Shown here: one piece after another, positions 1 to 50,188 of the stretch
Layout: every line of letters begins with the position of its first letter
How positions within the stretch are numbered: the first letter of the stretch is position 1
Assembly (NCBI GenBank): GCA_963169655.1
Contig: CAUJCM010000006.1
Location: forward strand, 1-50,188
Direction: 5' to 3'
Source of the DNA: Patescibacteria group bacterium
Lineage (GTDB): Bacteria; Patescibacteriota; Gracilibacteria; UBA1369
Length of the DNA stretch: 50,188 nt
The notes under the pieces: generated by a model
Databases searched by the model: none
What the model was told of the DNA's origin: nothing
What the model saw: the letters and a program-made list of their open reading frames with translations, nothing else
Program-made: the position numbers and the translations under genes

Positions 1-1041
1 CCAATCGCAGCTTACAGGGTTACAGGCGAGGGCGCCGCCCGTGAAACCCTGCCCAATGGAAGTACAGGACTGTCCATTGAGGGGGAAGAGGGATTGGTTG
101 AAGTCACATTTCTCGCTCGAGTTCAAAGTGATGAACCCGTCCCCGCAGGCGACTGACTTGCGAGACATGTAGACTTGACCATTGTTACGAGTATGATAGA
201 AGGTGCCGGTGATAGCACCAACCGCAGCGTAAAAGTTACCATCAGAAGGCCAATTGACATTATTGTCATAGCCCATTGATGTTGTCACTTTTACACGCGA
301 TCCTACACAAGTTGTCCCATTCCATTCATGCCTATAGTGATCTCCATTAAAGGAGACCATCAGGTATGATTTTGACCCCATTTTCACAATGGGACCATTT
401 GGGACCACTTGTACTGTCGGACTACTGCAAGCTGTTAACTTGCTGGCCACACTCGTTCCAGTGTTTATGGAAAATATTGACAACACTGTGTCTCCTTGTA
501 TTTCGCTATTAACTATCAGGTTTTCACCCGATTGATCAATGCTAATACCGTAGAATGAGTATGTCAAGAGGTCGGGGACATCCCATTTTCCACATCCACC
601 GAGAGCCGCAAACTCGAGGTCTGCTGTGGCACAACGGTAGAGATCAACTGCCCCTGCGCCTTGGCTCGGACTAGACAAGGTGTAGAAGGCTTGATAGCCT
701 CCGCAGCTATGCCCCGAAGGACAAGTGACAATCGCCCCCTGCGCCGCAGGCTCATAGCCGACAACACCACTGAACGCCTGCCAAGTAGCTGGCGTCGCAA
801 AGCCATCTTGGCTGTAGGCTACGCCAAGTTCTGCATAGCCATTACCGCTTCTCGTGCTGCGCCCCAGCAGGAAAATCTCCGGCTGAGCCTCTCCCTCTTG
901 TGGAGCCTTTTCCACCACTGACATAATGAAAAAATTTCCACCTCCAGTCTGAATCTGCTCGACTGGGAGGGCCCGCACCACAGTGGCGAAAAAGAAACAA
1001 AAAACGGCCACGAAGGCCGCCACAATATGAAACACCTTCAT
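1..1041 (-). CDS. Secreted protein with C-terminal cysteine-rich repeat, partial (runs off left edge)
   Basis: An unbroken minus-strand reading frame of 347 codons starts at the ATG at 1041 and leaves the window without a stop. The start has a canonical Shine-Dalgarno sequence (AAGGAG about 8 bases upstream), rare in this window. Residues 1 to about 25 are a signal peptide (short basic start, hydrophobic FVAVFCFFFATVV, likely cleavage after VRA). The middle is rich in Ser, Gly and Thr with no domain I recognise. The last 50 visible residues contain CGDGFI, EKCD, CTSIGQGFTGG and LACN, the pattern of the Myxococcus-type cysteine-rich repeat found in secreted proteins of myxobacteria and some CPR bacteria. 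Base composition and codon use are much richer in G+C than the neighbours, which suggests transfer from another lineage. Function unknown; probably exported or surface bound. Confidence 0.8.
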   Translation of the reverse strand, partial: MKVFHIVAAFVAVFCFFFATVVRALPVEQIQTGGGNFFIMSVVEKAPQEGEAQPEIFLLGRSTRSGNGYAELGVAYSQDGFATPATWQAFSGVVGYEPAAQGAIVTCPSGHSCGGYQAFYTLSSPSQGAGAVDLYRCATADLEFAALGGCGKWDVPDLLTYSFYGISIDQSGENLIVNSEIQGDTVLSIFSINTGTSVASKLTACSSPTVQVVPNGPIVKMGSKSYLMVSFNGDHYRHEWNGTTCVGSRVKVTTSMGYDNNVNWPSDGNFYAAVGAITGTFYHTRNNGQVYMSRKSVACGDGFITLNSSEKCDFNQSLFPLNGQSCTSIGQGFTGGALACNPVSCDW

Positions 1042-1121
1042 GGCTCTTATCTCCTTGTTGTTAAAGTCCCTTTTAAGCTAAGAATTTCAGAATTGAATTT
1101 CCCCACCTAAAAATTACTTAT

Positions 1122-1150
1122 TTAATACAACAAAATTAGATTTTTGTCAA
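1122..1150 (-). promoter_or_regulatory. Sigma-70-type promoter of the secreted protein gene
   Basis: On the minus strand a perfect -35 box TTGACA (1145-1150) is followed after 17 bases by TATTAA (1122-1127). The predicted start of transcription is near 1115, giving a leader of about 75 bases before the ATG at 1041. It is one of the best-matching promoters in the window. Confidence 0.65.
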
Positions 1151-1210
1151 AGTATTTATTCCAAAATTCCCCTCTTAAGTTCAAAGGACTTCGAAGGCTT
1201 GAAGTAAAAA

Positions 1211-1251
1211 TTCCCCTCTTGAAGGGTGGCAGCCGCAGGCTGACGGGGTGG
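1211..1251 (+). repeat. Modular palindromic intergenic repeat, copy 1
   Basis: The copy has the outer block CCCTCTTGAAGGGTG, an inner stem CAGCC/GGCTG with loop GCA, and the closing block CGGGGTGG. The same architecture recurs near 10.6, 32.5, 41.4 and 49.3 kb with different inner stems. Confidence 0.8.
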
Positions 1252-1289
1252 CTGAATCGTTAGCAATGAGAATTTAGTAAAGATACAAC

Positions 1290-1370
1290 CGGATAAAAAA
1301 AGAGGATAAAGAATAAAGGAAAGTATATTTAAAAACAGTTTATTTACCTTTGTTGAAAAGAATTTAAATT
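1290..1370 (+). repeat. Degenerate direct repeat, left copy
   Basis: About 80 bases beginning GGATAAAAAAAGAGGATAAA. They match the stretch at 1545-1625 at roughly 70% of positions by eye (shared blocks GATAAAGAATA, AGGAAA, GAAAAGA). Low complexity makes chance similarity possible. Confidence 0.4.
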
Positions 1371-1500
1371 AAACAATTACTTTCTCGATAGTTGGATTTA
1401 TGGATAAATCATAAGTAATTTGTAAAATATTTAGTTTAAAATACATAGTTTCAAAGCCTATCAAAGCAGTACTCCAATTATTTAAAAATAAAATTTTATC

Positions 1501-1550
1501 TATCCAAGAATGGGTGACATAGCTTTAGCTCCGGAGCACATTCTTGGATA
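1501..1550. other. Long inverted repeat enclosing a second palindrome
   Basis: TATCCAAGAATG (1501-1512) is the exact reverse complement of CATTCTTGGATA (1539-1550). The perfect palindrome GCTCCGGAGC (1528-1537) lies in the loop. There is no strong T-run directly after it on either strand, so it is not a simple terminator. It could be a structured RNA, a mobile-element end or a recombination site. Confidence 0.5.
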
Positions 1551-1625
1551 AAAAAGAAAGATAAAGAATACAGGAAATAAATATTAAAAAATTATCTAAG
1601 CCTATGTAAGAAAAGACTTAAATAA
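1545..1625 (+). repeat. Degenerate direct repeat, right copy
   Basis: Partner of 1290-1370. It begins inside the right arm of the 1501-1550 hairpin with GGATAAAAAAGAAAGATAAA. The two copies flank about 175 bases of AT-rich non-coding DNA. Confidence 0.4.
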
Positions 1626-1665
1626 GATGCTAAAAATATTTTTTTTATTTATTATTAAAAAATAA

Positions 1666-2949
1666 TTACTGCTGTATCACATACTCCAAACTAGAATTAT
1701 CCACCGGCACTTTCACTTGTATGTTTTGACTAAAAGCTCCAGCCACTCCTTCTGCATTGATAATATTTTCTTTGGAAGCTGGTGGTGCTGTTGATGAAGC
1801 TCCATCTAAAATAATTTGATATTCTAAATAAGGTATATATTTAATTTCCCGATCTAGGTTATCACTGCTATCCGAACTATATTGGCATTCAATAGGATCT
1901 TCACAGCCAATTAAAGAAGAAATTATCGATAAAGTTAAAATAGGGTTTTTAAGAGTATTTTCATCAATAAAATTTTTTATTTCAATCTCTTGATTATTCA
2001 AATCTACTCCTTTTTGTTGATTATCAGTTTTCAGCATTTCAAAAGTATCAGAAGTATTATTTAAAGCACCATTTAACTTTCCTTCAAAAAAGCTTGTACT
2101 TGCAGGCATATATAAAAAACTTTGTATAAAATTATATGGATTCAACATTAATAAATCCCCATTATTTCCTTCTTCCATTTTAATTTGCCATAGCATAAAT
2201 ATTTCTCCTTTTTTATCAGCTTCCATTTCACCATCTTCACATTTTTCACCAAGAATTTTACTCCCCTTATCAAAACAATTTAACTGCATCCTGCTGTCTT
2301 TTCCCTCACAATACTCCTCCCCATCAGCACAAGGCGTACGAAGTTTTATTGTAAACTCACTTATTTTCTTTTGATTTCCGTCTTTATCAATTCCAAAAAG
2401 TGGAATACTTACTTTTTGTCCCACCTCAATCTTTCCCCAATTACAAGGATGGTCAATTGGTAGCATTTCTTTACTCATCCCTTGTCCACCTCCACCTCCA
2501 GGAATTGTAAAATCTGTAGGTGGCTTTTGTGGATTACATCCCCCAGTAATTGGATTTGAACCTTCACCATGCCAAGGCACATCTCCAGTCCATGGTAAAG
2601 GTTGAATATATTTTCCATCTATCTTAGCATCCACTAAATTGTCACTTGCCAAACCGCTAATTTTAAACTTTCCATTTAAACCTTCAAATTCACCTTCTGT
2701 ATTTGCACCTATTTCTTCTCCTTCATCTACCAATTTTTTATGCACCCAAAGTGCTTGTTCAAGACCAGCTTCTGCAAGATAATAAGCTGTTGTCCCTTGT
2801 TTAACATTTGAAGCTTCACGGCTAGAATCAACAACCATAGTTGTCACTCCCACGGAAAAAATCACAATCACACTAATTAAAATCACCGATAACATTACCG
2901 ATAGTCCAGGAAGTTCTTTTTTTGAATTCAATAAAAACTTTAATTTTTT
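1666..2949 (-). CDS. PilX-like type IV pilus-associated protein
   Basis: The N-terminus has a short basic stretch, then ELPGLSVML and a long hydrophobic helix (about residues 18-38), then AYYLAEAGLEQAL near residue 58. That AEAG motif after the helix is typical of PilX/GspK-like minor pilus proteins. The remaining 350 residues are polar, with Cys pairs and a glycine-rich segment, and are probably extracellular. I chose the ATG at 2949; a TTG at 2991 would add 14 residues. Neither has a Shine-Dalgarno sequence. It is divergent from comM with only about 120 bases between, and it matches the presence of pilB at 29.4 kb. The role as minor pilin or pilus assembly factor is inferred from the N-terminus only. 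Confidence 0.65.
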   Translation of the reverse strand, partial: KKLKFLLNSKKELPGLSVMLSVILISVIVIFSVGVTTMVVDSSREASNVKQGTTAYYLAEAGLEQALWVHKKLVDEGEEIGANTEGEFEGLNGKFKISGLASDNLVDAKIDGKYIQPLPWTGDVPWHGEGSNPITGGCNPQKPPTDFTIPGGGGGQGMSKEMLPIDHPCNWGKIEVGQKVSIPLFGIDKDGNQKKISEFTIKLRTPCADGEEYCEGKDSRMQLNCFDKGSKILGEKCEDGEMEADKKGEIFMLWQIKMEEGNNGDLLMLNPYNFIQSFLYMPASTSFFEGKLNGALNNTSDTFEMLKTDNQQKGVDLNNQEIEIKNFIDENTLKNPILTLSIISSLIGCEDPIECQYSSDSSDNLDREIKYIPYLEYQIILDGASSTAPPASKENIINAEGVAGAFSQNIQVKVPVDNSSLEYVIQQ

Positions 2950-3070
2950 CATTTTTTTGTTTTTCTTTATTTTACCATAAATTTCCCTCAATCAATATAA
3001 TAAAATTTAAATTTTTTTCATCTTCAGTTTAATTCCTTACTCAATAATTCAAGAAAGTTAAATAAAGATT

Positions 3071-4582
3071 ATGTCTGTAAAAGTAAATTCTTGTTTTATT
3101 GAAGGTATTCAAGGCCAACTTCTTGAAGTTGAGGCCGATATTTTATCAGGACTTTCAGCTTTTACTATTGTTGGCCTTGGCGACCAATCAGTTCAAGAAT
3201 CAAAAGAAAGAATTAGGTCAGCAATTCACAGTACAAATTCCCAGTATCCAACTCAAAAAAAAATTATCAATCTTGCACCAGCTTCTCAAAAAAAGCATGG
3301 TCCTTATTTTGATTTACCAATTGCTATCAGTTTGCTTTTTGCATCTAAACAAATACCAGATACATATCTTAAAAATTGCTTAATTATTGGTGAACTCGCA
3401 CTTAATGGCCAAATTCGTCCAATCAACAATGCCCTCTCTATCGCCATTTTTGCAAAAGAAAATAATTTAAAAACGCTTATTTTACCTTTTGAAAATTATC
3501 TGGAAGCACAACTTGTTTCAGATTTAGAAATTCTCCCTTTTTCACATTTACAAGAAGTTATCAACTACTTAAAAACTGGAGTAAAACCAAAAATTCCAAG
3601 CCTACCTCAAATTCAAAAATTAAATAACAATTTAAATTTTTATAATGCTATTCAAGGGCAAGAAGAAGCTAAAAGAGCTTTGCAAATTTCTGCATCAGGA
3701 GGACATCACCTTTTAATGTACGGATCCCCAGGAGTAGGAAAGACTATGTTAGCTAAAGCTTTACCTGAACTTTTACCTCCTCTAAATGAACAACAATTAT
3801 TTGAAGTTATTCGTATTCATTCATCAGCTGGGCAACCGCTTGAAGCACTTTTACAAGGTCAAAGACCTTTTCGAGAAGTACATCATTCAAGCACAAGAAG
3901 TAGTTTAATTGGCGGAAGCACTCCAATAAAACCTGGAGAAATCTCTCTCGCTCATCACGGTATTTTATTTCTCGATGAACTTCCGGAATTTCCAAGGAAT
4001 ATACTTGAATCTTTGAGACAACCACTTGAAAACAAGCAAATTCATATTTCCAGAGCAGGTCAACAACTTACTTTTCCATCTAATTTCACTTTAATTTCAG
4101 CAATGAATCCTTGTCCATGTGGTTATTTTGGAGATGAGAAAAAACAATGTCTTTGTACATCTAATCAAATTCAAAATTATCAACAAAAAATTTCAGGTCC
4201 AATTTTAGATCGTATTGATTTAATTCTTAATTTACCTCGTCAAAAACTTAATTTTCAAAAACAGGTCAAAACTACAACGAGTCAAAAAGATTTATTAGAA
4301 GTTATTAACAATGCCCGTAAAAGACAAGAAAAACGCTTCCAAAACACTAAAATCACTCAAAATGCAGATTTAAATTCAATTCAATTAGCCAGACTCATCA
4401 ATCTTGACTTTAAAGCTCAGGAATATTTACAAATTTTAATTGATAAAACCAATTTATCACCTCGCGCTCAAACTCAACTTTTAAAAGTAGCTTTAACGAT
4501 TGCAGACTTAAAAGATCAAGATCAAATTAGCAATATAGAATTAGCAGAAGCTTTTCAGTTTAAATCAACTCAATTTTTTTAG
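3071..4582 (+). CDS. comM: ComM/YifB family Mg-chelatase-like AAA+ ATPase
   Basis: The 503-residue protein has the full family layout. An N-terminal Lon-protease-like (ChlI) domain spans residues 1 to about 165. The AAA+ domain follows, with Walker A GSPGVGKT (218-225), Walker B GILFLDELPEF (about 297-307) and the family signature NPCPCGYFGD with further Cys residues. The C-terminal Mg-chelatase domain carries SPRAQTQLLKVA. Length is normal for the family (about 500). ComM of Vibrio and Haemophilus is a hexameric helicase that drives branch migration while transformed DNA is integrated. Here it fits with dprA, the ComEC-type hydrolase and the pilus genes in the same window. ATG start without a Shine-Dalgarno sequence. 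Confidence 0.92.
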   Translation: MSVKVNSCFIEGIQGQLLEVEADILSGLSAFTIVGLGDQSVQESKERIRSAIHSTNSQYPTQKKIINLAPASQKKHGPYFDLPIAISLLFASKQIPDTYLKNCLIIGELALNGQIRPINNALSIAIFAKENNLKTLILPFENYLEAQLVSDLEILPFSHLQEVINYLKTGVKPKIPSLPQIQKLNNNLNFYNAIQGQEEAKRALQISASGGHHLLMYGSPGVGKTMLAKALPELLPPLNEQQLFEVIRIHSSAGQPLEALLQGQRPFREVHHSSTRSSLIGGSTPIKPGEISLAHHGILFLDELPEFPRNILESLRQPLENKQIHISRAGQQLTFPSNFTLISAMNPCPCGYFGDEKKQCLCTSNQIQNYQQKISGPILDRIDLILNLPRQKLNFQKQVKTTTSQKDLLEVINNARKRQEKRFQNTKITQNADLNSIQLARLINLDFKAQEYLQILIDKTNLSPRAQTQLLKVALTIADLKDQDQISNIELAEAFQFKSTQFF

Positions 4583-4659
4583 AACTTTTTAGATGATTAA
4601 TAAGCTAATCCAGACACACTCTAAACAAATTAGCCACTTTAATTTTTATAATTTCCTAG

Positions 4660-4665
4660 TATAAT
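4660..4665 (+). promoter_or_regulatory. Possible -10 box of murA promoter
   Basis: A perfect TATAAT lies 70 bases before murA. The -35 region (about 4637-4642) matches the consensus poorly, so support rests on the -10 box and the position. Confidence 0.35.
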
Positions 4666-4735
4666 CTCGCCAAAGAACTTTTTAAAAAATATTTTTAAAA
4701 TTTCCAAAACAAATTCCATAATTCTTTCAAAATAA

Positions 4736-6007
4736 ATGTTTATCATTGAAGGTCAAAAAAAATTACAGGGACAAATTACTGTAAGCGGGTCTAAAAATGC
4801 AGTATTACCTATAATTTGTGCTTCACTTTTAACTAAAGAAAAAATCATTTTAAATAATGTCCCTCATATTAGCGATGTTGACACAATGTTAAAGATTATC
4901 CAGTCACTTGGTGTCAAAACACATTTTGAAAATCACCAAATAACTATTGAAGCAAGCGATTTACAGTTAAAATCTATTGATGACCATCTAGTTAACAAAA
5001 TGAGGGCATCAATTTTACTTTTTGGCCCTGTTTTAGCAAGGCTAGGAGAATTAGATTTAAGTTTTCCTGGAGGTTGTGTACTTGGAAAAAGGTCAATTCA
5101 TTCCCATACTTATGCAATGCAAAAGCTTGGTGCTGAAATAATTCAACAAGACACAAGAATCCATTTAAAAGTAAATAAACTACAATCCTCAAATGTAATA
5201 ATGCCTGAAATGTCTGTCACTGCTACTGAAAATGCCATTATGATGGCAGTTCTTGCACCAGGAATTACTGAACTTAAATTAGTTGCTTGTGAACCTCATA
5301 TTCAAGATTTATGCCATTTTTTAAATTCTATGGGGGCAAAAATTTCGGGAATTGGCACTCATTATCTAAAGATTGAAGGCGTTGAAACATTAAAAGGAAC
5401 AAATTATACAGTTACTGGTGATTACCTTGAAGCAGGTACATTCGCCATTGCGGGCTTAATTACTCAAGGAGAAATTGAAATTAATGGTATTCCTACTTGG
5501 CAATTAGATAGTTTTTGGCAAAAATTAGATGAAATGGGAGCTAATTATTTATTGGAAGAAAATCGAGTTATTATTAAAAAAACAGAATTATTTAAAGCTC
5601 CAACCCCACTTAAAACTTCAGTGTTTCCTGGTTTTGCCACTGATTTACAAGCCCCATTCTCAGTCTTATTAACTCAAGCTGAAGGAGAATCTCAAATTTT
5701 TGAAACATTATTTGAAGGTCGTTTAAATTATCTTTTTGAGCTCGAAAAAATGGGAGCAAAAATAGAAATTTTAAATCCACACCAAGCTAAAATTTTTGGA
5801 AAAAGAAATTTGAAAGGTGTTCCAATTGCTTCAATCGATATTCGAGCTGGATCAGCAATGGTTCTTGCAGGTCTAGTTGCTGAAGGAATTACTCATATCT
5901 CCAATACAAAATATATCGATCGTGGATATGAAAATATTGAAGGTAAATTAAATTCTCTTGGTGCGAATATCAAAAGAGTTGATGATGATGATTGCAGTAA
6001 GCATTAA
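4736..6007 (+). CDS. murA: UDP-N-acetylglucosamine 1-carboxyvinyltransferase MurA
   Basis: MurA transfers enolpyruvate from PEP to UDP-GlcNAc, the first committed step of peptidoglycan synthesis, in the cytoplasm. The 423-residue length is standard. The family marks are present: SGSKNAVLP near residue 20 (the UDP-GlcNAc/PEP-binding Lys-Asn) and FPGGCVLGKRSIHSH near residue 115, with the catalytic Cys that fosfomycin alkylates. GDYLEAGTF and RAGSAMVLAGL occur later. Cys rather than Asp at the active site predicts fosfomycin sensitivity at target level (inference). It converges on the isoaspartyl peptidase with only 6 bases between stops. No Shine-Dalgarno sequence. Confidence 0.95.
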   Translation: MFIIEGQKKLQGQITVSGSKNAVLPIICASLLTKEKIILNNVPHISDVDTMLKIIQSLGVKTHFENHQITIEASDLQLKSIDDHLVNKMRASILLFGPVLARLGELDLSFPGGCVLGKRSIHSHTYAMQKLGAEIIQQDTRIHLKVNKLQSSNVIMPEMSVTATENAIMMAVLAPGITELKLVACEPHIQDLCHFLNSMGAKISGIGTHYLKIEGVETLKGTNYTVTGDYLEAGTFAIAGLITQGEIEINGIPTWQLDSFWQKLDEMGANYLLEENRVIIKKTELFKAPTPLKTSVFPGFATDLQAPFSVLLTQAEGESQIFETLFEGRLNYLFELEKMGAKIEILNPHQAKIFGKRNLKGVPIASIDIRAGSAMVLAGLVAEGITHISNTKYIDRGYENIEGKLNSLGANIKRVDDDDCSKH

Positions 6008-6013
6008 AAAATT

Positions 6014-6940
6014 CTATTTAAAAAGTTTGCAGACAGGTTTTTTACCTTGCTTTACATAAGCTCGAATTAAGCCTTCGGTTGTAAGACCTTCTCCAATATT
6101 TCCTTTTCTATCAATCATTATAAATCCTCCGTATCCATTAACTCTTTCTTTAAAATATTGTGTAGCTTTTTTACTAGCTTTCTTTGCTTTATATCCTTTT
6201 AGTTCTACTAAATCAGCTATTCTCCTTGATAGAGCAGCTTTAATAAAATCTTCACCTCGTCCAGTACAGGAAACCCCAGCACTTTTATTATCTGCAAAAT
6301 TTCCACAACCAATTAAAGCACTATCACCAATCCTCCCAATCATTTTATTTGACATTCCACCTGTTGAAGTAGCAGCAGCTAGATCTCCATAAATATCGTA
6401 AGCAACAGCTCCAACAGTTCCTAATTTTGTATTTTTTTTATTGTCATCATGATCTAAAAGCACAATTCCCTCTTTTTTTACTTTTTTAAGTTGAGCAACT
6501 CTATGTGGCAAAATAAAATAAGAAGCTGGTTTTCTTTCTATTTTCTCTTTTCTAATAAATTTTTCAGCTCCTTCTCCAATCAAAAAAACATGACTAGTCT
6601 TTTCCATTATTCTTCTTGCAACTGTAATTGGATTTTTTGCACTTTTAACACCAGCCACAGCACCAGTATTCATAGTTTTTCCGCACATAATGCTTGCATC
6701 CATCTCCACTTCACCTTCCTCATTTAAAACTGAACCTTTTCCAGCATTAAAAATTGGGTCATCTTCCAATAACTTCACACATTTTTCTACCACATCTAAA
6801 GCCTTTTCTCCTTTTTGTAAAAATCTTTCTCCTCTTTTAATTACTTTTTCTAAACTCTTTAAAAAAGCTTTCTGCTCCTTCTCAGAAAACTGAGATAATG
6901 CACCACAACCACCATGAATTATTAATGCATATTTTTTCAT
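6014..6940 (-). CDS. Isoaspartyl peptidase/L-asparaginase (Ntn hydrolase, family T2)
   Basis: The enzyme hydrolyses isoaspartyl-peptide or beta-aspartyl amide bonds; family members also act as L-asparaginase. Visible marks are the N-terminal IIHGGCGAL, the NAGKGSVL and EMDASIMCG region, then LGTVGAVAYD with the nucleophile Thr175, and STGGMSNKMIGRIGDSALIGCG and TGRGED for substrate binding. The 308 residues match the family (about 300-320). By family rule the precursor cleaves itself between Gly174 and Thr175 into alpha and beta subunits. It is the last gene of a four-gene minus-strand operon, 7 bases after the amidotransferase. That suggests it acts on an amide or isopeptide made by the upstream ligases (inference). 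No signal peptide seen, so cytoplasmic. Confidence 0.88.
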   Translation of the reverse strand: MKKYALIIHGGCGALSQFSEKEQKAFLKSLEKVIKRGERFLQKGEKALDVVEKCVKLLEDDPIFNAGKGSVLNEEGEVEMDASIMCGKTMNTGAVAGVKSAKNPITVARRIMEKTSHVFLIGEGAEKFIRKEKIERKPASYFILPHRVAQLKKVKKEGIVLLDHDDNKKNTKLGTVGAVAYDIYGDLAAATSTGGMSNKMIGRIGDSALIGCGNFADNKSAGVSCTGRGEDFIKAALSRRIADLVELKGYKAKKASKKATQYFKERVNGYGGFIMIDRKGNIGEGLTTEGLIRAYVKQGKKPVCKLFK

Positions 6941-6947
6941 ACTTAAT

Positions 6948-7661
6948 TTATATACTTTCCAAAAAGTTTTGTAAAATTTGATGTGCTTGATTTCCCAAAT
7001 AAATTTCAGACATTAATTTTTCAAAATGCTCTTCATCGCGTAAAAACCCACTTTCTAAATATTTTTCTTTCCTCTCTCGTAAAAGTTTTTCAGCTACGCT
7101 TTGCGGAATATCCGAATGAAATTGAGTAGCCAAAACATTTTTATATTGAAAAGCTTGTATCGGTGTATTTTCATTAAAAGCGAGTAGAGTAGCACCATCT
7201 GGGAGGCTTTCTATATAGTCATTATGGGTAGCAAAAACATATTTCTGATTATTGTATTCAGCAATTAAAGGATTTTGAAGTCCTTGATCAGTTAAATGAA
7301 TTTTGACAGGACCAAATTCTGTACCTTTTGGATTTCTGCTTATTTTTGAGCCCAAATGATATGCTAAAAATTGAGCCCCAAAGCAAGTAGCTAATATTGG
7401 AGTCTCTTTTTGTAAAAAATAATCAAAAGTCTGATGTAATTTATTTTTCCAATCAAAATCATCATAAACGGATCTCATAGAACCAGAAATAAGTACTGAA
7501 TCAAATTTATTAAGTGAGTTTTGATTTATATCTTCAGTTGCTGGATGAAAAATCTCAAAATTAAAATCTTGATACTCTTCACCTAAAATTTCTTGAATAT
7601 GCTTTTCTTGTCTAGTAGTTCTATCATCAGTAATTACATCGATTATTAAAATATTTTTCAT
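6948..7661 (-). CDS. Class I glutamine amidotransferase domain protein
   Basis: A stand-alone triad-type glutaminase domain of 237 residues, resembling GuaA-like amidotransferases. The nucleophile is Cys93 in ATCFGAQFLA; the catalytic His182 lies in ATQFHSDI. The usual Glu after the His (HPE) is Asp184 here, which may be a conservative change or may reflect altered activity. Such domains release ammonia from glutamine or cleave gamma-glutamyl bonds. Its start overlaps the stop of the upstream ligase by four bases (ATGA), so the two are probably translationally coupled. No synthetase domain is attached; the partner is likely one of the two adjacent ligases. The substrate cannot be read from the sequence. 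Confidence 0.8.
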   Translation of the reverse strand: MKNILIIDVITDDRTTRQEKHIQEILGEEYQDFNFEIFHPATEDINQNSLNKFDSVLISGSMRSVYDDFDWKNKLHQTFDYFLQKETPILATCFGAQFLAYHLGSKISRNPKGTEFGPVKIHLTDQGLQNPLIAEYNNQKYVFATHNDYIESLPDGATLLAFNENTPIQAFQYKNVLATQFHSDIPQSVAEKLLRERKEKYLESGFLRDEEHFEKLMSEIYLGNQAHQILQNFLESI

Positions 7662-8554
7662 ATATTTAATTGTTTTAATAATTGATTATTTGACTCAATA
7701 ATAGCATATATTTCTTTTTCTGTATCAACTGCATCAAAAACCCGACTTTCACAAATCCAAATATCATTATTTCTCTTAATTTTTACAGTCAAAGCATGTT
7801 CATTTTTACATTGAGCATCCTCAAAATTATCTACATCTGAATGAGCTTTCATCCAATTTTTCATTTCTTCAATATTTTTAAATTCACTAGGTAAAATTGC
7901 TTCTAAAGGATTTTTTATACCTCTTTTTAAAAATAAATCTCTTTTTACTTCTTGAAGTAACCTCATCGCTTTTTCAATTCTACTTTCACCTTCAAAGTCT
8001 CTTATTTTACCATTAAATTTATTTAGTTGATCAAAATTTCTTGAGTATAAATTATGAATTTGAAAAGCTAATTCAAGTTTTTCATCTAAATTATCAGTAT
8101 TTTGAAAAGGACGAGAGTCATTGATTTGTAATGAAGCAGTTACAGTATCTTTTAAGAGTTTACGACCTTTTTCAGTATTTCCCCATTTTTGAATTAATTC
8201 TTGAGAACGAGAATTAGGATCTGAAGTTGCAGGCACAAAGTCAAAATCCTTTTCTAAAACTGGTTGGAAAACTAATTCACAACCTTTTTCTTTTAAAATT
8301 TTATTAATCTCCTCTCGAATATTTAAAATTTGTGTGACAGCTTCCCCGTCTTTTTCAAAAACATCAGATTTTACTTCAAGCATCACTGAAGCTTGTTCAA
8401 AAGATAAATAAGGATATAAATTAGGTATTTTTTCCTCAACTTGTTTTAAGGTCCATTCACTTGCTGGCAAGCCATCAATTATTTCTTTTCCATAACCATT
8501 TTCTTTAATAAACCCCTCTATTTCTAGTCCAATTCCAAAATTTTCTTTTTTCAT
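7658..8554 (-). CDS. GCS2-type carboxylate-amine ligase-like protein, copy B
   Basis: A 298-residue protein with the marks of the glutamine-synthetase-fold ligases (GCS2/YbdK and the bacterial amidoligases). These are FGIGLEIEGFI at the start, ASVMLEVKSDV near residue 57 (compare ESMLELATDV in YbdK), TASLQINDSRPF in the middle and WICESRVFDA near the end (compare VEVRVMDTP). Such enzymes join a carboxylate to an amine using ATP. The protein is about 65% identical by eye to its upstream neighbour, so the pair is a tandem duplication. It lies 3 bases after copy A and overlaps the amidotransferase by 4 bases. Family assignment is by motif only; the substrate is unknown. Confidence 0.6.
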   Translation of the reverse strand: MKKENFGIGLEIEGFIKENGYGKEIIDGLPASEWTLKQVEEKIPNLYPYLSFEQASVMLEVKSDVFEKDGEAVTQILNIREEINKILKEKGCELVFQPVLEKDFDFVPATSDPNSRSQELIQKWGNTEKGRKLLKDTVTASLQINDSRPFQNTDNLDEKLELAFQIHNLYSRNFDQLNKFNGKIRDFEGESRIEKAMRLLQEVKRDLFLKRGIKNPLEAILPSEFKNIEEMKNWMKAHSDVDNFEDAQCKNEHALTVKIKRNNDIWICESRVFDAVDTEKEIYAIIESNNQLLKQLNI

Positions 8555-8557
8555 AAA

Positions 8558-9448
8558 TTAAATTTTACTTAATAAATCATTATTTTTTTTAATAATTTCT
8601 TCAATTTCACTTTCTGTATTAACTGCATCAAAAAGCCTACTTTCACAAATCCAAATTGCTTGATCTCTTTTAATTTTTACAGTTAAAGCATGTTCATTTT
8701 TACAATTTGTATCTTCAAAATTATCTACATCTGAATGAGCTTTCATCCAGTTTTTCATTTCTTCAATATCTGTAAATTCTCCTGGAAGTAAAGCTTTGAG
8801 TGGATCATTAATTCCATATTTAGCAAAAACTTCTTTTTTAACTTCTACCAATAAATTTGTAATTTTTTCAATTCTAGTTTTACCATCAAAGTCTTTTATT
8901 TTCCCATTAAATTTATTTAACTCTTCAAAATATTTTGAGTATAAATTATGAATTTTAAATGCTAGTTCAAGTTTTTTATCTAAACTATTAGCATTTTGGA
9001 AAGGTCGAGAGTCATTGATTTGTAAAGATGCTATTACAGTATCTTTTAATAACTTTTTACCTTTCTCAGTATTTCCCCATTCTTCAATTAATTGATAAAC
9101 ACGAGAGTCTTTATTTGAAGTAGCCGGAATAAAGTCAAAATCTCTTTCTAAAACTGGCTGAAACATTAATTCACAACCCTTTCTATTTAGAATTTTATTA
9201 ATATCATTTCTAATCTCTAAGATTTGAGCGATAGCTTCTCTTTCATTTTCAAAAACATCTGATTTCACTTCCAGCATTACTGACGCTTGTTCAAAAGAAA
9301 TATATTGCTCTAGATTTAACTTCTCATTAAGAATTTTTCTTAAAATCCATTCACTTGAAGGTATATCTTCAATTAATTCTTTAGCTGAACCTTCTTTCAT
9401 TATAAATCCTTCCATTTCAATCCCCATTCCATATTTTTCTGTATTCAT
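8558..9448 (-). CDS. GCS2-type carboxylate-amine ligase-like protein, copy A
   Basis: First structural gene of the four-gene operon, 296 residues, paralogous to the next gene over its whole length. It keeps the same key segments: YGMGIEMEGFI, ASVMLEVKSDV, IASLQINDSRPF, NEHALTVKIKR and WICESRLFDA. Glu residues in the first two segments are likely metal or ATP ligands, as in GCS2 and glutamine synthetase (inference). Two diverged copies could form a heteromer or have different substrates. The start is ATG without a Shine-Dalgarno sequence, only 12 bases after the U-tract of a terminator-like hairpin (9460-9497), so every transcript starting upstream must pass that hairpin. Confidence 0.6.
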   Translation of the reverse strand: MNTEKYGMGIEMEGFIMKEGSAKELIEDIPSSEWILRKILNEKLNLEQYISFEQASVMLEVKSDVFENEREAIAQILEIRNDINKILNRKGCELMFQPVLERDFDFIPATSNKDSRVYQLIEEWGNTEKGKKLLKDTVIASLQINDSRPFQNANSLDKKLELAFKIHNLYSKYFEELNKFNGKIKDFDGKTRIEKITNLLVEVKKEVFAKYGINDPLKALLPGEFTDIEEMKNWMKAHSDVDNFEDTNCKNEHALTVKIKRDQAIWICESRLFDAVNTESEIEEIIKKNNDLLSKI

Positions 9449-9459
9449 AAATTTCTTTT

Positions 9460-9497
9460 AAAAAATAAAATGACCTCAATCCGTTTGGGTTGAGGTC
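9460..9497 (-). terminator. Intrinsic terminator or attenuator before the ligase operon
   Basis: On the minus strand an 11-pair stem (GACCTCAACCC with GGATTGAGGTC, one G-U pair) with a 4-base loop is followed by ATTTTATTTTTT. It ends 12 bases before the start codon at 9448. It can end transcripts of the ComEC-type gene, but it also lies in the leader of the ligase operon. GGTTGAG of an upstream segment (plus-strand 9523-9529) can pair with CTCAACC of the stem (9488-9494) and would then prevent it forming. Confidence 0.75.
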
Positions 9498-9519
9498 TTA
9501 AATTACATAAACTCAAGAA

Positions 9520-9588
9520 TTACTCAACCATCTGCTTAAAAAAGTAGAAGTAAAATTGAGCAATTTTTTGAATATTTGAATTTTGCAT
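9520..9588 (-). CDS. Putative aromatic leader peptide of an attenuator
   Basis: A 22-codon open frame (ATG at 9588, TAA at 9520-9522) contains the run QFYFYFF at residues 11-17, that is six consecutive Phe/Tyr codons. Its last two sense codons and stop overlap the segment that can pair with the terminator stem. This is the classical layout of pheA, pheST or trp leader peptides. A ribosome stalled on the aromatic codons would leave that segment free to form an antiterminator; a ribosome reaching the stop would cover it and let the terminator form. No Shine-Dalgarno sequence is seen. Chance aromatic codons are possible in AT-rich DNA, so this is a structural prediction. Confidence 0.45.
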   Translation of the reverse strand: MQNSNIQKIAQFYFYFFKQMVE

Positions 9589-9594
9589 ATTTAG

Positions 9595-9623
9595 AATTTA
9601 AATGGTTTTTATTTTTTTGTAAA
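9595..9623 (-). promoter_or_regulatory. Possible promoter of the leader peptide and ligase operon
   Basis: TTTACA (9618-9623 on the minus strand), a 17-base spacer and TAAATT (9595-9600). Transcription would begin at about 9588, making the leader peptide nearly leaderless. The -10 box is a weak match; read-through from the upstream hydrolase gene is the alternative. Confidence 0.3.
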
Positions 9624-9637
9624 GAGGTCTGATTAAA

Positions 9638-10492
9638 TTATCTTGATGGTTTAAAAGCAATTTCATCTTTACTACTTAATTGCACTTCAATATTTCCTTG
9701 TAAATCAGTTCTAAATACCTTTTGAGAAATAGATTGTAAATGTTTCAAAGTTTCAGGATTTGGGTGATTAAATTTATTATTTACTCCGCAAGAAATTATC
9801 ACCCAATCAGGTCGAATTTTTTCTAAAATAAAAAGATTATTACTCGTTTTAGAACCATGATGACCAGCTTTTAAAATATCACTATTTAAGTGTAATTTTT
9901 GACTAATCAATAATTCTTCTTTTTCTTTTTCCAAGTCTCCACTAAAGAAAGCTTTAAAATCATTAAAAATTAACCTAAAAGCAATAGAACTATTATTTAC
10001 ATTAGCAAAATATTTCCCATTAATATTTTCATTTGGATATAAAATATCAATTGCTACTTTACCAAACTTATAATCTTTTTGCCCATCGACATAAATTAAA
10101 TTAACATTTTTATCTAGTGCTAATTCTATTAATTGGTCATATCCCAAATAATTATACTTAACACCTGTTAACATTAGATTTTTAACTTCATATCTTTTTA
10201 AAACTTCAATCAGTCCATTAAGATGATCAGCGTGAGGATGACTCATAATCACTAAATCAATTTTTTTATTGTAAAAAGGGATTTTCTGGCTTAAAAAATT
10301 AATAATTTTATTATCTGGACCGCCATCATTTAAAATAAATTCACCAGTTGGCAATTGCATTAGTATACCGTCTCCTTGACCTACATCCACGAAATAAAGA
10401 TGCAATTTCCCATCAGGTAAAAAGCTAATTCCCCAAAGGCTTAAGATTATTAGAAATATTAGAAGTAATAAAAAATAATATCTTTTTTTCAT
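9638..10492 (-). CDS. ComEC/Rec2-type metallo-beta-lactamase-fold hydrolase
   Basis: A membrane anchor or signal segment (residues about 4-24, FLLLLIFLIILSLWGISF) precedes a metallo-beta-lactamase domain. This starts LHLYFVDVGQGDGILMQLP, the family signature of the ComEC C-terminal domain, and has SHPHADH at residues 84-90 with the metal-binding His85, His87, Asp89 and His90. Later metal ligands lie in FFSGDLEKE and AGHHGSKTS. It is the stand-alone form without the competence channel domain. In full-length ComEC this domain is thought to degrade one strand during DNA uptake; a secreted or membrane-bound nuclease is plausible. The ATG at 10492 is preferred to TTG at 10495. It is followed by the hairpin at 9460-9497. 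Confidence 0.8.
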   Translation of the reverse strand: MKKRYYFLLLLIFLIILSLWGISFLPDGKLHLYFVDVGQGDGILMQLPTGEFILNDGGPDNKIINFLSQKIPFYNKKIDLVIMSHPHADHLNGLIEVLKRYEVKNLMLTGVKYNYLGYDQLIELALDKNVNLIYVDGQKDYKFGKVAIDILYPNENINGKYFANVNNSSIAFRLIFNDFKAFFSGDLEKEKEELLISQKLHLNSDILKAGHHGSKTSNNLFILEKIRPDWVIISCGVNNKFNHPNPETLKHLQSISQKVFRTDLQGNIEVQLSSKDEIAFKPSR

Positions 10493-10577
10493 CAAAGTTT
10501 TTTATATAAAGATATTTTAGTCTGCTATTTTTAAATCATTGTGAAAAATAGATTAAATTATTTTTATAATGCCTATT

Positions 10578-10772
10578 TTAAGGGGTGGTAAATTCGAAGA
10601 ATTTGACACCCCTCAAGAGGGAAAGGATCCACCCCGGCAGACTTTGTCTGCCGCCCCTTGTCCACCCCGTCATCCTGGTGGCTGCCACCCCTCAAGAGGG
10701 GAATTTAAACTTTTTTGCCTCACAAAGGAGATATCCCATCGGCCTCCGGCTATCACCCCTCAAGAGGGGGAA
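10578..10772 (-). repeat. Cluster of modular palindromic repeats, copies 2 to 5
   Basis: At least four units lie here in inverse orientation relative to the 1.2-kb copy; the block CCCCTCAAGAGGGG appears three times. Inner stems are AAATTC/GAATTT (10589-10606), GGCAGAC/GTCTGCC (10636-10652), an imperfect CATCCTGGTGGCTG unit, and GGCCTCCGGC. Closing blocks are CCACCCCG or close variants. Confidence 0.8.
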
Positions 10773-10805
10773 TAAAGGTTACCACTAGATAGCAAAAAAT
10801 ATTTT

Positions 10806-10838
10806 AAAAAAGCCTACCCCAATTTTAGAGTAGGCTTT
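10806..10838 (-). terminator. Terminator of the LPXTG-like surface protein gene
   Basis: AAAGCCTAC (10809-10817) pairs with GTAGGCTTT (10830-10838). On the minus strand the stem is followed by a T-run. It lies 12 bases after the stop of the gene at 10851. Confidence 0.8.
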
Positions 10839-10850
10839 AAATGGTCATTT

Positions 10851-12470
10851 CTATTTTTTATTTTTTTTATTCTTTCTAGTAAAGAATGCTCCAAAACCTC
10901 CAGATCCAAGTAATAATAATCCTAGCTCTGGACCTGTTTTTGGTAAAATAAATGTAGTTTCAATACCTTCACTTTCATTACCTAAATTATCTCTTGTAGT
11001 TAATTTGAAGTAATAAATCATATCTTCTTTTAAGTCATTGAAATTATAATTATCAGTTGATGTATTTAGCTCAATACCAGGCCCATAGGTAACTCCTTTA
11101 TCTGTAGACATATAAAGAACAAAGTTTGCTGCATTAGCAACTTGGTCTGTATTAATTTTCCATGAAAGGTTTACTAACATATCACTTACCATTTTTGCTA
11201 ATAAATCTGACGCTGCATTTGTTGGTTTTACATTTCCTTCTACGATAGGCAAGTCTGGTGTGCTTGGTGCTACACCATCAAATGAAGTAGCACTATTTTG
11301 AACATCCATTAAATTTCCATCTAAATCTTTAACTTTAATAGCAATAATATTAAATTTTGCATTTGATAAATCTTCAGTGGTTAAAGTAGCAACAGCACCA
11401 CTTGGGGCAACTACTACTTTAGTTACATTGATAATTTTACTATTATCACTGGCATCAGTGATAATAAAGTTTTCATTGGCATTTGGAAGCAAGACAACTG
11501 GTTTAGAGAAAGTCACCTCAACAGTGTTCCCATCTAAGGCTTTTACATTAACAAATGATGGTCCTTCTTTTTTATTATCAGAATCAGCTGCTGGTTTTAA
11601 GTCTTGTGCTTTGGCATCTGTTCCAGTAAATACTGCAGTATCGCTAGTCCCACTAATAATTGGATTTCCAGCTAAATCTTGAATTTGAATTCCTGCAGTT
11701 AACATATATTTAGTTCCAGCTTTTTGGTTTGCAGTAGTAAGAATAACTGTTTTACCACCGGAATCACTTGAATCTAATTCAACTTTACTAATAGCTAATG
11801 CTATTCCTAAAAAGTCTTCTTTAATTGAAAATGTACTTTCTGCATTGCTTGCAGGTAATTTTACAGCTTCAGAAAATACTACTTTTACTTTATTTGTATT
11901 CTCAGCATCCACACTTACAACTTTTGGTGCAACATTATCATTTAAATCAACTGCATTTGTTGAACCTGATGATTTTGGGGTAGCACTTGTTTCATTACTA
12001 TAAAATTCACTTTCATTACCAGCAGCATCTACTGCGGTAATAGCAAAATAATAAGTTTTATCATTTTCAAGGTTTGTAATATCAAAAGTAGTTACATTGC
12101 CAATATCAACTGGTCCCATTGTATAACTTGCTGTATCAGTACTTACTGATTGATTTCCATAAAATATTTTATATCCAACCACACCTACATTATCTGTTGC
12201 AGCATCCCATGTTAAAGTAACCTTTTTATCACCAGCAGTTGCTTTTACATTTTCTACATCTGATGGGTAAGTAGTATCACTAGCAGCTGCTAACATATTA
12301 CTTTCTGGTAAATTTAAACCGAGTGATGAAAGAAATCCACTATTTGAATTTTCAGTGCCACCAGGAGTCAAAAAACCCGATTGAGCAGATGTAATACTAT
12401 TTGAAACTAATAGGCCAATAGTAAGAATACTAATTAAAGTTATTTTTTTTGTTTTCATTTTTGATAACAT
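10851..12470 (-). CDS. Cell-surface protein with FN3 and SbsA-like Ig domains and an LPXTG-like anchor
   Basis: A 539-residue exported protein. There is a signal peptide (residues about 8-30, cleavage after ITSA). Fibronectin type III domain 1 spans about 50-165 (VTLTWDAATDNVGVVGYKIFY, YYFAITAVDAAGNESE). Two Ig-like SbsA/Big_5-type domains follow at about 180-285 and 300-395 (VKVVFSEAV, VEVTFSKPV). A second FN3-like domain spans about 425-505. The C-terminus is LPKTGPE, a hydrophobic stretch and a basic tail, as in sortase-anchored proteins. No sortase gene is in the window. Probably cell-wall or membrane attached, with a role in adhesion or surface coat (inference). A second ATG four codons in is an equally good start. 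Confidence 0.8.
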   Translation of the reverse strand: MLSKMKTKKITLISILTIGLLVSNSITSAQSGFLTPGGTENSNSGFLSSLGLNLPESNMLAAASDTTYPSDVENVKATAGDKKVTLTWDAATDNVGVVGYKIFYGNQSVSTDTASYTMGPVDIGNVTTFDITNLENDKTYYFAITAVDAAGNESEFYSNETSATPKSSGSTNAVDLNDNVAPKVVSVDAENTNKVKVVFSEAVKLPASNAESTFSIKEDFLGIALAISKVELDSSDSGGKTVILTTANQKAGTKYMLTAGIQIQDLAGNPIISGTSDTAVFTGTDAKAQDLKPAADSDNKKEGPSFVNVKALDGNTVEVTFSKPVVLLPNANENFIITDASDNSKIINVTKVVVAPSGAVATLTTEDLSNAKFNIIAIKVKDLDGNLMDVQNSATSFDGVAPSTPDLPIVEGNVKPTNAASDLLAKMVSDMLVNLSWKINTDQVANAANFVLYMSTDKGVTYGPGIELNTSTDNYNFNDLKEDMIYYFKLTTRDNLGNESEGIETTFILPKTGPELGLLLLGSGGFGAFFTRKNKKNKK

Positions 12471-12686
12471 AATGAATTTGTGTTATTTATTTTTTATAAA
12501 TCTTTAAAGTATATCATATTTTTGCTTTTATTCAAAGCTCGTGGCCAATAACATATTTAAAATACAGATTGACGATTAGTCACTTTATTGTAAAAACTAT
12601 ATTTCCAATCTTTTAAAAAATAAAATATCCAATATACTTTGCAATTGAAGAATATCAAGCTTTGTACTATTAAGTGCCTTTAGACT

Positions 12687-15344
12687 ATGAAAATCAAAAT
12701 CAGCCCTAATATATTTAAGTATTACCCAAATATTCAGTATACCGTAATTGTTATTCACAATATCGAGAATCAAAGAAAAATCTCTAACTTATCTCAATTA
12801 CTTCGTGGTACTGCTGTTGTCACCAAAAATGATTATAAAAAAGTAAATAAAAAAGATTTAATTAGTCAGATTTCTGATATTAGACTTGAAGATGGATCTA
12901 CATTTTTGGAAAGTTATTTATTTGACTCGAGAATTAAAAAAATAATGAATGGTAAAGATCTTGATGCTAATAATAATTTATTAAATTTAATTTCTTTACT
13001 ATCTCTTAAATTTACATTGCCTATTTTTGGAACTGATCTAGATCAGGAGTTTAAAGATATTGTTATTGATTTTTATTTACCTAAAAAAGGCAAAAAATCT
13101 CCAGATTTAAATTTTTTATCAAGCACTAAAAGTATAGCAATTTGGTTTCCAAACTTATCCAATATTAACGAAGAACAAATTGATTTCTATATTAGTGAAA
13201 TTAATTTAATTTTATATAAGTATTTAAATACTCAAATAAGTGAAGTTTATCACTTAGACAATAATACTCCAGAAATTGATTTAAAATATCAGTCTGATAT
13301 GGAACAAGAATATTTAGAAGGACGAAGCGATCATATCATTGCTAATTTCTCTGAAGACTCAGCTCTCAATGAAAATAGCATAAATAATATTGAATCTAAT
13401 ATTCAAACTATAACTGATAACAATTTAACTACTTCTGTTCCAACACAAATTAATCAAGAAGATAAAGAAACTACCACAACTATTCATCCACAAGCAAAAA
13501 TGCCACTTGAATCTTTAAAACAAAGTTTAAATAATATTTTAAATAATATTTTTCCAAGTGTTTTAAGTTTAATTTCCACAGAAGAACTTCAAAATAATTT
13601 TATTAATATAGAAGCTCCAAAAGACTCTAGTCATGGCGATTTCTCAACTAATTTAGCGATGAAATTAGCCAAAAATTTAAGCCAAAATCCTGTTGAAATT
13701 GCCAATCAAATCAAAAATGAACTCTCAAAAGATGATAGATTAGTCACATTTATTGAGAAAATCGAAGTTATTCCACCTGGTTTTATTAACTTTTATTTAA
13801 ACACTAATTATTTTGTCCAAAATTTAAATCAAATCCTTGAATTAAAAGGTGATTATGGCCAGCAAAATATTGGCAATAATCAAAAAATAATGATTGAGTT
13901 TGGGTCATTAAATATTGCTAAACCTTTTGGAGCTCATCATTTTTTAACAACAATCATCGGTCAGACTTTAGTTAATTTACATAAAAAAATAGGTTTTGAT
14001 GTTTTATCAGCAGATCATCCTGGAGATTGGGGTACTCAATTTGGAAAAGCTATTTATGCTTATAAAAACTGGGGAAATCGAGAAGAGATTTTAAAAGATC
14101 CAATGAATGAGCTTTTAAAATTATATGTAAGATTTCATGAGGAGGCAGAAGCAAATCCTCAGCTTGAAGATTTAGCTAGAGAAGAATTTAAAAAATTAGA
14201 AGATGGTGATAGTGAAAACTTAGAATTATGGAAATGGATTGTTGAGATTTCTCTCAAGGATTTAGATGTGATTTATCAGACTTTAGGGGTTAAATTCGAT
14301 CGTAGGTATGGAGAGGCTAAATATAATCAAGCCTGTCAGTTATTACTTCAAAAAGGTAAAGATTTAGGAGTATTTATTCCTGGAGAAAATAATGCTTATA
14401 TTGTTGATTTAGAAGATCAAAAATTACCTCCAGCTTTAGTTCAAAAAGGTGATGGGACTTCACTTTATTTAACTCGTGATCTTGCTAGTATTGAAGACCG
14501 CTTAAAAACTGAAGAAAACCTCAAAAAACTGATTTATATTGTTGATAATGCTCAAACACTTCATTTTAAACAATTATTTGCTATAGCAAATAAGCTTCAT
14601 CAAGCTGATTCTAACTACCCAATTACTGAATTTAAACATATTCCATATGGGAGAATGAGTTTTGCAGACGAAAAGATGAGTACCAGAAAAGGAAATGTAA
14701 TTTTAGGTATTGATTTAATTAAAGAAGCTCAAAATCGTTCTGCTCAAATAATTAATCAAAAATTAAGTAAAAGTGAAGAAAAATTTACTGATAATGAACT
14801 AAAACAATTAATAAATGGTATTGCTTTAGGTGCAATTAAATATTCAATTTTGGCTCAAGCTCCAGAATCAGACTTTATTTTTGATTGGGATAAAGTACTT
14901 TCTTTTGAAGGAAATAGTGCACCTTACTTGCAATATACTTATGCAAGGTCTCAAAGCATACTTAGAAAGTTTAATCAAAAAAACACAGAAAATAACACAT
15001 CTAACAGCCAAATCGACTTATTTTCTTATCAAGAAGAAAAAGAACAAATTACAGATGAAAATAGCAAAAGTTTTGACTTAGACATCGAGAAAGAATTACT
15101 TAGACAATTAGCTTTATATCCAGAGAAATTAACTAGTTCAGCTTTACAATATAAACCTAATATTTTAACTACTTACCTTTATCAATTAGCTCAAACTTTT
15201 AATTCTTTTTATGGTTCTACTCCAATTTTAAAAACTCAAAATGAAGAATTATTAAATTCCCGCATTAAATTAGTAGAGGCAACAGCTGAAATTATTAAAA
15301 ACGGTTTAAATTTAATTGGTATACAAGTTTTTGAAAGAATGTAG
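12687..15344 (+). CDS. argS: Arginyl-tRNA synthetase with N-terminal B3/4-like domain
   Basis: Residues from about 275 to 885 are class I ArgRS: N-terminal Add-1-like domain, catalytic core with DHPGDWGTQFG, KMSTRKG (663-669), and a DALR anticodon-binding domain (APYLQYTYAR, ALYPEKLTSSA, NSFYGSTPI). Residues 1 to about 200 are an extra domain resembling the B3/4 editing domain of PheRS beta: FKYYPNIQYTVIVIHNIEN at the start, then the KDLDANNNLLNLISLLSLKF region and LPIFGTDLD. A low-complexity linker joins the two. ArgRS is normally 550-600 residues. The HIGH motif region reads NIAKPFGAHHFL (G415-A-H-H418), so the first His is replaced by Gly. It charges tRNA-Arg in the cytoplasm; the extra domain could bind or edit (inference). 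A terminator follows at 15366. Confidence 0.85.
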   Translation: MKIKISPNIFKYYPNIQYTVIVIHNIENQRKISNLSQLLRGTAVVTKNDYKKVNKKDLISQISDIRLEDGSTFLESYLFDSRIKKIMNGKDLDANNNLLNLISLLSLKFTLPIFGTDLDQEFKDIVIDFYLPKKGKKSPDLNFLSSTKSIAIWFPNLSNINEEQIDFYISEINLILYKYLNTQISEVYHLDNNTPEIDLKYQSDMEQEYLEGRSDHIIANFSEDSALNENSINNIESNIQTITDNNLTTSVPTQINQEDKETTTTIHPQAKMPLESLKQSLNNILNNIFPSVLSLISTEELQNNFINIEAPKDSSHGDFSTNLAMKLAKNLSQNPVEIANQIKNELSKDDRLVTFIEKIEVIPPGFINFYLNTNYFVQNLNQILELKGDYGQQNIGNNQKIMIEFGSLNIAKPFGAHHFLTTIIGQTLVNLHKKIGFDVLSADHPGDWGTQFGKAIYAYKNWGNREEILKDPMNELLKLYVRFHEEAEANPQLEDLAREEFKKLEDGDSENLELWKWIVEISLKDLDVIYQTLGVKFDRRYGEAKYNQACQLLLQKGKDLGVFIPGENNAYIVDLEDQKLPPALVQKGDGTSLYLTRDLASIEDRLKTEENLKKLIYIVDNAQTLHFKQLFAIANKLHQADSNYPITEFKHIPYGRMSFADEKMSTRKGNVILGIDLIKEAQNRSAQIINQKLSKSEEKFTDNELKQLINGIALGAIKYSILAQAPESDFIFDWDKVLSFEGNSAPYLQYTYARSQSILRKFNQKNTENNTSNSQIDLFSYQEEKEQITDENSKSFDLDIEKELLRQLALYPEKLTSSALQYKPNILTTYLYQLAQTFNSFYGSTPILKTQNEELLNSRIKLVEATAEIIKNGLNLIGIQVFERM

Positions 15345-15365
15345 GCTAAGATCTTTAGTCACAAA

Positions 15366-15395
15366 AAAAGCTCACCAGAATATGGTGAGCTTTTT
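15366..15395. terminator. Bidirectional terminator between argS and membrane protein gene
   Basis: AAAAGCTCACC pairs with GGTGAGCTTTT across a 7-base loop; T-runs occur on both strands. It serves two convergent genes. Confidence 0.85.
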
Positions 15396-15411
15396 AAAAT
15401 TATTGCTATTC

Positions 15412-16143
15412 TTATTTATTTTTCTTAATTTCTTCTCTTAAAATATAAAGATTTAAGAAAGTAATTGGAAGTATAATACTATTGATAAGTGGAACTCCAA
15501 ATCCTGATATTATAGAGCTAATAGATCCAAAAATGTTTATCCAAATAGTATTAACAATTGATTGGACAATAGATGTTACTAACATCACTAAAATAACCCC
15601 CCAAACAATAGTTGATGTTTTACCATTGGAATCTTCTTGGCTTGAAGTAATAGCTTTATTACCTTCTCCATTATTTTCCATAAAATAAAACATTGCTAAC
15701 CAAGAGTTTGCCCATTTTGTGAGGCCTTTAAAAATTGTAAGTAAAACATTAATAGCTAAAAGAACATAAGAGATTAAATGTTTAAAACTAAAAGTCATTA
15801 AACTTTGTAAATTAATTTTCTCACCTTTGCCAATAACTGTAACTGCTTTGATTGAAGCTATGGTTGATATAATTGAAGCAACTGCAGTTATTATTGTTAT
15901 CAATAAAGCTAATAAACCAAGACCAAATAAACTGCCAGCCAATGGGAAAAGAATTAAAGCTAATATCGCTCCAGTAATAAGAGGAATTGCCCCTGCTAAA
16001 ATTAAATTAACTGGGTCTTTTTTTAATAAGTCTAAAGCTTTATTCATTGTATAGCCCAAATTTCCAAAAATTTCATTAAAGTCAGTTTTTCCTTTTTCTA
16101 AAACTTTAAATTTTGATTGTCCATTTTGATTTGAATTTTCCAT
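15412..16143 (-). CDS. Multi-pass membrane protein of unknown function
   Basis: A 243-residue protein with about five to six predicted membrane segments: LILAGAIPLITGAILALILF, LGLLALLITIITAVASIIS, HLISYVLLAINVLLTIF, STIVWGVILVMLVTSIV and a final SIILPITFLNLYIL, ending in a basic tail. The N-terminal 35 residues are polar. The pattern loosely recalls YIP1/DUF4013-type integral proteins, but I do not recognise a family. The ATG start is clear; tRNA-Cys lies 62 bases upstream on the same strand and may share a transcript. Confidence 0.75.
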   Translation of the reverse strand: MENSNQNGQSKFKVLEKGKTDFNEIFGNLGYTMNKALDLLKKDPVNLILAGAIPLITGAILALILFPLAGSLFGLGLLALLITIITAVASIISTIASIKAVTVIGKGEKINLQSLMTFSFKHLISYVLLAINVLLTIFKGLTKWANSWLAMFYFMENNGEGNKAITSSQEDSNGKTSTIVWGVILVMLVTSIVQSIVNTIWINIFGSISSIISGFGVPLINSIILPITFLNLYILREEIKKNK

Positions 16144-16204
16144 GTTTTTTTTTTAAGAAATAAATTTTTTATGTAATACTTTTACTTTAAATTTCAATTG
16201 CTTA

Positions 16205-16279
16205 TGGAGGCGGCACCCGGATTCGAACCGGGGAATAACGGTTTTGCAAACCGCTGCCTTACCACTTGGCCATACCGCC
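16205..16279 (-). tRNA. tRNA-Cys (anticodon GCA)
   Basis: A full cloverleaf on the minus strand: acceptor GGCGGTA/TGCCGCC, anticodon loop with GCA in the stem CGGTTTGCAAAACCG, T-arm GGTTCGAATCC, discriminator U as expected for tRNA-Cys, and an encoded CCA end. Confidence 0.97.
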
Positions 16280-16357
16280 CTAAAAACAATTAAATTTAAA
16301 GAAATATCAAGTATCAAAAGTGCCAAGCAAGTTTAATATGACAATGCTAAAAATGCA

Positions 16358-16388
16358 AATTACACATTTATTACAATTGTGTGTAATT
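16358..16388. promoter_or_regulatory. Dyad element upstream of ecotin
   Basis: AATTACACA (16358-16366) and TGTGTAATT (16380-16388) form a 9-base inverted repeat with a 13-base spacer, about 110 bases before the ecotin start. An ACAATTGT palindrome lies inside the spacer. It could be an operator; the A-run that follows argues against a plus-strand terminator. Confidence 0.3.
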
Positions 16389-16499
16389 AGAAAAAAAAAT
16401 CCGTATCTGTCAAATAGAATTAATGTAATAACTTTCAATTTAGTATATTTTACTAATCGAGTCTTAAACATTTAAATATTAATTAATAAGTTCAAAAAT

Positions 16500-17057
16500 A
16501 TGAAAAAACAAAATATAGTAATTGGAATTTTAATCCTAGCAATAATCTTAATGGGGTATCTTTGCTATCTTAAAGGAAATAAAGTGATAGATAACAATTC
16601 ACAAAATATTACTACCCAAACAGAAAATAAGGTGGTAAAAAATCAAAATGAAATGTATGCACAAGATAAAGAAGCTTTCCCAAAGACTTTAGAAGGGTAT
16701 AAAAGATATGTGATTGATTTAGATGCTTTAAGCAATGAAGATAAAGTAGAAGTAGAATTAATAGCTGGTTTAAACAAAGAAGTAGATTGTAATATACATA
16801 TGTTAATGGGTGATTTTGAAACAAGAACAGTAGAAGGTTATGGATTTGATTATTATGTCTTTAATTCAAATGGAGATACTGCAAGTACTTTAATGGGATG
16901 TCCTGATGATTCAAAAACTACTCAATTTGTCTCTAAATCAATGAAAATTAGATATAATAGTAAATTACCAGTTGTAGTATTTGCACCAGAAAACTTTGAA
17001 GTTAAATACAATATTTGGTCAGCAGGTGCTAAAGACCTTTCTGCAAATCAAGATTAG
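16500..17057 (+). CDS. eco: Ecotin-family serine protease inhibitor
   Basis: Ecotin is a dimeric inhibitor of trypsin-fold proteases. Residues 66-178 follow E. coli ecotin almost segment by segment: YKRYVIDL, VELIAGLNKEVDCNIHMLMG, VEGYGFDYYVF, STLMGCPD, then RYNSKLPVVVFAPENFEVKYNIWSA. The two Cys of the structural disulfide (97 and 134) are present. The reactive-site P1 position, Met84 in E. coli, is Leu131 here. The N-terminus (about 8-24, VIGILILAIILMGYLCYL) is an uncleaved membrane anchor or signal peptide, followed by a 40-residue polar linker, so the inhibitor should face outward. It is a single gene with its own terminator (17083-17119). It probably blocks proteases of hosts, neighbours or predators (inference). 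Confidence 0.9.
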   Translation: MKKQNIVIGILILAIILMGYLCYLKGNKVIDNNSQNITTQTENKVVKNQNEMYAQDKEAFPKTLEGYKRYVIDLDALSNEDKVEVELIAGLNKEVDCNIHMLMGDFETRTVEGYGFDYYVFNSNGDTASTLMGCPDDSKTTQFVSKSMKIRYNSKLPVVVFAPENFEVKYNIWSAGAKDLSANQD

Positions 17058-17082
17058 TATTTAAAAACAACTCATAAATATT

Positions 17083-17119
17083 AAAAGGATATGCCTTTTA
17101 ACAAAGCTTATCCTTTTTT
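17083..17119 (+). terminator. Terminator after ecotin
   Basis: AAAAGGATA (17083-17091) pairs with TATCCTTTT (17109-17117) and the T-run continues. It ends 60 bases after the ecotin stop. Confidence 0.7.
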
Positions 17120-17248
17120 AAAATATATTAAATCAATAACAAATCATATAACTTGTAGTACCCCAATAACTGTGTATCATCATTACATTATTGTTAGATC
17201 GTCAGAATTTAAAAGCAAAAACTTTATGATATTTTAATTACTATAACA

Positions 17249-18130
17249 ATGAATAAGAAGTTTTTTCATATTTTATTAATAATCATCTCAGTTATATCTT
17301 TATCTTCTTGTACTTACGACAATAACAAAGAACCACTACAAGTAGGTGTATATTCAAATTTATTAGATACAAGTAGTCAAAAAGAGTTAAAAAAAGATTT
17401 AGAAAATGCTGGCATCCCAGCTAAAGACATCGAGTCATTCTTTCAACAAGTAAATTATTTTAATAGCTCTATTAATGAGTATGGATTAGTAAAAGAAGGT
17501 TTTAAAGAAAAGATCAAATTAGAGCCAGATTATGATCCATATGAAATGCAAGATCTTTGGGATGAAAAAAATCCAGAATTTATTGGTTATAATTGTAGAA
17601 TTACATCTTATAATTTAATGAAAGATTTAATAGATATTGGAGATTATGAAAAAGAAAGTTCAGATATTTTAATATTTGATGAAAACTCTATAGAAAATAG
17701 CCCTATTAGTATATTTAATCAAAATGAGATAGATGGCTTTAGAACTTTATACCATCCTATCAAAACAGATAATAATCAAGATCTGGAAGTGCAAGTGGGA
17801 AAAGTTAAAGATTATTGGAAAAGTAAAAATATTTCTTTTAAAAATGAAGGAACATCACTAATTTCAGTATTTTTTCACGAAGAAGATGGTTATTTATTCA
17901 TAGGACATGTTGGAGTATTAATTCCTGATAATAAAGGTAATTTACTTTTTATAGAAAAAGTGGCATTCCAAGAGCCTTATCAGGTTATTCGATTTAAAGA
18001 TAGAAGTGATTTAAATGACTATTTAATGAAAAAATATAATATTTCTTGGGGACAAAATACAATTCCTCCATTTATTATGGAAAATGATAAACTTATGGAA
18101 GGATATAAAGTAGTTTCTAATAATAACTAG
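17249..18130 (+). CDS. Lipoprotein resembling the DUF4300 family
   Basis: A 293-residue lipoprotein: hydrophobic signal (6-17) and lipobox LSSC with Cys21 as lipidation site. The body contains YNCRITSYNLMKDLI, VFFHEEDGYLFIGHVGVLI and LLFIEKVAFQEPYQVIRF, which I recognise as the pattern of DUF4300, a family best known from Firmicutes lipoproteins of unknown function. The His-Glu-rich FFHEEDG and the IGHVGVL segment with Cys116 hint at a papain-like or NlpC-like fold, but this is speculation. Anchored on the outside of the membrane. It follows ecotin on the same strand after its terminator, so it is probably a separate unit. Confidence 0.6.
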   Translation: MNKKFFHILLIIISVISLSSCTYDNNKEPLQVGVYSNLLDTSSQKELKKDLENAGIPAKDIESFFQQVNYFNSSINEYGLVKEGFKEKIKLEPDYDPYEMQDLWDEKNPEFIGYNCRITSYNLMKDLIDIGDYEKESSDILIFDENSIENSPISIFNQNEIDGFRTLYHPIKTDNNQDLEVQVGKVKDYWKSKNISFKNEGTSLISVFFHEEDGYLFIGHVGVLIPDNKGNLLFIEKVAFQEPYQVIRFKDRSDLNDYLMKKYNISWGQNTIPPFIMENDKLMEGYKVVSNNN

Positions 18131-18260
18131 GACATTTTTATAAGGAAATTATAACAAAATTAAATCTACTTCTAGACCTTCATAGAAATAGATTTATAGA
18201 TAATCAACATAAAATTTAAGAACTAAAACAAATCAACTTTTCTGTTTTAACCTTCCTAAA

Positions 18261-18353
18261 TGGCGGAGAGGGAGAGATTCGAACTCTCGCTAGGGGTTAC
18301 CCCCTACTACAGGATTAGCAATCCCGCCCCTTCAGCCTCTTGGGTACCTCTCC
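18261..18353 (-). tRNA. tRNA-Ser (anticodon GCT)
   Basis: A class II tRNA on the minus strand with acceptor GGAGAGG/CCTCTCC, anticodon loop TTGCTAA (GCT, reads AGC/AGU), a long variable arm (AGGGGGTAACCCCT), T-arm GTTCGAATC, discriminator G and an encoded CCA. Confidence 0.97.
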
Positions 18354-18516
18354 ATTTAGATTTTTCTAAGTGCTAGCAACAATAAAATTATTTTTAATTT
18401 TCCAGTTGCGCAGGAATTTTAATATGTAGACCACTAAAAAGCAAAATAAAATCATTTCTTTGCTTGAAATTTTTTATAAAAGAACTATATTGCCTTCCAA
18501 ATTATATTTAAACCTT

Positions 18517-19047
18517 ATGAAATTTATGGAAAAAATTAAGGATCCAAGAGATATTTACACCAAATTAGTACAACCAGCAGAGAAGTACATCCAAACTGAC
18601 AGAATCTCTCATAGTATGAGATTTATTATGCCTGAAAGCTCTCAAAAAAATATTGAGTTAATCAAAAACAGTATTACATTACAATTTAATCCTTTACTTG
18701 AATATATTCATCGTTTTGATGAGGTTACCATTGAGCAAAGAGCTTTAAATAGTGAAAATATAAAAAATATTGAACATCAAAAATATTTAGCACCTATTTT
18801 ATATTTAGTGACTGAAATTAGGAAAGCAACTATTGAAAATATCAGGAGATTTGTGCCAAGTGCTATTGAAAAAGATCCAAAATCAGGGGGGCTTTATTAT
18901 TCATTAGATGACCATCTTAAATCACTAGCCCACTTTATAGGGCAAAAACAAGAGCAAATGCCATCAACTGATATTAATAACTCAGATTTAAATCGCCAAA
19001 TTAATTCTAATCCAGAAACTTTAAGATTTGGTAGTAGACTATATTAA
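18517..19047 (+). CDS. Hypothetical protein, mostly helical, cytoplasmic
   Basis: From the ATG at 18517 the protein has 176 residues; a TTG at 18460 would add 19 residues with no better start signal. It has no signal peptide or membrane segment. The sequence is mixed-charge with likely helices (for example YLAPILYLVTEIRKATIENI) and a polar C-terminal tail ending NPETLRFGSRLY. I do not recognise a family. A good terminator at 19119-19144 closes it, which supports a real transcript. Confidence 0.6.
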   Translation: MKFMEKIKDPRDIYTKLVQPAEKYIQTDRISHSMRFIMPESSQKNIELIKNSITLQFNPLLEYIHRFDEVTIEQRALNSENIKNIEHQKYLAPILYLVTEIRKATIENIRRFVPSAIEKDPKSGGLYYSLDDHLKSLAHFIGQKQEQMPSTDINNSDLNRQINSNPETLRFGSRLY

Positions 19048-19118
19048 ATATTTGCTTAAGAGGTGATTTTGGGTGTATAATTACTTGATATGCTGACGCC
19101 AAATTTTGACACAAAATT

Positions 19119-19144
19119 AAATGGCTTATTTAAGCCATTTTTTT
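19119..19144 (+). terminator. Terminator after hypothetical gene
   Basis: AAATGGCTTA (19119-19128) and TAAGCCATTT (19131-19140) form a tight hairpin followed by TTTT, about 70 bases after the stop at 19047. Confidence 0.8.
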
Positions 19145-19229
19145 AGATAAGTGAATTTTGCTTTTTGAATTTGGATAATTATTAACAGTCTTAAAAATCA
19201 ATGTACTGTTGAAAAGTAAAATTGAATTT

Positions 19230-19607
19230 CTATTTTTCTAATAATTTATCTAATTCAACTAATTCTTCCCCAGTTAGGACTTCTTTAACTTCTTTATTAG
19301 CTTTGTTAAACAGTCTAGTTAATTTTAAAATATCACTATTAGATTCATCAGCTGCAGCACCAGGATTTCTAATTTTTGAAAAATCCATTCTACCTTTAAT
19401 GGCAAGGTTTTTTTGGTCACAAAAATCAAGAATAGTAATATAACTACGAATTAAATCACATAATGCCTTAACTTCATAATAAGTAGTGGTCAGTTTTTCC
19501 CTTTCATAAGATTTCAACTGTTCACTTGCTTTAGATTTTTCCTGAGCTACTCTTTCTAATTTAGGTTTTTCCATAAAATTTTTGATTAACTCATTTAAAG
19601 ACCTCAT
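19230..19607 (-). CDS. Small helical hypothetical protein
   Basis: A 125-residue protein from the ATG at 19607; a GTG at 19643 would add 12 residues. It is almost wholly charged and helical (KLERVAQEKSKASEQLKSYEREKL, then LIRSYITILDFCDQKNLAI), with a likely coiled coil in the first half and no membrane segment. The family is not recognised. It lies 67 bases after copB on the same strand. An inverted repeat ATAAGTC/GACTTAT (about 19627-19651) overlaps the region of the alternative start. Confidence 0.55.
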   Translation of the reverse strand: MRSLNELIKNFMEKPKLERVAQEKSKASEQLKSYEREKLTTTYYEVKALCDLIRSYITILDFCDQKNLAIKGRMDFSKIRNPGAAADESNSDILKLTRLFNKANKEVKEVLTGEELVELDKLLEK

Positions 19608-19674
19608 TCTATGGTTTTTGATGTTATAAGTCAAGAAAGTCACGACTTATAAAATATTTATATCTCTATTTATT

Positions 19675-21642
19675 TTAAATTTTTACTCTCTTCAAAAATA
19701 AAGCGTTTATCACAACAATTACTGTCGATAAACTCATGATCAAAGCTCCAACTTCAGGACTTAAGAAAAATCCGAAGCTAGCAAAAATTCCAGCAGCAGA
19801 TGGAATAGCAATAATATTGTATCCAAGTGCCCAAATAAGATTTTCAATCATTTTCTGATAAACTTTTTTAGAAAGTTTGATTAATTTTACGACATCTAAA
19901 GGATCATTATTCATCAAAACTATATCTCCTGATTCGACTGCAATATCAGTACCTGCTCCAATTGCAACTCCGATATTCGCTTGTATTAAAGCTGGAGCAT
20001 CATTTACTCCATCTCCAACCATTAAAACAATGTTTCCTTGATTTTGAATCTCTCTAATATATTTATATTTATCTTCAGGTAAAATATCAGCAAAATATTG
20101 ATCAATATTTAATTTTTTCGACACTTCCCTAGCCACATTTTGATTATCCCCAGTAAGCATTGCCACGTTAATTCCCATTTTATGAAGCTCTTTTACAGTT
20201 TTAAAAGAGTTTTCTTTGATAGAATCAGCTAAAATTATATAACCCAATAAAGTCGCTTTATTTGCCACAAAAACAATAGTTCCAGAAATATTTTTAGGAA
20301 TTTCAAATCCAAATTTTTTGATAATTTTTTCATTTCCCACAAAATACTCTATACCGTTAATCTTGGCTTTTACTCCTTGTCCCGCAATATTTCTGAAATT
20401 ACTAATTTCAGAAATTTTCACCTTTTTAGATTTCGCATAATCTAAAATGGCATGTCCAATTATATGAGAAGATCCTTTTTCTAATGAAGCTGCAATATTT
20501 AATAACTCTTTCTCTTTAAATTTTTCAAAAGTTACAATTTTATTAACTTTAAATTTTCCTTCAGTCAAAGTTCCCGTTTTATCAAAAATTACTAAATCTA
20601 CTTTTTGAATTTCTTCAATTTTAGATAAATCTTTAATGAATAAACCATTTTTTACTGCAATAGAAGTAGTTATAGTCGTCACAGTTGGAATAGCTAGCCC
20701 CAAAGCATGTGGACAAGAAATTACAAGTACAGTAATTGCTAAAGTTAAACTAAAAACAAAACTTTCTCCAATCCAAAACTTCCAAATAAATAAAGCTAAG
20801 ATAGCTATAAAGACCGTGATAAAAGTAAGTATTCCTGCAGCTTTATCAGCTATTTTTTGAGAATTAGGTTTAGTTTGGCCAGCTTCGATAATTAATTTTT
20901 GAATTTGACCAATTGTTGAATTTTCTCCAGTTCTCAAAATTTTAATATTAATAACTCCGTCTAAATTTATCGATCCTGCAATCACCTGCCCACCTTTTTC
21001 TTTATAAATTGGTTTTGATTCTCCAGAAATTAGTGATTCATCTATATTTGAAAATCCTTTAATGATAATCCCATCAGCAGGAATCTTTTCGCCAGGTTTT
21101 ACTATAACTACATCATCTACCTTCAAATCCATAATTTCTATTTCAATCTCTTTCCCTTTTTCAATTTTATGAGCTTTTTTAGGTAAAAGTTTTGCTATTT
21201 CTTGAAGAGCATTTCCAGCTAAACTACCTGATTTTGCTTCTAAATAATGTCCAAGTAACAATACCCAAATTAATGTTGAAATTTCTAAATAAAATTCAAC
21301 TTTTAAGCTTGGTAAAAAGGTTGAAAAAACTGAAAATAAGTAACCACTACCTACTGCAATAGAAACTAAAGTCATCATTCCATACTTTTTAGCTTTAATT
21401 TCATGTCCAGCATGTTGAAAAAAGATTAAAGCAAAAACAAAAATAATAGTTGCTATTCCAAATTGAATCCATTTATTTAATTCAAAAGAAATATTTAAAA
21501 ACTCAGCAACTTGCGGCTGAACTAAAACAAGTGGAATTAGTAAAATGGTAACTATCCAAAACCTTTTCAAATAATTCCTCGCATCTCCATGCCCCATACC
21601 ATGATTTTGATGATTATTAGCTTTAGAGTGATGATGAGTCAT
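19675..21642 (-). CDS. copB: CopB-type P1B heavy-metal ATPase
   Basis: A 655-residue P-type ATPase that pumps metal out of the cytoplasm, most likely copper. A His-rich N-terminus (MTHHHSKANNHQNHGMGHGD) replaces the usual CxxC domain. The transmembrane metal site is CPH (310-312, ISCPHALGLAIP), the mark of the CopB/P1B-3 group. Phosphorylation site DKTGTLTEG (Asp354), actuator ISGESKPIYKEKG and hinge MVGDGVNDAPAL are present. The nucleotide-domain motif normally SxHP reads SSHIIGHAI, keeping the His but losing the Pro. About eight membrane helices by hydrophobicity. No metal-sensing repressor gene is adjacent. Confidence 0.9.
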   Translation of the reverse strand: MTHHHSKANNHQNHGMGHGDARNYLKRFWIVTILLIPLVLVQPQVAEFLNISFELNKWIQFGIATIIFVFALIFFQHAGHEIKAKKYGMMTLVSIAVGSGYLFSVFSTFLPSLKVEFYLEISTLIWVLLLGHYLEAKSGSLAGNALQEIAKLLPKKAHKIEKGKEIEIEIMDLKVDDVVIVKPGEKIPADGIIIKGFSNIDESLISGESKPIYKEKGGQVIAGSINLDGVINIKILRTGENSTIGQIQKLIIEAGQTKPNSQKIADKAAGILTFITVFIAILALFIWKFWIGESFVFSLTLAITVLVISCPHALGLAIPTVTTITTSIAVKNGLFIKDLSKIEEIQKVDLVIFDKTGTLTEGKFKVNKIVTFEKFKEKELLNIAASLEKGSSHIIGHAILDYAKSKKVKISEISNFRNIAGQGVKAKINGIEYFVGNEKIIKKFGFEIPKNISGTIVFVANKATLLGYIILADSIKENSFKTVKELHKMGINVAMLTGDNQNVAREVSKKLNIDQYFADILPEDKYKYIREIQNQGNIVLMVGDGVNDAPALIQANIGVAIGAGTDIAVESGDIVLMNNDPLDVVKLIKLSKKVYQKMIENLIWALGYNIIAIPSAAGIFASFGFFLSPEVGALIMSLSTVIVVINALFLKRVKI

Positions 21643-21736
21643 GAAAATTACTTAATGATAAATCTATTTTATTGTAATTTAATAAAATTATTAATACAAA
21701 AAACATAAATTTATTATTTATAGAGTCTAATCAAAA

Positions 21737-22388
21737 TTACTTTTTAAAAACAACAGATACCATTTGTTGAGCTATTTCCAGTTTGTCATTTAAGGTAATT
21801 TCTTCTTTATAAAATTTCTTGAGTAAATTATAGAACTCAGGACTAATTTCTTGTATTTTAGAAAGTCTTTCTTTAGGTGCAGGAATCCATATCTGTCTAA
21901 TATTAAAAAATACTTCTGTTAAAGCAGAAATTTTATTTGTAAGAATAAAATTCGCTGTTACAGGATCATCAGTTATTATTCTCTCAACATATTTTAGATA
22001 ATCTTCTGCATCAAATCGAAGTTGTCCAAGTTGGTATTCATCAATAGCTTTTTTACCAAGGTCTAGCACTGTTTTATTTTGGTTTTTAAGTTTTCAGTAG
22101 TGCCATTTTTGTCGTATAGAATTTTTACTACTTCCCAAAGTCCTGCTGCACCATCTTTATGACTTTCCCAATAATCAAATGCATCTTTTTCAGTTATATA
22201 AATAGTTTCAAATACCTGGTCATTTCTATATTCGATAGTTCTACGATATCCTTCAGTAAGAATAACAACTAAATCAACATCACTATCTGGACGATATTAC
22301 CTCGAGCTCAAGAACCAAATAAAATTATTCCTAATACATCTGGTCGCTTTTTTAATTCTTCTATAAATTTTTCTATTCCTTCATTCAT
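21737..22388 (-). pseudogene. Broken nucleotidyltransferase (MNT/Pol-beta type)
   Basis: From an ATG at 22388 the frame reads a nucleotidyltransferase N-terminus up to GIILFGS, where a TGA (22308-22310) replaces the variable residue of the GSxARG motif. Right after ARGN one base is missing near 22296-22300; restoring the frame gives RPDSDVDLVVILTEGYRR with the metal-binding Asp residues. The frame shifts again around 22070-22085, after which a 110-residue C-terminal part (KKAIDEYQLGQLRFDAEDYL onward) continues to 21737. With these three lesions repaired it would be one gene of about 215 residues. Its start overlaps the stop of the ChaN-like gene (ATGA). Probably a recent pseudogene; the 3' piece alone could still be translated from GTG at 22069. 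Confidence 0.75.
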
Positions 22389-23194
22389 AAAATATTTTTT
22401 TTACTTGGAGTCAAAGCAATATGAGCTTCAGGTAATTTAAATGTAAATAATCCATCTATTTCTTGATAAAATTGTGCTTTCAAAATCTCCAAATCATCAT
22501 CATTTTCATTAATAAATTCTTTAACCTCTCCACAATTAAAAAAGTGACCTTTTAAATATTTGATTCTGACAATTGGAATATTTGAGATCACTTGTTTAAT
22601 CAATTTAGCCATTGGAATCATGATCTTTTGCTCCCCATCACTTTCATATTCAAAATTTTCAGTTAAAGAGTGTAAATTTCCTACAACCACCATAGTTTTA
22701 CCTTCGTTCTTATTAGTAAGAACATTTTCTGCCATTTTTTGATCTCGATCTTTTACAGCAGAGAATTTAGCTTGATCAATACATAAAACTGAATCTAAAA
22801 TACCCTCCTTTTTTAATTGTTTTAATAATGCAAAATGCCCAGGAGTAATCCTACCATCTGGACTATCTTTAATTAAATCAAAATCAATTTCATTTGTTCT
22901 TAGATAATTATCAGTAAATTCTTGTAATGATTCACTCCATTCTAAAGCCAAGTTTTGAAAACCAAACTTTTTATATAATGTATAAATAATATCTGCATTT
23001 TCTTTAACACCATGAACTTCACCCAAAATTAATAATTTAGTTTCATCAATTAATTTTGTTAAATTATTAACACCATCAATTTCAAAATCAGTATCAATTT
23101 CAACTACAGAAGCTTTTTTACAAGCATCTAAAAAGAACTTTCTATTTTCTTCATATTCTTTCATATTTTCAGACATAGTATTAAAACTTCCCAT
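22385..23194 (-). CDS. TIKI/ChaN/EreA-superfamily protein
   Basis: A 269-residue cytoplasmic protein with the superfamily marks: LLILGEVHGVKENADIIY (GxxH, about residue 45), LALEWSESLQEF, the TPGHFALLKQLKKEG region, then RDQKMAENVL and VVVGNLHS (second GxxH). The superfamily covers haem-binding ChaN, erythromycin-esterase-like hydrolases, PrgY/TraB and TIKI proteases, so the exact activity is open. I chose the ATG at 23194, with AAGG 6 bases upstream; a TTG at 23200 also exists. It lies 28 bases after tRNA-Ser(TGA) on the same strand and overlaps the broken nucleotidyltransferase by 4 bases, so the three may share one transcript. Confidence 0.65.
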   Translation of the reverse strand: MGSFNTMSENMKEYEENRKFFLDACKKASVVEIDTDFEIDGVNNLTKLIDETKLLILGEVHGVKENADIIYTLYKKFGFQNLALEWSESLQEFTDNYLRTNEIDFDLIKDSPDGRITPGHFALLKQLKKEGILDSVLCIDQAKFSAVKDRDQKMAENVLTNKNEGKTMVVVGNLHSLTENFEYESDGEQKIMIPMAKLIKQVISNIPIVRIKYLKGHFFNCGEVKEFINENDDDLEILKAQFYQEIDGLFTFKLPEAHIALTPSKKNIL

Positions 23195-23222
23195 AATCAA
23201 CCTTTTAATCTTTTTCTTTAAC

Positions 23223-23312
23223 TGGCGGAGAGAGAGGGATTCGAACCCCCGAGGAGCTTGCGCCCCTAACGGTTTTCAAGACCGCCGCTTTCGACCACTC
23301 AGCCATCTCTCC
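23223..23312 (-). tRNA. tRNA-Ser (anticodon TGA)
   Basis: Class II tRNA on the minus strand: acceptor GGAGAGA/TCTCTCC, anticodon loop CTTGAAA (TGA), variable arm GGGGCGCAAGCTCC, T-arm GTTCGAATC, discriminator G, encoded CCA. Confidence 0.97.
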
Positions 23313-23443
23313 GTATTTCGATTGGTCAAAGTGCAGGCATATTAACCAAGTTTTAATTTAACTTCAAGAAAAATTTAATTTTTTCTTATCTTTATTTTAA
23401 TTTTAATCATTATTATCGAGACAAATCCTTAATTTTTACAAAA

Positions 23444-23851
23444 ATGGCTAAATTAATTTTTCCCAATAATTCAAAATTACAAACAAAAAATACACAAGAA
23501 TCTCAACAATTTTCTACTAATCCTTCTACTCATAAATATATTGACTCTCAACAATTAACTTTTGGCGATTTAACACTTAATTCTAACTTTTTAACTATAC
23601 AAAATAAAAAAGGTAAAACTTCAAGTCTAAGACGCAAAGAATATCAATTATTAAGATTTCTAGTTAATAATCTGCATTCAGTTATTGATAAATTTATTTT
23701 ACTAGATTTAATCTGGGAATATTCAAGTTTTGCTGGATCAAACACTTTAGAAGTACATTTAAGTAGTTTAAGAAAGAAAATAAAATCACTTTCTAAACTT
23801 ATAAGAATTGAGTCAATTAGAGGTGCGGGCTATCGATTAACTTTTAACTAA
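23444..23851 (+). CDS. Winged-helix regulator of OmpR/PhoB type without receiver domain
   Basis: A 135-residue protein. Residues 1-40 are polar and probably disordered. Residues about 42-135 are an OmpR/PhoB C-terminal DNA-binding domain: LTFGDLTLNSNFLTIQ (N-terminal beta platform), LRRKEYQLLRFLVNN (normally LTxxEFxLLxxL), LDLIWEYSSFAGSNTLEVHLSSLRKKI (recognition helix) and the end IRIESIRGAGYRLTFN. The phospho-acceptor receiver domain is missing, so control by a histidine kinase in the usual way is excluded. No kinase gene is nearby. It likely acts as a constitutive or partner-controlled transcription factor; targets unknown. Confidence 0.85.
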   Translation: MAKLIFPNNSKLQTKNTQESQQFSTNPSTHKYIDSQQLTFGDLTLNSNFLTIQNKKGKTSSLRRKEYQLLRFLVNNLHSVIDKFILLDLIWEYSSFAGSNTLEVHLSSLRKKIKSLSKLIRIESIRGAGYRLTFN

Positions 23852-23972
23852 CATAATAAATAACCCCTTAAATTTTTTGGCTAACTTTCAGCACTTAACT
23901 ACAAACCCAATAAAAATACAACAGTCTTATATTTGTCTAACCCTAACCTTAAAATCATTAATAAAATTTCTT

Positions 23973-25211
23973 TTATTTAGCTAAGTTCATCAAATACTTT
24001 TTGGCTTCATCAAGCTGTCTATCAAATTTATTATCAAAATCTTCTTCTTTAGGTTCAACAACCAAATCAGGCTCAATTCCGATTTCATCAATATTAGTAT
24101 CTTTTGGGGAATACCACTTAGCAATTGTAAATCTCAAACTTGAACCATCTGGCAATGGATCTACTTCTTGAACAGTTCCTTTACCATAACTAGTTGTCCC
24201 CATAACCATAGCTCTTCCATAATCTTTTAAAGCTAAGGTCACAATTTCTGATGCAGAAGCTGTTCCTTTATTAATTAAAACTACTAAAGGTAAATCAGGA
24301 AATTGTGGTTTTCCAGTAGTTTTTAATAATTCATCTTCTTTTGAATCTCTATATTTTACATAAACTGCATCTTGTTGACCTCTCAAAAATCCAGATAAAA
24401 TATCTACAGAACCTTCTAAATATCCACCTCCATTATTTCTTAAATCTAAAATAATACCTTTTGGATTTTTTAATTTAATTTCATCTAAAATTTTATTAAA
24501 TTCATATTTAGTATCATCACTAAATTCATTAATTGATATATGCCAAATACCTTTTTCAACTTCTTCACTAGTTACGCTATCTACAATAATTTTTGCTCTT
24601 TTAATTGTCACGTCAAAAGGATCGTCTTTATCCTTTCTTAATACACTTAAAGTTACAGAAGTATCTTTTGGACCTCGAATATTTTTAATAGCTTCATATA
24701 AAGTCATCTCTTCCACATCCTTACCATCAATCTGCAAGATATAGTCATCAGGTTGTAAATTTGCCTTTTCAGCAGGTGAACCTTTTACAGTTGAAACAAC
24801 CAACAATAAACCATTTCTAACAGTTAATTCAGCTCCAATTCCTTCCAATTCTGAATTTAATGCTTGGGTAAATTCAACAGTATCATCTGGGTCCATAAAT
24901 TGAGTATAAGGATCATCTAATGAATCGACTAAACCTTTGACCACACCATAAGACATTTTGTCATTTTTTATCTTGTCAATATTAATATATTTTTCTTCTA
25001 ATAAGCCTTTTACTAAATACATTGTCCTCAAGTCTAAGTCTTTTTTATCAAGACTATTTTGACTTAAAATATCTCCAATAACACTACTTGTAATATTTTT
25101 ATTTGATAAATCTAAACTATGAGTTGGCATAGAGTTTCCAACCATTAAACCTGAGGCAAAAACTATTCCAAATATTGCTATATAACTTGCTAATCTTGTA
25201 CTTTTCTTCAT
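23973..25211 (-). CDS. ctpA: Carboxyl-terminal processing protease (S41, CtpA-like)
   Basis: A secreted or membrane-anchored serine protease of 412 residues that trims or degrades envelope proteins. There is an N-terminal membrane segment (7-24), a PDZ domain (about 95-185, ERNGLLLVVSTVKGSPAEKA-like region and LQPDDYILQIDG) and the S41 catalytic domain with GTASASEIV. Ser319 is the nucleophile, and Lys344 (SYGKGTVQ) 25 residues later completes the Ser/Lys dyad. DLRNNGGGYLEG is the other family mark. Length and layout are standard. It lies 41 bases after the YmdB-like gene on the same strand and probably shares its transcript. Confidence 0.93.
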   Translation of the reverse strand: MKKSTRLASYIAIFGIVFASGLMVGNSMPTHSLDLSNKNITSSVIGDILSQNSLDKKDLDLRTMYLVKGLLEEKYINIDKIKNDKMSYGVVKGLVDSLDDPYTQFMDPDDTVEFTQALNSELEGIGAELTVRNGLLLVVSTVKGSPAEKANLQPDDYILQIDGKDVEEMTLYEAIKNIRGPKDTSVTLSVLRKDKDDPFDVTIKRAKIIVDSVTSEEVEKGIWHISINEFSDDTKYEFNKILDEIKLKNPKGIILDLRNNGGGYLEGSVDILSGFLRGQQDAVYVKYRDSKEDELLKTTGKPQFPDLPLVVLINKGTASASEIVTLALKDYGRAMVMGTTSYGKGTVQEVDPLPDGSSLRFTIAKWYSPKDTNIDEIGIEPDLVVEPKEEDFDNKFDRQLDEAKKYLMNLAK

Positions 25212-25252
25212 AAAATTTTTATTTTCTAAATAATTTTGGGCGATTATTTCGA

Positions 25253-26065
25253 TTATACACTAATTGGTTTTATCTGTATTCTTTCAATATTTTTAGCTAA
25301 TCCATTATCTCCAATTTCTGTAATTAATCCATTAAAAACTGTTTCTCCTTCTGCGACTTCATGTTTTACTGGCATTTGAGTTATGAATCCTTGAATAATT
25401 TCTTCTTTTCTAGCCCCAATTATAGAATTAATTACTCCAGTCATTCCTAAATCAGTGATATATCCAGTTCCTTTAGGTAATATTTGTTCATCTGCAGTAG
25501 GTACATGCGTATGAGTTCCATAAAAAAGACTAATCTTTCCATCTAGAAAATATGCTAAACTTAATTTTTCTGAACTAGCTTCTGCATGCATATCTACAAT
25601 TATTGCCTTTAAATTTTCACCTAAGACTAAGTTTTGATTACTCAATTCTTTAATAATATTTTCAACAGTTAAAAAGGGATCATCTAAACTTCCAGGCATA
25701 AAAACCCTACCCATTATATTAATAATTGCTATTTTATCTCCTTTTTTTGATTCCATTACCTGATAACCTCTTCCTGGAACATTTTTTGGATAATTAGCAG
25801 GTCTAATAAGTGGATAATTTTCTTGATCTAAATAAGCATAAATTTCTGGAACTTTCCAAATATGGTTACCACTAGTGAAAAAATCTACTCCATAGCTTTT
25901 CATTTCTTTAATCTTACTGTCTGTCACACCTTTTCCATGATGTGCATTTTCTGCATTGGCAATTACAAAATCGATAGATTTCTCAGTAATTAACTGAGGT
26001 AAAACCTTTTCTAAAGTCTTTCTACCTGGTTTCCCAAAAACATCACCTATAGTTAAAATTTTCAT
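25253..26065 (-). CDS. ymdB: YmdB-family metallophosphoesterase (TIGR00282)
   Basis: A 270-residue cytoplasmic phosphoesterase. Metal-binding marks are seen in order: IGDVFGKPGR (Asp8), NAENAHHGKG, TSGNHIWK, IVDMHAEASSEK and YGTHTHVPTAD. YmdB of Bacillus is a dimetal 2',3'-cyclic nucleotide phosphodiesterase that affects biofilm and motility genes, and it is often next to rny. Here it is divergent from recA. Length is normal for the family (about 265). The role in this organism is not known. Confidence 0.9.
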   Translation of the reverse strand: MKILTIGDVFGKPGRKTLEKVLPQLITEKSIDFVIANAENAHHGKGVTDSKIKEMKSYGVDFFTSGNHIWKVPEIYAYLDQENYPLIRPANYPKNVPGRGYQVMESKKGDKIAIINIMGRVFMPGSLDDPFLTVENIIKELSNQNLVLGENLKAIIVDMHAEASSEKLSLAYFLDGKISLFYGTHTHVPTADEQILPKGTGYITDLGMTGVINSIIGARKEEIIQGFITQMPVKHEVAEGETVFNGLITEIGDNGLAKNIERIQIKPISV

Positions 26066-26221
26066 ATTTCTTCAATTCTAAAACTTGATAAGCTGGATTT
26101 TACCTTAAATTGATTTAATCACAAATTTTATATTTAAAAATTAACTTTATTTTATTTATTTTTAAGCTTTTTTTCATCTAAAGTTTAAAAAATTGGTTTA
26201 TATATATCAATACAACTTACC

Positions 26222-26235
26222 AACTTGTACAGGTT
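26222..26235. promoter_or_regulatory. Upstream palindrome of the recA promoter
   Basis: AACTTGTACAGGTT is symmetric at 12 of 14 positions and ends 6 bases before the recA -35 box. It may be a second regulatory site or a part of the divergent ymdB control region. Confidence 0.35.
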
Positions 26236-26241
26236 AAAATC

Positions 26242-26270
26242 TTGACGGTGAGTATTTACTCACCTATCAT
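26242..26270 (+). promoter_or_regulatory. recA promoter with palindromic operator in the spacer
   Basis: -35 TTGACG (26242-26247), exactly 17 bases, -10 TATCAT (26265-26270). The stretch from the last base of the -35 box to the -10 box is the palindrome GGTGAGTA-TT-TACTCACC (26247-26264), with perfect 8-base arms. A repressor bound there would block RNA polymerase; for recA the obvious candidate is a LexA-type SOS repressor. The motif is not the classical LexA box of Gram-positive (GAAC-N4-GTTC) or gamma-proteobacterial (CTGT-N8-ACAG) type. Confidence 0.7.
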
Positions 26271-26308
26271 CAAAGCGTAATCAAAAATTATTTAACCAAG
26301 TTAATTTT

Positions 26309-27409
26309 ATGGCTAATTTATCAGAAAAACAAAAGGCGGTAGAACTGGCTCTATCACAAATTGAGAGAGCATTTGGAAAGGGTTCTATTATGAAAATGGG
26401 AGATAAACATCAAATGACTATTGAAACATTTTCCACAGGTTCAATCTCTTTAGATTTAGCTCTAGGAGGTGGTGTACCAAAAGGAAGAATTATTGAAATT
26501 TATGGTCCAGAAAGTTCAGGTAAAACTACTTTGACTTTACATATGATTTCAGAAATACAAAAAACTGGTGGTATGGCAGCATTTATTGATGCAGAGCACG
26601 CTCTAGATCCTGAATATGCTAAAAGAATTGGTGTAGATTTAGATGCCTTATTAGTTTCCCAACCTGACAGTGGTGAGCAAGCTCTAGAAATTGCTGAGAC
26701 ATTAGTGAGGTCTAATGCGATAGACTTGATTGTAGTAGATTCCGTAGCAGCTCTTACTCCAAAAGCTGAAATTGAAGGAGATATGGGAGATTCTCATATG
26801 GGACTTCAAGCTAGACTAATGAGCCAAGCTTTAAGAAAACTCACTGCTGCTATTAGTAAATCTAAAACTACTGTAGTTTTCATTAATCAATTAAGAATGA
26901 AAATTGGTGTTATGTTTGGTAATCCAGAAACTACAACTGGAGGAAATGCCTTAAAATTTTACAGTTCAGTGAGAATGGAAATCCGTTCAGTTGGTAAGTT
27001 AGAAGAGGGAACTGGTGAGGACAAAGCTTATACTGGTACAAGAGTAAAAGTAAAAGTTGTAAAAAATAAAGTTGCACCTCCATTTAAAATCGCTGAATTT
27101 GATGTTATGTACAACAAAGGCATTAGCCGTATAGGAGATTTATTGGATCTTGCAGTAAAGTTTGAGATAGTAAGAAAAGCTGGAGCATTTTATAGCTTTG
27201 GAGAAACTAAAATAGGCCAAGGAAGAGAAAATACAAAAACCTTCTTAAGCGATAAAGCTAATAAAGATATCTTACAAGCTATTGAAAAAGAGGTAGTTAA
27301 ACTAGCTAAGACTGAAAATCTACCTGAAGAAGCCAGTCATGAAGAAATTAGTGAAGCAGAACAACATTTAGAGACGGTAAAATTAGCAAAAGCTGCTTCT
27401 AAAAAATAA
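26309..27409 (+). CDS. recA: Recombinase RecA
   Basis: RecA forms filaments on single-stranded DNA, pairs homologous strands and stimulates repressor self-cleavage. At 366 residues it is full length, without intein. Visible marks: Walker [10 protein letters not shown] (66-74), Walker [19 protein letters not shown], loop L1 [47 protein letters not shown] (loop L2 region) and RVKVVKNK-like C-terminal core. The promoter carries a palindromic operator and the gene is followed by a terminator that abuts recX. No Shine-Dalgarno sequence precedes the ATG. Confidence 0.98.
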
Positions 27410-27424
27410 ATTTAAAACATTAGC

Positions 27425-27461
27425 TTGCCTCTTAAACTTAAAATTTAAGAGGCAATTTTTT
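27425..27461 (+). terminator. recA terminator abutting the recX start codon
   Basis: A perfect 12-pair stem TTGCCTCTTAAA (27425-27436) with TTTAAGAGGCAA (27444-27455), 7-base loop and TTTTTT (27456-27461). The very next base is the A of the recX ATG. Confidence 0.9.
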
Positions 27462-27956
27462 ATGAATAAAAACCAATTAAAAATTTTAAATTATACATAT
27501 TCTCTTCTCACAAGAAGACGATATTCAATTAGAGAAATTATTAAAAAAATTGATAATTATAATACAAAATATTCAAACCTATGTTCTGAAAGTGAGTTAG
27601 AGGAAATTTTAGTCTCTTTAAAAACAGCTAATTTAATAAATGATAATGATTATGCTTATTTTTTTATTGATAGCCAAATTCGAAGTAAACCTGTTGGCAC
27701 ATTAAAAATTAAGCAAAAATTATATCAAAAAGGTATTGATCAAGAAGTAATTCAAGCTAACCTCAATAAATTTGCATTGAATGAATATGAATTAGCTGAA
27801 AAATTGTTAAATAAAAAAATCAAAAATATTTCTAATAATAAATTATCTTCTGAAAAAACTAAATTGAAAATAATAAGATATTTATCAAACAATGGTTTTC
27901 CAATTTCTATTGCATTAAAAGTTTTTAATCAGAAATTACAAGAACTATCTCTTTAA
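27462..27956 (+). CDS. recX: Regulatory protein RecX
   Basis: RecX binds the RecA filament and modulates its activity. The 164-residue protein has the three-helix repeats of the family: YTYSLLTRRRYSIREIIKKI at the N-terminus (normally LL..R.yS..EL..KL), LINDNDYAYFFIDSQIRSKPVGTLKIKQKLYQKGI in the centre, which is the most conserved part, and IIRYLSNNGFPISIALKVF at the end. It sits directly after recA, as in many bacteria. The recA terminator lies between and touches its start codon, so it is likely made only by read-through, at a low level. No Shine-Dalgarno sequence can exist in its U-tract leader. Confidence 0.9.
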   Translation: MNKNQLKILNYTYSLLTRRRYSIREIIKKIDNYNTKYSNLCSESELEEILVSLKTANLINDNDYAYFFIDSQIRSKPVGTLKIKQKLYQKGIDQEVIQANLNKFALNEYELAEKLLNKKIKNISNNKLSSEKTKLKIIRYLSNNGFPISIALKVFNQKLQELSL

Positions 27957-28009
27957 ATAATTATTCAACTTTACAAAGTATCAATATTAATGTAGTTTTA
28001 TATTGTAAA

Positions 28010-28040
28010 GGATTAATTTAAGATTAATCCGGTTTTTTTT
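28010..28040 (+). terminator. Terminator after recX, inside the nusA leader
   Basis: GGATTAAT (28010-28017) pairs with ATTAATCC (28023-28030), followed by GG and eight T. It ends 13 bases before the nusA start codon, leaving no room for a promoter downstream of it. Confidence 0.8.
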
Positions 28041-28053
28041 AACGCTTAAACTT

Positions 28054-29304
28054 ATGCAATCACAATTTTTAGCAGCAATTAATCAACTTTGTGACGAAAA
28101 AAATATTCCTAAAGATCAAATTTTAGAAACCATTAAGGCCGCAGTAAAAGCTGCTTACAGAAAAGATTATGGAAATAGAGAGCAGGATTTAGATGTGGAA
28201 TTTGATGAACAAACTGAAATGTTTACTATTTATCTCGTTAAGGAAATAGTCAAAAAAGTTGAAGATTCTGAAAAACAAATTTCACTTAAAGACGCTCAAA
28301 GATACAATAAATCTGCTGAAGTTGGTGGACAAATTAGAATTGATGTTACCCCTCTTGAATATGGAAGAATTGCTGCTCAATCAGCAAAGCAAGTGATTAT
28401 ACAAAAGATTCAGGAAGCTGAACGCGACATTATGTATAACAATTTTAAGGATCGTGAAAATGAATTAATTAACGCTTTAGTTCAAAGAGTTGAATTTGGT
28501 AATGTACATGTTAACCTTGATAATAAATTAACTACAATTTTACCTCGCGATCAGCAAATTCCAAGAGAAAGATATTATGCAGGACAAAGAGTTAAATTAT
28601 ATTTAGACAAAGTAGCAAAAACTAGTCGTGGTCCACAATTATTAATTTCTAGAAACAATCCTAATTTAGTTTTAAAACTACTTGAACTTGAAATTCCGGA
28701 AGTTAAAAGTGGTTTAGTAGAAATTAAAGCTATCGCAAGAGAAGCTGGAGTTCGTTCCAAAATTGCTGTTTCTTCAAATGATCCAAAAATTGATCCTATT
28801 GGATCTTGCGTAGGTCAAAAAGGAGTTCGTGTACAAAATGTTATGGATGAATTAAATGGAGAAAGAATTGATGTAATTCAATGGTCAAATGATGTTGAAC
28901 AGTATATTAGAACAGCTTTAGCTCCAGCAAAAGTGGCAATTCTTGAAATTAATGATAAAGAAAAACGAGCTAAGGTATATGTAAATCCAGATCAAAGACC
29001 TTTAGCAATTGGTAAAAATGGTCAAAATGTCAGACTTGCCTCTAAACTTACAGGTTATGAATTAGATATTTTGGATATTGGGGAAATGAATGCAGAAGAA
29101 GTAGCTGCTAAAGCAGCTTCCAAAGTTGAGTCAATTAGTGAATTGGTTAATTTAGGTGCAGATTTAATTACAAAATTAGAAAATGCTAATATTACTATGG
29201 TTGAACAATTAAAAGGGCTTTCCGTTGCAGATATAGCTGATATTGAAGGAATTGAAAAAGATGAAGCCCAGTTAATTGCTGAAGAAATAGCTAAAGCAAG
29301 CTAA
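28054..29304 (+). CDS. nusA: Transcription termination/antitermination factor NusA
   Basis: NusA binds RNA polymerase, prolongs pauses and helps hairpin-dependent termination. The 416-residue protein has the N-terminal polymerase-binding domain (1 to about 125, CDEKNIPKDQILETIKAAVKAA), S1 domain (about 130-195), KH1 (GVRSKIAVSSND, DPIGSCVGQKGVRVQNVMDEL), KH2 (NPDQRPLAIGKNGQNVRLASKL) and one C-terminal helix-hairpin-helix repeat (LKGLSVADIADIEGI). Neighbours rimP, rpsO or infB, usual partners, are not here; the context is recA-recX-nusA-pilB. A strong terminator hairpin lies in its leader, so self-control by NusA-stimulated termination is possible (inference). Confidence 0.96.
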   Translation: MQSQFLAAINQLCDEKNIPKDQILETIKAAVKAAYRKDYGNREQDLDVEFDEQTEMFTIYLVKEIVKKVEDSEKQISLKDAQRYNKSAEVGGQIRIDVTPLEYGRIAAQSAKQVIIQKIQEAERDIMYNNFKDRENELINALVQRVEFGNVHVNLDNKLTTILPRDQQIPRERYYAGQRVKLYLDKVAKTSRGPQLLISRNNPNLVLKLLELEIPEVKSGLVEIKAIAREAGVRSKIAVSSNDPKIDPIGSCVGQKGVRVQNVMDELNGERIDVIQWSNDVEQYIRTALAPAKVAILEINDKEKRAKVYVNPDQRPLAIGKNGQNVRLASKLTGYELDILDIGEMNAEEVAAKAASKVESISELVNLGADLITKLENANITMVEQLKGLSVADIADIEGIEKDEAQLIAEEIAKAS

Positions 29305-29412
29305 AGAAAGTCGTATAAAAATATTTAAATATCTGAAATTACAGGTCATTTAGTAAAAAGAACATAATTTTGATAAGAGTCAGCTTAGAAACTGGCTCTT
29401 GTTGTGTATTTA

Positions 29413-29421
29413 TGCTATAAT
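29413..29421 (+). promoter_or_regulatory. Extended -10 promoter of pilB
   Basis: TGCTATAAT, a perfect TATAAT with the TGn extension and no good -35 box, 21 bases before the pilB ATG. A hairpin AAGAGTCAG/CTGGCTCTT (about 29376-29400) lies just upstream, probably the nusA terminator, though its T-run is poor. Confidence 0.6.
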
Positions 29422-29441
29422 TAAATGATTTAGTTTTAATT

Positions 29442-31307
29442 ATGAACGACGATCAACAAACAATAAATCAAGATAATTCAAATCTTCAGCCAAAAACTGA
29501 AAGCAATTTTAATAATTCAAGTAACAGCACATCAACAGAAAATAGCCAATCTACAAATAATACTTCTGTCATCCAAATCGAAGTGCCTCGTAGCGAGATA
29601 AATAATACTGAGCAACCTAGCCAAGATGATGCAGAAAAACCGGTAGCTGATGAATCAAGCCAAGCAGAGCAAAATAAATTAACCGAACAGTTGGCAAAGA
29701 TTAATAAATTAGCAAAAGAAAAAGCTATTCAGGAAAAAGCTAATTCAATGGGGATGAATTATATTGATATTGCTGTAACACCAATTAATCCAGATTTATT
29801 GAAAATTTTAACACCTGAAGTAGCAAAGACTAATTTAATTTTACCTTTCTATAGACTTGGAAAAAAATTAAGAGTCACTGTTGCACATCCAACTCATCCT
29901 GGAACAAGAGAAGTGATTAATCAACTAAAACAACAAGGTTATTTGATTAATGTTAATTTATCTTCTGATGATGGTATTTTACAAGCATTAAAGCTATATG
30001 AGACTGACCAATATATTGTAAAGAAAGAAATTGATACACATGTTAATGAAGCCAAAATTAAGGCTTTTGAAAAAGAATTAGAAGAGCTATCTAACCTTGG
30101 AAATAAACTTTCAAATGTTAATTCAGAGGAGGCTGTTTATTTGATTAATGTAGGTGCGTTAAAATCAGGATCTTCCGATATTCATATTGAAACAGAAGAA
30201 CATTTTGTGCGAGTTCGTTTCCGTATTGATGGGCTTCTCCATGAAGTATTTAGAATTAATAAAGATACTTGGGTGAATATTGGGAATCAATTGAAATATC
30301 AAGCAAAAATGAAGTTAAATGTGAATGATATTCCTCAAGATGGTCGTTTTTCTTTTATGGTGAATAACAGGAAAATTGATGTCAGGGCTTCTGTTTTACC
30401 TACTGAATTTGGAGAAAGCTTTGTAATGAGATTACTTGACTCTAGTAAGCATTTAGTGACATTTGAGGAGCTTGGATATAGTGGTATGTATCTTGATAAA
30501 ATAGAGAAATTATCAAAATTAACTCATGGAATGATTTTAATGACTGGTCCTACAGGTTCAGGTAAAACAACATCTTTATATACTTTGCTTTCTAAATTTA
30601 ATAAACCTACTTCAAAAATTATTACTCTTGAAGATCCAATTGAGTATCATTTAGAAGGTATTTCTCAAAGTCCAATTAATGAAAGGGGAGGCTATAATTT
30701 TGCCAGTGGTTTAAGATCAATTTTACGTCAAGATCCTGATGTTGTAATGATTGGTGAAATAAGAGATCTTGAAACAGCAGAAACCTCTGCTCAAGCAGCT
30801 TTAACAGGCCATGTACTCCTTTCCACTTTACATACAAATTCAGCAATAGAAACTATTCCACGTTTAATTAATATTGGTTTAGCACAATTTATGATTGCTC
30901 CTTCTCTTCATACAATTATTGCTCAAAGATTAGCTCGTAAAATTTGTGATAATTGTAAAGAAGAGTTCCCAATTGCTAAAGCAGAATTAGAAGAGATTAC
31001 AAGAGTAGTTGATAGAATTAAACAAATCAGGCCAAATGAAAATATCGTAATACCAACAACTTTACCAAAAGCAAAAGGTTGTGAAATATGTAGTAATACA
31101 GGATATAAAGGTAGGGTGGCTCTAATTGAAATGTTGGAAATAGATTTTGAAATTCGTGATTTAATATTAAATAAAGCCAGTACAAGCAAGATGATTGAAG
31201 CTGCGAGAAGAGATGGAATGATCACAATGCGTGAAGATGGTATTTTGAAAGTTATTCAGGGGATTACTAACCTTGAAGAAGTTAGCAGGGTAACTGCAGT
31301 TAATTAA
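29442..31307 (+). CDS. pilB: Type IV pilus extension ATPase PilB (GspE family)
   Basis: A 621-residue cytoplasmic hexameric ATPase that powers pilus assembly. Residues 1-80 are polar and disordered; about 85-190 is the GspE N-terminal domain (GMNYIDIAVTPINPDLL). The ATPase core has Walker A GPTGSGKTT (369-377), Asp box TLEDPIEYHLEGISQ, Walker B DPDVVMIGEIRD and His box LTGHVLLSTLHTNSA. The zinc site has two Cys pairs, CDNC (about 500-503) and CEIC (547-550). It is the extension type (PilB), not PilT, by the N-domain and zinc site. Pilus partner genes pilC, pilM or pilT are not adjacent; a PilX-like gene lies at 1.7 kb. It overlaps dprA tail to tail by 4 bases. Confidence 0.93.
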   Translation: MNDDQQTINQDNSNLQPKTESNFNNSSNSTSTENSQSTNNTSVIQIEVPRSEINNTEQPSQDDAEKPVADESSQAEQNKLTEQLAKINKLAKEKAIQEKANSMGMNYIDIAVTPINPDLLKILTPEVAKTNLILPFYRLGKKLRVTVAHPTHPGTREVINQLKQQGYLINVNLSSDDGILQALKLYETDQYIVKKEIDTHVNEAKIKAFEKELEELSNLGNKLSNVNSEEAVYLINVGALKSGSSDIHIETEEHFVRVRFRIDGLLHEVFRINKDTWVNIGNQLKYQAKMKLNVNDIPQDGRFSFMVNNRKIDVRASVLPTEFGESFVMRLLDSSKHLVTFEELGYSGMYLDKIEKLSKLTHGMILMTGPTGSGKTTSLYTLLSKFNKPTSKIITLEDPIEYHLEGISQSPINERGGYNFASGLRSILRQDPDVVMIGEIRDLETAETSAQAALTGHVLLSTLHTNSAIETIPRLINIGLAQFMIAPSLHTIIAQRLARKICDNCKEEFPIAKAELEEITRVVDRIKQIRPNENIVIPTTLPKAKGCEICSNTGYKGRVALIEMLEIDFEIRDLILNKASTSKMIEAARRDGMITMREDGILKVIQGITNLEEVSRVTAVN

Positions 31308-32389
31308 TCTATTGTTTTTTGCCATAATAAAGAAGAATTTCTTATTATAATTCCTTCTATTTCTAATTTACTTAAAACTTCATAAACTTTTTCTTTATTT
31401 TCAAATATATTTAATAAATCATTGGTAGAATATTTATGATTAGCTATTTCTCTGACAATATTTTGTTCAAAATCATCTAAAATAGTCAAATTTACAGGCT
31501 TTCTTTCTTTTCCCCAAAGGTTTCTATCTCTTATACTTTGTTCAATATCAGCAAAACAATCAATTAATTGAGCTTCGCCTTTTTTAATCAGTTTATTACA
31601 ACCTCTACCTTGAATCCTTCCAGGATCGGCTGGAAAAGCTAAAACTTCTTTTCCTTGTTCTAAGGCAAAGCTTGCGGTAATTAATGATCCTGACTTTTGA
31701 TCAGCTTCAACAATAATTGTAGTATGTGACATAGCTGCAATAAGCCTGTTTCTCTCAATAAAATGATGTTTTCCCACTAATGAGCCAGGTGGATATTCCG
31801 AGATAATACTACCACCATTAATCAAGATATTTTCTGCTAAGGAGTTATGGGCAGTTGGCGTAATCCTATCAATTCCAGATGCTAAAATACCAACAGTCTT
31901 TCCTTTTCCTTTAATAGCCCCTTGATGAGCTGCAGCATCAATACCAAACGCTAATCCACTGATAATAGTAAATTCATAATCAGATAATTTTTTTGAAATA
32001 TCATAAGTTAGTTTTTCCCCTTGAATACTGGCTTTCCTCATTCCAACGATTGCAATATTATTTGTAAAATTCTTTAAATTTTCACCTTTTCTATAAATTA
32101 AAAAAGGTGGCTTACTAATATTCTTAAAATTCTGATTATATTCTTCCGATTTTTGATCTATGAGGAATATATCTTTACTCCACAAATCATCTAATAATTT
32201 TGATTTGTCCCATTTCCTTGCTTCTAATATTGCTTTAATAAAATCTTCATCTAAGCCTGCTTTTTTAAATTCTAGGTATTTTGATTTTTCCCAAGCATAT
32301 TGCCAATTATCAAAGAATTTATTGATTTTACTTAGCTTTTCATAGCTATTTCCTCTAACTAATTTAAATAAATGTATATATTCCTTCAT
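31304..32389 (-). CDS. dprA: DNA-processing protein DprA
   Basis: DprA protects incoming single-stranded DNA during transformation and loads RecA on it. The Rossmann-like core is clear: NIAIVGMRKAS, TIISGLAFGIDAAAHQGAI, VGILASGIDRITPTAHNSLAENI, GSIISEYPPGSLVGKHHFIERNRLIAAMS and ITASFALEQGKEVLAFP. An N-terminal SAM-like region (1 to about 75) and a C-terminal winged-helix region (about 300-361) flank it. Length 361 is standard. It adds to comM and the ComEC-type hydrolase as evidence for DNA uptake. Leading genes upstream on the same strand are ftsE and xerD, separated by a repeat. Confidence 0.95.
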   Translation of the reverse strand: MKEYIHLFKLVRGNSYEKLSKINKFFDNWQYAWEKSKYLEFKKAGLDEDFIKAILEARKWDKSKLLDDLWSKDIFLIDQKSEEYNQNFKNISKPPFLIYRKGENLKNFTNNIAIVGMRKASIQGEKLTYDISKKLSDYEFTIISGLAFGIDAAAHQGAIKGKGKTVGILASGIDRITPTAHNSLAENILINGGSIISEYPPGSLVGKHHFIERNRLIAAMSHTTIIVEADQKSGSLITASFALEQGKEVLAFPADPGRIQGRGCNKLIKKGEAQLIDCFADIEQSIRDRNLWGKERKPVNLTILDDFEQNIVREIANHKYSTNDLLNIFENKEKVYEVLSKLEIEGIIIRNSSLLWQKTID

Positions 32390-32510
32390 AGCAACTCTAT
32401 TATTATCGCTATAGTTAAATTGAAAATTAAAAATTGATAAATAAAGTTTAATATTCTTATTTATTTTATAATTATAAAAGATTACTTCAGCTCAATAGCT
32501 TAAAACTTCC

Positions 32511-32594
32511 CCCTTCCCCTCTTGAGGGGTGTCAAATTCGAAGAATTTGACGGGGTGGACAATAGGTGTCAGCCACAGGCTGACAGGGTGGACA
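32511..32594 (+). repeat. Modular palindromic intergenic repeat, copies 6 and 7
   Basis: Unit one: CCCCTCTTGAGGGGTG, inner stem GTCAAATTC/GAATTTGAC with loop GAA, closing CGGGGTGG. Unit two follows directly, with stem GTCAGCC/GGCTGAC, loop ACA and closing block CAGGGTGG. It lies between the ends of ftsE and the start region of dprA. Confidence 0.85.
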
Positions 32595-32619
32595 AAAAAA
32601 CGATAATCCTTAAAAAATC

Positions 32620-33294
32620 CTAACTATATTCACCTTCCAAAGTATCAGCTTTTATTTTGCCATCTTCCAATTTAACTACTCTTTTCTTTAAAAAGTTTAC
32701 AATATCTTTATTATGAGTAGTCAAAATAATAGCTATCCCATTTTCATTGATCTTTTTTAAAAGTTTCACAATTTCAAGAGCTGTTTTTGGGTCTAAATTT
32801 CCTGTTGGCTCATCAGCAATAATTAATCCAGGATTATGAACAATAGCTCTTGCAATAGCTACTCTTTGCTTTTCACCTCCAGATAATTGGCTAGGAAATT
32901 GCCTTTCTAATTTTTCAATATCTACCATTTTTAAAGCTTGCATCACAAGAGGTCGAATTTCTGCACTATTCACACCACATACTTCTAAAGCAAAAGCCAC
33001 ATTTTCATAAACTGTTTTTTGTGGAAGAAGTCTATAATCTTGAAATACTACTCCAATTCGTCTTCGATAATATTGTAATTCTTTTTGATTCATTTCTGTA
33101 ATCCTATACCCATCAACAGTAATTACACCTTTTTGAATTTTTTCAGCCCCAATTAACGAATACACCAAGGTTGATTTTCCTGCACCAGAAGGGCCTATAA
33201 TTGACACAAATTCACCATCTCCAATAGTTAAAGATATATCATCTAGAACTTTTTTTTGTTTATATTTTTTAACTACCTTATCAAATATGATCAT
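32620..33294 (-). CDS. ftsE: Cell division ATP-binding protein FtsE
   Basis: A 224-residue ABC ATPase; with the membrane protein FtsX it activates peptidoglycan hydrolases at the division site. Marks: Walker A GPSGAGKST (34-42), Q-loop VFQDYRLLPQKTVYENVAFALEV (the DYRLL form is typical of FtsE), signature LSGGEKQRVAIARAI, Walker B LIIADEPTGNLD, H-loop ILTTHNKD. FtsX is not adjacent on either side, which is unusual because the two genes normally overlap. It lies 95 bases after xerD on the same strand. Confidence 0.88.
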   Translation of the reverse strand: MIIFDKVVKKYKQKKVLDDISLTIGDGEFVSIIGPSGAGKSTLVYSLIGAEKIQKGVITVDGYRITEMNQKELQYYRRRIGVVFQDYRLLPQKTVYENVAFALEVCGVNSAEIRPLVMQALKMVDIEKLERQFPSQLSGGEKQRVAIARAIVHNPGLIIADEPTGNLDPKTALEIVKLLKKINENGIAIILTTHNKDIVNFLKKRVVKLEDGKIKADTLEGEYS

Positions 33295-33389
33295 TTACCA
33301 AGTGTTTTAGAGTTTAGTTCCACCAAAATTGTTTTAATCTTAATCTCAAATAATTGATAATACAATATTCAATCTCTCAAAATATTTAC

Positions 33390-34334
33390 TTATTTATGAT
33401 ATTTTTGATGAATTTCTTTTAGTCTTTGATTTGTCAAATGTGTATAAATTTGTGTTGTAGTAATTGAACTATGGCCTAACATTTCTTGGACTGATCTAAT
33501 ATCTGCCCCATTTTTTAAAAGTTCAGTTGCAAAACTATGTCTTAATTTATGAGGAGTTACTTTTTTAACAATTCCAGCCTTTACTGCATAATTTCTAATT
33601 AAATATTGAACCATCGTCGCACTTAAACGCTTTTTTTCATCGATACTTTGTAGTATTACACCTTTATTTTGGCTTTTACTTCTTCCATGGTTAATAAAAG
33701 CAGGTTTAAATTCATCTTTTCGAGCTCTCCAATATCGATCAACTGCTTGCACTGCATCTTCAGATAAAAATACAATCCTATATTTACTACCTTTCCCCTT
33801 AACTCTAAATTCTCGACTATCCAAATTTATTGAGTCGCGATCCAGTGAAATTAATTCACTAATTCTAAGTCCAGTTGAATATAAGCATCTGAGTATTGCA
33901 AAATCTCTGAGTCCAGTAATAGTTTGAGTATTTATTGCATTAAATAAACTTTCTAATTCATCTCTTTCTAAAAAATCTACTGTCCTAGCAGGTATTTTTG
34001 CTAATTCTATTTTTTCAGGAGCAAGAGAAGTATAGTCTAATTTTACTAAATATTTTAAAAAAGCTCGAAGAGCAATCAGATGATAAGTTTGAGTTTTCAT
34101 TGTAAGCAATAATTCCCCTTTATCATCTTTTAAACGATTTAAATAAAGTCTAAACTTATCAATTAATTCCAAATCAATATCTTTTACTTTCATCTCAGCA
34201 CCAGCAAAAGCTAAAAATCTTTGCATATAATGCTGATAATTTTCTAAAGTTTTATTAGATTGATTCTTTACTATTTCACCATATTCAAGAAATTTTATAA
34301 TTGCATCTTTAAGAGAAATATCTTTGTTTTTCAC
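33390..34334 (-). CDS. xerD: Tyrosine recombinase XerC/XerD type
   Basis: A 314-residue site-specific recombinase, presumably resolving chromosome dimers at dif. An N-terminal core-binding SAM-like domain spans about 1-100 (FLEYGEIVKNQSNKTLENYQHYMQRFL). The catalytic domain has Arg in STGLRISELISL, Lys in VKGKGSKYRIV, His262 and Arg265 in HKLRHSFATELL, His288 in LGHSSITTTQ and the nucleophile Tyr297. The start codon is GTG. A second Xer gene is not in the window; a single-recombinase system is possible. Genes around it are housekeeping, so it is not the integrase of a mobile element. Confidence 0.88.
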   Translation of the reverse strand: MKNKDISLKDAIIKFLEYGEIVKNQSNKTLENYQHYMQRFLAFAGAEMKVKDIDLELIDKFRLYLNRLKDDKGELLLTMKTQTYHLIALRAFLKYLVKLDYTSLAPEKIELAKIPARTVDFLERDELESLFNAINTQTITGLRDFAILRCLYSTGLRISELISLDRDSINLDSREFRVKGKGSKYRIVFLSEDAVQAVDRYWRARKDEFKPAFINHGRSKSQNKGVILQSIDEKKRLSATMVQYLIRNYAVKAGIVKKVTPHKLRHSFATELLKNGADIRSVQEMLGHSSITTTQIYTHLTNQRLKEIHQKYHK

Positions 34335-34370
34335 TTTTTTATATTTTATTTGCAGAGATATTTTAACACT

Positions 34371-34398
34371 TTTACATTTTTTAAAAAACTATTATAAT
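34371..34398 (+). promoter_or_regulatory. nrdR promoter
   Basis: TTTACA (34371-34376), a 16-base spacer and perfect TATAAT (34393-34398), 24 bases before the nrdR ATG and divergent from xerD. Confidence 0.6.
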
Positions 34399-34422
34399 TT
34401 TAATGATTTTTAAGCAGAAACT

Positions 34423-34863
34423 ATGATTTGTCCTAAATGCAAACATGAAGATACGAGGGTTCTGGACTCACGAGATACAAATGAAAAAAGAGAGACAAGG
34501 AGAAGAAGAGAATGTTCAAAATGTAATTTCCGTTTTACAACTTTTGAGAGAGTTGAACATACAAATTTTATGATTATCAAAAAAGATCAAACTCGTGAGC
34601 CTTATGACAGGCAAAAACTAGAAAGTGGAATTTGGAAAGCTTGTGAAAAAAGACCAGTTACTTTAGAACAAATTACCAATATGTTGGATCAACTTGAAGA
34701 AAAATGGTCAAATTTAGGAAGAGAAGTACACAGTAAAATTTTAGGAGAAGATACTTTAAATGCCTTAAAGAAAATTGATGAAGTAGCTTATATTCGTTTT
34801 GCTAGTGTTTATCGAGATTTTAAAGATATTGAAACTTTCAAGAAAGAGTTAAAGAAACTTTAA
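34423..34863 (+). CDS. nrdR: Transcriptional repressor NrdR
   Basis: NrdR represses ribonucleotide reductase genes in response to ATP/dATP levels. The 146-residue protein has the N-terminal zinc ribbon (Cys3, Cys6, Cys31, Cys34; basic RETRRRREC segment for DNA binding) and an ATP-cone domain (about 49-139, FMIIKKDQTREPYDRQKLESGI). Length is typical (about 150). No nrd gene is in the window. It overlaps the next gene tail to tail by 4 bases. Confidence 0.96.
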   Translation: MICPKCKHEDTRVLDSRDTNEKRETRRRRECSKCNFRFTTFERVEHTNFMIIKKDQTREPYDRQKLESGIWKACEKRPVTLEQITNMLDQLEEKWSNLGREVHSKILGEDTLNALKKIDEVAYIRFASVYRDFKDIETFKKELKKL

Positions 34864-35423
34864 TCTCCATTATCATTACCTGGTGTGACTGGTTTTGACT
34901 TTGACGATAACTTTCCTATTAATGATGTTTTCCTAGTTTGTTTCCTTAATTTATTTTGAAAAATTCTTCGTATTTCTTTACCTTGACCATTAATAATATC
35001 TTGTTTGGGAAATTGTATTAATCTACTTTTCCCTTTTTGTTTCTCATTTAATACCTCGATCAAAGTAGATTGGTGATCAAAACAAATATAGACTTGTAAA
35101 TTAGTCTCTTTAATTAATTGTACTATTTGAGGGTCATCTTTTTCTAAATCATCTAAATTATACACCTCAAAATCTGCATCAATTGCTAAACAAATTCTAC
35201 TTTGTAACGACATAATAATGCTATGACACTCATCTTTTAACTTACATTCATTTCCAGAATTTGTAATAGCCTCACTTATATTAACATAAACGCCTCCAAT
35301 TAATCCGGTCTTATCTACTAGATCTCTTCTTTTCATATCACTAAAAAAAGACAATCTACTACCATGTCTGCCAGGCAAATCTTCATATAAATATCTAATA
35401 GTTTTGTCAGTATTTTTAGCCAT
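34860..35423 (-). CDS. Hypothetical cytoplasmic protein
   Basis: A 187-residue protein without signal or membrane segments. It is mixed-charge, with a predicted alpha/beta middle (CLAIDADFEVYNLDDL, LQVYICFDHQSTLIEVL) and a basic C-terminal third (RRIFQNKLRKQTRKT) ending in a Gly/Asn tail. I do not recognise a family. The strong promoter at 35457-35485, shared back to back with the L,D-transpeptidase promoter, supports expression. Confidence 0.7.
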   Translation of the reverse strand: MAKNTDKTIRYLYEDLPGRHGSRLSFFSDMKRRDLVDKTGLIGGVYVNISEAITNSGNECKLKDECHSIIMSLQSRICLAIDADFEVYNLDDLEKDDPQIVQLIKETNLQVYICFDHQSTLIEVLNEKQKGKSRLIQFPKQDIINGQGKEIRRIFQNKLRKQTRKTSLIGKLSSKSKPVTPGNDNGD

Positions 35424-35456
35424 TTTTATTTCGAGCCATTTATCAAAGTAGACAAA

Positions 35457-35485
35457 ATTCTATAATACACTTTATCATTTGTCAA
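35457..35485 (-). promoter_or_regulatory. Promoter of the hypothetical gene at 34860
   Basis: On the minus strand TTGACA (35480-35485), 17 bases, TAGAAT (35457-35462). The -35 box overlaps that of the divergent promoter on the plus strand. Confidence 0.65.
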
Positions 35486-35506
35486 AATAAAATTTTATGT
35501 TATAAT
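35479..35506 (+). promoter_or_regulatory. Promoter of the L,D-transpeptidase gene
   Basis: TTGTCA (35479-35484), 16 bases, TATAAT (35501-35506), with the TGn extension (TGTTATAAT). It lies 33 bases before the ATG. Confidence 0.75.
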
Positions 35507-35538
35507 ATTAAGATTCATTAATAAAAATTAACATTCAA

Positions 35539-36627
35539 ATGACGAGTAAAAATAAAAAAAATAATCAAAAATATATTTTAGTGTCTGCAATTATTTTTTC
35601 AGCAATTATGACATTGGCATTGTCATTTTTACCAGCTGACGCCGCAGATAGTCAAAATGCAAATATTAAAAACCGCGTTGCCAATAAACAAATTTCTAAT
35701 GTCATTGAACCATTAAATTTTTCTTGTGACATGACATATCCTGACAAAATTGACTACTCAGGTGAATTTTTGTCAGTTGATGTCCCGAGTCTTGTTCAGC
35801 CAAATCAAATTTTTGAGATAACTGCACAAATTAAAAATACTGGTAATATTCCATGGCTTTCTTCAAGAACAAACTGTCAAGGACAGTCAATGACATTCCT
35901 CGGCACTGACAAATTGCAAGACAGATTATCAGAGTTATTTCCAAGAACTTATATTACAGATTCCAGATGGTATAGCGGAAATAGAATCGTTATGGATACT
36001 TTAAGAGTTGAACCTGGAGAAGTAGCTACCTTCAAATTTACTGCTCAAGCTCCAAATAAAAATGGTTTATATCGTGAATTTTTCTCTCCAGTTATTGAAG
36101 GAAAAAGCTGGATAAGAGATAAAGCATCATTTCATTTTGATTTACAAGTTGGAGAATTACCAGAAAATTCTGAAGAAATTTTAAAGTATTCAAATAGAAT
36201 CCAAAGTTCAATGAATTTATTAAATCCAAGTTTTGAAGGTGGAGAAAAAAGGATTTTAATTAGCATTTCCAAACAAACAATGGAAGTTTATTGGGGCGAT
36301 GCTCTAATTAGCACTTTTCCAGTTTCAACAGGAACAGTTAAAACTCCAACCCCACTTGGAACAATGAAAATCCAATTTAAACAAGATGTTAGAGTTGCTC
36401 AATCATATCCTCATTATATTATGCCTCAATTTATGCAGTTTAAAGCAGGGGGATATGGTATTCATGCTTTACCAAGTTTAGCTAACGATAAAGGTGTATT
36501 TTGGAGAGAGGCACTTGATCACATTGGTACAAGAAGAAGTCATGGCTGTGTCAGGCTTCTCCCAAAAGATTCAGATTTCTTGTATAATTTTGCTGAAGTT
36601 GGAACAGAAGTAAAAGTTGTCTGGTAA
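35539..36627 (+). CDS. Secreted L,D-transpeptidase (YkuD)
   Basis: The enzyme cross-links peptidoglycan stem peptides (3-3 links) or attaches proteins, outside the membrane. The 362-residue protein has a signal peptide (about 10-33, cleavage after PADA), an Ig-like domain (about 65-205; IFEITAQIKNTGNIPW recalls NBR1-like or cell-surface Ig folds) and the YkuD domain (about 230-362). The catalytic motif is GIHALP then SHGCVRLLPKD, with nucleophile Cys337. The fusion with an Ig-like domain suggests positioning on the cell surface. Single gene between its own promoter and a terminator. Confidence 0.92.
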   Translation: MTSKNKKNNQKYILVSAIIFSAIMTLALSFLPADAADSQNANIKNRVANKQISNVIEPLNFSCDMTYPDKIDYSGEFLSVDVPSLVQPNQIFEITAQIKNTGNIPWLSSRTNCQGQSMTFLGTDKLQDRLSELFPRTYITDSRWYSGNRIVMDTLRVEPGEVATFKFTAQAPNKNGLYREFFSPVIEGKSWIRDKASFHFDLQVGELPENSEEILKYSNRIQSSMNLLNPSFEGGEKRILISISKQTMEVYWGDALISTFPVSTGTVKTPTPLGTMKIQFKQDVRVAQSYPHYIMPQFMQFKAGGYGIHALPSLANDKGVFWREALDHIGTRRSHGCVRLLPKDSDFLYNFAEVGTEVKVVW

Positions 36628-36651
36628 AAAGAGTATTAAATCTTTTATAAT

Positions 36652-36687
36652 GCCATCGCTATATTTTATAGAGATGGCTTATTTTTT
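36652..36687 (+). terminator. Terminator before pcrA
   Basis: GCCATCGCTATA (36652-36663) pairs with TATAGAGATGGC (36667-36678), one mismatch, followed by TTATTTTTT. It lies 25 bases after the L,D-transpeptidase stop and 12 bases before pcrA. A TATAAT directly before it (36646-36651) may be the pcrA -10 box, placing the start of transcription inside the stem. Confidence 0.75.
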
Positions 36688-36698
36688 CAGATTTAATT

Positions 36699-38915
36699 AT
36701 GCTCGAAAAACTCAATGAAATGCAGAAAGAGGTAGTTTTACAAACTGAAGGGCCTTTACTCGTTTTGGCTGGTGCTGGTTCAGGTAAAACTAGTGCTTTA
36801 ACTACTCGAATTGCTTATATGATCAAGGAAAAAAATATTTCTCCTTGGAATATTTTAGCCGTTACATTTACCAATAAAGCTGCCAATGAAATGAAAAGTA
36901 GAATTTTACATTTACTTGGTGATATTGATGAAAGTAGAGCTCCCAATATTGGCACTTTTCATGCAATTTGTGTCAAAATATTAAGAAAACAAATTCATCA
37001 GCTTGGTTATGATAGAAATTTTGTGATTTATGATATTGCAGACCAACAACTTTTAATAAAAAGAGTTGTAGAAGACCTTTTAATAGATCCTAAAAAGTTC
37101 AATCCTAAAGCAATTCTTAATTTTATTTCTGGGGCTAAAAATGAATTAATTGGACCACAGGAGTACTCCAAATTTGCCAGTAATTATTTTACTGAAAAAG
37201 TAGCTAAATGTTATATCCATTATCAAAAAGAATTACAAAAAAATAATGCTTTGGATTTTGATGATATTATTATGAAAACTGTTGAACTATTTCAAAAATA
37301 CCCACATATCTTAGATTCTTATCAAGAATTATTTAAATACATTTCAGTAGATGAATATCAAGATACTAATCACGCTCAATATGTTTTAACTAACTTATTA
37401 GCTTCAAAATATCATAATCTTTGTGTCATTGGTGATTCTGACCAATCGATTTATTCTTTTCGTGGGGCCAATATTCAAAATATTTTAACTTTTGAAAAAG
37501 ATTATCCAGAATCCAAAGTAGTATTTTTAGAACAAAACTATCGATCTACTCAAATTATTCTCGATGCTGCTCATCAAGTAATTTCAAAAAATACTCAAAG
37601 AAAAGACAAAAAACTATGGACTGAAAGAGAGGGTGGAGAAAAGATAACTATGAAAACTTTAGTTAATGAAAGAGAAGAAGGGGAATATATAGCCCATACA
37701 ATTTTAGAAACTTTAAAAAATTCTTCTGATAAAAGCTATAAAAAATTTGTTGTTTTATACAGGACTAATGCTCAATCTCGTGTTATTGAAGAGGTATTTT
37801 TAAGACATACCATCCCCTATAAAATTGTTGGAGGTATCAAATTTTATGAAAGAAAAGAAATTAAAGATTTGATTGCATATCTTCGAGTTATTCAAAGCCC
37901 TAATGATTCATTAAGCCTACTTAGAATTATTAACACTCCAAGCAGAAAAATAGGTCAAAAAACAATTGAAGTCATTCAAGACTATGCACTTAATAATGAT
38001 ATTACATTTTGGCAGGCTTTAGTTGATATTGATAAAATAGAAGCAATTAGAGGAAGTAAGAGTCAGGCTTTAGAAGACTTTAAAAATTTGATTATAAGTT
38101 TGCAAAAAGTAAATAAAGAATTTTCAGCTTCTGGCGTAATTAAACATATTCTAGATTTATCAGGTTATAAAAAATTTATTGATGATGGTACCTTAGAAGG
38201 GGAGTCAAGACTTCAAAATATTTATGAACTTATTTCGGTAGCAGGAAAATATGATCGTCTAGAACCGGGCGAATCACTTAGCATATTTTTAGAGGAAATT
38301 TCATTAATTGCTGACATTGATAAATTAGATGAAAGAGAAGATTCTGTTATTTTAATGACTGTTCATTCTGCCAAGGGGCTTGAGTTTCCAATTGTGTTTT
38401 TAGTAGGTCTTGAAGATGGAATTTTTCCTCATTCAAGGTCACTTCTTGAAAAAAATGAAATGGAAGAGGAAAGAAGACTTATGTATGTAGCTATTACAAG
38501 AGCCAAAGATAAACTTTATTTATTAAATGCTCAAAATAGACTTTTATACGGCGAATCTCAATCTAATCCTCCTTCACAATTTTTAAATGATATTTCAGAA
38601 GAAATTTGTATACAGGAAGAAGCTCCAGAAAAGACAATTTGGGAATCTTCACAGTTTTTCAGACAATTTTCAAGTTCTACAAATACTCCTAGACCAATTC
38701 CAATTGAAGAAGACGGGCAAAGAATTATTCCTGAAGAGCATGTCGTCTTTAGTGATGAAATGGGATTTCAAGTTGGAGATAAAGTATCACATACTACCTT
38801 TGGTAATGGAAAAATTACTGATATTAAAGGAGGAGTAGCAACAGTTAAATTTGAATCAATTCGTTATGGTACAAAAAAATTAGCTTTGTCAGTTGCTCCA
38901 CTCAAAAAATTATAA
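36699..38915 (+). CDS. pcrA: ATP-dependent DNA helicase PcrA/UvrD
   Basis: A 738-residue superfamily 1 helicase (3' to 5') for repair, replication restart and removal of RecA from DNA. All motifs are seen: Q motif LNEMQKEVV, motif I GAGSGKTSALTTRI, Ia VTFTNKAANEM, II ISVDEYQDTNHAQ, III GDSDQSIYSFRGA, IV FLEQNYRST, V VHSAKGLEFPIVFLVGLEDGIFPH and VI EEERRLMYVAITRAK. A C-terminal Tudor-like RNA-polymerase-binding domain (about 680-738, VGDKVSHTTFGNGKI) completes the PcrA/UvrD layout. Length is standard. It overlaps the following convergent gene by 6 bases. Confidence 0.96.
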   Translation: MLEKLNEMQKEVVLQTEGPLLVLAGAGSGKTSALTTRIAYMIKEKNISPWNILAVTFTNKAANEMKSRILHLLGDIDESRAPNIGTFHAICVKILRKQIHQLGYDRNFVIYDIADQQLLIKRVVEDLLIDPKKFNPKAILNFISGAKNELIGPQEYSKFASNYFTEKVAKCYIHYQKELQKNNALDFDDIIMKTVELFQKYPHILDSYQELFKYISVDEYQDTNHAQYVLTNLLASKYHNLCVIGDSDQSIYSFRGANIQNILTFEKDYPESKVVFLEQNYRSTQIILDAAHQVISKNTQRKDKKLWTEREGGEKITMKTLVNEREEGEYIAHTILETLKNSSDKSYKKFVVLYRTNAQSRVIEEVFLRHTIPYKIVGGIKFYERKEIKDLIAYLRVIQSPNDSLSLLRIINTPSRKIGQKTIEVIQDYALNNDITFWQALVDIDKIEAIRGSKSQALEDFKNLIISLQKVNKEFSASGVIKHILDLSGYKKFIDDGTLEGESRLQNIYELISVAGKYDRLEPGESLSIFLEEISLIADIDKLDEREDSVILMTVHSAKGLEFPIVFLVGLEDGIFPHSRSLLEKNEMEEERRLMYVAITRAKDKLYLLNAQNRLLYGESQSNPPSQFLNDISEEICIQEEAPEKTIWESSQFFRQFSSSTNTPRPIPIEEDGQRIIPEEHVVFSDEMGFQVGDKVSHTTFGNGKITDIKGGVATVKFESIRYGTKKLALSVAPLKKL

Positions 38916-39263
38916 TTTATCGGCACGAGCTGCTTTTTCTTCCCTTTCTCGTCTTTCTTGGTCAAATCTTTCATCTTTAATTTTATAATATCTCTTAATA
39001 CTTCTTTCAGAGCCATACGCCAATTCACATATCTCAAGCTTTTGTTCTTCTGATAAATTATCTATTTCATTTGAACATCCAGTATATTTAAAATTAAAAG
39101 TATCCGGTTTGTAATTAATAATTCTTTGATGAGTTTTGCAATAAAAAACAACTGATTCAGGCATTTTTGCATTATCAACTGCTTGACTATTTGCCACCCT
39201 ATCATTTCTTAGAGGCTTATTTATCCTTTTATTTTTAGTAAATCTTTTATTATTGTTTTTCAT
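38910..39263 (-). CDS. Small basic hypothetical protein
   Basis: A 117-residue protein with a highly basic N-terminus (NNKRFTKNKRINKPLRNDR) and a charged helical C-terminus. The centre has FYCKTHQRII and KYTGCSNEI, a Cys-x2-His plus Cys arrangement that could bind metal but is incomplete for a zinc ribbon. The basic ends suggest nucleic-acid binding (inference). It follows the membrane protein gene by 8 bases on the same strand, so the two form an operon. Family not recognised. Confidence 0.65.
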   Translation of the reverse strand: MKNNNKRFTKNKRINKPLRNDRVANSQAVDNAKMPESVVFYCKTHQRIINYKPDTFNFKYTGCSNEIDNLSEEQKLEICELAYGSERSIKRYYKIKDERFDQERREREEKAARADKL

Positions 39264-39271
39264 AAATTATT

Positions 39272-40168
39272 TTATAAATCCATTCGATACATTTGAGTTT
39301 TTTTGGCACCAGCTTTTGTACTATTTTCTTGTGTATTAGCTGACTGTACAGTTTTATCCTTTGTTTGCCCAAAATTAGCAGAAAAAGCATTTTCTCTTAC
39401 TTCTTTTTCTCTTTCTTTACGTCTTTGTTGAGGAGTTAAAGTATCTCGCATCATAGTTTTTCTTAAATTCTCATATAATTTTCCTCTCTCATACTCAGTT
39501 TTTCCTCTAGAATCTCTCTCAGAATAATAAGTTGGTTGTGAGTAATTATTATTTACTTCATAAGTAGGAGTAATAATTTCAGATGAAGTTTGAACAGGCT
39601 TTTCGATTACATTATTTTCAATAGCAGTATGTTGTCTTTCTTGATTAATCAAAACTTCTTCATTTTGTAGCATAGAATTACTACTTTCAACCATATTTTC
39701 CTCCTCAGATTTATTGAATTGCCTGTAAGCTAAATATCCTCCAACACAAATTAAAATAGAAGAAGCCAAAGTGATTAATACACCAAATTCTGATTTCTTA
39801 TCTAAAATATTAAGACCAAATTGATGACTAAAAAAGACAGAATTTGCTAAAACTAATAAATACATAGCCATAAATCCTCCCGCAATTTCCAGTTTTCCTA
39901 AAGTAGCAATATTTATTTTACTTCTTAGCCTTTTGCTTGTTAAAACGCCTAGATTAATAAATAAATTTATAATTGCAATAGCCATAATAGAATAACCAAG
40001 CAAATAAACTGGTCCATTTAAAGCGTTATAAGTATCTCCACTTCTAAACATATCCATATCGCTATACCAATTTAAAAACAGACTAAAAATCATTAGTAAA
40101 GATCCAAATACATTTAATTTTTGACTATTCGATAACTTAGACCAATATTTTTTCTTAATATTTTTCAT
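39272..40168 (-). CDS. Four-helix membrane protein with polar C-terminal tail
   Basis: From the ATG at 40168 (a TTG at 40177 would add three residues) the 298-residue protein has four membrane segments in the first 155 residues: FGSLLMIFSLFLNWY, VYLLGYSIMAIAIINLFI, MAMYLLVLANSVFF and VLITLASSILICVGGYLAY. The remaining 140 residues are polar, rich in Gln, Glu, Asn and Arg (TLTPQQRRKEREKEVRENAF), and probably cytoplasmic. No family recognised. First gene of a two-gene unit with the small basic protein, divergent from the glycosyltransferase. Confidence 0.7.
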   Translation of the reverse strand: MKNIKKKYWSKLSNSQKLNVFGSLLMIFSLFLNWYSDMDMFRSGDTYNALNGPVYLLGYSIMAIAIINLFINLGVLTSKRLRSKINIATLGKLEIAGGFMAMYLLVLANSVFFSHQFGLNILDKKSEFGVLITLASSILICVGGYLAYRQFNKSEEENMVESSNSMLQNEEVLINQERQHTAIENNVIEKPVQTSSEIITPTYEVNNNYSQPTYYSERDSRGKTEYERGKLYENLRKTMMRDTLTPQQRRKEREKEVRENAFSANFGQTKDKTVQSANTQENSTKAGAKKTQMYRMDL

Positions 40169-40247
40169 TCGTGACAAAATTATTTTTATATATTACAATC
40201 TGGCTACCTAAAATTTACAAGATTAATCTTTTTTGAACAAGAACAAT

Positions 40248-41351
40248 ATGAAAATAGCCATTGATGTCCGTGATGCTGGTGGAGAGAAAACGGGTAAAGG
40301 ATTCTTCACTTATGGGCTAGTTAATGCCATAATTTCACAAGATAGAGAGAATCAATATATTTTATATTCAAATTCAAAGACTTCTCCTTTTCCTGAATAT
40401 GATAATGTTCAATTTAAATTTATTGAAAAAGAAGGGTTAAAATGGCATTTGGCTACTTTAAAAGAAATAAAAATAGAAAAGCCAGATTTCTTTATTGCTC
40501 CAACTAGTTATATTATTCCTTCAATAGCACCAAAATGGTTAAAAGTTATCCCTGTAGTTCATGATATTGTCGCTTTCTTATACCCTAAAACTCATTCAAA
40601 AAAGGCAGTATTAACTGAAAGATTTACTCTTAAAAGAGCCTTAAAAAAAGCCTTTAAAGTTTTTGTAGTTTCAGAGAATACTATGAATGATTTAATTAAT
40701 CATTTTAAGTATCCAAAATCATTAATGACTGTAATACCTTGTGCTCCTCATGATTTATATTTGAAAGAACCAACACCTCAAAACCAAGCCAAAGTTATTG
40801 AAAAGTATAAATTACCAGAGAAGTTTATTTTGGGAGTTGGAACTTTGGAACCTCGCAAAAACTTTAAAACATTAATTAAAAGTTTTGTGATAGTTAAGAG
40901 AAAATATCCTGAATATAAATTAGTCATTGTTGGTAAAAATGGCTGGAAATACCAAGAATTATTTCAGAAAGTTAAAGAGTTTCAAATTGAAGAAGATGTG
41001 ATCTTTACTGGATATATGGCTGATCAAGATTTACATCTAGTTTATTCTTTAGCAGAAGTTTTTGTCTTTCCATCTTTGTATGAAGGGTTTGGTATCCCAC
41101 CTATTGAGGCAATGGCATCAGGATGTCCTGTAATCGCATCTAATACGTCATCTTTACCAGAAGTAATAGAAGATGCCGGACTTTTAATTGAACCTCAAAA
41201 TTCTGTTAAAATTGCAGATGCAATTATTAGTTTGATTGAAAATACACAGTTAAGGAACACCTTAATTGAAAAAGGCTATCATCATTCTAAAAAGTTTAAT
41301 TGGGACTATTCAGCTCAAATCGTTTTAGATGAACTAAATTCTTCTAATTAG
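40248..41351 (+). CDS. Glycosyltransferase, GT4 family
   Basis: A 367-residue GT-B fold glycosyltransferase, probably making cell-surface glycan. The N-terminal domain begins [24 protein letters not shown]; the C-terminal nucleotide-sugar domain has [60 protein letters not shown] and the [18 protein letters not shown] signature (E-x7-E). These are the marks of family GT4 (mannosyl-, glucosyl- or galactosyltransferases); the sugar cannot be told. I prefer the ATG at 40248 over TTG at 40233. It stands alone. Confidence 0.9.
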
Positions 41352-41438
41352 GATTAATTTTATAAAAGTACAAATTAAAACTTCCCCCTTAAAGGTTGTC
41401 TGTAAATTTTCATTGGTAAGTAGTGGGTAGAAAACAAA

Positions 41439-41505
41439 CACTTCCCCTCTTGAGGGGTGGCAAATCCGAAGGATAAGAGGTGGCAGTCGCAGACTGACGG
41501 GGTGG
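41439..41505 (+). repeat. Modular palindromic intergenic repeat, copy 8 (composite)
   Basis: CCCCTCTTGAGGGGTGG is followed by the short stem AATCC-GAA-GGAT, then AGAGGTGG and a second stem CAGTC-GCA-GACTG closed by CGGGGTGG. It looks like two units fused, the first having lost its closing block. Confidence 0.8.
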
Positions 41506-41581
41506 AACTTTCGCAAACAAAAAAATCAGTCAAGATATTCATCATTTAATTGACAATCTCAAAAAAAATTTTGTAATTTTT

Positions 41582-41605
41582 CCCATCCCTAACCCCCACC
41601 CACCC
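41582..41605 (-). other. G-quadruplex-type sequence
   Basis: The minus strand has five G-runs of three or more, separated by 1-3 bases (GGG-T-GGG-T-GGGGG-TTA-GGG-AT-GGG), in otherwise AT-rich DNA. It lies downstream of the alpha-2-macroglobulin gene terminator. Confidence 0.55.
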
Positions 41606-41668
41606 AAGGGGCAGGGTAACCCAAAAAACTAAATTTAAAGTTAAAAATACTTAAACTTTCACATATCT

Positions 41669-41709
41669 AAAAAAGAGGACAAACTACAATAGTTCACCCT
41701 CTCTTTTTT
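41669..41709. terminator. Terminator of the alpha-2-macroglobulin gene
   Basis: AAAAAAGAGG pairs with CCTCTCTTTTTT around an inner stem AACTA-CAA-TAGTT. T-runs occur on both strands; it ends 8 bases after the stop at 41717 on the minus strand. Confidence 0.65.
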
Positions 41710-41716
41710 AATTTTC

Positions 41717-44700
41717 TTAATTCAAGACCTCAAAGGTTCTTCCAATACTTCTTCCAAACACCTCTGGGAAATAAATTTCTTGTACTAAAGTAGGTAAATC
41801 TGCAAACTTACCAACTGAAGTAGCACGAAGATAATAATCAAGTTCATATACACCTTTTGGAAGGAAGTCTGCAAAGAACATCACTTTATCATCCTTAATC
41901 TCATTATGGTTGAAATACCAATTATAACAATCATCAAATTCACAAGCATCTTCATCTAAAAGTCCTTGTTCAGTTGTTTTTAAATTAAAGTCAACACCCT
42001 CAAGACCAGCTGGCAAATAGTCTTCAATCATCACAAAATATCTATCTTCAGGAACTATTAATGTAATTTTACTATGTATATTTTGACCAACCTTTAATGA
42101 GTTTAAAGGCTTAGTCATTTGGGTATCGTTTATATCAAAATACTCTTGAATAACATCCATTCCTTTATTTTGAGCTTTTTGTTGATCTAATGGTAAATAA
42201 TATTCCATTAAAATATTGGCATACAATGAACCTTGACCAGTTTTTTGAATAGCCAATTCATTCTCCATATTATTTGAAAGTAATTTATTTAATGGTATTA
42301 ATTTTTCAATTGTTTGTCCAAGATTTTCACTCTTAAAATTCTCATCAAATAATCCTTCTCCATTCAATATTACTTGTGCATTAAAGGCAGGATTTAATTC
42401 CTTATGATCTTTCATATATTCAAGTGTTGAAATAAGCATTATTGCATTTTCTTGTGTACTTTGACTAAACCCAGTCTGTCTTTCAATTAATAAGTGATTT
42501 AATAATTTTGGAATAATCACATTATCACTATCCAATCTATTAAATGCTCTCAAAGCAAGTGCTGTTGATTTTAAATTTGAATCAAAAATTCTATAATCAA
42601 GATTTTTTTCTTTTATATAAGCACTTCTATCAGTAATTATTAGTGAATTTTCAATATCTTTTAATAAATTATTAATTTTTTCTTTAGTTCCAGAATTCTT
42701 TTGTTTTTCATTAATCTTGTCAAAAGACATAGCTAAATATGCTTTAGAAGCTACACTCAAGTCTTTTCTAGCTTCATATAAATTATTATTTAAAGCCAAA
42801 TCACCTTGTCCAATTTCACTTAATACAAATAAAATATAAGCTTTAGTATTTATACTCAAATTTACATCATTTTCATCATTAACTCCTTTATTTACTATGT
42901 CTTGTAAATATTTAATTGCACTATTTTGAACTTTACTATCTACAACATAACCTAATTCAGTAAGTTTATTTAATCCTTCAACAACATAAGCAGTTAAATA
43001 TGCATTACTTCTTGAGTTGATCCAAAGGCCAAATCCACCATTAGCTTGTTGATTTTTATATAATTGTTGCAAATTTGTTTCAATTAATTTATCAGTATTA
43101 TTTACATTTAAAACCTCTTGCCCTACTAATTTTTTAACAGTAGCAATTGGATATATTCGGCTAATAATTTGTTCAGTACAATAGTAAGAATAATTGATTA
43201 AGTAGTTGATACTATCCTCTAAATTACCAATTAATGAACCTGTTAAAGAAAGTTTAATTCCCCCTTTATTTAGATTTAGATTTTCAGGAATCCAAATTTT
43301 TTCTATTTCTTTCTTGTCTTCAGTAATCATCTTATTAATAGCTACAATTTCAGGGAAACTAGATTCAGAAATTGGTAAAATTTGTTCAATTTCATCGCTG
43401 TATTTTCCATCACTAGATGCTACTTTAAAGACTATTTTTGCTTTTTCCTTTCCATTTACTTTAATCTTCCAACTTAATTTTTGATTTTGATTAGAACCCA
43501 AACTAATAGTCTTTTCTGCAAAATCAATTAAATCAATCCCTTCTACATTCAAATTTACAGTTAATTTTTGTTTTTCAGGTAAATAATTATGAACAATAGC
43601 TGAGATTTCCATTTCATCACCATTAACCATAAATCTTGGTAGAACAGGACGAATTAATAAATCTTTATTTACGACAAAACTATATTTATCACTTCCAACC
43701 AACCCTAAATTATTTTTTTGATCATTTGAAATACCAATTGCCAAAACTTGCCATGAAGTTAAATTATCAGGAAGCTCAAATTCTACAAATCCCTCTCCAT
43801 TTCCATCTGTAAATACTTCAGATCGATAAAAAGCAGTATCTTTAAAATCAGTTCTCTTTGAGGAATTTCCACCACTTCCACCTTTCATTCCAGAGTCGAT
43901 TTGCACATTAATACGAGCTAAAGCTTTAGTTAAAGTATCAGCAAAACTTACAGCCAATAATCTCTTTCGATAAAATACATTTAATAAATCAGCAGTAACG
44001 CTTTCAGTAAGCGATAAAACACTTTCATCAACTACAGAAACCGACAACTCAGAAGGAACTGCTTTCCCTGTATAATCAGTAGTTTTTAGATTTATTTTAA
44101 CAGTATCTCCAGGATTATATCTTTGTTTATCACTCTTTATTTGAATATTTAATTTTTTACTTGCAGTATTTACTTGTAAAACAGCATATCCAACTTTAAA
44201 TCCAGCAATATTTCCTTCTCCTTCTGCATTTAAATTTCCTTTAGAAAGTACAACTGAAATAAAGGTATTAGGGAGGAATTTATCGGTAATTGGTACTTCA
44301 ATTGTTTGTGAATTAGAAGTTATTTTTTCTATTCTTTGATCTAAAACATCATTTTTTTCATAGGTAATTAAAGCATACGCATCTTTATATGGTGATTTAA
44401 TTAGTATTTTTGCAGTATCCCCAATTTGATATTCCATTTTATCTGGAATTAATTCAATTTGATCATTATTTTCATTTCCCCAATTGATAAAGTCACCACT
44501 ACTTACATAAAATCTGGTTGTACTTCTAATTTCATTACCAGAATTATCTTTTGCTGAAGCAGTAACCACATAATCTCCACCTTTTTTAAAGTTAAAGCTA
44601 ACCTTACCTCGACCATCTCCATCTGACTTAATGTTTTTAGTTTCTATTAATTTATCATCATAAGTATTTTCATAGTAAAAATATCCATCTACACTCTTTC

Positions 44701-47700
44701 TTTTTACTGTATTCCAATTTCTCTCAAAAACACTTACTTTTATATTCTTATTTCCAACAATTTCTCCTTTAGTATTTACTGTTAATATTTCAAATTCAGA
44801 GTTTTCTCCAATATTTCCAACATAATCACTACTTCTAATTCCAATATAAAAATCACCTTTATGAACTGGGATATTTATTCTATTTGAAACACTTTGATTA
44901 TTTTGATCAAAAGCTGTGACTTCTAAAGTATAAATTTGACTATTCTTCTTTATGTTTAAGTTAAATGGAATATCAATAGTTGCTTGTCCATTTTCATCAG
45001 TTTTAACTTTTCCTTGGCTTACTAATTCAGATTCCATTGCACATCCCCAATAACAGAAATAACCTTCCTCAGAAAAACTAAACCAATCACCAGTAATTTT
45101 ATTAGCAATCTTTTCTGGTAAAATAAAATAATAGTCACTTCCTTTTAAAGTCCATTTTAATTCAGTATTTGGCATTGGAGCTCCAAAGAAGTATCCGGCA
45201 TTTACAGTGATTTTTGCTGTTTGTCCATTAATATACTCATCTTGATTTGATGTAATATCTAGTTTGTATTCAGGTTTTCTATATTCATAAACTTTGAAAT
45301 CATAATAAAAATGATTTTGCCAACTTACAGAATTTTTATCATCAATTTCAGCAACAATAGAATATTCTCCAGTTGTGATATTTTGGCCAAGAGTAAATGA
45401 ATCTTCAAAAGTTCCATTCCCACTTAATTTTAATTCTTTTTCATAAATATTTTTTCCTTCGGCATCCATTATGGTAACATTTACCTTATTAATACTTGGT
45501 AAATTTAATTTATAATCTTTTTCTTGTCTGACTATCCCTTTAAAATTTATTTCTTGTCCTGGACGATAAATTGGTCGGTCTGAGTAAAGATAAACATAAT
45601 AATCTGGTGCAATAGTTTGATAATCTAAATTAAAATTCCAAGGGGCAACTCCTTCACTCCAAGTAGTATGGACAAAAGTTTGATTATTTGATTTTTGCCC
45701 TAAAATCATAAAGTCTTCATAATAAGAATCTTTATTTTTGGGGATTGATATTTTAGCTACTCCATTTACATCAGTCACTCCTGAATATGTCTTATTATCT
45801 TTGCTTGCACTAATATTCATATTATTTATTGGCTCACCCGTTTTTAAATCAGTAGCCCAAACAAGTAATTGTCCTGAACTTTGTTTCACAGCTAAAGCAC
45901 TTTCAGTCACGATAAACATAGTCTTTTCAACTTTTTGAATGTCAGTACATCCAGGATTATCTGTTTGCCACGCATAAGTACATAAAGTACTTGTTACATT
46001 TGGAGCTGAAACCTCAAGATAATAAAATCCTGGGCTTAATTTTTCTCCTCTTAATTCATCTAAATTCATTAAAGTATAGTCTTTTTGATTTTGGTCTAAA
46101 TTAAGATTTAAAGTTCCATACCAAGTATTTTGATCTAAATTTATTTGTTTTCCTTTAAAATCAACAAAAGCATCACTATAAGCATTTCTAAATTCATCAT
46201 AAGAAATTTGTTTTAATGCTAAATCAATTTGATTCACATTAACTGTTTCAACATAAAACTTACTTCCTTGATAAGCATCAACAACACTAACATCCACTTC
46301 TTTTTCCAAACTGAAGCCAGGTTTATAGTCCTTAGTTTTAAAGTTTTTTTCAATTTTATCCTCTAAAATTTCACCATAAATATCTTCACCGCCTGCTAAA
46401 ACTACAACAGTATAATCTGTTTGAGGTTGGAAATTATAACTTACATTTAAAGTATATTTATCATCATTATTATTCAAAATTGGTTCAATAACTTTACCAT
46501 TTTCATCTTTTAATTGAGGAGAAATTACTACCTTTTTATTAAAAGAGCTTAAATTTATTGGATTATTAAATTTAAAGTAAACATTTGCTAATTTATTATC
46601 TGTAGGTAAAGGATCAGTATTACTTTCAGCCAAATTAAATTGAGAAGCTACAGTAAAACTATATTTTTTAGCTTCTTCTGTGGCTAAACTACCTTCTTGA
46701 CCACGAAGTCCAGCATTAACAGTTAAAGTATATTGATTCTCTTTTTTTAAAGGATTTGATGTTTCAATAATTAAACTCTTAATTAAATCTTTTTCATCAG
46801 GTAAAGTCTGTCCAAATTCATCATCAATTTCAATCTCTTCGCCTGTATCCATTTCTAGTAATTTATTGTAAGTTTTTTCTTCATTTAACCAATCATTAAT
46901 AGAAAAATACCTTACTTGGAAATTTTGTTTTTCTTCCTTCCCCTCTTCTTCATAAACAAGACTAATCATCTCTTTTGCGCTTTTAATATCAACGGGGATA
47001 TTAAAGGTTAATTTAAGTCGGCTTTGATTAGAAAAATTTACAGAATTTAAACTATCAGTAGCAGTTAAGCTCACAGCATAAGGTTTAACAGTTTCAAAAT
47101 GACTGACATAATCATCTTCAATATAACCACCATCCAAGACCTTCATACCTTTTGGAACAGTCACTTTATAGCTTGTAGATAATTTTAATTTATCTGGAGT
47201 AAATTGAAGTCCAGAAGTTCCAAGCCATCTCCATTTTCCACTGACTTTAGGTTCAATTTTGATATCAGGTATTTTCACTTCATTATCTGCGATAGTGCTC
47301 ATTGTCCCAACCGGTCTGTCAAATAAAATATTGATTTTACTATCAGCCAATACATTTGTAGCTTGATCATTAGGAGTAATTAAAGCTACTTTTGGAGCTT
47401 CAATAATACGATAAATTTCACTATATTCTGAATTTAAAGGTTTTTGAAGAAAACTTAATGCACTTTTGCCAATTGTAATAGTATATTCATCACCAATATT
47501 TAATTTATCTTTTGGAGTAAAAATTAATGTATTTCCTCTCCAACTCATTCCACCTTCAATACTTGGAGAAATTTGAAAAACCTTTTCTACGCTAGAATGG
47601 TTCATCATTTGATTGAAAGTAATCTGAAAAGGAGCATTTACTGACATATCTCTTGAAGCACCTTTAAACAAATATCCCTGTACAGTAGGGGTTGGTATAA

Positions 47701-47830
47701 GTGGATAATAAACAACACCTCCAATCACAATTATTAAAATCAGCCCAATTACAAATCCACTCAAGCGAAGTAACTTCTTTGAATAACCAGAAAATTTCTT
47801 ATCTGAAATTCCTTTTCCTTTATTAGCCAT
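41717..47830 (-). CDS. Bacterial alpha-2-macroglobulin family protein
   Basis: A 2037-residue outward-facing protein, the largest in the window. An N-terminal membrane anchor (about 20-42, LSGFVIGLILIIVIGGVVYY) is followed by Ig-like/SbsA-like domains (to about 500), an MG2 domain (YLYSDRPIYRPGQEINFKG, near 745-765), further macroglobulin domains and the A2M domain (FVEFELPDNLTSWQVLAIG, near 1350). The thioester region has YYCTEQ, with Cys1551 and Gln1554 forming the thioester; CTEQ stands for the usual CGEQ or CLEQ. The helical thioester domain (QANGGFGLWINSRSNAYLTAYVVEGL) and a receptor-like end domain follow. Such proteins trap attacking proteases covalently. The usual partner gene for penicillin-binding protein 1C is not adjacent. 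Confidence 0.93.
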   Translation of the reverse strand: MANKGKGISDKKFSGYSKKLLRLSGFVIGLILIIVIGGVVYYPLIPTPTVQGYLFKGASRDMSVNAPFQITFNQMMNHSSVEKVFQISPSIEGGMSWRGNTLIFTPKDKLNIGDEYTITIGKSALSFLQKPLNSEYSEIYRIIEAPKVALITPNDQATNVLADSKINILFDRPVGTMSTIADNEVKIPDIKIEPKVSGKWRWLGTSGLQFTPDKLKLSTSYKVTVPKGMKVLDGGYIEDDYVSHFETVKPYAVSLTATDSLNSVNFSNQSRLKLTFNIPVDIKSAKEMISLVYEEEGKEEKQNFQVRYFSINDWLNEEKTYNKLLEMDTGEEIEIDDEFGQTLPDEKDLIKSLIIETSNPLKKENQYTLTVNAGLRGQEGSLATEEAKKYSFTVASQFNLAESNTDPLPTDNKLANVYFKFNNPINLSSFNKKVVISPQLKDENGKVIEPILNNNDDKYTLNVSYNFQPQTDYTVVVLAGGEDIYGEILEDKIEKNFKTKDYKPGFSLEKEVDVSVVDAYQGSKFYVETVNVNQIDLALKQISYDEFRNAYSDAFVDFKGKQINLDQNTWYGTLNLNLDQNQKDYTLMNLDELRGEKLSPGFYYLEVSAPNVTSTLCTYAWQTDNPGCTDIQKVEKTMFIVTESALAVKQSSGQLLVWATDLKTGEPINNMNISASKDNKTYSGVTDVNGVAKISIPKNKDSYYEDFMILGQKSNNQTFVHTTWSEGVAPWNFNLDYQTIAPDYYVYLYSDRPIYRPGQEINFKGIVRQEKDYKLNLPSINKVNVTIMDAEGKNIYEKELKLSGNGTFEDSFTLGQNITTGEYSIVAEIDDKNSVSWQNHFYYDFKVYEYRKPEYKLDITSNQDEYINGQTAKITVNAGYFFGAPMPNTELKWTLKGSDYYFILPEKIANKITGDWFSFSEEGYFCYWGCAMESELVSQGKVKTDENGQATIDIPFNLNIKKNSQIYTLEVTAFDQNNQSVSNRINIPVHKGDFYIGIRSSDYVGNIGENSEFEILTVNTKGEIVGNKNIKVSVFERNWNTVKRKSVDGYFYYENTYDDKLIETKNIKSDGDGRGKVSFNFKKGGDYVVTASAKDNSGNEIRSTTRFYVSSGDFINWGNENNDQIELIPDKMEYQIGDTAKILIKSPYKDAYALITYEKNDVLDQRIEKITSNSQTIEVPITDKFLPNTFISVVLSKGNLNAEGEGNIAGFKVGYAVLQVNTASKKLNIQIKSDKQRYNPGDTVKINLKTTDYTGKAVPSELSVSVVDESVLSLTESVTADLLNVFYRKRLLAVSFADTLTKALARINVQIDSGMKGGSGGNSSKRTDFKDTAFYRSEVFTDGNGEGFVEFELPDNLTSWQVLAIGISNDQKNNLGLVGSDKYSFVVNKDLLIRPVLPRFMVNGDEMEISAIVHNYLPEKQKLTVNLNVEGIDLIDFAEKTISLGSNQNQKLSWKIKVNGKEKAKIVFKVASSDGKYSDEIEQILPISESSFPEIVAINKMITEDKKEIEKIWIPENLNLNKGGIKLSLTGSLIGNLEDSINYLINYSYYCTEQIISRIYPIATVKKLVGQEVLNVNNTDKLIETNLQQLYKNQQANGGFGLWINSRSNAYLTAYVVEGLNKLTELGYVVDSKVQNSAIKYLQDIVNKGVNDENDVNLSINTKAYILFVLSEIGQGDLALNNNLYEARKDLSVASKAYLAMSFDKINEKQKNSGTKEKINNLLKDIENSLIITDRSAYIKEKNLDYRIFDSNLKSTALALRAFNRLDSDNVIIPKLLNHLLIERQTGFSQSTQENAIMLISTLEYMKDHKELNPAFNAQVILNGEGLFDENFKSENLGQTIEKLIPLNKLLSNNMENELAIQKTGQGSLYANILMEYYLPLDQQKAQNKGMDVIQEYFDINDTQMTKPLNSLKVGQNIHSKITLIVPEDRYFVMIEDYLPAGLEGVDFNLKTTEQGLLDEDACEFDDCYNWYFNHNEIKDDKVMFFADFLPKGVYELDYYLRATSVGKFADLPTLVQEIYFPEVFGRSIGRTFEVLN

Positions 47831-47939
47831 ATTAATTTAATTTTAGTATTTAATTTACACAAAAAGAAATTACTAAAATTAGCCCAATATTACAACTAAA
47901 TTGCAACTTTCAAACTTAATTATCAGCAAATTAAAACTC

Positions 47940-48875
47940 TTATTTCCAAAAACCTTTATTTTTCTTTAATTCCAGGCCTGTTTCATCTACAAGTTCTTGA
48001 TACAAACTCTTTTCTTTTTTTGAGAGTTTATTTGGTATTACTACAATTATTTTAACAAAATGATCTCCTTTTTCCTCACTATGTAGCTTTTTAACTCCAT
48101 AACCTTTTAATTTAAAAACTTTTCCTGGTTGAGTACCAGCAGGAATTTTTAAAGTCACTTCACCATGTAAAGTATTTACTTTAATTTCTCCTCCTAAAAT
48201 TGCCATCAAAGTACTAATTTCTTGATTACTATGAACGTCAAAATTATTTCTTACCCAATCTTTATGCGGATTTATTCTAATATGAACATATAAATCACCA
48301 GTTGGACCTCCGTTAATTCCCGGTTCACCTTTTCCTGAAAGCCTTACTATTGACCCATTATCAACTCCAGCAGGAATTTTTACTTTAATATTTTCAGACT
48401 TCTTTTGTCCATTATTATCAGGTCTTGTAATCATTAATTCTTTTTCCGTTCCAAAAGCTGCTTCCTCAAATCCAATTCTTAGTTCAAATTCTAAATTTCT
48501 ACCTTTTCTTGGGGTATTACTTCTTCCACCAAATCCATTAAAAAATGCTTCAAAAATATCAGCAAAACCACCGCCATCAAAACTTCCTTGAAAATTATTA
48601 AAATCAAATCCACTTCCACTAAATCCACTTCCAAACCCACCACCACTTCCAAAATTAGCACCAGCTTCGCCAAATTGGTCATATCCAGCTCTCTTTTGAG
48701 AATCTATTAAAGTTTCATATGCTTTATTTATTTCTTTAAATTTTTCTTCAGCCTTTTTATCTCCTTTATGCTTATCGGGATGCCATTCCATCGCTAATTT
48801 GCGGTATGCTTTTTTAATTTCAGCCTCACTAGCATCTTTTTTGACACCTAAAATTTCATAAAAATCTTTTGCCAT
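47940..48875 (-). CDS. dnaJ: DnaJ-family co-chaperone without zinc finger (CbpA type)
   Basis: A 311-residue Hsp40 that stimulates DnaK. J domain at 1-70 with HPD (32-34); Gly/Phe-rich linker (about 75-125, [17 protein letters not shown]); C-terminal domains I and II (about 130-295, [24 protein letters not shown] and [21 protein letters not shown]). The four CxxCxGxG zinc repeats of DnaJ proper are absent, so by layout it is the type II (CbpA/DnaJB-like) form. No dnaK or grpE is next to it. A CIRCE-like operator lies 34 bases upstream, which suggests HrcA heat-shock control. Confidence 0.92.
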
Positions 48876-48908
48876 TAATTTCTGACTAAAACTAAATAAT
48901 TAAAAAAT

Positions 48909-48935
48909 CTAGCACTGACTTTAAATGATTGCTAA
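48909..48935 (-). promoter_or_regulatory. CIRCE-like operator upstream of dnaJ
   Basis: On the minus strand TTAGCAATC, exactly 9 bases, CAGTGCTAG. Compared with the HrcA-binding CIRCE consensus (TTAGCACTC-N9-GAGTGCTAA), 15 of 18 positions agree. It overlaps a possible promoter (TTGTGA, 17 bases, TAAAGT), as expected for a repressor site. Confidence 0.6.
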
Positions 48936-49062
48936 TCAATTCACAAGTGATTTTTACTTAAAAAAGATTAAAATTCAAAATTAAATATTTTCTTGAAATA
49001 AATACCTTTCTCGTGCAAAATCGCAAAGTCAATATTTGCAAAAATATTCTGTTAATTAAAAT

Positions 49063-49138
49063 GCGACCATAGCTCAGTTGGTAGAGCGTCTCGTTGACGT
49101 CGAGAAGGTCAGAGGTTCGAATCCTCTTGGTCGCACCA
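49063..49138 (+). tRNA. tRNA-Val (anticodon GAC)
   Basis: Acceptor GCGACCA/TGGTCGC, D-arm GCTCAGTTGGTAGAGC, anticodon stem CTCGT with loop containing GAC, T-arm AGAGGTTCGAATCCTCT, discriminator A and an encoded CCA. Confidence 0.97.
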
Positions 49139-49204
49139 TATATTTTCAGTATTTAAAACGCCAGTTTGATTAAGTAAAGTCAGCTAGATTCTATGAAAAT
49201 ATTT

Positions 49205-49279
49205 GGTCCTATCGTCTAACGGTTAGGACGCCACCCTCTCACGGTGGAAATAGGGGTTCGATTCCCCTTAGGACTACCA
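49205..49279 (+). tRNA. tRNA-Glu (anticodon CTC)
   Basis: Acceptor GGTCCTA/TAGGACT (first pair G-U), anticodon arm CCACCCTCTCACGGTGG with CTC, T-arm GGGGTTCGATTCCCC, discriminator A, encoded CCA. It lies 66 bases after tRNA-Val and may be cotranscribed. Confidence 0.97.
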
Positions 49280-49300
49280 AATTTTAATAATGAATAATCA

Positions 49301-49426
49301 AATCCCCCTCTTGAGGGATGTCAGCCAAAGGCTGACGGGGTGGACAAGGGGTTGCAATCAAGAACTTTCGAGTACAACCTTCCCCTCTTGAGGGGTGGCA
49401 AATTCGAAGAATTTGACGGGGTGGAT
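49301..49426 (+). repeat. Modular palindromic intergenic repeats, copies 9 and 10
   Basis: Unit one (49303-49344): CCCCCTCTTGAGGGATG, stem GTCAGCC/GGCTGAC with loop AAA, CGGGGTGG. Unit two (49379-49425): CCCCTCTTGAGGGGTGG, stem CAAATTC/GAATTTG with loop GAA, CGGGGTGG. Both point the same way, 35 bases apart. Confidence 0.85.
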
Positions 49427-49461
49427 CATTTTAAATGAAAAACTAACTCTTATACTTTATA

Positions 49462-49490
49462 TTTACACTTTTTGTTTAATTCCTTATAAT
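49462..49490 (+). promoter_or_regulatory. Promoter of the small membrane protein gene
   Basis: TTTACA (49462-49467), 17 bases, perfect TATAAT (49485-49490), 30 bases before the ATG at 49521. Confidence 0.75.
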
Positions 49491-49520
49491 GCCCAAGAAA
49501 AATAAATATTAAAAAATATA

Positions 49521-50105
49521 ATGAGTTTACAACTCTCTTGGGATCTCTTCATCATAGTTTTCTTTTCAATCGTAGTAGCTTACAGCTACATAATGGGGCG
49601 AGAAGACACTTTAAAAGTCATCATTGCAACTTATATTGCAACAATCTCTGCTGACGGTATTGGAAATATAGTCCAAAAAGTACTTGGAGGTTCAGATTTC
49701 TTTATGAAATTAATTAATTTTTTAGGTTTTGATGGTGCATCTCCAGATCAAATGACTGGCATTATTAAAATAATCTTATTTATAGCAATTATTGTAGTCC
49801 TCACTATTTTCGGTGATTATGAAGTTGAACCTTGGTCCACTCAAGGGGCCTTTATGGGGTTAATAACATTAGGTATAATTGCTATTCTAAGCGGAGGATT
49901 GATACTAAGTACAATAATAGTTTTTGCAAATGGAGGTAGTTTAATTAGTGGGCAGGGCGGTTATGTTGCTCCAACTTTTATCTCAATTTATGAGCAATCA
50001 AGATTTGTTCGTGGGCTTTTAGATTGGCATGATTTATGGTTTTCACTACCCGGAACTTTGTTCGCAGTAATCAGCGTTTTACAGAAAAATAAAACTTCAT
50101 CTTGA
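49521..50105 (+). CDS. Small multi-pass membrane protein
   Basis: A 194-residue protein with about four membrane segments: LFIIVFFSIVVAYSYIMG, GIIKIILFIAIIVVLTIFG, FMGLITLGIIAILSGGLILSTIIVFA and WFSLPGTLFAVISVL. Between them is a polar stretch with conserved-looking SADGIGNIVQKVLGG. The layout recalls CvpA-like proteins, but the match is too weak to name it. The stop codon is TGA. It has a good promoter and lies between tRNA genes; function unknown. Confidence 0.75.
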   Translation: MSLQLSWDLFIIVFFSIVVAYSYIMGREDTLKVIIATYIATISADGIGNIVQKVLGGSDFFMKLINFLGFDGASPDQMTGIIKIILFIAIIVVLTIFGDYEVEPWSTQGAFMGLITLGIIAILSGGLILSTIIVFANGGSLISGQGGYVAPTFISIYEQSRFVRGLLDWHDLWFSLPGTLFAVISVLQKNKTSS

Positions 50106-50164
50106 TTTGTGACAATTTCATTATTAAACTAGGCGCGGTTTCATTGAAATTTTTATTTTTTTTT

Positions 50165-50188
50165 GGGTCAGTAGCTCAGTTGGTAGAG
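50165..50188 (+). tRNA. 5' part of a tRNA, cut by the window edge
   Basis: GGGTCAG followed by TAGCTCAGTTGGTAGAG is a tRNA acceptor 5' strand and D-arm. The anticodon lies outside the window, so the identity is not known. Confidence 0.75.

Follow-up and report, generated by a model that had tools for sequence, protein, structure and literature searches.

An operon of predicted amide ligases and amide hydrolases preceded by a putative aromatic amino-acid attenuator in a Patescibacteria group bacterium

In this tiny-genome bacterium, a four-gene operon that combines two predicted amide-bond-making enzymes with two predicted amide-cutting enzymes is preceded by an RNA element that appears to read whether the cell is running short of phenylalanine and tyrosine, which would tie a so far unexplained enzyme family to amino-acid supply. 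The window under study is a 50,188-nucleotide stretch of contig CAUJCM010000006.1 (assembly GCA_963169655.1). The operon had been noticed in a first-pass annotation made from sequence alone, and we confirmed that it is real, although the attenuator just upstream of it had been missed.

Results

The four ORFs lie on the minus strand, at 8558-9448, 7658-8554, 6948-7661 and 6014-6940, and are separated by gaps of 3, -4 and 7 nt. The first two genes encode tandem paralogues, which we refer to as ligase A (8558-9448, 296 aa) and ligase B (7658-8554, 298 aa). The two proteins are about 67% identical, with pN of 0.185 and pS of 0.422, so both copies look to be under purifying selection. Both fall below the Pfam gathering cut-off for GCS2 (PF04107; 16.4 and 17.5 bits, cut-off 21), although the orthologue in the related genome G010 reaches 23.9 bits, and both fall far below the curated cut-off of the YbdK family (TIGR02050; 15.6 and 18.9 bits, cut-off 176.4). 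No Pfam match to Amidoligase_2 (PF12224) was seen at E<=1 in six family members. A search of PDB sequences with the ligase profile returned only chance hits, a DUF4518 match (20 bits, cut-off 27) was rejected as sub-threshold, and hhalign gave a weak N-terminal match to Escherichia coli YbdK alone (probability 51%) and none to GshA. The placement of the family therefore rests on the fold. No relative of the ligase was found in viral contigs, phages or plasmids.

The AlphaFold2 model of ligase B is confident (pLDDT 88.6, pTM 0.88), and structural comparison of this model matched the glutamine-synthetase (GS) fold over the whole chain, with VIA Z scores of 18.3 to the YbdK-type structure 1tt4 (235 residues, rmsd 3.0), 18.2 to plant glutamate-cysteine ligase and 17.1 to E. 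coli GshA. The paralogues carry the GhExE motif of the superfamily, as defined in PMC2588565, at residues 9-13 (GLEIE/GIEME; GIEME in ligase A), together with a C-terminal E-x-R. In contrast to the GCS2/YbdK carboxylate-amine ligases (solved structures 1r8g and 1tt4), identity to YbdK is only 12%, and the strand expected to carry the HVHV-type His motif of GCS2 reads Q-I/V-N.

The third gene (6948-7661, 237 aa) encodes a class I GATase-like protein (PF00117, 54.9 bits, cut-off 22.8), with Cys93, His182 and Asp184 at the catalytic positions; the third of these reads Asp in the window-type GATases, where the two distant ones have Glu. Its nearest solved relatives are GMP synthase, TM1158 and gamma-glutamyl peptidase 1. 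The fourth gene (6014-6940) encodes an isoaspartyl peptidase/L-asparaginase of the Ntn hydrolase type (Asparaginase_2, PF01112, 348.5 bits, cut-off 27). The protein matches E. coli EcAIII/IaaA (2zak, 1jn9) over its full length (1.2e-74), and the predicted nucleophile Thr175 aligns to the start of the EcAIII beta chain, at the same autoprocessing site; what differs is its location in a ligase operon.

Upstream of ligase A, at 9461-9588 on the minus strand, lies a trp/phe-type transcription attenuator identified from sequence. A putative leader ORF of 22 codons (9520-9588, MQNSNIQKIAQFYFYFFKQMVE) contains the Phe/Tyr codon run FYFYFF, with six aromatic residues in nine codons. Region 1 (9555-9560, CUCAAU) can pair with region 2 when the leader is not translated, as seen in the RNA fold of the window leader only. 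Region 2 (9523-9529, GGUUGAG), at the very end of the leader ORF, forms the antiterminator half and can make seven contiguous pairs with the terminator 5′ arm. The predicted intrinsic-terminator hairpin (regions 3:4; 9472-9497, GACCUCAACCCAAACGGAUUGAGGUC, -13.4 kcal/mol) is followed by an AUUUUAUUUUU tract to 9461 and lies about 23 nt before the first ligase start. A hairpin with a different stem sequence occupies the same position in G010. A generic terminator scan did not list the window hairpin, which was found by eye and then by a dedicated scan, and Rfam returned no regulatory RNA family at the operon.

All five attenuator-bearing loci of the ligase family, which comprise six genes in four genomes, have aromatic leaders and antiterminators of 7-13 pairs. 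The leader is Phe/Tyr in the window, Phe in G010, Phe and Tyr respectively in the C2 and C1 copies of the related genome G243, and Trp in the related genome G238. The same filter passed five of five ligase loci and none of about 1,050 other genes scanned, including the 755 others among the 756 genes scanned in this genome; among shuffled sequences, 0 of 1000 passed for the window leader and 0-3 of 1000 across the analysis. The seventh, more divergent family member, in genome G097, lies directly downstream of a TrpR-family repressor gene (PF01371, 70.7 bits) and precedes an AstE/AspA amidohydrolase-like gene.

The only other strong attenuator-like leader in this genome is Ile-rich (antiterminator score 20) and precedes a PGM1_C ATP-grasp ligase. 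Close orthologues of this ATP-grasp protein were absent from the 89 genomes of the order that were searched, and its best NCBIfam hit, far below the family cut-off (29 of 475 bits), was LdmS, reportedly an L-aspartate-L-methionine ligase of Staphylococcus (Pederick 2022, cited in PMC13338154). In the related genome G247, an Ile-rich leader and terminator precede a 470-aa ATP-grasp-like gene that is followed by an isoaspartyl peptidase.

Conservation of the gene neighbourhood, which the first-pass annotation had set as a test along with the fold, gave a mixed result. Adjacency of ligase and GATase recurs in two further genomes (G010, with the same murA neighbour, and G238), but the paralogous pair and the linked isoaspartyl peptidase were seen only in the window, and the peptidase family is found in 2 of 353 genomes of the class; in contig DBRL01000012.1, an N gap lies between the GATase gene and murA (L009 position 2718). 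The ligase copies in G243 and G097 have no GATase neighbour, whereas genomes G002 and G003 have the GATase without the ligase.

Chorismate synthase was not found in four of the five ligase genomes, the exception being G243, so auxotrophy is not universal. No PALP-family (tryptophan synthase beta) protein and no homologue of E. coli PheP were found in this genome, the latter in a search with a positive control, and among amino-acid transporters a search restricted to AA_permease_2 found none in any of the five.

Discussion

Our data are best explained by an operon of two GS-fold amide ligases and two amide hydrolases that is switched on by shortage of charged tRNA-Phe/tRNA-Tyr. The leader ORF with its aromatic codons, the alternative pairings open to region 2 and the position of the terminator can be read directly from the sequence, whereas the start codon and translation of the leader, the response of expression to starvation and the whole of the enzyme chemistry, including ATP-dependent amide bond formation, are inferred. 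In the predicted mechanism, a shortage of Phe or Tyr would stall the ribosome in the leader, allowing region 2 to capture the terminator 5′ arm so that the ligase genes are transcribed; when both amino acids are plentiful, the ribosome would reach the leader stop and cover region 2, and transcription would end. Although the leaders come from only five loci, we are highly confident that the attenuator is real and aromatic-specific. The arrangement resembles the pheL/pheA, pheM/pheST and trpL attenuators of enterobacteria in its leader peptide rich in the sensed amino acid, its region 2 overlapping the leader end and its choice between terminator and antiterminator, but it controls amide ligases, in organisms mostly without chorismate synthase.

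The chemistry is less certain. In this view, each ligase would phosphorylate a side-chain carboxylate of Glu or Asp and join it to an aromatic amino acid, giving a gamma-glutamyl or beta-aspartyl isopeptide, and the isoaspartyl peptidase and the gamma-glutamyl-peptidase-like GATase would release the amino acid again. That the ligases act on aromatic amino acids or their conjugates is slightly more likely than not. The most likely purpose, ATP-driven trapping and controlled release of scarce aromatic amino acids in an auxotroph, is only weakly supported and remains doubtful, as a ligase that consumes Phe/Tyr under Phe/Tyr starvation is paradoxical unless its product is useful or reversible, and the isoaspartyl peptidase is tied to the ligases in one genome only. 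Taken as a whole, we regard this explanation as about as likely as not.

The interpretation in the first-pass annotation was partly supported. Its assignment of the pair to GS-fold ligases is right and survives its own refutation test of structural similarity, but its suggestion that the GATase supplies nitrogen is not needed in general, and its proposed targets (peptidoglycan peptides, a storage compound or a protein tag) have no support, the regulatory evidence pointing to aromatic amino acids instead. For peptidoglycan, murA (window and G010) and murD (G243 C2) are convergent neighbours only, and peptidoglycan has no aromatic residue. An amidation module, in which the GATase releases ammonia from glutamine for the ligase to amidate a carboxylate and the peptidase acts in recycling, is nevertheless possible, though unlikely: ligase and GATase are adjacent in three genomes, the GATase keeps its Cys and His, and GS-fold enzymes can use ammonia (PMC2588565). 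However, three ligase copies lack a GATase neighbour, two genomes have the GATase alone, the third catalytic position reads Asp, and the aromatic attenuators are left unexplained.

Alternatively, the GS-fold proteins could work as amide hydrolases, as Dop does in the Pup system (a GS-fold depupylase; PMC7947786), with the whole operon salvaging aromatic amino acids from scavenged gamma-glutamyl and beta-aspartyl conjugates. Two of the four gene products are hydrolase-like, and release of Phe/Tyr under starvation would make direct sense of the attenuator, but the motif set is that of ligases, and we consider this reading improbable. A starvation-induced dipeptide natural product (an antibiotic, a signal or a tabtoxin/bacilysin-like molecule) acting on neighbours or the host cell is slightly less probable still. 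Stand-alone L-amino-acid ligases make dipeptides, one of them in tabtoxin biosynthesis (PMC13338154), a PGM1_C ATP-grasp lies under an Ile-rich attenuator in the same genome, and presence is patchy; however, the operon contains no exporter, tailoring enzyme or resistance gene, and leader specificity for one or two amino acids per locus fits metabolism better than a weapon. Chance is very unlikely. The window is 30% GC, TTT and TAT codons are common and the sample is small, but the filter results argue against it, G010 keeps leader and hairpin in place with a compensated stem, the Trp-rich G238 leader is not favoured by AT bias, and complementarity between region 2 and the terminator arm reaches 13 pairs.

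A broader and unlikely possibility, although compatible with the evidence, is a so far undescribed amino-acid economy in CPR bacteria, in which amino-acid-specific amide ligases of two unrelated folds (GS-fold for Phe/Tyr/Trp, ATP-grasp for Ile) are each switched on by a leader-peptide attenuator or repressor for their own amino acid, and work with isopeptide hydrolases in a conjugate-and-release cycle that stands in for biosynthesis or active uptake. LdmS offers a parallel, as an amino-acid ligase linked to the metabolism of one amino acid, but its ATP-grasp fold is unrelated to that of the window ligases.

GCS2-sized GS-fold ligases adjacent to amidotransferase-like genes were noticed in 2008, with small-peptide synthesis suggested but no substrate assigned (PMC2588565); the passage on them mentions no isoaspartyl peptidase, paralogue pair or attenuator, and Amidoligase_2, reportedly the Pfam name of that family, gave no Pfam match here. 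In the present family, the genomes themselves point to a substrate class, as the attenuators name Phe, Tyr or Trp and two copies in one genome name different amino acids, which makes the substrate question directly testable. Our work also documents what looks like classical leader-peptide attenuation in Peregrinibacteria-type CPR genomes, on which we found no paper in the literature searched, and suggests a link between amide ligation and amino-acid supply in organisms that mostly lack the usual biosynthetic routes.

Predicted fold and identity of the operon proteins

The first-pass annotation described a compact operon of two ligase-like proteins, a class I amidotransferase and an isoaspartyl peptidase, and this observation is real. 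The four genes lie on the minus strand, ligase A at 8558-9448, ligase B at 7658-8554, the GATase at 6948-7661 and the isoaspartyl peptidase at 6014-6940, with gaps of 3, -4 and 7 nt. The window is contig 6 of a 1.02 Mb, 98.7% complete genome, whose relatives are named Candidatus Peregrinibacteria and Candidatus Abawacabacteria in the public records.

The peptidase is a full-length Asparaginase_2 protein (348.5 bits), closest to E. coli EcAIII, with the nucleophile Thr175 at the autoprocessing site. The GATase belongs to PF00117 (54.9 bits) and is nearest to GMP-synthase glutaminase domains, TM1158 and plant gamma-glutamyl peptidase 1; it keeps Cys93 and His182, but the third catalytic position reads Asp184. 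Although the paired proteins are only weak GCS2 matches by sequence, an AlphaFold2 model of ligase B (pLDDT 88.6, pTM 0.88) was placed by Foldseek and VIA-align with YbdK-type and glutamate-cysteine ligases, with Z scores of 18.3 to 1tt4, 18.2 to 2gwc and 17.1 to 1va6, compared with about 13 for glutamine synthetases. Seven family members share E11, E13, E53, E60, Q143, N145, R192, K250, H253, K258, K260, E269 and R271, including the GhExE motif of the superfamily (PMC2588565). Both paralogues keep all of these residues and differ with pN 0.185 and pS 0.422, so neither looks like a decayed copy. The interpretation in the first-pass annotation was supported in part: its reading of the pair as ligases is right, whilst the regulatory region described below had not been reported.

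Distribution of the ligase family

A single-sequence search of 353 genomes of the class found the ligase in four, and a profile search added a fifth, genome G097, in which the frame is open only if UGA is read as an amino acid (table 25, Gly). A degenerate-pattern scan of about 85 000 species genomes, which is a strict search, found only genomes of the same group. Ligase and GATase are adjacent in the window, in genome G010, which also shares the murA neighbour, and in genome G238. Genome G243 has two ligases without a GATase neighbour, and genomes G002 and G003 have the GATase alone. The isoaspartyl peptidase family is present in only 2 of the 353 genomes, and so the four-gene set is a single-genome fact; however, the G010 assembly has an N gap exactly where the peptidase would sit, between the GATase and murA, and its absence there is not proven. 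In a further genome, G341, a class I GATase gene directly precedes a glutamine-synthetase-family gene that scores below the GlnA cut-off (stretch L029, 4811-7193), a possible PuuD/PuuA-like pair.

Elsewhere in the window, a stand-alone MBL-fold protein at 9638-10495 resembles the C-terminal part of ComEC (TIGR00361, below cut-off). A secreted fibronectin-type protein at 10851-12470 ends in LPKTG plus a hydrophobic stretch and a basic tail, and looks like it carries a sortase-type anchor. An 885-aa ORF at 12687-15344 looks like an arginyl-tRNA synthetase with a long N-terminal extension, possibly a B3/B4-like domain, and an unannotated 2037-aa ORF occupies 41717-47830.

Putative aromatic attenuators upstream of the ligase genes

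Between 9588 and 9461 on the minus strand lies a leader ORF, MQNSNIQKIAQFYFYFFKQMVE, whose last codons contain GGUUGAG. This motif can pair with CUCAACC in the 5′ arm of a terminator hairpin at 9497-9472, which is followed by a U-rich tract and then by the ligase A start at 9448. G010 has the same layout, with the leader MNKHGSQNFGFFFFAYFKHRVEA, a 13-pair antiterminator, and a terminator (AAGCCCCAGCCCGGACGGGUUGGGGCUU) at the same place with compensated stem changes. The leaders of the two G243 loci are MKQTFFFNTEFFFFAAKRG (C2) and MNLFSAAYQYYSYLM (C1), and that of G238 is MRAQDFFIIHWWCKLHIWKGHFCW. The antiterminators have 7, 13, 7, 12 and 9 pairs in the window, G010, G243 C2, G243 C1 and G238, respectively. 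In each, region 2 (the antiterminator half) sits in or across the last third of the leader ORF, the arrangement expected if a ribosome finishing the leader favours termination and a stalled one favours read-through.

To assess how unusual this arrangement is, we scanned the upstream regions of 756 genes of this genome and about 300 genes of G243, G238, G010 and G097 for a leader ORF plus terminator, at least 4 F/Y/W in 9 codons, and an antiterminator score of at least 15. The five ligase loci pass this filter and no other gene does, whilst dinucleotide-preserving shuffles of the five regions pass 0, 3, 1, 0 and 1 times in 1000. Because the filter was set after the five cases had been seen, the contrast with the other genes is the fair reading rather than a formal p-value; genes were called mechanically. 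The most divergent member, in G097 (21% identity), has no leader, but a TrpR-family repressor gene (PF01371, 70.7 bits) lies directly upstream of the ligase gene and an AstE/AspA-type amidohydrolase gene follows it, the three lying in a row (stretch L053, 1137-3330) in a genome that appears to read UGA as Gly. Every locus of the family found here therefore carries an aromatic-amino-acid control element of some kind, as judged from sequence.

Ile-rich leaders upstream of ATP-grasp-like genes

The only other attenuator-like leader in this genome with an antiterminator score above 15 has an Ile-rich peptide, MINRLNNLIINLNIIILSRIER. Together with an attenuator-like terminator/antiterminator, it precedes an ATP-grasp ligase with a PGM1_C domain on contig 5 of the same genome (stretch L047, 15656-16915), next to a class I/II aminotransferase and a TrmB-type regulator; the best NCBIfam hit of this ligase, well below cut-off, is the L-aspartate-L-methionine ligase LdmS. 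In genome G247, the only other genome of the class with an isoaspartyl peptidase, that gene follows a 470-aa ORF with weak similarity to this ATP-grasp (E 4e-5 in a pairwise comparison, no Pfam match; stretch L049, 3009-5487). An Ile-rich leader, MIVFRIYKCCKLLSIIRRII, and a terminator precede that ORF, with a 7-pair antiterminator (AGCCAGG with CCUGGCU) that is readable by eye. The theme of an amide ligase under the control of one amino acid, sometimes with an isopeptide hydrolase, therefore appears with a second fold.

Proposed function and relation to known systems

The operon structure, the fold, the conserved motifs and the anatomy of the attenuator are shown by our analysis, whereas expression of the operon when tRNA-Phe or tRNA-Tyr is poorly charged is a prediction from that anatomy, and the action of the ligases on aromatic amino acids is an inference. 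The two tandem ligases with a mixed Phe/Tyr leader, beside single ligases with single-residue leaders elsewhere, fit one ligase per amino acid, but this is a pattern drawn from few cases. A weaker inference is that the purpose would be ATP-driven trapping of the amino acid as a gamma-glutamyl or beta-aspartyl conjugate, with later release by the peptidase and the GATase-like protein. The genomic setting is consistent with this view: there is no chorismate synthase in four of the five genomes, no PALP-family enzyme in this genome, and no AA_permease_2 in any of the five, the last result covering that transporter family alone. The main weakness is the paradox that a ligase would consume the scarce amino acid, and the alternative in which the operon salvages amino acids by hydrolysis avoids it.

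A 2008 study (PMC2588565) described a GCS2-sized ligase family next to a GATase-like thiol peptidase, and suggested small-peptide synthesis. The window pair resembles this in kind but gave no match to Amidoligase_2 in a search against Pfam profiles. Attenuators of this type are textbook for pheA, pheST and trp; their use in front of amide ligases, and in this bacterial group, was not found in the papers searched. Overall, the regulatory layer changes the question posed by the operon from what it modifies to what it does with aromatic amino acids.

Follow-up and report, generated by a model that had tools for sequence, protein, structure and literature searches.

The window, the whole 50,188-nucleotide stretch of DNA that was analyzed, is one contig (C6) of a six-contig genome of 1.02 Mb (completeness 98.7%). 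Among the relatives of this genome, those that have named records are Candidatus Peregrinibacteria and Abawacabacteria, a kinship that would place it in the candidate phyla radiation. A tight run of four genes lies on the reverse strand of the window (9448-6014). The first encodes ligase A, a homolog of carboxylate-amine ligases of the GCS/YbdK fold (8558..9448, ATG at 9448), and is followed by its paralog ligase B (67% identity; 7658..8554), a hydrolase resembling class-I glutamine amidotransferases (GATase; 6948..7661, overlapping ligase B by 4 nt) and, as the final gene of the operon, a protein of the Asparaginase_2 / isoaspartyl peptidase family (6014..6940). Directly before the operon, at 9588-9449 on the same strand, is an attenuator-like leader, and upstream of the leader is a co-directional metallo-hydrolase gene (9638-10495), which ends 140 nt before the leader hairpin.

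The first-pass annotation had proposed an attenuator here, built on a 22-codon frame with six consecutive aromatic codons, an alternative pairing of GGTTGAG with CTCAACC, and a terminator hairpin with a U-tract just before the first ligase gene; each of these elements was located (all on the reverse strand). The frame, MQNSNIQKIAQFYFYFFKQMVE, spans 9520..9588 (ATG at 9588, stop TAA at 9522-9520), with the control codons TTT TAC TTC TAC TTT TTT (Phe Tyr Phe Tyr Phe Phe) at 9538..9555, and is backed by the shuffling tests and by the counterparts in three other genomes described below. The terminator hairpin, GACCTCAACCCAAACGGATTGAGGTC (9497-9472, -13.4 kcal/mol), consists of region 3 as its 5' arm (GACCTCAACCC, 9487..9497) and region 4 as its 3' arm (GGATTGAGGTC, 9472..9482), and runs into a U-tract, ATTTTATTTTTT (9460..9471), 11 nt upstream of the ligase A ATG. 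Region 2 (GGTTGAGTAATT, 9518..9529) contains the leader stop codon, and forms the antiterminator with region 3 through GGTTGAG (9529-9523) and CTCAACC (9494-9488).

The minimum-free-energy fold also contained a pairing that was absent from the first-pass annotation, between region 1 (AATTGCTCAAT, 9565-9555) and GTTGAGTAATT (9528-9518) in region 2. This helix brackets the Phe/Tyr codons; region 1 ends on the first Phe codon and its partner includes the leader stop codon, and without a ribosome the helix leaves region 3 free. Found beside 2:3 and 3:4, the 1:2 pairing gives the window leader three alternative pairings. The whole leader fold had a z of -4.88, with 0/200 shuffles as good. Rfam covariance models at gathering score found nothing but five tRNAs in the window, and the leader matched no family or riboswitch. 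A weak candidate promoter, TTTACA-17-TAAATT (9595..9623, reverse strand), lies 6 nt upstream of the leader ATG. An ATG 6-8 nt past a -10-like hexamer in three loci hinted at a leaderless leader mRNA, an idea that was dropped because the best promoter match was equalled by 88 (window), 381 and 40 of 500 shuffles at the three loci.

The ligase is rare across the genome sets searched: with the window genome included each time, it was found in 3/99 genomes, 3/89 in the order, 5/353 in the class and 1/379 sampled from the phylum. A single-protein scan of the genome contigs found no relative, and an alignment-based scan gave four loci. Loci covering the same place were counted once (L002, L007, L012, L021, L066 and L072; L008, L015, L017, L073 and L075; L003, L006, L009, L013 and L019; L005, L010, L014 and L020). 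Identity to the window ligase was 51% for the UBA1369 genome, 34 and 37% for two paralogs in SI047_bin117, 39% for Abawacabacteria RBG_16_42_10 and 23% for a distant homolog in genome G181. The leader-bearing homologous ligases are therefore 34-51% identical, and bring four further leaders in three related genomes: MNKHGSQNFGFFFFAYFKHRVEA in the UBA1369 genome (Phe/Tyr codons), MKQTFFFNTEFFFFAAKRG and MNLFSAAYQYYSYLM before the two SI047_bin117 paralogs (Phe and Tyr on separate paralogs) and MRAQDFFIIHWWCKLHIWKGHFCW in Abawacabacteria RBG_16_42_10 (Trp codons). Only these and the window genome, four in all, carried the element among the sets searched.

All five leaders have a cluster of aromatic codons in a short ORF (F/Y in the window, then F/Y, F, Y and W; translation of the ORFs is predicted), and all five have an intrinsic terminator between leader and ligase (-8.8 to -22.6 kcal/mol, with U-tracts), 20-31 nt past the leader stop codon and ending 19-46 nt short of the ligase. 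The test that the first-pass annotation had set itself, that the leader be kept in relatives while the sequence drifts, was thus passed in 5/5 leaders from four genomes, each with the aromatic ORF, the alternative pairing and the terminator. The upstream neighbor is co-directional in the window and the UBA1369 genome, and divergent in 3/5 loci (both SI047_bin117 loci and Abawacabacteria).

In G181, where TGA is read as Gly, the distant homolog lacks such a leader. Directly before this gene (locus L018, contig C33 of G181) is a TrpR-like ORF (4153-4422), which scored 42.6 bits against the TrpR-related YerC/YecD model (cut-off 42.2) and 52.6 against TrpR, under the cut-off of 67.25; after it lies a gene resembling succinylglutamate desuccinylase/aspartoacylase (5468-6346). 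We also checked other GCS2 loci of the class, at 30 loci (L037-L066; 8 further matches of the same search were left out), and found the leader at 1/30, the UBA1369 one, the 29 others being without an aromatic leader. At one locus (L039, G044:C23), about 130 nt upstream of an ordinary GCS2 gene, there is a short frame, MNYSEYFFGLVFEGARY, with an imperfect hairpin and seven T; it might be a Tyr/Phe leader, though its hairpin overlaps the stop codon.

The chance of finding such aromatic runs was assessed with 1500 dinucleotide shuffles of the stretch before each hairpin, allowing all three start codons. Six aromatic codons in seven, within an ORF near the hairpin as in the window, arose in 2/1500 shuffles. 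With the residue set fitted to each leader (F/Y/W for the window and UBA1369, F and Y for the respective SI047_bin117 leaders, W for Abawacabacteria), runs at least as strong as observed came up in 2, 3, 1, 5 and 17 of 1500 shuffles (window, UBA1369, SI047 Phe, SI047 Tyr and Abawacabacteria); scored instead with the F/Y/W set in seven codons, the last three gave 71, 54 and 234 of 1500. A relaxed terminator scan was then run over the window and 20 loci (L017-L036; 341,020 strand-bases in all), the loci being the surroundings of ligase genes, pheS, tyrS/trpS and the prephenate dehydratase gene of G181. It returned 63 terminator-like hairpins, 16 of them with a gene start no more than 80 nt away. 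At least four aromatics in eight codons were present at exactly 5/16 of these terminator-plus-gene sites, which were the five ligase leaders; of the remaining 11, seven had an ORF of 0 to 2 aromatics and four had no ORF, and the scanned loci of pheS, tyrS and trpS were without a leader of this kind. A stricter first scan is not counted, as its U-tract rule lost the window and Tyr leaders.

To follow the switch with ribosome position, we folded transcripts that end before arm 4 and from which bases to 13 nt past the A-site start were removed as masked by the ribosome. In 5/5 leaders the switch adjoined the control codons. With the ribosome on these codons the mean probability of the antiterminator, P(2:3), was 0.77 for the window, 0.84 for UBA1369, 0.82 for the Phe paralog, 0.76 for the Tyr paralog and 0.97 for the Trp leader (leaving the last two of its four Trp codons out of the count), and it dropped within about one to three codons of the counted run in the five leaders. 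For the window, P(2:3) was 0.80 on each of the first five control codons (F, Y, F, Y, F) and 0.64 on the sixth; on the Lys one codon past the run it was 0.21, and at the stop 0.01 (0.20 without a ribosome). UBA1369 held 0.89 up to its Tyr codon, then 0.53 on the last Phe and 0.03 two codons on; the SI047_bin117 Phe leader gave 0.90 and 0.84, then 0.43 on its last Phe and 0.16 on Ala, and the Tyr leader went from 0.96 on the third Tyr to 0.07 on the fourth. In Abawacabacteria P(2:3) was 0.97 on the tandem Trp codons and the following Cys, and 0.50 three codons past the second Trp, with two later Trp codons falling past the switch (0.40 and 0.49). The same folding of Escherichia coli controls gave 0.81 (pheL), 0.62 (trpL) and 0.69 (pheM) when stalled, and 0.10, 0.01 and 0.04 at the stop.

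These values were compared with 300 shuffles per leader of the segment from the control codons to the hairpin. The contrast between stalled and stop positions was matched by 1, 2, 0, 32 and 34 of 300 shuffles (window, UBA1369, SI047 Phe, SI047 Tyr and Abawacabacteria). P(2:3) given a stalled ribosome was by itself moderately unusual, matched by 12, 12, 7, 33 and 1 of 300 in the same order, statistically weakest for the Tyr leader (33/300).

In full-length equilibrium folding the switch was visible in the SI047_bin117 and Abawacabacteria leaders, but in the window and UBA1369 leaders the terminator won even when the ribosome occupied the control codons, so that in these two the switch must be kinetic. 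Such a reading is reasonable, because E. coli trpL and pheM likewise did not clearly show the switch at full-length equilibrium. Equilibrium folding therefore gave way to the folding of transcripts still lacking arm 4, as above. In these models the antiterminator is predicted to be exclusive with the terminator, with the choice set by the position of the ribosome at the control codons.

Computation thus showed how the leader is built, that relatives have counterparts of it and where the switch lies, and the window leader is very probably a ribosome-mediated transcription attenuator, responding to Phe/Tyr, upstream of the ligase operon. For transcription, ribosome stalling and read-through we infer the following course. 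RNA polymerase would start upstream of the leader ORF. With ample charged tRNA-Phe and tRNA-Tyr the ribosome would run on to region 2 and the stop codon there, leaving region 3 to pair with region 4, and transcription would end at the U-tract. If either tRNA were uncharged, the ribosome would stall on the FYFYFF codons, covering region 1, and region 2 would take region 3 before region 4 is made, giving read-through into the operon. Without translation 1:2 would form, making termination the default. By this mechanism Phe/Tyr shortage probably switches the operon on, in a cell with no recognizable chorismate synthase or prephenate dehydratase (see below).

Three other explanations of the element were weighed. 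The leader could be translated and set read-through, with general translation speed or nascent-peptide arrest, not tRNA charging, as the signal. Arrest peptides such as tnaC and ermC can use the same RNA layout, and stalling by uncharged tRNA and peptide arrest look alike in our folding. However, the aromatic class is kept between the leaders and the flanking residues mostly are not, a pattern more in keeping with codon counting than with a specific arrest motif, and two paralogs of one genome (SI047_bin117) carry a Phe-only and a Tyr-rich leader; we therefore regard this explanation as very unlikely. We give slightly less credence still to the idea that the hairpin does no more than end transcription of the upstream metallo-hydrolase gene, as an intrinsic terminator, and that the ORF arose by chance in T-rich sequence. 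The co-directional upstream genes of the window and UBA1369 would suit it, but leader and hairpin are present at both SI047_bin117 loci and in Abawacabacteria despite a divergent upstream gene, so that in three loci the hairpin cannot be that gene's terminator, and the aromatic run is rare in shuffles and absent at the 11 other terminator-plus-gene sites. The first-pass annotation had itself named a hairpin that merely marks the 3' end of the hydrolase mRNA as what would overturn its proposal, and this fails at the divergent loci. Least probable of all is sensing of an aromatic metabolite by a riboswitch or a protein-bound RNA, with the ORF incidental: without a ribosome region 2 captures region 3 in 4/5 leaders, as such a switch would (0.89-0.99, against 0.20 in the window, the only leader with a clearly predicted 1:2 helix), but no Rfam family matched at gathering scores, no conserved aptamer-like primary sequence was obvious by eye over the five leaders, and the antiterminator is lost near the end of the aromatic codon runs.

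The predicted structure of ligase A (pLDDT 89.9, good confidence) matched YbdK (1r8g) with a Foldseek E of 4.9e-6, and aligned with plant GCL (2gwc), NP459575 (1tt4) and YbdK over 231-251 residues (VIA Z 17.5-18.8, rmsd 2.9-3.2) at 11-12% identity; on this model ligase A has the GCS2 / YbdK carboxylate-amine ligase fold. Its sequence falls under the cut-offs of Pfam PF04107 (GCS2; 17.5 vs 21 bits) and TIGR02050 (18.9 vs 176.4 bits), the UBA1369 homolog passes PF04107 (23.8 bits), and a sequence profile search of solved structures gave a chance match only. In three of the genomes (window, UBA1369 and Abawacabacteria) the ligase is followed by a GATase-like gene, but both SI047_bin117 ligases stand alone.

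A family search of the window genome (98.7% complete) found no prephenate dehydratase and no chorismate synthase, with 14/14 control genomes positive for both, and the window host is presumably an aromatic auxotroph. Of the five genomes, only G181 gave a prephenate dehydratase match, and only SI047_bin117 a chorismate synthase match. The latter genome has a compact shikimate operon (L080, G052:C1:125000-140000, at 2539-8204 on the reverse strand) with a short chorismate-mutase-like ORF last; apart from chorismate synthase its genes are presumed identities, assigned by reading the ORFs. Prephenate dehydratase was not found in this genome, and no leader with terminator was found upstream of the operon. 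The window genome also has three class-Ib tRNA synthetase matches (C4:14677-15531, C1:260868-261695 and C3:103892-104755; frames of 401, 331 and 405 aa), one above the two expected (TyrS and TrpS).

Leader codons tell what is sensed, not which product is made. Their variation among F, Y and W nonetheless suggests the substrates of the ligases, and the link between ligase product and aromatic amino acids drawn in the first-pass annotation is strengthened by the Phe-only, Tyr-rich and Trp leaders, while the link itself stays conjectural. Pairs of a ligase and a GATase-type hydrolase that add and remove a gamma-glutamyl group exist, for example PuuA/PuuD, and by analogy the operon may process aromatic amino acid conjugates, the ligase/hydrolase pair most likely acting on aromatic amino acids, their amides or isopeptides. 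More tentatively, and as a possibility that we would not call probable, the small GCS-fold ligases of Peregrinibacteria and relatives may be aromatic-specialized, with the leader codons naming each enzyme's substrate, and, with the GATase or isopeptidase partners, give auxotrophs a starvation-induced way to capture aromatic amino acids from conjugates or to release them. If true, this would span the separate Phe and Tyr paralogs in one genome, the tandem pair under a mixed leader in the window, the Trp version in Abawacabacteria and the TrpR-like regulator beside the G181 distant homolog.

Descriptions of classical attenuation come mostly from Proteobacteria and Actinobacteria, where it governs genes for biosynthesis and for tRNA synthetases. 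E. coli pheL-pheA and pheM-pheST share with the window a short Phe/Tyr-rich leader ORF, antiterminator/terminator alternatives, a U-tract and the masked-ribosome profile, but control biosynthesis or tRNA synthetase genes, whereas the window target is a GCS-like ligase operon in a presumed aromatic auxotroph. YbdK and other GCS2 ligases match the fold of ligase A, but at the low identity and sub-threshold Pfam score given above. The trp attenuators of Actinobacteria, in the classical layout described in PMC1262725, have tandem Trp codons before a 2:3/3:4 switch, as do E. coli trpL and the Abawacabacteria leader; the Abawacabacteria leader differs in gene and phylum, with no trp gene downstream. 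In the titles, abstract openings and passages of the open-access literature, nothing relevant was found on attenuation or leader peptides in the Candidate Phyla Radiation, Peregrinibacteria or Patescibacteria, one leader-peptide match for candidate phyla concerning bacteriocin processing.

The mechanism is thus classical; the novelty lies in the host lineage and in the target, a ligase family with an unassigned reaction. Such switches are little known in this phylum, and attenuation in streamlined candidate-phylum bacteria would mean that some reduced genomes at least retain amino-acid-specific gene control. Control codons that differ by paralog and species give a direct, testable hint of enzyme substrates in organisms that are hard to grow.
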